Virus record (IMG/VR): IMGVR_UViG_3300037584_002301
Span: 1-23,880 of that record
Length of the DNA stretch: 23,880 nt
Source of the DNA: a virus
Reading direction: 5' to 3' (one strand)
The notes under the pieces were generated by a model. It was not told where the DNA came from and ran no database searches. It worked only from the letters and a program-made list of their open reading frames with translations. The translations under genes and the position numbers were made by a program. Positions within the stretch are counted from its first letter, which is position 1. Every line of letters starts with the position of its first letter. Positions 1 through 23,880 of the stretch are shown in pieces.

Positions 1-176
1 CTGTACTTCTGCGTCGTATTTACGATGCTTGTTATGATTCCATGGTTCCGAATAGTATTCCTGCTGCTGTGCTTACTCTCGCTAAGTATCAGTATCAAAT
101 GGCATTTGTGGCAGATCAAGAAATAAATATGCTAGCATGTCTAACAGAAATTATGGTGGAGTGTGAATTCAAATGA
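1..176 (+). CDS. 44: Sliding-clamp loader large subunit gp44, C-terminal end (partial)
   Basis: The window opens inside this gene; the reading frame starts at base 3 and gives 57 residues ending in LACLTEIMVECEFK. This looks like the C-terminal helical collar end of T4-type gp44, the AAA+ ATPase that, with gp62, loads the gp45 clamp onto primed DNA. The AAA+ motifs lie upstream of the window, so the call rests on this tail and on gp62 and RegA following in the T4 order. The stop overlaps the next start as ATGA at 173-176, indicating translational coupling. Confidence 0.8.
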   Translation, partial: VLLRRIYDACYDSMVPNSIPAAVLTLAKYQYQMAFVADQEINMLACLTEIMVECEFK

Positions 177-382
177 CTAAAAATCCTAATTGGAAGAGGC
201 AACATCAAGTGAAGTCTAAGTTTTACTATGTCTTTTGGGGAACAGCCACTATTGCAGTTGTTCTTGGACAATTGTATGTTGGTACTGGATATCGAGTTCT
301 GCATGGAAGTGTGCAAGAACTACTTAGTAAAGTTGATGGAGTTCTTCTTCATGCAACTCCTAATGGACGTGAATTTTATTGA
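173..382 (+). CDS. Small single-span membrane protein, unknown function
   Basis: This 69-residue protein has a basic N-terminus (residues 1-16, several Lys/Arg), then a hydrophobic stretch at about 17-37 that looks like one transmembrane helix or signal anchor, then a short polar tail. The positive N-terminus predicts N-in topology. It begins inside the gp44 stop (ATGA) and its own stop overlaps the next start (TGATG), so it is locked into the clamp-loader operon. I do not recognise a family. A membrane protein between two replisome genes is unexpected; tight coupling to the next gene suggests they may act together, which is inference. Confidence 0.7.
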   Translation: MTKNPNWKRQHQVKSKFYYVFWGTATIAVVLGQLYVGTGYRVLHGSVQELLSKVDGVLLHATPNGREFY

Positions 383-1506
383 TGATTGTATCTGAAGAAA
401 CTGCTGTCTGGGCAGCAGATGAGTTTATAAAATATTTCTCTCATATGGGAAATATTGAAGACTACATGCGTTTTGTCAAAATGCAAGTAGTTTCTGGAAC
501 TAGCCGACTATTCTCTCTTAAGGATGAATTCTTTAATGATGATATCCATCCTGAAGATATGGAGTTTGAGATTGTTCGTGTTGGTGGAAAAGTAAAGGGT
601 GGATCACTGCAAGTTCCTCAAGAGTATTTTACCGAATTGCTAGCGGCAGTATCTTCTCATAATAATGAGCAGAATGTTCCTGGTAGAGAACTTAAATGGG
701 TTGTCTTTGAGAAAAATACAAAGAAGATTCTTGGATTTATTCGTTTTGGTTCTCCAACCATCAACTCTAAACCTAGGAATATTTGGTTGGGCAAGTGCCC
801 CGATTTGTCTATCTTCAATAGACATGCTGCTATGGGGTTCGTAATCGTGCCCTCACAACCCTTTGGCTACAACTACCTAGGAGGCAAGTTACTCGCCCTC
901 CTATGCTGCTCTCACTACGCTAGAGAGTGCTTAAACGTTGAGTTTGAGAAAGACATTGGTTTGTTTGAAACAACCTCCCTGTATGGTTCTGTGACGGACG
1001 CATCTCAATATGATGGACTCAAACCATTCATGAGGTATAAAGGACTGACTGAGAGCAAGTTCCTACCTCTCCTGCATGATGATATCTTTCATAAGTTACA
1101 CGATCATTTTACATACCTGAATAACAATACTCCTCTCACAGACAATAGTGCGTCCTCCAAAAAAATGAAGAGACAAACTAAGATGATCTCTATCGTTCGT
1201 AACTCTCTTAAAGATACGGACAAACTTAGGTTGTTTAATAATACTCTTACGTCTGCGTTTGGAATTACTCAGAAGAAAAGATTTTATACGTCTGATTATG
1301 GGTATTCAAATATTCGTGAGGTTATTCTTGGTGAACAAGACAAGTTAATCCCAGGACAAAACTGGGAAAAGCATGAACTAGACAACATCATCAAATGGTG
1401 GAAGAAGAAGGCAACCAAGAGATATGAGAGACTCAAGCAAGAAGGTAGGTTCAGAGATAAGGTTGAACTCTGGACAGAAGATGATGACATTCAAATTATT
1501 AGATAA
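382..1506 (+). CDS. DruA/DUF4338-like protein of unknown role
   Basis: This 374-residue protein is encoded between the two clamp-loader subunits. Its centre follows the pattern I recall for the DUF4338/DruA family: a strand ILGFIRFGSP at about 117-125, PRNIWLG (131-137), an N-R-H then hydrophobic IVP (146-157), GGKLLALL (168-174), and FETTSLYG (195-202) followed by a G-x-T element near 221. The C-terminal third is Lys/Arg-rich with WWKKKATKRYE, suggesting nucleic-acid contact. ATG 382 is chosen because it overlaps the upstream stop; a TTG lies one codon earlier. DruA is a component of the Druantia defence system and related proteins accompany some transposons, but no other Druantia gene is visible here. 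Family membership is moderately likely; function is unknown. Confidence 0.6.
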   Translation: MIVSEETAVWAADEFIKYFSHMGNIEDYMRFVKMQVVSGTSRLFSLKDEFFNDDIHPEDMEFEIVRVGGKVKGGSLQVPQEYFTELLAAVSSHNNEQNVPGRELKWVVFEKNTKKILGFIRFGSPTINSKPRNIWLGKCPDLSIFNRHAAMGFVIVPSQPFGYNYLGGKLLALLCCSHYARECLNVEFEKDIGLFETTSLYGSVTDASQYDGLKPFMRYKGLTESKFLPLLHDDIFHKLHDHFTYLNNNTPLTDNSASSKKMKRQTKMISIVRNSLKDTDKLRLFNNTLTSAFGITQKKRFYTSDYGYSNIREVILGEQDKLIPGQNWEKHELDNIIKWWKKKATKRYERLKQEGRFRDKVELWTEDDDIQIIR

Positions 1507-1874
1507 TGGAACTCAAAGACTGGCTTAATTCAATTAATTTTAATAAGGAAGATCTAAGTGAAGATATTAGCTCTTACCCTCCATATATTGTTAATCGTTG
1601 TTTGTCTGGGCACCTTGATTGTGTCATGTACGCTAATGAAATGAATAAGTATAACTTTCTTGATAAAGATATGCAATATTCTTTTTATCTAAATACTTTG
1701 AGGAAAAGAAAGAGGTTCTCTCCTTGGCTCCGAAAGGATAAAGTCCAGGATCTAGAATGTGTCAAACAATACTATGGTTATAGTAATGAGAAGGCATCTC
1801 AAGCTCTGAAAATTCTTACTAAAGAACAGATTAATTTTATTAAACAACGACTTGACATTGGAGGCAAAAAATGA
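1506..1874 (+). CDS. 62: Clamp-loader small subunit gp62
   Basis: This 122-residue protein matches the gp62 pattern of T4-like cyanophages: N-terminal LKDWLNSINF, the central YPPYIVNRCLSGHLDCVMYANEMN segment (about residues 25-48) and the basic RKRKRFSPWLRK stretch. One gp62 joins four gp44 to form the loader for the gp45 clamp. It is clearly shorter than T4 gp62 (187 residues), as I recall for marine relatives. Start at 1506 overlaps the upstream stop (TAATG) and the end overlaps regA (ATGA). Its separation from gene 44 by two extra genes is the notable feature. Confidence 0.88.
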   Translation: MELKDWLNSINFNKEDLSEDISSYPPYIVNRCLSGHLDCVMYANEMNKYNFLDKDMQYSFYLNTLRKRKRFSPWLRKDKVQDLECVKQYYGYSNEKASQALKILTKEQINFIKQRLDIGGKK

Positions 1875-2308
1875 CTACTACGGTAGAACCTACAGTACAA
1901 TGGTCTCAAGATCAAATGGTGGAGGTACTTCTTAATGAACCTGATGATTTTCTTAAAGTCAGAGAGACGCTAACCAGAATTGGGGTTGCATCGCGTAAAG
2001 AGAAGAAACTCTATCAATCATGCCATATCTTGCATAAGCAAGGTAAGTATTACATTGTTCATTTTAAGGAGTTGTTTGCTCTTGATGGCAAACATGCCAA
2101 CTTAACAATCAATGATGTTCAACGTCGCAACAGAATTGCACGTTTACTTGCTGATTGGGGACTCATTAATATTGTAAATCAGGAATCGGTTGTTGATATT
2201 GCTCCACTAAATCAAATCAAAGTTCTTGCCTATAAGGATAAGAGTGATTGGGTATTGGAACAAAAATATAACATCGGAAAAAGGGGAAAGGCGCAAGAAA
2301 CTGAATGA
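1871..2308 (+). CDS. regA: RegA translational repressor
   Basis: This 145-residue protein aligns by eye with T4 RegA (DDFLKVRETLTRIGVA, LYQSCHILHKQGKYYIVHFKE, and a RR.RIA.LL.DWGLI.IV block). RegA binds near start codons of early mRNAs and represses their translation. The match to T4 starts at the Met encoded at 1916, so the ATG at 1871 adds a 15-residue extension; I keep 1871 because a GGAGG Shine-Dalgarno sits six bases upstream (1860-1864) and none precedes 1916. Its stop overlaps the psbN-like start (ATGA). Confidence 0.93.
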   Translation: MTTTVEPTVQWSQDQMVEVLLNEPDDFLKVRETLTRIGVASRKEKKLYQSCHILHKQGKYYIVHFKELFALDGKHANLTINDVQRRNRIARLLADWGLINIVNQESVVDIAPLNQIKVLAYKDKSDWVLEQKYNIGKRGKAQETE

Positions 2309-2424
2309 ATTTAATTGTAATTATCTGCATGGCAATGGTGATAATGACTTCATATGGCATTTATCTATCATTCGGGCCTCCATCTAAACTATTAGATGAC
2401 ACTTTTGATGAGCATGAGCACTAA
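2305..2424 (+). CDS. psbN: PsbN-like photosystem II assembly protein
   Basis: A 39-residue protein: a hydrophobic N-terminal helix (residues 2-22) then SFGPPSKLLDDTFDEHEH. Cyanobacterial and plastid PsbN (about 43 residues) has one membrane helix followed, as I recall it, by AFGPPSKELRDPFEEHED, so the tail agrees at about 15 of 24 positions. PsbN is a thylakoid protein needed for assembly or repair of the photosystem II reaction centre, rather than a stable subunit. The gene starts in the regA stop (ATGA at 2305-2308) and is the last gene before a terminator. Length and tail fit well. Its activity in the phage is inference. Confidence 0.82.
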   Translation: MNLIVIICMAMVIMTSYGIYLSFGPPSKLLDDTFDEHEH

Positions 2425-2472
2425 ATAATTTGTGTCTTTCGTGCGGCACACTCTACAATCGGAACACCCTAC

Positions 2473-2506
2473 AAAGAGGTTCGGTTTACCCGTTGCCTCT
2501 TTTTTT
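2473..2506 (+). terminator. Rho-independent terminator after the psbN-like gene
   Basis: AAAGAGGT (2473-2480) pairs with GCCTCTTT (2495-2502); an inner CGG/CCG pair (2482-2484 with 90-92) can form within the loop. A run of T follows to 2506. It ends the 44-62-regA-psbN transcript and overlaps the promoter at 2493-2521. Confidence 0.75.
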
Positions 2507-2521
2507 CTGTTCATGTATAAT
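2493..2521 (+). promoter_or_regulatory. Sigma70-type promoter for hsp20
   Basis: TTGCCT (2493-2498), 17 bases, then a perfect TATAAT (2516-2521). It would start transcription near 2528, giving a leader of about 95 bases before hsp20. The -35 box lies in the loop and 3' arm of the preceding terminator and the T-tract forms the spacer. This looks like an early promoter read by host RNA polymerase. Confidence 0.7.
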
Positions 2522-2536
2522 TAGTAATGTCAGAGG

Positions 2537-2585
2537 AGAGGGGGTATAACTCCCCCTTTGACGCCAAAGGTTGCCTTCGGGAACC
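2537..2585 (+). promoter_or_regulatory. Two hairpins in the hsp20 leader
   Basis: AGAGGGGG (2537-2544) pairs with CCCCCTTT (2552-2559), one G-T pair, seven-base loop. A second hairpin, GGTTGCC (2569-2575), TTCG loop, GGAACC (2580-2585), has one bulged G and a stable UUCG-type tetraloop. Both would be in the 5' untranslated leader of hsp20. They may stabilise the mRNA, attenuate transcription or act as a thermosensor; none is shown by sequence alone. Confidence 0.5.
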
Positions 2586-2621
2586 ACAAAACACAAACTC
2601 GCTTTTAAAGGAGCTACCATC

Positions 2622-3056
2622 ATGAGTACACTTGCACGTTACACTGCAGCAGATCTCCCTGTTCTTTTAGATAAAATATCTAAGAATAGTATCGGTATGA
2701 ATGACTACCTAAATAGGGTATTCGATCTACACGAAACAACTACTAACTACCCTCCATATAACTTGATACAGGTAAGTAATGTTGAATCAAAACTTGAGTT
2801 AGCATTGGCAGGGTTCGGAAAAGCAGAAGTAAATGTCTACACACAAGATAGCAAACTCTTTATTGAGGGTAAGAAGGAGGATAAAGAGACGGAAACCAAC
2901 TACCTGCACAAGGGTTTGGCTCAACGGAGTTTTACTAGAGCGTGGACGCTCAGTGACGATACAGAAGTTCGATCAGTTACTTTTGAAGATGGGTTACTGA
3001 CAGTAACTCTCGGTAGAATTGTTCCAGAACATCATCAACGCAAGGATTGGTTTTAA
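2622..3056 (+). CDS. hsp20: Small heat-shock protein Hsp20
   Basis: This 144-residue protein carries an alpha-crystallin domain at about 44-132: NVESKLELALAGF, a KLFIEGKKE strand, then FTRAWTLSDDTEV and the FEDGLLTVTL element with the usual G-L-L. A phage-type N-terminal arm precedes it (GMNDYLNRVFDL). Small heat-shock proteins hold unfolding proteins, and Hsp20 genes are common in T4-like cyanophages. ATG 2622 is chosen because AAAGGAG (2607-2613) is properly spaced; the in-frame TTG at 2571 lies in the leader hairpin. It has its own promoter, unlike most genes here, and its stop overlaps the next ATG (TAATG). Confidence 0.9.
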   Translation: MSTLARYTAADLPVLLDKISKNSIGMNDYLNRVFDLHETTTNYPPYNLIQVSNVESKLELALAGFGKAEVNVYTQDSKLFIEGKKEDKETETNYLHKGLAQRSFTRAWTLSDDTEVRSVTFEDGLLTVTLGRIVPEHHQRKDWF

Positions 3057-3172
3057 TGCATCATGAACCAAATGGTGAGAGTTCTACATTAAAAGAATTG
3101 ATAATCGCTTGTGCAGTATTACTCATCTTCGCAATAATTTGTTTTTTGATTATGTTTGCAGGAATGCTATAA
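3056..3172 (+). CDS. 38-residue single-span membrane protein
   Basis: The ATG overlaps the hsp20 stop as TAATG. The product has a polar N-terminus (MHHEPNGESSTLKE) and a hydrophobic segment of about 22 residues reaching almost to the C-terminus (ELIIACAVLLIFAII followed by further Phe/Ile/Met/Leu). This is the shape of a tail-anchored micro-protein. It lies directly before a strong terminator, so hsp20 and this gene form a two-gene unit. I do not recognise the family; its size resembles small photosystem proteins but I see no specific match. Confidence 0.6.
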   Translation: MHHEPNGESSTLKELIIACAVLLIFAIICFLIMFAGML

Positions 3173-3175
3173 ATA
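3168..3175 (+). promoter_or_regulatory. TATAAATA, possible late promoter
   Basis: This is an exact match to the T4 late promoter octamer, overlapping the stop codon of the 38-residue gene. A transcript from here would meet the terminator at 3208-3249 almost at once, and downstream genes are early, so it may be chance in AT-rich DNA. Confidence 0.25.
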
Positions 3176-3207
3176 TCAGTGGCTACCTTGTTAAATATCG
3201 TCGCCGT

Positions 3208-3249
3208 AGAGGGGCAACTGGCAAAATCCAGTTGACGCCCCTCTTTTTT
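3208..3249 (+). terminator. Strong two-tier rho-independent terminator
   Basis: Outer stem AGAGGGGC (3208-3215) with GCCCCTCT (3237-3244); inner stem AACTGG (3216-3221) with CCAGTT (3228-3233); loop CAAAAT; a GAC bulge at 3234-3236. A run of six T follows (3244-3249). It ends the hsp20 unit and overlaps the next promoter. Confidence 0.88.
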
Positions 3250-3260
3250 CTTGGTAGAAT
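3232..3260 (+). promoter_or_regulatory. Sigma70-type promoter for the gp43 operon
   Basis: TTGACG (3232-3237), a 17-base spacer, then TAGAAT (3255-3260): a near-consensus sigma70 promoter 23 bases before ATG 3283. The -35 box spans the 3' arm and bulge of the terminator hairpin. It probably drives the run of overlapping genes from 3283 through at least gp43, UvsX and gp41. Confidence 0.75.
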
Positions 3261-3282
3261 ACTCTTGAAGTTAAAACGTCTT

Positions 3283-3585
3283 ATGGCACCTAAGAAGAAA
3301 GAGTATGTTGATGTCGTCTTACCTACCTCAGGCGATGGTGTTGACTATGAAGTAATCAGTCGTAAGATCACTGAAAATGCACATCGTCAATGGGATGATA
3401 TCAAATCAGATCCCTATGATGAGATTGTAGAGATTCGTAAAAAGACATGTTATGGTAACCCTGAAGAAGTCTTTGAGACTTTTGAAACAGTGCGTTATCG
3501 TAAGTACAAACCTGTCCCTGAACTTCCTACAGAAGTTAAAGTAGAAAAGCAAAAAGTTAAACAAGAAGTAAAAGTAGAATCATGA
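3283..3585 (+). CDS. Unknown 100-residue protein, first gene of the gp43 operon
   Basis: A charged, probably soluble protein starting MAPKKKEYVDVVL and ending in a Lys/Val/Glu repeat-like tail (KVEKQKVKQEVKVES, about 85-100) likely to be disordered or helical. The frame is open further upstream, but that part lies in the terminator and promoter, so ATG 3283 just downstream of the predicted transcription start is the sensible start. It is the promoter-proximal gene and couples to the next by ATGA (3582-3585). No family recognised; the position suggests early expression. Confidence 0.75.
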   Translation: MAPKKKEYVDVVLPTSGDGVDYEVISRKITENAHRQWDDIKSDPYDEIVEIRKKTCYGNPEEVFETFETVRYRKYKPVPELPTEVKVEKQKVKQEVKVES

Positions 3586-3947
3586 CTATTAAACTGATAG
3601 TACTGAAGTCTGGTGAGGACATCATCGCTGATGTTGCAGAGATGGCAGCGGGAGAAGAAAATGAAAGGGTAGTCGGATATTTTCTTCACAAACCATGTGT
3701 TGTGAAAATTAGAGACTCTCAGTTGGTTGAAAAAAATGAAGACGAAAATAAAACGTCTTTCAAGGTATCTCTATTCCCTTGGATGCCGCTCACAACTGAA
3801 CAGACAATTCCAGTTCCTGCTGACTGGTTGGTTACAATGGTTGAACCTAGGGAAAATTTAAAAGAAATGTACGTTGAGGAAGTTTTAGAACATGGAAAAG
3901 ACAATCAAAGCGATTCTGTTGACAACAAATCAGATTCTGATCAGTGA
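3582..3947 (+). CDS. Sm-like (Hfq-fold) phage protein, copy 1
   Basis: A 121-residue protein. TIKLIVLKSGEDIIADVAEM (2-21), KPCVV near 37-41 and the SLFPWMPL...DWLVTMVEP block (about 63-90) give the strand pattern of small Sm-like beta barrels; I recall a crystal structure of an Sm-like protein of presumed cyanophage origin with such a sequence. Sm/Hfq rings usually bind RNA, but no RNA partner can be read from the sequence. The C-terminal 18 residues are Asp/Ser/Asn-rich and overlap the start of the next gene by 56 bases, a long overlap for this genome. The next gene is a paralogue. Confidence 0.72.
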   Translation: MTIKLIVLKSGEDIIADVAEMAAGEENERVVGYFLHKPCVVKIRDSQLVEKNEDENKTSFKVSLFPWMPLTTEQTIPVPADWLVTMVEPRENLKEMYVEEVLEHGKDNQSDSVDNKSDSDQ

Positions 3948-4149
3948 GATTTCTGAAATTGGAGCGGATATTGGCCAACCAGATTGTAAGTTGAGCAATC
4001 CATTCGTTCTTCAGAACGATGGTACACTAGAACCGTGGTTGGTTTCTGTATCACGTCAAGATGTTTTTATGATTAGTTCTGATAAGATTATTACTCTTAC
4101 AGAACCCATGCCCACCCTGGTTGAAAAATACGAAGAGCTCACTAAGTAA
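3892..4149 (+). CDS. Sm-like (Hfq-fold) phage protein, copy 2
   Basis: An 85-residue protein nearly collinear with its upstream neighbour: TIKAILLTTNQILISEISEI against TIKLIVLKSGEDIIADVAEM, NPFVL against KPCVV, and TLEPWL...DKIITLTEP...L.EKYEEL against SLFPWM...DWLVTMVEP...LKEMYVEEV. These are tandem paralogues. ATG 3892 is the only plausible start, placing it 56 bases inside copy 1; a GAGGAAG element lies upstream. Its stop overlaps the gp43 start (TAATG). Two different Sm-like subunits side by side could form a mixed ring; this is inference. Confidence 0.72.
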   Translation: MEKTIKAILLTTNQILISEISEIGADIGQPDCKLSNPFVLQNDGTLEPWLVSVSRQDVFMISSDKIITLTEPMPTLVEKYEELTK

Positions 4150-6644
4150 TGCGTTTCTACACTAATGTTCAGTTGATTGGTAATCAGTTTCTCGTTCGGG
4201 GAGTTGAAAATGGTAAAAGATTTGAAATTAGAGATGAGTTCTTTCCCACACTTTTTATTAAGTCAAAGAAAGATTCTCAATATAGAACATTAGGTGGTGA
4301 AACGGTTGAAGAGATTCGTCCGGGCACCGTCAGAGATTGTAGAGAATTTTATAAAAAATATGATGATGTAGATGGATTTGATATCTATGGGAACGATAGA
4401 TACATCTACCAATATATTTCTGAGAAGTATCCAGAAGATGAAGTAAAGTTTGATATTAGTCAGATTAAACTTATTACTCTTGATATTGAGGTTTCATCTG
4501 AGGCGGGGTTCCCAGATGTTGAATCTGCGTCAGAAGAAATTCTTGCAATCACTATTCAAGATTATACTACCAAAAAAATTACGACGTGGGGAGTAAAACC
4601 CTTCATCAATAAACAGAAGAATGTAACTTATCATCATTGTCCAAGTGAGCATGAACTTCTAAGTCATTTTATTAATCATTGGATGGTTGATGTTCCTGAT
4701 GTAATCACTGGATGGAATATTGAACTATATGACATTCCATATATCTGCAAGCGTCTCAATAGAGTTCTCGGAGAGAAGCTTATGAAGAGGTTCTCTCCAT
4801 GGGGACTTGTGAGTGAAGGGGAAACTTTTATCAAAGGTAGAAAGCACACAACGTTTGATGTTGGTGGAGTGACTCAACTTGACTATTTGAATCTTTATAA
4901 AAAGTTTACCTATAAAGCTCAGGAATCTTATAGACTTGATTATATTGCTAGCGTAGAACTTGGACAGAAAAAGTTAGATCACTCTGAGTTTGATACTTTT
5001 AAAGACTTCTATACTCATGGTTGGCAAAAGTTCATTGAATATAATATCGTTGACGTAGAACTCGTTGATAGATTGGAAGATAAGATGAAACTTATTGAAC
5101 TTGCTTTGACGATGGCATACGATGCTAAGGTAAATTATGTGGATGTGTTCTATCAAGTTCGCATGTGGGATAACATAATTTATAACTATTTAAAAAGAAG
5201 GAATATTGTTATTCCTCCAAGAAACAAGTCCTCTAAAAACGAAAAGTACGCAGGTGCTTATGTCAAGGAACCGATTCCAGGAAAGTATGATTGGGTGGTG
5301 TCTTTTGATCTTAATAGCTTGTACCCTCATCTTATTATGCAATACAACATCTCTCCAGAGACATTACTCGACGAGAGGCACCCAACGGCTACAGTTGATC
5401 GAATCCTTAATGAAGAGATAAACTTTGAATTGTTCAAGGATAATGCGGTATGTGCTAATGGAGCAATGTTCCGTAAGGACGTTCGTGGATTCCTGCCAGA
5501 ACTCATGGATAAGATGTATAATGAACGGGTAATTTTTAAGAAGCGAATGCTTCAGGCAAAGCAGGCATATGAAAAAACTCCTACCAAGGTATTGGAGAAA
5601 GAGATTGCCCGTTGCAATAATATCCAGATGGCTAAGAAGATTTCGCTCAACTCTGCTTATGGTGCAATCGGTAATCAGTATTTTAGGTATTACAAATTGG
5701 CCAATGCGGAGGCGATTACGCTTTCTGGGCAAGTCTCTATCCGTTGGATTGAGAATAAGATGAATCAGTATCTAAATACACTGTTGCAAACAGAAAACGC
5801 AGACTATGTTATCGCATCAGATACTGATTCGATATATCTTAATCTTGGACCTCTTGTTGATAAATTTTTTGGTGCTAAGTCTGACGATAAAGCAAAGATT
5901 GTGGAGTTACTTGATAAGATCTGTGAGGACAAATTTGAACCATACATCGAGAAGTGTTATCAAGAATTGGCGGATTATGTCTCGGCGTATGATCAAAAAA
6001 TGCAAATGAAGCGGGAGAATATCGCTGATCGTGGCATCTGGACTGCCAAGAAGAGATATATTCTTAACGTTCATAATAGTGAAGGTGTTCAATACACTGA
6101 ACCTAAACTTAAGATGATGGGTATTGAAGCAGTTAAATCATCTACTCCTGCTCCCTGCAGAAAGATGATTAAAGATGCTTTGAAATTGATGATGAGCGGA
6201 ACTGAAGAGGATGTAATCGACTTCATTGATAAGAGTAGGAAAGAGTTTAAAAATCTTCCCCCCGAAGATATCTCCTTTCCTCGCTCTGCTTCTGATGTAG
6301 TCAAATATAAATCATCATCAAGTATCTACATCAAGGGAACTCCAATTCATGTTCGTGGAGCTCTTCTGTTCAATCATTATATTAAACAGAAGAAGTTGGA
6401 TAACAAGTATTCCTTAATTCAAAATGGTGAGAAAATAAAATTCTGCTATCTTAAAAAACCAAATATTATCCACGAAAATATTATTTCATTCATCCAAGAG
6501 TTTCCAAAAGAACTTGGAATTGACAAGTACATTGATTATGACTTACAATTTGAAAAGGCATTTTTAGAACCCCTAAAGGCAATCTTGGATGCTATTGGAT
6601 GGAATGTTGAAAAAACTGTAAACCTAGAACTATTTTTCTCCTAA
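4149..6644 (+). CDS. 43: DNA polymerase gp43 (family B)
   Basis: An 831-residue replicative polymerase with proofreading. Exonuclease motif I is LDIEV with D112 and E114, the same numbers as in T4; motif II is GWNIELYDIPYI and motif III YNIVDVELVDRL. Polymerase motif A is DLNSLYP from D387, motif B KKISLNSAYGAIGNQ, motif C SDTDS with D558 and D560. The C-terminus NLELFFS resembles the gp45 clamp-binding peptide. It is somewhat shorter than T4 gp43 (898) with all catalytic residues present. It begins in the stop of the Sm-like copy 2 (TAATG) and likely uses the promoter at 3232-3260. RegA represses gp43 translation in T4, plausibly here too. Confidence 0.98.
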   Translation: MRFYTNVQLIGNQFLVRGVENGKRFEIRDEFFPTLFIKSKKDSQYRTLGGETVEEIRPGTVRDCREFYKKYDDVDGFDIYGNDRYIYQYISEKYPEDEVKFDISQIKLITLDIEVSSEAGFPDVESASEEILAITIQDYTTKKITTWGVKPFINKQKNVTYHHCPSEHELLSHFINHWMVDVPDVITGWNIELYDIPYICKRLNRVLGEKLMKRFSPWGLVSEGETFIKGRKHTTFDVGGVTQLDYLNLYKKFTYKAQESYRLDYIASVELGQKKLDHSEFDTFKDFYTHGWQKFIEYNIVDVELVDRLEDKMKLIELALTMAYDAKVNYVDVFYQVRMWDNIIYNYLKRRNIVIPPRNKSSKNEKYAGAYVKEPIPGKYDWVVSFDLNSLYPHLIMQYNISPETLLDERHPTATVDRILNEEINFELFKDNAVCANGAMFRKDVRGFLPELMDKMYNERVIFKKRMLQAKQAYEKTPTKVLEKEIARCNNIQMAKKISLNSAYGAIGNQYFRYYKLANAEAITLSGQVSIRWIENKMNQYLNTLLQTENADYVIASDTDSIYLNLGPLVDKFFGAKSDDKAKIVELLDKICEDKFEPYIEKCYQELADYVSAYDQKMQMKRENIADRGIWTAKKRYILNVHNSEGVQYTEPKLKMMGIEAVKSSTPAPCRKMIKDALKLMMSGTEEDVIDFIDKSRKEFKNLPPEDISFPRSASDVVKYKSSSSIYIKGTPIHVRGALLFNHYIKQKKLDNKYSLIQNGEKIKFCYLKKPNIIHENIISFIQEFPKELGIDKYIDYDLQFEKAFLEPLKAILDAIGWNVEKTVNLELFFS

Positions 6645-6814
6645 TGGATCTGCCTATTAACGATAAAGAACTTGCTACAATTGTCAGTGCATTAAGACTG
6701 GGTGGTGATGCAGCACTTTATCAAAAATTGAATAGAATCAAAGAGATCCGCGATGCTAACCCAGGCGGACCTTACAAAAAGATTGCCCGTGAAGAATTTG
6801 GATTTGTACTGTAA
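6644..6814 (+). CDS. 56-residue conserved-looking protein between gp43 and UvsX
   Basis: This gene starts in the gp43 stop (TAATG) and its stop overlaps the uvsX ATG (TAATG), so the three genes form one coupled run. The product is small and soluble, with a probable N-terminal helix (INDKELATIVSALRLGG) and a basic, Gly/Pro-containing end (NPGGPYKKIAREEFGFVL). The perfect fit between two core genes supports it being real. No function recognised; the context suggests replication or recombination. Confidence 0.72.
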   Translation: MDLPINDKELATIVSALRLGGDAALYQKLNRIKEIRDANPGGPYKKIAREEFGFVL

Positions 6815-7821
6815 TGGATTTTTTAAAAGAGATTGTAAAAGAGATCGGAGATGACTACACCAAACTCGCAAGAGACATCGACGATACAGAACAATATGTG
6901 GACACGGGTTCGTATATTTTTAACGGACTTGTTTCAGGTTCTATATTTGGTGGTGTATCTGGGAATAAGATTACTGCCATTGCTGGGGAGTCTAGTACTG
7001 GAAAAACTTTCTTCTCGCTTGCCGTCGTCAAAAATTTCTTGGACGCTAATCCTGATGGGTATTGTCTATATTTTGACACTGAAGCCGCTGTTAACAAGAA
7101 TCTTATCGCAAGTCGTGGAATAGATCTTGAGCGTCTGGTTGTTGTTAATGTTGTAACAATTGAAGAGTTTAGAACAAAGGCACTGAAGGCGGTGGATATA
7201 TACTTAAAAAAACCTGTAGATGAACGCAAACCTTGCATGTTTGTGCTAGACTCTTTAGGTATGCTTTCTACAGAGAAGGAGATCACTGACGCACTGAACG
7301 ACAAACAAGTTCGTGATATGACTAAATCTCAATTAGTCAAAGGTGCATTCAGAATGCTGACTCTGAAACTGGGACAAGCAAACATTCCCATGATAGTTAC
7401 TAACCACACCTACGATGTTATCGGAGCTTATGTACCAACTAAAGAAATGGGAGGAGGTAGTGGCCTCAAGTACGCCGCGTCTACGATCATTTATCTCAGC
7501 AAGAAAAAAGAAAAGGATGGAACGAGTGTTATCGGCAACCTTATCAAGGCTAAGACTGCTAAGTCGCGTTTAAGTAAGGAGAACAAAGATGTTACAGTAC
7601 GTCTCTATTATGATGAGCGTGGCCTTGATCGATATTATGGTCTTCTTGAACTCGGTGAGATTGGCGGACTTTGGAAAAATGTTGCTGGTAGATATGAGAT
7701 AGATGGCAAGAAGATCTATGCTAAGCAAATCCTCAAGGAACCTGAAGTATATTTCACTCCAGAGGTGATGGAAAAACTAGACGAAATTGCCAAACAAGAA
7801 TTCAGTTATGGACAAAGTTGA
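6814..7821 (+). CDS. uvsX: UvsX RecA-like recombinase
   Basis: A 335-residue RecA-family strand-exchange protein. Walker A is GESSTGKT at 58-65; a Walker B-like strand CMFVLDSLGML follows, then the loop region with NHTYDVIGAYVPTKEMGGGSG and a KAKTAKSR stretch, as in T4-like UvsX. UvsX coats single-stranded DNA and drives recombination-dependent replication and repair. It is shorter than T4 UvsX (391). It starts in the stop of the 56-residue gene and its end overlaps gp41 by 14 bases. The same gene order (43, small gene, uvsX, 41) is what I recall in cyanomyoviruses. Confidence 0.96.
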   Translation: MDFLKEIVKEIGDDYTKLARDIDDTEQYVDTGSYIFNGLVSGSIFGGVSGNKITAIAGESSTGKTFFSLAVVKNFLDANPDGYCLYFDTEAAVNKNLIASRGIDLERLVVVNVVTIEEFRTKALKAVDIYLKKPVDERKPCMFVLDSLGMLSTEKEITDALNDKQVRDMTKSQLVKGAFRMLTLKLGQANIPMIVTNHTYDVIGAYVPTKEMGGGSGLKYAASTIIYLSKKKEKDGTSVIGNLIKAKTAKSRLSKENKDVTVRLYYDERGLDRYYGLLELGEIGGLWKNVAGRYEIDGKKIYAKQILKEPEVYFTPEVMEKLDEIAKQEFSYGQS

Positions 7822-9184
7822 AATTTTGATTCTACGGAATCTAATTTATAATGAAGAGTATCTTCGTAAAGTCATTCCATTTATTAAATCAGAATACTTT
7901 GAAGATACGAATCAAAAATCTCTATTTGAAGAGATTTTAAAATTTGCTCAAGAATACAATGAGCAACCAACAAAAGAAATACTTTGCATTGAGATTGAAA
8001 AAAGAAGTGACATTACAGACACGTCCTTCAAAGAGATTACACAACTGATTAGTTATCTGGAGGATGTTCCCTCAGATTTTAATTGGCTATTAGATACTAC
8101 TGAAAAGTGGTGTCGTGATCGTGCTATTTACTTGGCACTGATGGAATCCATTGCTCTCGCGGATGGGAAGGTTGGAGAAAAGGATAGAGGCGCTATCCCA
8201 TCCATTCTTTCAGATGCTTTAGCAGTTTCTTTTGATACACACATCGGACATGATTACCTACTTGATTATGAGGCAAGATATGAATCGTATCACCGCAAGG
8301 AAGATCTCATCCCCTTCGACTTGGAATATTTCAACAAGATTACGAAAGGTGGTTTGCCTAACAAAACGCTTAATATTGCTCTCGCTGGCACTGGTGTCGG
8401 TAAGAGTTTGTTTATGTGCCATGTCGCTTCTTCAGCACTCCTTAGTGGAAAGAACGTGTTATATATTACGGCTGAAATGGCTGAAGAAAAGATTGCAGAG
8501 CGAATTGATGCAAACCTTCTTAATGTTCCAATACAGGAGATAACAGAACTTCCTAAGATGATGTTTGAGGATAAGGTGACAAACCTTGCTAAAAAGACTC
8601 AAGGCACCCTAATTATTAAAGAGTACCCCACTGCAACTGCTCATGCAGGACATTTTAAGTCACTTCTCAATGAGCTTGCTCTTAAGAAATCATTCCGTCC
8701 TGATATTATTTTCATTGATTACCTTAATATATGCGCTTCCGAAAGGTATCGCGGAAATAGCTCTGTCAATTCATACAGCTATATCAAGGCAATTGCTGAA
8801 GAACTTAGAGGACTCGCTGTCGAAGCGAACGTACCTATCGTATCTGCCACCCAGACTACCCGTTCTGGTTATGGTAGCTCTGATGTTGAGCTCACTGATA
8901 CTAGTGAGTCCTTTGGGTTGCCTGCTACTGCTGATCTTATGTTTGCCCTTATTTCAACTGAAGATCTTGAAGGACTCGGGCAAATTATGGTAAAGCAGTT
9001 AAAGAATAGATATAACGATCCTACAATTCATAAAAGATTTGTTGTTGGAATTGATCGTGCCAAGATGCGTCTTTATGATTGTGAGCAGTCAGCGCAAGAT
9101 GATATTCTTGACAGTGGTAAGGAAGAGGAGTATAATTACGAAGAAACAAAACCAAAGAAGTCTTTTGAGGGGTTTAAATTCTAA
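7808..9184 (+). CDS. 41: Replicative helicase gp41 (DnaB-like)
   Basis: A 458-residue hexameric 5'-3' helicase. A helical N-terminal domain is followed by the RecA-like core: Walker A AGTGVGKS at about 193-200, ITAEMAEEKIAERI, a Walker B strand IIFIDYLNICAS near 300, and VSATQTTRSGYGSSD further on. gp41 moves on the lagging strand and works with primase gp61, encoded at 16914. ATG 7808 lies 14 bases inside uvsX and gives the expected MDKVEILILRNL start; the in-frame TTG at 7787 is less likely. The acidic, Lys-containing C-terminus ends FEGFKF and its stop overlaps the mazG start. Confidence 0.95.
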   Translation: MDKVEILILRNLIYNEEYLRKVIPFIKSEYFEDTNQKSLFEEILKFAQEYNEQPTKEILCIEIEKRSDITDTSFKEITQLISYLEDVPSDFNWLLDTTEKWCRDRAIYLALMESIALADGKVGEKDRGAIPSILSDALAVSFDTHIGHDYLLDYEARYESYHRKEDLIPFDLEYFNKITKGGLPNKTLNIALAGTGVGKSLFMCHVASSALLSGKNVLYITAEMAEEKIAERIDANLLNVPIQEITELPKMMFEDKVTNLAKKTQGTLIIKEYPTATAHAGHFKSLLNELALKKSFRPDIIFIDYLNICASERYRGNSSVNSYSYIKAIAEELRGLAVEANVPIVSATQTTRSGYGSSDVELTDTSESFGLPATADLMFALISTEDLEGLGQIMVKQLKNRYNDPTIHKRFVVGIDRAKMRLYDCEQSAQDDILDSGKEEEYNYEETKPKKSFEGFKF

Positions 9185-9594
9185 TGAGTAAAGTTGACAC
9201 TGAAAAGTATGTTGAGTTTGTGCAGGGTGTAACTAGTCAACCAAGCCTTGACTATGCTGCAATGTCTACTCGACTCACTGAACTTGAACTGGAAAGAAAT
9301 TGTAATACGACACAACTTCTGACTGCTTCTCTTGGTTTGACTGCAGAGTCTGGTGAGTTTACTGAAGTTGTGAAAAAGATTGTCTTTCAAGGTAAACCTT
9401 ATAATGAAGATAATATTTTTCACATGAAACGTGAATTGGGCGATATTTGTTGGTATCTCGCTCAGGCCTGCATGGCACTTGACACCACATTTGATGAAGT
9501 TATTGAGATGAATGTTGAAAAACTTCAATCTCGTTACCCTGGTGGTAGTTTTGATGTTCACAAATCTGAAAACCGTAAGGAGGGAGATCTATGA
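9184..9594 (+). CDS. mazG: MazG-like nucleotide pyrophosphohydrolase
   Basis: A 136-residue all-alpha NTP pyrophosphohydrolase. The metal-binding signature is visible as E55-x-x-E58 (AESGEFTE) and E84-x-x-D87 (RELGDICWYL). MazG proteins cleave nucleoside triphosphates to the monophosphate; in cyanophages the enzyme has been proposed to act on (p)ppGpp and found to prefer dGTP and dCTP, consistent with nucleotide recycling. It begins in the gp41 stop (TAATG) and overlaps the next gene by four bases (ATGA). The cyanophage origin fits the single-domain length; bacterial MazG often has two domains. Confidence 0.9.
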   Translation: MSKVDTEKYVEFVQGVTSQPSLDYAAMSTRLTELELERNCNTTQLLTASLGLTAESGEFTEVVKKIVFQGKPYNEDNIFHMKRELGDICWYLAQACMALDTTFDEVIEMNVEKLQSRYPGGSFDVHKSENRKEGDL

Positions 9595-9782
9595 GTTGCG
9601 ATATCAATATTGATTTAAACTTGAATATCCATGATGCAGCATTAATTCGTTCGGCACTATTTCAACAAACTAAACAGGACAGTTACGAATTTCCAGGGCA
9701 ACAAACAATTATTATTAGAGAATTTATTCTTCAATTAGATAAACAGATTGAAGCGAATCTTCCTGATAATCATGACGCCTAA
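9591..9782 (+). CDS. 63-residue protein, unknown function
   Basis: The start overlaps the mazG stop (ATGA), with GGAGGGAG just upstream at 9580-9588 as a strong ribosome-binding site. The product begins with an alternating Asp/Ile/Asn strand (CDINIDLNLNIHDA) followed by helices with Gln/Lys, ending in an acidic tail. It is probably a soluble alpha/beta mini-protein. No family recognised. Tight spacing on both sides supports it as a gene of this operon. Confidence 0.7.
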   Translation: MSCDINIDLNLNIHDAALIRSALFQQTKQDSYEFPGQQTIIIREFILQLDKQIEANLPDNHDA

Positions 9783-9987
9783 TGAAATTGAAGAACTCAG
9801 ATATGATGTAGCACATTATCTACTCAGTAAAATGAATAAGGGTTCTCAGTTTCAATATGCTCTAGATCGTATGATCCAACTCTGTGATCACTATGATGAA
9901 GAGGGGTTGAAAGAGATTCTTTCTGAATCAAAAACAGATATGAAAGATCATCTTAAAAAGAAAAAAAATAAGAAGAGAGGATTTTAA
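9772..9987 (+). CDS. 71-residue basic-tailed protein, unknown function
   Basis: ATG 9772 overlaps the preceding gene by 11 bases; an upstream in-frame TTG (9748) would add eight hydrophobic residues and looks spurious. The protein is helical (NEIEELRYDVAHYLLSKM, then YALDRMIQLCDHYDEEGLKEIL) and ends in a Lys/Arg-rich tail (DHLKKKKNKKRGF), so it may touch nucleic acid. The family is unknown to me. Its stop overlaps the next start (TAATG). Confidence 0.7.
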   Translation: MTPNEIEELRYDVAHYLLSKMNKGSQFQYALDRMIQLCDHYDEEGLKEILSESKTDMKDHLKKKKNKKRGF

Positions 9988-10202
9988 TGAAACTATTGAC
10001 ACTTGAAGATTATCAAAAAGCAGGTGAGGAGTTTTGGCCTAAGTATTGGTATGTTGCCAAAGAGTTGGGAGAAAATGCTAAGGCAGAGGATGTTCTCAAA
10101 GTTATGGAAGCAGTTGGAACTGTTGCACTCAAGTTAAAACTTGATGACAAACTTGCACCTTTCGGATTTGATAAGAAAAAGAAAGAAGAAGAAACCCCAT
10201 GA
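9987..10202 (+). CDS. 71-residue protein, unknown function
   Basis: Starts in the previous stop (TAATG). The sequence MKLLTLEDYQKAGEEFWPKY has aromatic residues in an amphipathic helix; the middle (AEDVLKVMEAVGTVALKLKL) is a second helix, and the end is a Lys/Glu tail. It is the last gene of the replication operon, and its final codons lie within the terminator hairpin at 10192-10210. I cannot assign a function. Confidence 0.72.
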   Translation: MKLLTLEDYQKAGEEFWPKYWYVAKELGENAKAEDVLKVMEAVGTVALKLKLDDKLAPFGFDKKKKEEETP

Positions 10203-10210
10203 GGGGTTTT
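10192..10210 (+). terminator. Terminator hairpin at the end of the replication operon
   Basis: AAACCCC (10192-10198), loop ATGA, GGGGTTT (10203-10209), then one more T. The seven-pair stem is perfect; the T-tract is short (four T, three of them in the stem), so termination may be partial. It includes the stop codon of the 71-residue gene and lies two bases before tRNA-Ala. Confidence 0.55.
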
Positions 10211-10211
10211 C

Positions 10212-10284
10212 GGGGTTATAGCTCAACTGGTAGAGCGCCTGCTTTGCACGCAGGAGGTTTGGGGTTCGAGTCCCCATAACTCCA
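10212..10284 (+). tRNA. tRNA-Ala (anticodon TGC)
   Basis: A 73-base cloverleaf: acceptor stem GGGGTTA/TAACTCC (one G-T pair), D-arm GCTC...GAGC, anticodon stem CCTGC/GCAGG with loop TTTGCAC, and T-arm TGGGG-TTCGAGT-CCCCA; discriminator A at 10284. CCA is not encoded. It lies apart from the other tRNAs, wedged between the terminator hairpin and a possible late promoter that shares its last bases. Confidence 0.95.
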
Positions 10285-10290
10285 TAAATA
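10283..10290 (+). promoter_or_regulatory. CATAAATA, possible late promoter
   Basis: This differs from the T4 late octamer only at the first base, and the NATAAATA form has, as I recall, been proposed for cyanophage late promoters. It overlaps the last two bases of tRNA-Ala and lies only 10 bases before ATG 10301, so a transcript from it would be nearly leaderless. The downstream gene has no Shine-Dalgarno, which fits but does not prove this. Confidence 0.4.
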
Positions 10291-10300
10291 AAAATAAAAA

Positions 10301-11131
10301 ATGGCCGCGGACAAAGGCAAACAGTTTGAATATGCTGTAATGTTAGCTGCTTATGGTAGAATAACTGAGGAGTTGACTGGAGAAGTAAAGTCTACCTTTG
10401 ATACCATTATGAGAAATACTAGTAATGGAACATCTATATCTAATGATGTTATGGCAGCAGCAAGAGAAACTATGGATAGACTTGAACCTAGAAGTAATAA
10501 ATTAGCGTTCTATAAGTCTTTTAGGCAACTTGGTGGTGGAGCAGGTGGAGGAGGAGAACCTAAAACGGATATTCTCTACAAGATGAATGGAACAAAATAT
10601 AGAGTTTCTATGAAGTGGGGAGATAAGTATCAACTATCAAGTGCGGGTATTTCCAAAACTGTAAAGGTTTTAACTGATGTATTAAAAGGTGCTGCTCAAG
10701 AAGGTGGGATGAATACAAATAGTCTTGGTGAGATTGCACTTTGTTTAGAACAAATTGATAATCAACTAGGGACTCTTCCAAAGAAAGGTGAGCAACCTTT
10801 CATGAAACAAAAACTTGCGAGGGCAAATCATTTGAATTTACAATTGCAAGAAATACTTGGATCTAGAAAAAATCCTAAAGCAGCAGAAGCATTTTCTTTC
10901 TTTAAAGATGCTGTTGTAAAAGAGTCTTTGACTGGTGAGTATCTGTTTGGTAAACAGGCAGACGCCACTGCTGAGTATGTATTAAACGAAAAAGAATTGA
11001 GAAAAATAGACGATAAACTTATCAGGGAAGTTTCGGATAAAACTTATGTGAGGTTAAGATTGAAAGGCAGAGGAAAGACTGCGGCAGGTGTAAGACTAAA
11101 TGAACTTGTGGTTACAATAGAACCTAAATAA
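10301..11131 (+). CDS. Conserved-looking phage protein with possible PD-(D/E)XK-type core
   Basis: A 276-residue protein. After a helical N-terminus (KGKQFEYAVMLAAYGRITEE) and a Gly-rich linker (77-85: GQLGGGAGGGG-like), residues 88-105 read KTDILY...YRVSMKW, a layout like the D-x(n)-S-x-K form of nuclease folds such as HpaII-type enzymes (D90, K105). Later VVKESLTGEYLFGKQADATAEYVL (about 207-230) resembles an element I associate with T4-like phage proteins that share this domain. It begins the late block, before internal-protein-like genes. It could be a nuclease or only a structural relative. Nuclease identity is uncertain because the usual acidic residue two before Lys is Ser. Confidence 0.5.
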   Translation: MAADKGKQFEYAVMLAAYGRITEELTGEVKSTFDTIMRNTSNGTSISNDVMAAARETMDRLEPRSNKLAFYKSFRQLGGGAGGGGEPKTDILYKMNGTKYRVSMKWGDKYQLSSAGISKTVKVLTDVLKGAAQEGGMNTNSLGEIALCLEQIDNQLGTLPKKGEQPFMKQKLARANHLNLQLQEILGSRKNPKAAEAFSFFKDAVVKESLTGEYLFGKQADATAEYVLNEKELRKIDDKLIREVSDKTYVRLRLKGRGKTAAGVRLNELVVTIEPK

Positions 11132-11153
11132 TGTATAAGGATTACCAATATCA

Positions 11154-12383
11154 ATGAAAAGTTTCTTTCAGTTTCTGAATGAGGCTCAGTCGCAAGCATC
11201 GATGCAGGCGAAAAAACTGAACCTTAAGAGCGACGGACACGGTGGTTGGCTAGATACCCGTGGAAATTTTGTTGCGACTACTGAAGATGGAAAACTAAAG
11301 TTTGTAGATAAGAAAAAGGCAAAGCAACAGGATGAAAAACCTGCACAAGAAAAAAGATCACAAGCAGAACCTGAAGAAAAGTCTAAGAAACCTGCACCTC
11401 AAGAAACTGATGTAAAGAAAGCAGGAGCAGATGAAGGTGATCAAACTTCTGGAGAATCTACAGAAACTCTTACGGTAGTTTTTGGTAGATTTAATCCACC
11501 AACTGTAGGGCATGGTAAACTTCTTTCTGCAGCGAAAAAGGCATCTGGAGGAGAAGATCTAAAGATATATCCCTCACGTTCACAGGATGCTAAGAAGAAT
11601 CCACTTGATCCTGACATGAAAATATCATATATGAAAAAGATGTTCCCTGAATATGAGGAGAGCATTGTTAATGATGAAGAGATGAGATCTATCTTTAATG
11701 TTCTCACTACTGCAGATGAGCAAGGATATCGTAGTGTTAATATCGTTGTAGGTTCAGATCGTCAAGCAGAGTTTGAAAATCTAGCAACCAAATATAATGG
11801 TGAACTTTATAACTTTGAAGATATTCGTGTTATTTCTGCAGGCGTAAGAGATGCAGATGCTGAGGGTGTAGAGGGAATGTCGGCATCCAAGATGAGAAAG
11901 GCTGTTGTCGATAGTGACTTTGATGCTTTCCGTCGTGGCACTCCTAAGGAACTTGATGATGGAGATACTCAGGCACTCTTTGATGCAGTCCGTGCTGGTA
12001 TGAAAGTTAGGAAGAAGAAAGAAGTTGCAGAGATGTGGGAGATTGCACCAAGATACGATACAAAAGGTTTGCGTGAACAATTTGTAAATGGACTCATTTA
12101 TAATATTGGCGATATTGTAGAAAGTTTACACACAGGATTAGTCGGTAAGATTATTCGCAGAGGAACAAATCATCTTATCTGTGTTACAGAAGAAGAATAT
12201 ATGTTCAAATCTTGGATTCGTGATGTCATGGAATATACTGAGAGAAGAATGGAACGTCGGATGAGAGTTCCTGGCAAACCAAATACTCTTGAAGGGACTG
12301 GTGGATATTTGAAGAATGCCATGGCTGCAACGGGAACAACTAATATTAGAAATTTCATAAATAAGTACAAAGCTAAAAAGTAA
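11154..12383 (+). CDS. Capsid-targeted nucleotidyltransferase (NMNAT-like) protein
   Basis: A 409-residue, three-part protein. Residues 1-10 (MKSFFQFLNE) resemble the T4 internal-protein capsid-targeting sequence MKTYQEFI-E, with an L-N-E/A site suited to the prohead protease gp21. Residues 45-105 are a disordered Lys/Glu/Pro/Gln linker. Residues 106-285 are a cytidylyltransferase-like fold: GRFNPPTVGH (111-120) carries the nucleotide-binding (T/H)xGH motif, SRSQDAKKNPL follows (141-151), and SASKMR (243-248) replaces the usual ISSTxxR. Residues 310-350 (YNIGDIVESLHTGLVGKIIRRGTNH region) look like a KOW/SH3-type barrel. Family members join NMN and ATP to make NAD, or transfer other nucleotides. 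Start: AAGGA upstream at 11139-11143. Confidence 0.7.
   Translation: MKSFFQFLNEAQSQASMQAKKLNLKSDGHGGWLDTRGNFVATTEDGKLKFVDKKKAKQQDEKPAQEKRSQAEPEEKSKKPAPQETDVKKAGADEGDQTSGESTETLTVVFGRFNPPTVGHGKLLSAAKKASGGEDLKIYPSRSQDAKKNPLDPDMKISYMKKMFPEYEESIVNDEEMRSIFNVLTTADEQGYRSVNIVVGSDRQAEFENLATKYNGELYNFEDIRVISAGVRDADAEGVEGMSASKMRKAVVDSDFDAFRRGTPKELDDGDTQALFDAVRAGMKVRKKKEVAEMWEIAPRYDTKGLREQFVNGLIYNIGDIVESLHTGLVGKIIRRGTNHLICVTEEEYMFKSWIRDVMEYTERRMERRMRVPGKPNTLEGTGGYLKNAMAATGTTNIRNFINKYKAKK
12356..12363 (+). promoter_or_regulatory. CATAAATA, possible late promoter before the core-like gene
   Basis: A seven-of-eight match to TATAAATA inside the end of the NMNAT-like gene, 30 bases before ATG 12394; the perfect site at 14828 has nearly the same spacing (32 bases) to its gene. 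The same NATAAATA form precedes 10301. Not distinguishable from chance without expression data. Confidence 0.4.
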
Positions 12384-12393
12384 TAGAATTACC

Positions 12394-13857
12394 ATGTCTA
12401 ATGGAATCGGCAAAAACCCTTTGATTGATATTTCAAAGGTATATCTTCAGCAGATAGCTAATGAAGGGACTATGGACATAAAGGGTTTTGAGATCCCTAA
12501 GAAAGAGCAAGAGGCTGCTGCCAAGAGAGTGAAAGATAAGACTGCCGCTAAGCAAAAAAATATTAGAGGTAATGTTACTGCAGATCAAAAGGCACGTCTT
12601 GAGAAGAAGCGTGGCATGAAACTGGATGATCATCCTCAGTATAAAAAAGAAGAATACGTCACTGAACTCTCTAAAAAGACTTTAGGTTCTTATGTAAAGA
12701 AGGCCTCACAGGATGCCGCAGATAGGAATTTTGATCATGGTGAAAGTGAGAAGCGTCAGTATGATCCAGATGCTGCTGATGAGAAAGAAACTAAGAAACT
12801 GGCCAACAGACAGAAAGGAATTGGTAGAGCTGTAAATCGCCTGACTAAAGAAGGACTTGATCCTGTTGGTAAGGAAGATGGTGATGTGAACAACGACGGC
12901 AAGAAGGATAGCACAGACTCTTATCTGATGAAGCGTCGTAAGGCAATTGGCAATGCGATGAAAAAGAAAATGAAGGAGCAAAGAGAATTTGCAGAGGAGT
13001 CATTGACTGAAGTAATGACTGATGAAATGGATGATAAACCCATTAAAGAGAAGAAAGTAAAAAACAAAATCACCATAAATCCAAAACTGGGAGAGGCAGT
13101 TGAGGAACTGGGTGGAACTTTGATTGAAGAAATCGAAGTTGATGAACTTGATGTTATTGTTGAAACTGTTTATGAAGAACTCATTGGAGAAGGGTTCTCT
13201 GAAGATGAAGTTGAGTATGGCATTGAGACTGCATTAAATACCCTTGACGAGGGTTATTATGATTCTGCGGTAGCATCGTCAAAGGCAGCGGCAGCAAAAA
13301 ATAGAGGAGAAACTCCTAAGAAGTCTATGAAAGATAGGCTAAAGTCTGCTGCTAAGAAAGCGATCGGTGGTACTGCCCGCGCAGTTGGTAAGGCAATGAA
13401 AGCAAAGGCGGCAGTTCAAGCAGCACCAGAAAGGGCGAAATCAAAGATGACATCCATGGCAGATCGCGTCAAGAGAATTGCCAAAGCTGGATATGAATCT
13501 GGTAGAGGGCCTGTTGAAAAAAAGTCTAAAGGCACCTCATACAGGGGTGCGGGCGTAGGACGAAAAGAGAAGATTGGTGAAGAGTCAGTTGTTGAAAATG
13601 TAGCATCTGGTAAAGCAAAAAGAGCAAAAAGAGGTGGTATTTCTCAAAAAGTTGGAGCGGGTGAAATCGTTTCCAATAAAGAAAAGGCAGATGCCTATGC
13701 TAAGAAAAAATCTGCAGACATGGCATCAGATGTAGCAGCAGGAGATGCCGCACATAAAGCAGCTACTGATAAAGGTATGAGTCCTGCTGATGCGATGATG
13801 CGTAAAAAAGCAGCTGAGAGAAAAGCAGCTCGTGAAAGAGCGAGGATGATGAAATGA
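12394..13857 (+). CDS. Prohead core / internal virion-like protein with EF-hand loop
   Basis: A 487-residue, Lys/Ala/Glu-rich protein of mostly helical or disordered sequence. It contains LSKKTLGSYVKKASQDA (about 92-108), a segment I associate with marine phage structural proteins, then DVNNDGKKDSTD (164-175), whose acidic or polar residues 1, 3, 5, 9 and 12 fit a calcium-binding EF-hand/dockerin loop. Several L/I-x-E sites that suit the gp21 protease occur (E206, E234, E266, E286). A basic Ala-rich C-terminal third (KKAIGGTARAVGKAMKAKAA) could bind DNA. This composition fits a scaffold or core protein cut during head maturation. The start is ATG 12394, eight bases beyond the previous stop. 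Exact role unproven. Confidence 0.6.
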   Translation: MSNGIGKNPLIDISKVYLQQIANEGTMDIKGFEIPKKEQEAAAKRVKDKTAAKQKNIRGNVTADQKARLEKKRGMKLDDHPQYKKEEYVTELSKKTLGSYVKKASQDAADRNFDHGESEKRQYDPDAADEKETKKLANRQKGIGRAVNRLTKEGLDPVGKEDGDVNNDGKKDSTDSYLMKRRKAIGNAMKKKMKEQREFAEESLTEVMTDEMDDKPIKEKKVKNKITINPKLGEAVEELGGTLIEEIEVDELDVIVETVYEELIGEGFSEDEVEYGIETALNTLDEGYYDSAVASSKAAAAKNRGETPKKSMKDRLKSAAKKAIGGTARAVGKAMKAKAAVQAAPERAKSKMTSMADRVKRIAKAGYESGRGPVEKKSKGTSYRGAGVGRKEKIGEESVVENVASGKAKRAKRGGISQKVGAGEIVSNKEKADAYAKKKSADMASDVAAGDAAHKAATDKGMSPADAMMRKKAAERKAARERARMMK

Positions 13858-14246
13858 AAACTTTTAAAGAGTTTATTAACTATGGAAGAATCGAAGAAAA
13901 AGCAGTCTCCAAAGCACAACAAAGATTCTTCGGGATGGTTAGAGCGACTCAGAAGGGGGAAATGGAAAACCCCTCACCTGAGGTTTCCAAAGCTGCTTCC
14001 TCCATCAGCAAGTCCGACGTGAAGGATTTTGCTAAGACTAAGCACAAGGGACTTCCAAATAAAAAAGATGTGAAAGAGCAAATGAAAGTCTCTCCTGAAG
14101 ACAAAAAAGAGAAAACGAAAGTCTCTCCTGAAAACAGAAAGTTGATTAATAAAGAAATAATGATGCAGAAAAAGCAGCATATATTGGATAGAATGCGTAT
14201 GCAAATGAAAAAACGTGGTGAACTTCCTATTACTTCAGCAAGATGA
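13854..14246 (+). CDS. DUF3008-type protein with capsid-targeting-like N-terminus
   Basis: A 130-residue protein. The start MKTFKEFINYGRIEEKAV resembles the T4 internal-protein targeting peptide, with I-E-E/K as a possible gp21 cut. Residues 17-68 (SKAQQRFFGMVRATQKGEM...NPSPEV...ISKSDVKDFAKTKHKGLP) match my memory of the DUF3008 family (SKAQQRLFGMV..YQKGE), found in T4-like phages and some bacteria. A short internal duplication (KVSPEDKK and KVSPENRK) follows, then a basic helix-rich tail. It overlaps the core-like gene by four bases (ATGA) and the next gene likewise. Probably a DNA-proximal capsid protein; function of DUF3008 is unknown. Confidence 0.65.
   Translation: MKTFKEFINYGRIEEKAVSKAQQRFFGMVRATQKGEMENPSPEVSKAASSISKSDVKDFAKTKHKGLPNKKDVKEQMKVSPEDKKEKTKVSPENRKLINKEIMMQKKQHILDRMRMQMKKRGELPITSAR
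14082..14132 (+). repeat. Short in-frame direct repeat in the DUF3008-type gene
   Basis: GAAAGTCTCTCCTGAA occurs exactly at 14084-14099 and 14117-14132, 33 bases apart, so it duplicates 11 codons in frame (KVSPE repeated). Probably a recent slippage or duplication in a disordered tail. Confidence 0.8.
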
Positions 14247-14563
14247 AAAAAGAAATTGAGCTTGACGAATACTACGGTATGCCTGGTGGCATGGGATCAT
14301 CCAGAAGTAAAGGTGTGCGTGATGATGAAAAATATCAAAAATCAAAAGAAAGAGTTGATTCTCTTTTAGCTGCTGTTAGAAGAGGAAGAGAAAGAAGAAA
14401 GAAAATGGAAGAAGAGTCTAGTTATAAGTCAAGAGATAAAATTATGAAAAAAGCAAAACCTCTTCATAAACATCTCTATAAAAACCTTCATAAGAAGGAT
14501 ACCTCTGGAGATATTAATGAATCTAAGGATAAAACTCTTAAAGAGTTTTTAGGGAATATATAG
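14243..14563 (+). CDS. 106-residue basic coiled-coil-like protein, unknown function
   Basis: Starts in the upstream stop (ATGA). The product has a Gly/Met-rich turn (YYGMPGGMGSSRSKG, about 9-23), then a long charged helix rich in Arg/Lys/Glu (YQKSKERVDSLLAAVRRGRERRKKMEEE) and a Lys/His/Glu-rich C-terminus ending KTLKEFLGNI. There is no hydrophobic core typical of enzymes. It may be another capsid-interior or DNA-binding component given its neighbours, but no family is recognised. It has no frameshift and shares the local codon pattern. Confidence 0.68.
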   Translation: MKKEIELDEYYGMPGGMGSSRSKGVRDDEKYQKSKERVDSLLAAVRRGRERRKKMEEESSYKSRDKIMKKAKPLHKHLYKNLHKKDTSGDINESKDKTLKEFLGNI

Positions 14564-14584
14564 TAATAGTCATTTTGGTTTATC

Positions 14585-14788
14585 ATGCTTTCATTTCTCC
14601 TTCCCTTAGCATCAAAGGTTATTACTGATGCAGTTGCCAAGATTCCTGAAAATGAGGAACTGGGCGAAAAGTTGATTGATATCTGTTTAGTTATCTTAGG
14701 TAAGGCAGTTAAACTTACTAAAACTGATATGGATGATCAACTCTTAGAAGTTGTTACAAAGGCTATTAAAGCACGCGAAGATGCGTGA
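14585..14788 (+). CDS. 67-residue hydrophobic-helix protein, unknown function
   Basis: The protein begins MLSFLLPLASKVITDAV, a moderately hydrophobic helix, then PENEELGEKLIDICLVILGKAV and a final amphipathic helix. It could be peripheral to the membrane or a small virion component. ATG 14585 lies 21 bases after the previous stop, with no strong Shine-Dalgarno. It is the last gene before the terminator at 14794. Similar short proteins appear, as I recall, in cyanophage genomes near structural genes, but I do not know a role. Confidence 0.65.
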   Translation: MLSFLLPLASKVITDAVAKIPENEELGEKLIDICLVILGKAVKLTKTDMDDQLLEVVTKAIKAREDA

Positions 14789-14793
14789 TTTAT

Positions 14794-14829
14794 AAAAAAA
14801 GCAGACAACAGGTAAGGTCTGCTTTTTTA
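14794..14829 (+). terminator. Rho-independent terminator ending the core/internal-protein block
   Basis: GCAGAC (14801-14806), loop AACAGGTAAG, GTCTGC (14817-14822), flanked by seven A (14794-14800) and six T (14823-14828), so the A/T flanks extend the stem to 12 pairs. A strong terminator, possibly bidirectional; its T-tract runs straight into the late promoter. Confidence 0.88.
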
Positions 14830-14835
14830 TAAATA
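14828..14835 (+). promoter_or_regulatory. T4-type late promoter TATAAATA
   Basis: An exact late octamer, starting on the last T of the terminator, 32 bases before ATG 14868 and with AAAGGG as a ribosome-binding site in between. Late promoters are read by RNA polymerase with gp55, gp33 and the gp45 clamp. Position before a virion-type gene makes this the most convincing late promoter in the window. Confidence 0.8.
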
Positions 14836-14867
14836 TTTCTACGATTAAATTAGAAAGGGTAAAAAGA

Positions 14868-15914
14868 ATGGCACTCTGGGGCATTTCAACAACTACTGAG
14901 ACTGAAACAAATAATTTCGCCATCCCAAAGGATTTAAAATCTGTTGACAGAAATTATACTCCCCATAATTGTTTTGCGGATAATCGTGGTTGGATTTATA
15001 GAAGATATGGTACTACCGAGCAGTCGGGATTATCGACAACCTACTATGATGAGGTTCTTGTACCTGTAGCAGGTTTGAATACGGCTGGTAGATATGGTAG
15101 TGTTGATCTGGGTGCCACCGGACTCGGAACTGCTACTATGACAGCAGTATTCTTTGAAGATCCAAACAAAGATTCTTCGTTTACAGTTAGTGGTGGTAGC
15201 ACAACAGGTGTTACAGCCGGAACTTCAGTCAATGTTCATGTCTGTTACAACGAAAACGTATTTGTAAGTGCTGGTGCAACAGTAAAAGTTCGTGTATTTG
15301 ATGCTAATGATGCTAATGAGAGCACCAGCATCATTGGATATGCTGCTTCTGTTGGTGCTGCTAACTACAATGCAGAACTTCCTGTCTTCTCTAATGAGAA
15401 TGGACAAGAAACAATTACAAACTTTAATGGGCAAATTACAAACAGAGTATCATTTGCTTTAACTGCCCCAGCTGCTGTCTTGAACGCTAGTGTTCCATTC
15501 AACATCACTACTGTCGCTGCTGGTAATGCCATCGGTATTGGATCAACGGTTATCTACATCACTGATCTGACTAATGTTTCGACTGCAAGTTCTGTAAGCA
15601 TTACTTCTGTTGGTGGTACTATCACTAAGGCTGCTGTTGTTGCTGTTGGCGATACCTCTATCACCGTTGGTACTAGTGCTACAACCGCTGGATTTGTATC
15701 CATCGCTGCTGGTACTGCTGTAACGTTTACCAACCATTCTGCATCCAGTAAGATGTTCATCGATCTTCCAGCAAATGTTGTTGGAACAATCACTGACTTC
15801 TCTGGTGGTGGTGCTGCATTCAAGACGATAGGTTCTCAAATCTTCAACGTTGGTGGTGCTGGAACCACTGGATCCGTAGGACTCGGAACCACAACAATTT
15901 CTGTCTTTGCATGA
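14868..15914 (+). CDS. Virion structural protein, Gly/Thr/Val-rich
   Basis: A 348-residue protein beginning MALWGISTTTETETNNFAIP, with an N-terminal conserved part (to about 75, CFADNRGWIYRRYGTTEQSG) and a long beta-strand-like Gly/Thr/Ser/Val/Ala-rich region with short repeated strand patterns (e.g. GSTVIYITDL, GDTSITVGTS). The MALWG opening recurs in cyanophage virion proteins that I recall. The low charge, lack of Cys pairs and beta-rich composition fit a surface or tail/head decoration protein. It is preceded by a perfect late promoter and terminator, so it starts a new late unit. Specific location in the virion is not known. Confidence 0.7.
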   Translation: MALWGISTTTETETNNFAIPKDLKSVDRNYTPHNCFADNRGWIYRRYGTTEQSGLSTTYYDEVLVPVAGLNTAGRYGSVDLGATGLGTATMTAVFFEDPNKDSSFTVSGGSTTGVTAGTSVNVHVCYNENVFVSAGATVKVRVFDANDANESTSIIGYAASVGAANYNAELPVFSNENGQETITNFNGQITNRVSFALTAPAAVLNASVPFNITTVAAGNAIGIGSTVIYITDLTNVSTASSVSITSVGGTITKAAVVAVGDTSITVGTSATTAGFVSIAAGTAVTFTNHSASSKMFIDLPANVVGTITDFSGGGAAFKTIGSQIFNVGGAGTTGSVGLGTTTISVFA

Positions 15915-15917
15915 TAT

Positions 15918-16310
15918 ATGATTTTTAGTGAATTGAATGGAGATAACTTTCTCCTCTTTGCCATTAAACACTATGAGAATCCTCAGGCAGTAACAAAGGA
16001 AGATTTTGACAAAGATTTAAATCATTTTAAATATATAAAGAGACTCTTGAAAAGATATAGGAATAATGGTGAGCTAAAAACTCACCTTCTCCTCAATCAT
16101 TTCATCATACTTTATAATATTTTTGGAGAAGCAACTACACCAATGTTGTTCTTCAAAATAGAAGAAGAACTTTGGGCTTCGATGAAATCTTTTATTGTAT
16201 TTTTAAATAAACTCCCTAGTTACCCAAAATGTTATGTTCATGATATTGATGCAGACGAATATTGTCTTTCAGAACTAAACAGGATCTATAATGAAAAAGG
16301 AAAATCTTGA
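15918..16310 (+). CDS. Conserved T4-like small protein, unknown function
   Basis: A 130-residue helical protein: NFLLFAIKHYENPQAVTKEDFDKDLNHFKYIKRLLKRY, then LLLNHFIILYNIFGEATTPMLFFKIEEELW. I recall a family in T4-like phages with the same NNP/EDL.R.KYIKRL...LNH.I.LYNVFG pattern, also of unknown function. It has only a three-base gap from the structural gene and overlaps the next by 20 bases, suggesting a shared late transcript. All-alpha fold likely; no catalytic motif is visible. Confidence 0.75.
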   Translation: MIFSELNGDNFLLFAIKHYENPQAVTKEDFDKDLNHFKYIKRLLKRYRNNGELKTHLLLNHFIILYNIFGEATTPMLFFKIEEELWASMKSFIVFLNKLPSYPKCYVHDIDADEYCLSELNRIYNEKGKS

Positions 16311-16524
16311 CAAGATAATTGACAGAGTTAGGGCACATCTTTATGAAGATGTTCCGACGATGAATACTGCCAGCACAGATGGTAAACCAGGATTTTCTAG
16401 TAAAGCAGATGCGGCAGGCCCAACCGCAGGTTTTGATGTTCCTCTAAAGGGAAAGAGAAAGAAATATATTTACGTTAAGGGTGTAAGAAAATTGTGGAGT
16501 CCCAAAAATGGACGAGCAAGTTAA
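16291..16524 (+). CDS. 77-residue phage protein, unknown function
   Basis: Starts 20 bases inside the preceding gene. Residues 1-20 form a basic helix (LDKIIDRVRAHLYEDV), followed by a Gly/Ser/Ala-rich stretch (STDGKPGFSSKADAAGPTAGFD) and a basic end KGKRKKYIYVKGVRKLW. The GPTAG...RKKY.Y.KG.RK.W pattern recurs, as far as I recall, in small T4-like phage proteins near the structural genes. Small, basic and probably structural or DNA-associated. Its end overlaps the next gene by 17 bases. Confidence 0.7.
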   Translation: MKKENLDKIIDRVRAHLYEDVPTMNTASTDGKPGFSSKADAAGPTAGFDVPLKGKRKKYIYVKGVRKLWSPKNGRAS

Positions 16525-16927
16525 TTTAGAAGATCAAGTTAAGATAGCCATATTGGATCAGAGACTAGAAACTTTTGAGGGAATAGTCTCAAAACTTGAC
16601 TCTGCAATAGAAAAAATTGCGGAGGTAAATAATAATGTGAGTAGGATGTTGGCCGTCCATGAGGAAAGAATTACGAAACAAGAAGACATCGACGCAGTAT
16701 TGTTTGATAAGATCGACAAACTCCGTGATAAAATGGACAGCGATCATGACATCGTTAGTCAACGATTATCATTATTGGAACGAAAACTTTGGATTGGCAT
16801 CGGAGCACTGGGAGCAATATTAGTCTTAACCAATCCTCAAGCAATCAAAACTCTCAAACCCTTGTTATCCTCTGCTGATAGTGCTATAGTAGCACCAGCA
16901 GTTGCTTTCGTGAATGGATCATATTGA
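16508..16927 (+). CDS. Coiled-coil protein with C-terminal membrane helix
   Basis: A 139-residue protein. Residues 8-90 show heptad-like spacing (LDQRLETFEGIVSKLDSAIEKI, later KLRDKMDSDHDIVSQRLSLLERKL), then one hydrophobic span at 94-108 (WIGIGALGAILVLTN) and a small tail. This topology resembles XhlA-type phage membrane proteins implicated in lysis, but also small virion or membrane anchors. No lysis partner such as endolysin is visible nearby, so a lysis role is only a possibility. Its end overlaps the gp61 gene by 14 bases. Confidence 0.65.
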   Translation: MDEQVNLEDQVKIAILDQRLETFEGIVSKLDSAIEKIAEVNNNVSRMLAVHEERITKQEDIDAVLFDKIDKLRDKMDSDHDIVSQRLSLLERKLWIGIGALGAILVLTNPQAIKTLKPLLSSADSAIVAPAVAFVNGSY

Positions 16928-17882
16928 TTCAAAGTTTATTGGATTAGTATCACCACGCCTACAAAAATTTAAAAGAGTAAAGTCTAATCTTTATAATTTT
17001 CGTTGTCCAATTTGTGGGGACTCGCAAAAAAATAAGAATAAGACGCGAGGATATTTGTATGCAGTAAAGACAAATACCAATTTCAAGTGCCACAACTGTG
17101 GTGCTTCAATGTCTTTTAATAACTTTCTAAAGCAAGTTGATCCTGCTATTCATAAGCAGTATGTTTTGGAGAAATTTAAGACAGGCAAGACTGGTAGAAA
17201 TTTTGTTGCTGACGAACCAGACTTTAAGTTTGAAGCACCAAAGTTCAAACAAAAAATAAAACTACCTAAAGCATCTGAGAGCCCTAGAGCATCTGGATAT
17301 CTGACTGCCAGAAAACTTGATACATCTAAGTTTTATTATGCTCAGCATTTTAAAAAGTTTGCTAATAGTCTTAAACATACTTTTGAAACTGAGAAACATG
17401 ATGAAGACAGAATCATTATTCCTCTTTATTATGAAAAGAACTTAATTGGATTCCAGGGAAGATGTATAGATCCTAATCCTGTTAAATACATTACTGTGAT
17501 GCTTGATGATGACGCACCAAAACTCTATGGACTTGACGATGTTGACAAAACCAAAAAGGTATTCATCACAGAAGGACCTTTTGACAGCACGTTCATTCGC
17601 AATTCGATTGCAATGTGCGGTGCTGATGCTGATGTTAGTAAGTGGGGGATTAGCAATCCTGTTTGGATCTATGATAATGAACCGCGAAACAGAGAGATCA
17701 CCAACAGAATCTCCAAAACAATTGATGCAGGTTACTCCGTAGTCATCTGGCCAGAAAGCATAGATGATAAGGATATAAATGACATGGTGATGTCTGGACT
17801 GGATGTGCAGTCCGTGATAGAATTAAACACATATTCTGGATTAGAAGCAAAACTTAAGTTTACTACTTGGAAAAAGATATGA
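16914..17882 (+). CDS. 61: DNA primase gp61
   Basis: A 322-residue DnaG-type primase. The N-terminal zinc-binding site has C31-x2-C34 (CPICG) and C59-x2-C62 (CHNCG). A TOPRIM domain follows, with the glutamate in FITEGPFD (about 219) and the acid-rich WIYDNE (about 253). gp61 makes pentaribonucleotide primers for lagging-strand synthesis with helicase gp41. It begins inside the coiled-coil gene and couples to nrdA (ATGA, 17879-17882). It lies about 7.7 kb from gene 41, separated by the late block, an arrangement in which replication genes flank structural ones. Confidence 0.95.
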   Translation: MDHIDSKFIGLVSPRLQKFKRVKSNLYNFRCPICGDSQKNKNKTRGYLYAVKTNTNFKCHNCGASMSFNNFLKQVDPAIHKQYVLEKFKTGKTGRNFVADEPDFKFEAPKFKQKIKLPKASESPRASGYLTARKLDTSKFYYAQHFKKFANSLKHTFETEKHDEDRIIIPLYYEKNLIGFQGRCIDPNPVKYITVMLDDDAPKLYGLDDVDKTKKVFITEGPFDSTFIRNSIAMCGADADVSKWGISNPVWIYDNEPRNREITNRISKTIDAGYSVVIWPESIDDKDINDMVMSGLDVQSVIELNTYSGLEAKLKFTTWKKI

Positions 17883-20185
17883 GCAACGGCACCAAGGTTA
17901 AAAAGAGAGACGGCAGAATTGAATCTCTCGACTTAGAAAAGATGCATTTGATGGTTGATGAAGCGTGTCAGAGTCTTGCAGGAGTGTCTGCAAGTCAAGT
18001 CGAGATGAAGTCAGGAATTCAGTTCTATGATGGGATTACAACTTCAGAAATTCAAGAAATTTTGATTAAAAGTGCTTCTGACTTGATTGATTTGGATCAC
18101 CCAAACTATCAGTTTGTTGCCGCTAGGCTACTTCTATTTGCCCTTAGAAAGCAGTTATATGGAAAGATGAGGGAACTTCCTCACCTTGAAAAGCATATCA
18201 TGAGTTGCACTTCAATCGATGTGTATGATAAAGAGATCTTCCTTAAGTATTCTAGAGAAGAGATTGATAAAGCAAATAGTTACATCGATCATGGGCGAGA
18301 CTTCTTATTTACATATGCTGGATTGAGGCAGGTTGTGGATAAATACCTAGTCCAAGATAGGAGCAATGGTGGAGTATATGAAACTCCACAGTTCATGTAT
18401 ATCATGATTGCTCTGACAATATTTGCGGAGTATCCAAAAGATACTCGCATGTCATACGTAAAGAGGTACTATGACGCAATCTCAAAACACAAACTCAACA
18501 TTCCCACACCTATCATGGCGGGAGTGCGAACTCCACTTCGACAATTTGCTAGCTGTGTTCTTGTTGATGTTGATGACACCCTCGATAGTATCTTTAGCTC
18601 TGATATGGCAATTGGCAAATACGTTGCACAAAGGGCGGGCATCGGTATCAACGCGGGCAGGATCCGTGGCATCAACAGTAAGATCCGAGGCGGAGAAGTT
18701 CAACATACAGGCGTTGTCCCATTTCTCAAAAAATTTGAGAGCACTGTCAGATGCTGCACTCAAAATGGCATCAGAGGTGGAAGCGCGACAGTCCACTTCC
18801 CCATCTGGCACCAAGAAATAGAAGATATTCTTGTTCTAAAAAACAATAAAGGAACGGAGGATAATCGTGTCAGAAAACTTGACTACTCAATCCAAATTTC
18901 AAAACTTTTTTACGAACGTTTCATCCAAAATGGAGAGATTAGCCTCTTCTCACCGCATGACACGCCAGGTCTTTATGATTCTTTTGGGACTGATAAGTTT
19001 GACGACTTATATGTTTCTTATGAACGAGATGAGTCTATTCCAAGAAAGATTGTCGGGGCACAGGAACTAATCCTCAATCTACTGAAGGAGAGGGCAGAGA
19101 CTGGCCGTATCTATATTATGAATATTGATCACTGCAATACTCATTCATCTTTCAAGGACAAGGTTGAAATGAGTAATTTGTGTCAGGAGATCACTCTCCC
19201 CACATATCCTCTTCAGCATATTGATGATGAGTGTGGTGAGATTGCTCTGTGCATTTTGTCTGCCATTAATGTGGGCAAGATCACCGCAGCAGGAGGAGAT
19301 AGAGAACTTGAAGAACTTTGTGATCTTTCTGTTCGTGGACTTGAGGAACTGATTGATTATCAAGATTATCCTATCATTGCCGCAGAACGTGCTACAAAGG
19401 CACGTAGATCCCTTGGAATTGGTTTTATAGGTCTTGCCCACTATCTTGCTAAACTGGGGTATAAGTATGACTCTCAAGAGGCCTGGGACGCCGTTCACGG
19501 ACTCTCTGAGGCATTTCAATACTATCTTTTGAAGTCATCTAATCAACTTGCAAAAGAAAAAGGTTGGTGCGAAAACTTCGGCAGAACAAAGTATGCCGAT
19601 GGAATTCTTCCTATTGATACATATAAGAAGGATGTGGACGAAATCACCTCTCAGGAGTACGATCATGACTGGGAATCTCTTAGAGCATCTATCAACGAGT
19701 TCGGTTTACGGCACTCAACATTGTCCGCACAAATGCCATCGGAGAGTAGTTCCGTTGTGTCAAACGCAACCAACGGAATTGAACCACCTAGAGACTACTT
19801 GTCCATTAAGAAATCAAAGAAAGGTCCTCTCAAACAAATTGTACCTCAATATGATTCTCTTAAAAAGAAGTATACGCTTCTTTGGGATATGGAGTCCAAT
19901 CGTGGTTATATTAATGTTGTTGCTGTGATGCAAAAGTTCTTCGATCAAGCCATATCTGGTAACTGGAGTTACAATCCAGAAAATTATCCTGACAATGAAG
20001 TTCCAGTGTCTGTTATGGCACAAGACTTTTTAACTACATATAAGTATGGTTGGAAGACTTCTTACTATCAGAATACAAACGATCTTAAGAGTGATGAAGT
20101 TGAAGAAGAGAAGTCTAATTTGAATAATCTGTTAAACGAATTAGAACAAGCCGAGGAGGGAGAGTGTGAATCCTGTGCAGTTTAA
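17879..20185 (+). CDS. nrdA: Ribonucleotide reductase large subunit NrdA (class I)
   Basis: A 768-residue alpha subunit that reduces ribonucleoside diphosphates. An ATP-cone-like N-terminus (KVKKRDGRIESLDLEKM) suggests allosteric activity control. Catalytic residues are visible: C226 (SCVLVDVDD), N433/C435/E437 (SNLCQE) and C458 (ALCIL), which match E. coli C225, N437/C439/E441 and C462. The C-terminal CESCAV carries the thioredoxin/glutaredoxin-reducible pair. ATG 17879 overlaps the gp61 stop. It precedes nrdB with a 20-base overlap. Cyanophages carry this pair to supply dNTPs for the rapid synthesis of DNA. Confidence 0.98.
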   Translation: MSNGTKVKKRDGRIESLDLEKMHLMVDEACQSLAGVSASQVEMKSGIQFYDGITTSEIQEILIKSASDLIDLDHPNYQFVAARLLLFALRKQLYGKMRELPHLEKHIMSCTSIDVYDKEIFLKYSREEIDKANSYIDHGRDFLFTYAGLRQVVDKYLVQDRSNGGVYETPQFMYIMIALTIFAEYPKDTRMSYVKRYYDAISKHKLNIPTPIMAGVRTPLRQFASCVLVDVDDTLDSIFSSDMAIGKYVAQRAGIGINAGRIRGINSKIRGGEVQHTGVVPFLKKFESTVRCCTQNGIRGGSATVHFPIWHQEIEDILVLKNNKGTEDNRVRKLDYSIQISKLFYERFIQNGEISLFSPHDTPGLYDSFGTDKFDDLYVSYERDESIPRKIVGAQELILNLLKERAETGRIYIMNIDHCNTHSSFKDKVEMSNLCQEITLPTYPLQHIDDECGEIALCILSAINVGKITAAGGDRELEELCDLSVRGLEELIDYQDYPIIAAERATKARRSLGIGFIGLAHYLAKLGYKYDSQEAWDAVHGLSEAFQYYLLKSSNQLAKEKGWCENFGRTKYADGILPIDTYKKDVDEITSQEYDHDWESLRASINEFGLRHSTLSAQMPSESSSVVSNATNGIEPPRDYLSIKKSKKGPLKQIVPQYDSLKKKYTLLWDMESNRGYINVVAVMQKFFDQAISGNWSYNPENYPDNEVPVSVMAQDFLTTYKYGWKTSYYQNTNDLKSDEVEEEKSNLNNLLNELEQAEEGECESCAV

Positions 20186-21356
20186 GGTGTCGTCAGTGGA
20201 AGATGTGAAAACTAATGTTAAAGGCATGACAGTCTTTAACACAGAACAAGTTAATACTAAAAAACAACCGATGTTTTTCGGTAAACCTCTGGGTGTCCAG
20301 AGATACGATTCATACAAATATCCAATCTTTGATAAACTCACCACACAACAATTAGGATACTTCTGGAGGCCTGAAGAGGTTTCTTTGCAGAAGGATCGTG
20401 GTGACTATCAAACATTGCGTCCAGAACAAAAGCATATCTATACCTCTAATCTTAAGTATCAGATTATGCTCGATTCTATTCAAGGTAGAGGCCCTGGAAT
20501 GGCGTTCATTCCATATTGCTCTCTTCCTGAACTAGAAGCATGTATGGAAGTCTGGGGATTCATGGAAATGATCCACAGTCGCTCCTATACATACATTATC
20601 AAGAACGTCTATGCAGATCCCTCAGAGGTGTTTGATAAGATTGTCACTGATGAACGTATCCTAGAACGTGCTGCGAGCGTCACAAAAGGTTATGATGACT
20701 TTATTCAAGGTGCTCATCAATATGATAATGGCATGATGTGGGAACTTGCCGCCGAGGGCCATTATTCAGGATCTCTTGAGAGACGTGAATTGAAACGTAA
20801 ACTTTATAGAGCAATTGCAAATGTCAATATCTTGGAAGGAATTCGGTTTTATGTTTCTTTTGCTTGCAGCTTTGCTTTTGGTGAACTTAAACTCATGGAA
20901 GGTTCTGCAAAAATTATCTCCCTTATTGCCAGGGATGAGAACCAACACCTCGCAATCACTCAAAACATTCTGAATAAGTGGAAGAAGGGTGATGATCCTG
21001 AAATGAAGCAGATCATGAAGGAAGAAGAAGAGTGGACTTACAAGGCATTTGATAATGCTGTGAACGAAGAGAAGCGTTGGGCAGACTATCTCTTTAGAGA
21101 TGGATCTATGATTGGTTTGAATGACAAACTCTTACAGCAGTACGTTGAATGGATTGCTAATCGCCGTCTCAAGGGCATTGGATTGAAGCCAGTGTACGAT
21201 ATCGCAGCATCTGCTAATCCACTGCCCTGGACGCAGCACTGGATCTCTTCTAAAGGACTTCAGGTTGCTCCTCAGGAGACAGAAGTTGAATCCTATGTTG
21301 TTGGTGGCATTAGGCAAGATGTGAAAAAAGACACATTCAGTGGTTTCCAACTCTGA
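20166..21356 (+). CDS. nrdB: Ribonucleotide reductase small subunit NrdB (class I)
   Basis: A 396-residue beta subunit if started at GTG 20166. The di-iron ligands appear as D103, E134, H137, E224, E258 and H261, and the radical tyrosine is Y141 (HSRSY). Two starts are possible: GTG 20166, with GAGGAGG six bases upstream, or ATG 20226, where similarity to T4 NrdB (TVFNT...PMFFG...GVQRYD) starts and gives 376 residues. I keep GTG for the Shine-Dalgarno but regard ATG as equally likely. It overlaps nrdA by 20 bases with the GTG choice. Together with NrdA it forms a complete class Ia-type enzyme. Confidence 0.96.
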   Translation: MNPVQFKVSSVEDVKTNVKGMTVFNTEQVNTKKQPMFFGKPLGVQRYDSYKYPIFDKLTTQQLGYFWRPEEVSLQKDRGDYQTLRPEQKHIYTSNLKYQIMLDSIQGRGPGMAFIPYCSLPELEACMEVWGFMEMIHSRSYTYIIKNVYADPSEVFDKIVTDERILERAASVTKGYDDFIQGAHQYDNGMMWELAAEGHYSGSLERRELKRKLYRAIANVNILEGIRFYVSFACSFAFGELKLMEGSAKIISLIARDENQHLAITQNILNKWKKGDDPEMKQIMKEEEEWTYKAFDNAVNEEKRWADYLFRDGSMIGLNDKLLQQYVEWIANRRLKGIGLKPVYDIAASANPLPWTQHWISSKGLQVAPQETEVESYVVGGIRQDVKKDTFSGFQL

Positions 21357-21367
21357 TTTGTGCTTAA

Positions 21368-21391
21368 ATAGGGGGAGTGTGATCCCCCTAT
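21368..21391 (+). promoter_or_regulatory. G5/C5 hairpin abutting the next start codon
   Basis: ATAGGGGG (21368-21375), loop AGTGTGAT, CCCCCTAT (21384-21391): eight perfect pairs ending immediately before ATG 21392. There is no T-run, so it is not a standard terminator. A TTAAATA sequence just precedes it (21364-21370). It may serve as terminator, leader hairpin or translational switch. Confidence 0.5.
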
Positions 21392-21553
21392 ATGCCTAAA
21401 AATCAACTAAAAAAAGACGAGTTGAAAAACCGTATACTCAAATTAAAAAATGATGTATACAATGAACCTGATACCGTTTGGCAGGGGGATCGAGATATGG
21501 CACATAAATATCTCGATAAGGTATTAAACATTATTGATGAGTATAGGTATTGA
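21392..21553 (+). CDS. 53-residue protein after nrdB, unknown function
   Basis: The ATG lies directly after an eight-pair hairpin and lacks a separate Shine-Dalgarno. The product is basic at the N-terminus (MPKNQLKKDELKNRILKLKN), with YNEPDTVWQGDRDMAHKYLDKVLNIIDE as a short acidic, helical second half. Length, ORF position and 17-base overlap with the next gene support it. No family recognised; proximity to nrdB does not itself indicate a role in nucleotide metabolism. Confidence 0.62.
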   Translation: MPKNQLKKDELKNRILKLKNDVYNEPDTVWQGDRDMAHKYLDKVLNIIDEYRY

Positions 21554-21977
21554 TTATGAAAACCCATGGATCTATAATGGCACCCCTTTTGATGGGAGTC
21601 TTATTGGCGACAACTACGGGTTTGTTTATAACATTACCAATCTCACAAACCAACGACAATACATTGGGCGAAAGTATTTTTGGCAGCATCGAACACCAAA
21701 AGGAAAGAAACGCAAAGTAAAATCAGAATCAGATTGGAAAAAGTATTATGGGTCTTGTCCAGAACTTAAAAAAGACATTGAGCTCTTGGGGCGACAGAAT
21801 TTTAGTAGAACTATCCTGTCATTACATAAAACACCTGGCAAAACAAACTTTGAAGAAACCCGACAACTCTTCGCCCATGGGGTTCTCACTGAATCCCTTG
21901 ACACGGGAGGACCTGCCTACTACAATAGTAACATCCTCAGCAGGTACTTCCGAAAAGACTATTATGATGGAGACTGA
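21537..21977 (+). CDS. GIY-YIG-like endonuclease
   Basis: A 146-residue protein with the GIY-YIG signature in modified form: GFVY (28-31), ten residues, YIG (42-44), followed by a basic region RTPKGKKRKVKSES, WKKYYGSCPELKKDI, a likely metal-binding glutamate at 106 or 107 (NFEETRQL) and an Asn near 130 (YYN). T4-like phages often carry such free-standing homing or segment endonucleases next to conserved genes such as nrdB. ATG 21537 is chosen over TTG 21534. Whether it cuts a site in related phages cannot be shown here. Confidence 0.72.
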   Translation: MSIGIDYENPWIYNGTPFDGSLIGDNYGFVYNITNLTNQRQYIGRKYFWQHRTPKGKKRKVKSESDWKKYYGSCPELKKDIELLGRQNFSRTILSLHKTPGKTNFEETRQLFAHGVLTESLDTGGPAYYNSNILSRYFRKDYYDGD

Positions 21978-22194
21978 GCAAATCGTTGCAGAAGTTAGAC
22001 AGTGGGCAATTGACAAAGTTGAGGAATACAACGGACAAGGTGTAGATCGAATTTATGATTCATTTGCAATTATGGCAGAGTTTGATGAGTGGTTCGATCC
22101 TCAAGAAGATTTAGAAGTTGTATCACTTGACGAAATTACAGAACAAGAGTATGATGACTTTGTTGATTTATCGGACGGTATCGAAAGAGCATAA
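21964..22194 (+). CDS. 76-residue acidic protein, unknown function
   Basis: ATG 21964 or ATG 21967 both fit; I use the first. The protein has a helix (QIVAEVRQWAIDKVEEYN) and a very acidic C-terminal half (FDEWFDPQEDLEVVSLDEI and TEQEYDDFVDLSDGIE). The frame is open further upstream but that part lies within the nuclease gene and is unlikely. It overlaps the nuclease end by 14 bases. Acidic small proteins are common as phage host-takeover or DNA-mimic factors, but this is only analogy. Confidence 0.62.
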   Translation: MMETEQIVAEVRQWAIDKVEEYNGQGVDRIYDSFAIMAEFDEWFDPQEDLEVVSLDEITEQEYDDFVDLSDGIERA

Positions 22195-22213
22195 TCAACT
22201 GCGGTAACTTCCT

Positions 22214-22248
22214 TGGTAGTTCAGAGTTAGCGGCGATAGGAACTACCA
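22214..22248 (+). repeat. Nine-base perfect inverted repeat before tRNA-Arg
   Basis: TGGTAGTTC (22214-22222) and GAACTACCA (22240-22248) can form a perfect nine-pair stem with a 17-base loop, ending three bases before tRNA-Arg. No T-run follows. It might be a processing signal, a weak terminator or a recombination junction. Confidence 0.6.
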
Positions 22249-22251
22249 TTT

Positions 22252-22325
<74 letters not shown>

Positions 22326-22329
22326 CCTC

Positions 22330-22400
22330 GCGGGTGTGGTGTAGCGGTAACATGCGAGCCTTCCAAGCTCTTGTCACGAGTTCGATCCTCGTCACCCGCT
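22330..22400 (+). tRNA. tRNA-Gly (anticodon TCC)
   Basis: A 71-base cloverleaf: acceptor GCGGGTG/CACCCGC, anticodon stem GAGC/GCTC with loop CTTCCAA, T-arm ACGAG-TTCGATC-CTCGT, discriminator T. CCA is not encoded. It lies four bases after tRNA-Arg, so the two likely share a transcript. It reads GGA (and GGG) codons. Confidence 0.95.
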
Positions 22401-22415
22401 TGTCCTTCTTTTATT

Positions 22416-22586
22416 ATGGATCCTATACAAATTCTTCGTATTATTGATAATCTAGAAGGATCTTATCATCACCTTAGAATATGTGATTTTGATGAGGACA
22501 AAGATACAGTTAGAGAAATGTGTAATAGATATTATAAGATGTATTTCAAACTTTGTAAGGAGCAAGGAAGAAATCCATACGGATAA
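22416..22586 (+). CDS. 56-residue protein between tRNA genes, unknown function
   Basis: ATG 22416 follows tRNA-Gly by 15 bases; the upstream open frame lies inside the tRNA and is spurious. The product has an N-terminal helix (PIQILRIIDNLEGSYHHL), then an acidic turn (DFDEDKDTVREM) and an Arg/Lys/Tyr-rich helix ending RNPYG. Probably a small soluble helical protein. It fills the gap between tRNA-Gly and tRNA-Val. I do not recognise it. Confidence 0.6.
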   Translation: MDPIQILRIIDNLEGSYHHLRICDFDEDKDTVREMCNRYYKMYFKLCKEQGRNPYG

Positions 22587-22594
22587 CTTAACTC

Positions 22595-22666
22595 GCTTGA
22601 TTAGCTCAGCGGTAGAGCATCTCGTTTACACCGAGGCGGCCGGCGGTTCGATCCCGTCATCAAGCA
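22595..22666 (+). tRNA. tRNA-Val (anticodon TAC)
   Basis: A 72-base cloverleaf: acceptor GCTTGAT/ATCAAGC, D-arm GCTC...GAGC, anticodon stem TCTCG/CGAGG (one T-G pair) with loop TTTACAC, T-arm GGCGG-TTCGATC-CCGTC, and discriminator A at 22666. CCA is not encoded. It begins eight bases after the 56-residue gene. Confidence 0.94.
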
Positions 22667-22682
22667 TTCATCAAGGAGGATC

Positions 22683-22937
22683 ATGAAAATGATTACCATA
22701 AAATGTAAACAATGTGGAAAAGAATTAAACAGTAGTAGTAAAATTCAATTTTGTGGTTGCCCTAACCAAATGAGTATTGTTGACGATAAGATTGGCGCTC
22801 TAGATTTTGATGATATTATTATGTTATCATCTAATGTGCAGAAAAAAATTAATAGCCATTTCTCAAGAACTGATCTTCTCTATCAAGAAGAACGTCGCAA
22901 ACGCAAAGTTCGCAAATTAGATTTTGATGTTCGTTAG
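22683..22937 (+). CDS. Zinc-ribbon-like 84-residue protein
   Basis: An 84-residue protein with CKQCG near the N-terminus (C8, C11) and a later FCGC (about 24-26) that could complete a Cys4 zinc ribbon, although the second pair is C-x-C. The C-terminal basic helix (YQEERRKRKVRKLDFDVR) could contact nucleic acid. I recall cyanophage proteins ending RKVRKLDF-VR with this arrangement. AAGGAGG at 22673-22679 is a strong ribosome-binding site for ATG 22683. Function unknown. Confidence 0.78.
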   Translation: MKMITIKCKQCGKELNSSSKIQFCGCPNQMSIVDDKIGALDFDDIIMLSSNVQKKINSHFSRTDLLYQEERRKRKVRKLDFDVR

Positions 22938-23008
22938 AATTTCCTAATATTTAACAATTTTGTAACAATTTGAAACATTAAATAGTGAGGTATCCCACCT
23001 CTACTATC
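22938..23008 (+). promoter_or_regulatory. 71-base AT-rich gap with direct repeats and hairpin
   Basis: AACAATTTTG (22953-22962) and AACAATTTG (22964-22972) are 11 bases apart. TTAAATA (22978-22984) follows, then GAGGT/ACCTC (22987-22991 with 22997-23001), ending eight bases before ATG 23009. It may be a promoter with a leader hairpin. No consensus -35 at the right distance is apparent. Confidence 0.4.
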
Positions 23009-23164
23009 ATGCATCCCGACGAGTTACAGAACTGGAAGACAATCAAAGAAACCTTTGAGGAAAATGGTACAACGGACAACTTTTACTATAAGAGAGCTTG
23101 TGCTATATTAGAGGGACTCCCAGATCCTATGGACAACTTAAAAAATGTCTCACCGGATGAATGA
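23009..23164 (+). CDS. 51-residue protein, unknown function
   Basis: ATG 23009 follows a small hairpin and has no clear Shine-Dalgarno. The product begins MHPDELQNWKTIKETFEENG, then DNFYYKRACAILEG and a Pro/Asp-rich end. It is likely a helical soluble peptide. Its stop overlaps the next start by eight bases, which supports translation. The family is not recognised. Confidence 0.6.
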   Translation: MHPDELQNWKTIKETFEENGTTDNFYYKRACAILEGLPDPMDNLKNVSPDE

Positions 23165-23411
23165 AATAAAACCAGTGCATCATATTACGAAAGAAGAGTG
23201 TAAAAAAATGATAGATGATGCAATTCGTCAACATAATCGAAATGCATCAATAATCAGTATGTTTTTGGGTATTGCTTTTTTGGCACTTTTTGTTGATGGA
23301 TTTCTTCGTGTTATTGGAATAATCCCTCCATTTATGGGCATTGATGTAAATATTCTTCATGAAGTTATAGATAGAGTGAAGGAGGAAGTCTTTCGAGTAT
23401 TGCCATCATGA
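23157..23411 (+). CDS. 84-residue membrane protein, unknown function
   Basis: ATG 23157 (eight-base overlap) is chosen over the in-frame ATG 23145. A charged N-terminal helix (HHITKEECKKMIDDAIRQHNRNA) is followed by a hydrophobic span (SIISMFLGIAFLALFVDGFL, about 31-50), and GIIPPFMGIDVNILHEVIDRVKEEV at the end. I recall cyanophage proteins with the pattern KPVHHIT.EEC...DEAI..HNRNAS.ISMFLGFAFLALF, so it appears conserved, but the function is unknown. It couples to the next gene by ATGA. Confidence 0.75.
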   Translation: MNEIKPVHHITKEECKKMIDDAIRQHNRNASIISMFLGIAFLALFVDGFLRVIGIIPPFMGIDVNILHEVIDRVKEEVFRVLPS

Positions 23412-23617
23412 AACCACTAATATTAATAGCTTGTTTATCTCCAATAGCAATAATATGGATTGTGATGAAACTAAGTCTATTGTTGTTTTCAGCCAATGAC
23501 GAACGAAGGTATGTCAAAGCAGAGTCCAGAAAACCACACGGACCTTATGTGGCAGATGCGTATGCAGATGTTGATGAAGAGGAAGAAGAATATGGAGATC
23601 GCACAGATTATAGATGA
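23408..23617 (+). CDS. 69-residue membrane protein with acidic tail
   Basis: The N-terminus is one hydrophobic span (LILIACLSPIAIIWIVMKLSLLLF, about 4-27), followed by basic residues and a highly acidic Tyr/Asp/Glu-rich end (VADAYADVDEEEEEYGDR). Starts in the upstream stop (ATGA). The positive residues after the span suggest the tail stays in the cytoplasm. No family recognised. Confidence 0.65.
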   Translation: MKPLILIACLSPIAIIWIVMKLSLLLFSANDERRYVKAESRKPHGPYVADAYADVDEEEEEYGDRTDYR

Positions 23618-23735
23618 TGCTCTCTACGAATATTATTCTGAACTGGGACAAGATGTTCCAAAATGGAAACAAAACAAATTACAATGGTGGACAGAATACC
23701 TAACTAATCTAGGTATGGATCCAAGAAATCCATGA
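23592..23735 (+). CDS. 47-residue protein, unknown function
   Basis: ATG 23592 is chosen because GAGGAAGAAG lies just upstream; the same frame is open back to 23496 but that part overlaps the membrane gene. The product MEIAQIIDDALYEYYSELGQ continues DVPKWKQNKLQWWTEYL, a compact, aromatic-rich helical peptide, probably a small helical regulator. I recall a similar cyanophage short protein with the same WKQNKLQWW core, but no function. It overlaps the preceding gene by 26 bases and the next by four (ATGA). Confidence 0.68.
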   Translation: MEIAQIIDDALYEYYSELGQDVPKWKQNKLQWWTEYLTNLGMDPRNP

Positions 23736-23880
23736 TGCATCAAATAGCACACTTTGCAGCAGCAACACTTAATAATCCTTTTGGCATTGGTATATTGGGA
23801 TTGATGTTGATAACTGTTCCTATTATAGGAATGGATTTAGTTCACAAATATGGATGGGAACACTGGGAACCATTTGACAG
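23732..23880 (+). CDS. Small membrane protein, C-terminus cut by the window end
   Basis: The start overlaps the previous stop (ATGATG). The visible 49 residues, MMHQIAHFAAATLNNPFGIG followed by ILGLMLITVPIIGMD, contain one hydrophobic span at about 17-34; VHKYGWEHWEPFD follows. The reading frame remains open at 23880. I recall a cyanophage protein with similar AHF-AATL-NPFG-GILGLM pattern, function unknown. Confidence 0.7.
   Translation, partial: MMHQIAHFAAATLNNPFGIGILGLMLITVPIIGMDLVHKYGWEHWEPFD

What the first reader, a model, noticed from the sequence alone, without database searches (positions are those of the whole stretch)
11154..12383. NMNAT-like nucleotidyltransferase carrying a capsid-targeting peptide
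The start MKSFFQFLNE/A closely follows the T4 internal-protein targeting peptide and a gp21 cut site; the middle has the GRFNPPTVGH nucleotidyltransferase motif; the end is a KOW/SH3-like domain. T4 internal proteins are packed and injected with DNA, where IPI blocks a host restriction enzyme. A packaged NAD- or nucleotide-making enzyme could counter NAD-depleting host defence or act on DNA ends at the moment of entry. Motifs are seen; packaging and role are inference.
Basis: partly seen in the sequence, partly recalled or inferred. Interest (0 to 1): 0.66.

Follow-up and report, generated by a model that had tools for sequence, protein, structure and literature searches.

The report
Capsid-addressed nucleotidyltransferase of marine cyanophages
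This marine virus gene encodes a nucleotide-joining enzyme that starts with a short address for packing proteins into the virus head; relatives have been found in purified virus particles, so it is probably injected into the host with the DNA, but what it makes there is still unknown.

Summary
Window 11154-12383 encodes a 409-aa protein: a capsid-targeting peptide (MKSFFQFLNE/A), a small DGHGGW module, a low-confidence charged linker, a HIGH-superfamily nucleotidyltransferase (NTase), and a small beta-rich C-terminal domain. The window is a 23.9-kb cyanophage (Kyanoviridae) fragment. The address is conserved in 92 of 94 non-redundant relatives, at the residues that matter in T4 IPIII (4 and 7 for targeting, 8 and 10 for cleavage), and resembles the probable cut sites in related phages' own gp23. 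It associates with virion content: in S-CREM2 all five proteins starting with such a peptide were found in virions by mass spectrometry. Four orthologues with the peptide (S-SM1, S-SCSM1, S-CREM2, S-SZBM1) are published virion proteins. Packaging is therefore well supported, but virion presence and the NMNAT-injection idea are already published; the address rule was not found in the open papers searched. The NAD role is unproven: curated NMNAT cut-offs are missed by far, the fold ties with phosphopantetheine adenylyltransferase, and no NAMPT gene exists in nine related phages. The gene lies in a virion-protein cassette beside a gene predicted to fold like restriction enzymes MspI and HinP1I. 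Verdict: a real, probably packaged internal-protein enzyme; substrate open.

The parts
11137..11141 (+). Probable ribosome binding site (AAGGA), 12 nt before the ATG
   Evidence: sequence read directly
11154..12383 (+). Whole gene: 409-aa capsid-addressed HIGH-type nucleotidyltransferase (T4-GC190 / PHROG_395 family)
11154..11183 (+). Capsid-targeting peptide MKSFFQFLNE; predicted gp21-type cut between E10 and A11 (11183/11184)
   Evidence: conserved in 92/94 relatives; matches T4 IPII/IPIII; gp23 sites of related phages
11193..11309 (+). Small N-terminal module with DGHGGW motif (residues about 14-52), helix plus beta hairpin, pLDDT about 90; found also in the S-CREM2 virion kinase gp14 (twice, by alignment) and in virion protein gp12
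11316..11459 (+). Variable charged linker (residues 55-102), low pLDDT
11460..12023 (+). HIGH-superfamily nucleotidyltransferase domain (residues 103-290)
   Evidence: AF2 pLDDT above 90 over most of it; PPAT Z 13.9, NadD/NadM Z about 13
11484..11513 (+). Catalytic motif GRFNPPTVGH (residues 111-120)
   Evidence: R112, N114, P115, P116, G119 and H120 invariant in 82 sequences
11880..11897 (+). Second nucleotide-binding motif SASKMR (residues 243-248), the SxTxxR position of the superfamily
   Evidence: S243, S245 and R248 invariant
12108..12233 (+). C-terminal beta domain (residues about 319-360), SH3/KOW-like by strand pattern; occurs as a separate 91-aa protein in S-PM2
   Evidence: phrog_4808 match
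10301..11131 (+). Upstream neighbour, 276 aa: predicted PD-(D/E)XK nuclease of MspI/HinP1I type (E10, D90, S103xK105, Q111); distant relatives carry capsid-targeting starts
   Evidence: AF2 pLDDT 90; MspI Z 9.4, HinP1I Z 8.9
12394..13857 (+). Downstream neighbour: basic internal-protein-like ORF with a DVNNDGKKDSTDSYL (dockerin-like) motif; positional counterparts detected in virions of S-SCSM1 (ORF92) and S-SZBM1 (_139)
13854..14246 (+). DUF3008 protein starting MKTFKEFI, like T4 IPI's MKTFKEF; S-SCSM1 ORF93 counterpart is labelled virion protein
14868..15914 (+). Virion (tail-fibre-like) protein; S-SCSM1 ORF95 counterpart is labelled virion protein; TATAAATA at 14828
16291..16524 (+). Small protein that resembles the mature gp23 N-terminal arm; S-SCSM1 ORF97 and S-CREM2 gp160 counterparts are virion proteins

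Best explanation
It is an internal head protein of a T4-like cyanophage whose cargo is a HIGH-superfamily nucleotidyltransferase. The first ten residues bind the scaffold core of the prohead and carry the enzyme inside (inferred from T4). The prohead protease gp21 then cuts after E10 (inferred), leaving a mature enzyme beginning at Ala11 in the head. On infection it is ejected with the DNA (inferred from T4 internal proteins) and transfers a nucleotidyl group to a small phosphorylated substrate in the first minutes (class inferred from fold and motifs). NMN or NaMN is the single most likely substrate, but not more likely than all others together. Shown here: fold, conserved catalytic motifs, conserved address, the association of the address with virion content, and the gene's place in a virion-protein cassette. 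Shown by others: orthologues in purified virions.
For: Address conserved in 92/94 non-redundant relatives: K2 92, F4 87, F7 90, L/I/F8 90, E10 89, A11 81 of 94, while positions 3, 5, 6 and 9 vary. In T4 IPIII residues 4 and 7 drive targeting, 8 and 10 cleavage (PMC9026906). Probable gp23 cut sites of related phages: S-SCSM1 SFLAE/APT, S-CREM2 LLTE/APT, S-SZBM1 ILTE/AAPT. In the whole S-CREM2 genome exactly five ORFs start with a CTS-like peptide (gp6 SAM hydrolase/lyase, gp13, gp14 kinase, gp136, gp154 NTase) and all five are among its 52 MS-detected virion proteins (P = 6.5e-4). Over three genomes 7 of 11 hits are virion proteins against about 18% of genes (P = 9e-4). NTase orthologues found in virions: S-SM1 (PMC3037559; SSM1_190 is T4-GC190), S-SCSM1 ORF91, 66% identical (PMC9602691), S-CREM2 gp154 (PMC10665884), S-SZBM1_140 (PMC9146016). 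S-PM2's orthologue has no CTS (fused behind part of DUF6267) and was not detected in S-PM2 virions. In S-SCSM1, 6 of 8 genes around ORF91 are labelled virion proteins (P = 3.5e-4). Fold: Z 12.5-13.9 to PPAT, NadD and NadM.
Against: No mature N-terminus has been measured. Published virion peptide counts are low (3 unique peptides in S-CREM2, 2 in S-SZBM1), and the authors allow carry-over of abundant proteins. Of the pattern hits not detected in virions, two (S-SZBM1_191, S-SCSM1 ORF30) form one small-protein family and one more is S-SZBM1_192; without the NTases the pooled association is weak (P = 0.036). S-PM2's negative is weak, since seven T4-type structural proteins were missed there too. 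Substrate unknown. No activity shown for any member in the papers read.
Confidence: 0.78

Rival explanations
1. The packaged enzyme is a true NMN/NaMN adenylyltransferase that lifts NAD at the start of infection, for metabolism or against NAD-depleting defences.
For: GR(F)xP signature with invariant R112 as in NadM (alignment to 2qjt and MJ0541); most members match NMNAT models above others (TIGR00482 in 13/15, NadR model in 11/15); NadD/NadM among the best folds.
Against: Member 1 scores 16.6 vs 341 bits (NadR) and 14.7 vs 112 (NadD) against curated cut-offs. PPAT ties or leads in fold (Z 13.9). No NAPRTase/NAMPT in nine related phages while controls ring, so no known phage NAD-rebuilding pair. 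Host cells have their own NMNAT (general knowledge).
Confidence: 0.35
2. The enzyme acts with the DUF6267 protein in nucleic-acid end processing: DUF6267 looks like a KxDG ligase, and the NTase feeds or regenerates its cofactor, or adenylylates an intermediate.
For: DUF6267 is present in 11 of 11 phages tested and in none of 14 control genomes. It lies next to the NTase in seven of them, its C-terminal half is fused to the NTase in S-PM2, and PHROG_455 joins both. Invariant KWDGAP, GD and EG.V motifs resemble ligase motifs I, III and IV. HTVC008M adds a P-loop kinase of the Zeta_toxin/AAA_33 type next to the NTase.
Against: Profile comparison of DUF6267 with T4 RNA ligase 2 and T4 DNA ligase is not significant and no PDB ligase is found by sequence. 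In Bellamy, S-SCSM1, P-SSM2 and S-CREM2 DUF6267 lies elsewhere in the genome. It is not in this window's cassette.
Confidence: 0.2
3. The enzyme makes an activated sugar or another group-transfer metabolite (cytidylyl- or phosphosugar-type NTase), as proposed for some cyanophage HIGH NTases.
For: A comparative study of jumbo phages assigns some cyanophage HIGH NTases to NDP-sugar synthesis (PMC7824862); S-SZBM1 authors suggest glycerol-3-phosphate cytidylyltransferase (PMC9146016).
Against: The gene sits in a virion-protein cassette, not among sugar genes; the GR(F)xP start differs from the GTFD start of glycerol-3-phosphate cytidylyltransferase (recall).
Confidence: 0.12
4. The protein is a highly expressed cytoplasmic enzyme that only contaminates virion preparations; the N-terminal similarity to the CTS is not functional.
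For: Authors of S-SCSM1 and S-CREM2 raise this caveat; peptide counts are low.
Against: Detected independently in at least four phages; address residues conserved exactly at the T4 functional positions while neighbouring positions vary; CTS start associates with virion detection; jumbo-phage relatives lack the peptide.
Confidence: 0.08

Closest known systems
Virion-associated NMNAT/cytidylyltransferase of cyanophages (T4-GC190; S-SCSM1 ORF91, S-SM1 SSM1_190, S-CREM2 gp154, S-SZBM1_140)
   Same: Orthologues: same domain, same place upstream of primase and nrd genes in most, CTS-like start, found in virions by published MS
   Different: In the passages read those papers name no targeting peptide or cut site; the window protein is from an uncultured phage without proteomics
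T4 internal proteins IPI, IPII, IPIII (CTS cargo cut by gp21)
   Same: 10-residue N-terminal address with aromatic residues at 4 and 7 and E at 10 followed by A
   Different: T4 IPs are small basic proteins (IPI inhibits a restriction enzyme); here the cargo is an enzyme. No homology in the mature part was seen
T4 Alt (packaged, injected ADP-ribosyltransferase)
   Same: An enzyme carried in the head and ejected to act at once (as reviewed in PMC9026906)
   Different: Unrelated enzyme class
NMNAT families NadM, NadR, NadD and PPAT (CoaD)
   Same: HIGH-superfamily fold; T/HxGH and SxTxxR-type motifs
   Different: About 10-16% identity, below curated family cut-offs; substrate unknown
Stand-alone jumbo-phage cytidyltransferases (Escherichia phage UB, Erwinia phage Kaldavass, Xanthomonas phage XaC1, Pseudomonas phage Ettore)
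   Same: Homologous NTase domain (31-37% identity) with the same invariant residues
   Different: About 177-190 aa, no address, no C-terminal beta domain

Membership tests
T4-type CTS internal head protein | N-terminal address of about 10 residues with targeting residues at 4 and 7 | tested here: met
   F4 and F7 in the window protein; conserved in 87 and 90 of 94 relatives; T4 control sequences; functional positions from PMC9026906
T4-type CTS internal head protein | Prohead-protease site (hydrophobic at 8, E at 10) matching the phage's own gp23 site | tested here: met
   FLNE/A; gp23 sites of related phages FLAE/A, LLTE/A, ILTE/A. Sequence-level only; the window phage's own gp23 is not in the fragment
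T4-type CTS internal head protein | Protein present in mature virions | not testable with these tools
   Not measured for this phage; four orthologues detected by published MS
T4-type CTS internal head protein | Mature N-terminus at Ala11 and ejection into the host | not testable with these tools
   Needs terminal proteomics and delivery assays
HIGH-superfamily nucleotidyltransferase | T/HxGH motif and SxTxxR-type motif | tested here: met
   TVGH and SASKMR; T117 nearly invariant, G119, H120, S243, S245 and R248 invariant in 82 sequences
HIGH-superfamily nucleotidyltransferase | Rossmann-like NTase fold | tested here: met
   AF2 pLDDT above 90 over most of the domain; Z 12.5-13.9 over about 150-165 residues
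NMN/NaMN adenylyltransferase (NMNAT) | Score above curated NMNAT family cut-off | tested here: not met
   TIGR01526 16.6 vs 341.15 bits, TIGR00482 14.7 vs 112.45 bits
NMN/NaMN adenylyltransferase (NMNAT) | Fold closer to NMNAT than to other HIGH enzymes | tested here: inconclusive
   PPAT Z 13.9 and NMNAT Z about 13 are tied; Foldseek ranks NadD first
NMN/NaMN adenylyltransferase (NMNAT) | Makes NAD or NaAD from NMN or NaMN and ATP | not testable with these tools
   No assay reported in the papers read for any member
Phage NAD-rebuilding pathway (NAMPT plus NMNAT) | NAMPT/NAPRTase encoded with the NMNAT | tested here: not met
   PF04095 absent from nine related complete phage genomes, controls positive; the window itself is a fragment
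KOW/SH3-like C-terminal domain | Small five-strand barrel, family match | tested here: inconclusive
   Five strands at about 321-360; no Pfam KOW or SH3 match; this part was barely covered by the fold search

The most novel reading that the evidence does not exclude
Marine T4-like phages share a sequence-readable address code for an injected enzyme kit. This NTase, a restriction-enzyme-like nuclease, a kinase and a SAM-cleaving enzyme are loaded through the same N-terminal peptide, often with a DGHGGW adaptor module, and the NTase with its DUF6267 partner works on nucleic-acid ends or their cofactor at entry rather than simply raising NAD.
Probability: 0.2. Interest if true: 0.75.

Novelty: new member of a known kind. 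Interest (0 to 1): 0.5.

Why it matters
Mass spectrometry has repeatedly found this enzyme in cyanophage particles, but contamination could not be excluded and no packing signal was named in the papers read. A conserved T4-like address that associates with virion detection gives the missing reason and a rule readable from sequence: it picks out which proteins marine cyanophages may carry into their hosts, including a kinase and a SAM-cleaving enzyme. The rule is directly testable by terminal proteomics and by deleting ten residues. If the NTase acts at entry it would be one of few packaged metabolic or nucleic-acid enzymes known in the phages of the ocean's main photosynthesizers.

Tried and rejected
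1) NMNAT as a proven assignment: rejected, see membership test. 2) NAD-rebuilding pair: PF04095 absent. 3) DUF6267 as an established ligase: motif resemblance only; hhalign to T4 RNA ligase 2 and DNA ligase not significant and no PDB match by sequence. 4) T4 late promoter TATAAATA: two in the window, none before this gene, no more than chance. 5) A single-sequence PDB search with the protein gave nothing. 7) The S-CBWM1 'NMNAT' (gp39), cited in the literature as a virion relative, is only about 20% identical, has no address, and was left out of the family alignment. 8) The first S-SM1 region request exceeded the size limit. 9) No DUF6267 paper and no paper linking 'capsid targeting sequence' to a cyanophage protein was found in the open library; subscription papers are not covered.

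Full report
What was claimed.

Setting. The window is a 23,880-base IMG/VR virus record. Its genes and order match cyanophages of the family Kyanoviridae: Synechococcus phages Bellamy (84% identity for this protein), S-SM2 (81%) and S-SCSM1 (66%). The protein family is common: 532 of 50,697 phage records hold a relative, mostly cyanophages. It is T4-GC190, described as a core protein of cyanophages (PMC3037559).

The observation. The ORF, start codon and ribosome site are in order. AF2 gives well-supported domains: an N-terminal module (about 14-52), the NTase (103-290, mostly pLDDT above 90) and a beta-rich C-terminal domain (about 321-360), joined by low-confidence linkers. The catalytic motifs are invariant in 82 sequences, and R, GH, S and R of the motifs also in the distant jumbo-phage homologues.

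The address. In 94 non-redundant relatives whose NTase and linker have diverged (down to 39% identity overall), the first eleven residues stay M-K-x-F-x-x-F-[LIF]-x-E-A. The conserved positions are those shown by mutation in T4 IPIII to direct targeting (4 and 7) and cleavage (8 and 10) (PMC9026906). T4 IPII and IPIII read MKTYQEFIAEA. The probable gp23 cut sites of related phages have the same form, FLAE/A, LLTE/A and ILTE/A. By residue shuffling the pattern is expected in about 0.09 of 250 genes.

Does the address associate with packaging? S-CREM2 has 52 virion proteins by mass spectrometry (PMC10665884). A scan of its whole genome for ORFs starting with the pattern gives five: gp6 (SAM hydrolase; Pfam S-AdoMet_lyase), gp13, gp14 (kinase), gp136 and gp154 (this NTase). 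All five are in the virion list (hypergeometric P = 6.5e-4). Pooled with S-SCSM1 and S-SZBM1, 7 of 11 pattern hits are virion proteins (P = 9e-4). The hits not counted as virion proteins include a small protein family (MKSFKSFLSES / MKTFKQFMSES), a second S-SZBM1 gene, and a hit inside the recombinase gene that is probably not a gene. Without the NTases the association weakens to P = 0.036, so the rule needs more genomes. In S-PM2 the NTase is fused behind part of DUF6267, has no address, and was not detected in virions, although that study missed several structural proteins too.

Neighbourhood. In S-SCSM1 the record labels ORFs 89, 90, 91, 92, 93, 95 and 97 as virion proteins, an island between replication genes (6 of 8 flanking genes, P = 3.5e-4). 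S-SZBM1_139 next to the NTase and S-CREM2 gp155, gp156 and gp160 near it are virion proteins as well. The window cassette 10301-16524 has a similar order. Its upstream gene (10301-11131) is a confident AF2 model (pLDDT 90) whose best structural matches are the restriction enzymes MspI (Z 9.4, 192 residues) and HinP1I (Z 8.9, 179 residues), with HhaI next at 6.0. Foldseek alone gave only weak hits. The residues D90, S103, K105 and G107 are invariant and E10 and Q111 nearly so in 35 sequences, a PD-(D/E)XK-like pattern. Distant relatives of this neighbour begin with targeting peptides such as MQSFNQFLTEA and MRQFKSFLSEG. Other phages have different nuclease-like proteins in the same slot by motif (S-SCSM1 ORF90, Bellamy 169, P-SSM2 192), which is inference from sequence only.

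Enzyme identity. The fold is HIGH-superfamily with PPAT and NMNAT tied. NCBIfam models for NMNAT match most members but far below cut-off. The profile aligns best, weakly, to MJ0951 (a HIGH-NTase protein) and then, leaving aside spurious S-layer hits, to NadM-type NMNATs, sharing the GR(F/M)xP signature. No NAPRTase/NAMPT gene exists in nine related complete phage genomes. NMNAT remains the best single guess at about 0.35.

DUF6267. This family occurs in all 11 phages tested and none of the 14 control genomes. It is adjacent to the NTase in seven, fused in part in S-PM2, and joined in PHROG_455. Its invariant KWDGAP and EG.V motifs recall ligases, but profile comparison does not confirm this. 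A functional link is likely; its nature is open.

What is known. Virion presence of orthologues and the idea of an injected NMNAT are published (PMC3037559, PMC9602691, PMC10665884, PMC9146016). The targeting peptide and its association with virion content were not found in the open library.

Verdict. Observation confirmed. Packaging well supported, cleavage plausible, NAD role unproven. A new member of the known kind 'T4-like internal head protein with enzyme cargo', of moderate interest because the address makes cyanophage cargo predictable and testable.

Noticed in passing
window 10301-11131: Predicted restriction-endonuclease-like nuclease (MspI Z 9.4, HinP1I Z 8.9) in a virion-protein cassette; distant relatives carry capsid-targeting starts, suggesting injected nucleases.
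   Followed up: partly
window 16291-16524: Small protein resembling the mature N-terminal arm of gp23 (GF...GPTAGFD); counterparts are MS-detected virion proteins in S-SCSM1 (ORF97) and S-CREM2 (gp160); PHROG major-head-protein match 3.6e-5 here and 4.7e-12 for S-SCSM1 ORF97.
   Followed up: partly
L268:4205-9347 (S-CREM2 gp12, gp14): The DGHGGW module of the NTase recurs in the virion kinase gp14 (twice by alignment) and in virion protein gp12, annotated as Cas9 but without any Pfam match; a possible cargo adaptor.
   Followed up: partly
window 13854-14246: DUF3008 protein starts MKTFKEFI, like T4 IPI's MKTFKEF; S-SCSM1 ORF93 instead ends in RTFKEFLEYIE, so the motif may sit at either end.
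   Followed up: no
L083:24781-24829 (Bellamy gene 170): The deposited start of Bellamy's orthologue lies 16 codons downstream of the conserved MKSLFQFLNEA start, so the annotation cuts off the address.
   Followed up: yes
window 21534-21977: Homologue of a gene annotated 'NAD synthetase' in Bellamy is a SegE-type GIY-YIG endonuclease (Pfam 8.5e-53); the NAD synthetase name looks wrong.
   Followed up: partly
L087:11513-12226 (S-CREM2 gp156): A virion protein next to the NTase carries a Pol-beta-type nucleotidyltransferase motif (Pfam NTP_transf_2, 21.4 vs cut-off 21 bits).
   Followed up: partly
L097:2797-3459 (HTVC008M gp129): P-loop kinase of Zeta_toxin/AAA_33 type directly upstream of the NTase in a Pelagibacter phage, with DUF6267 and a nuclease-like gene nearby.
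   Followed up: no
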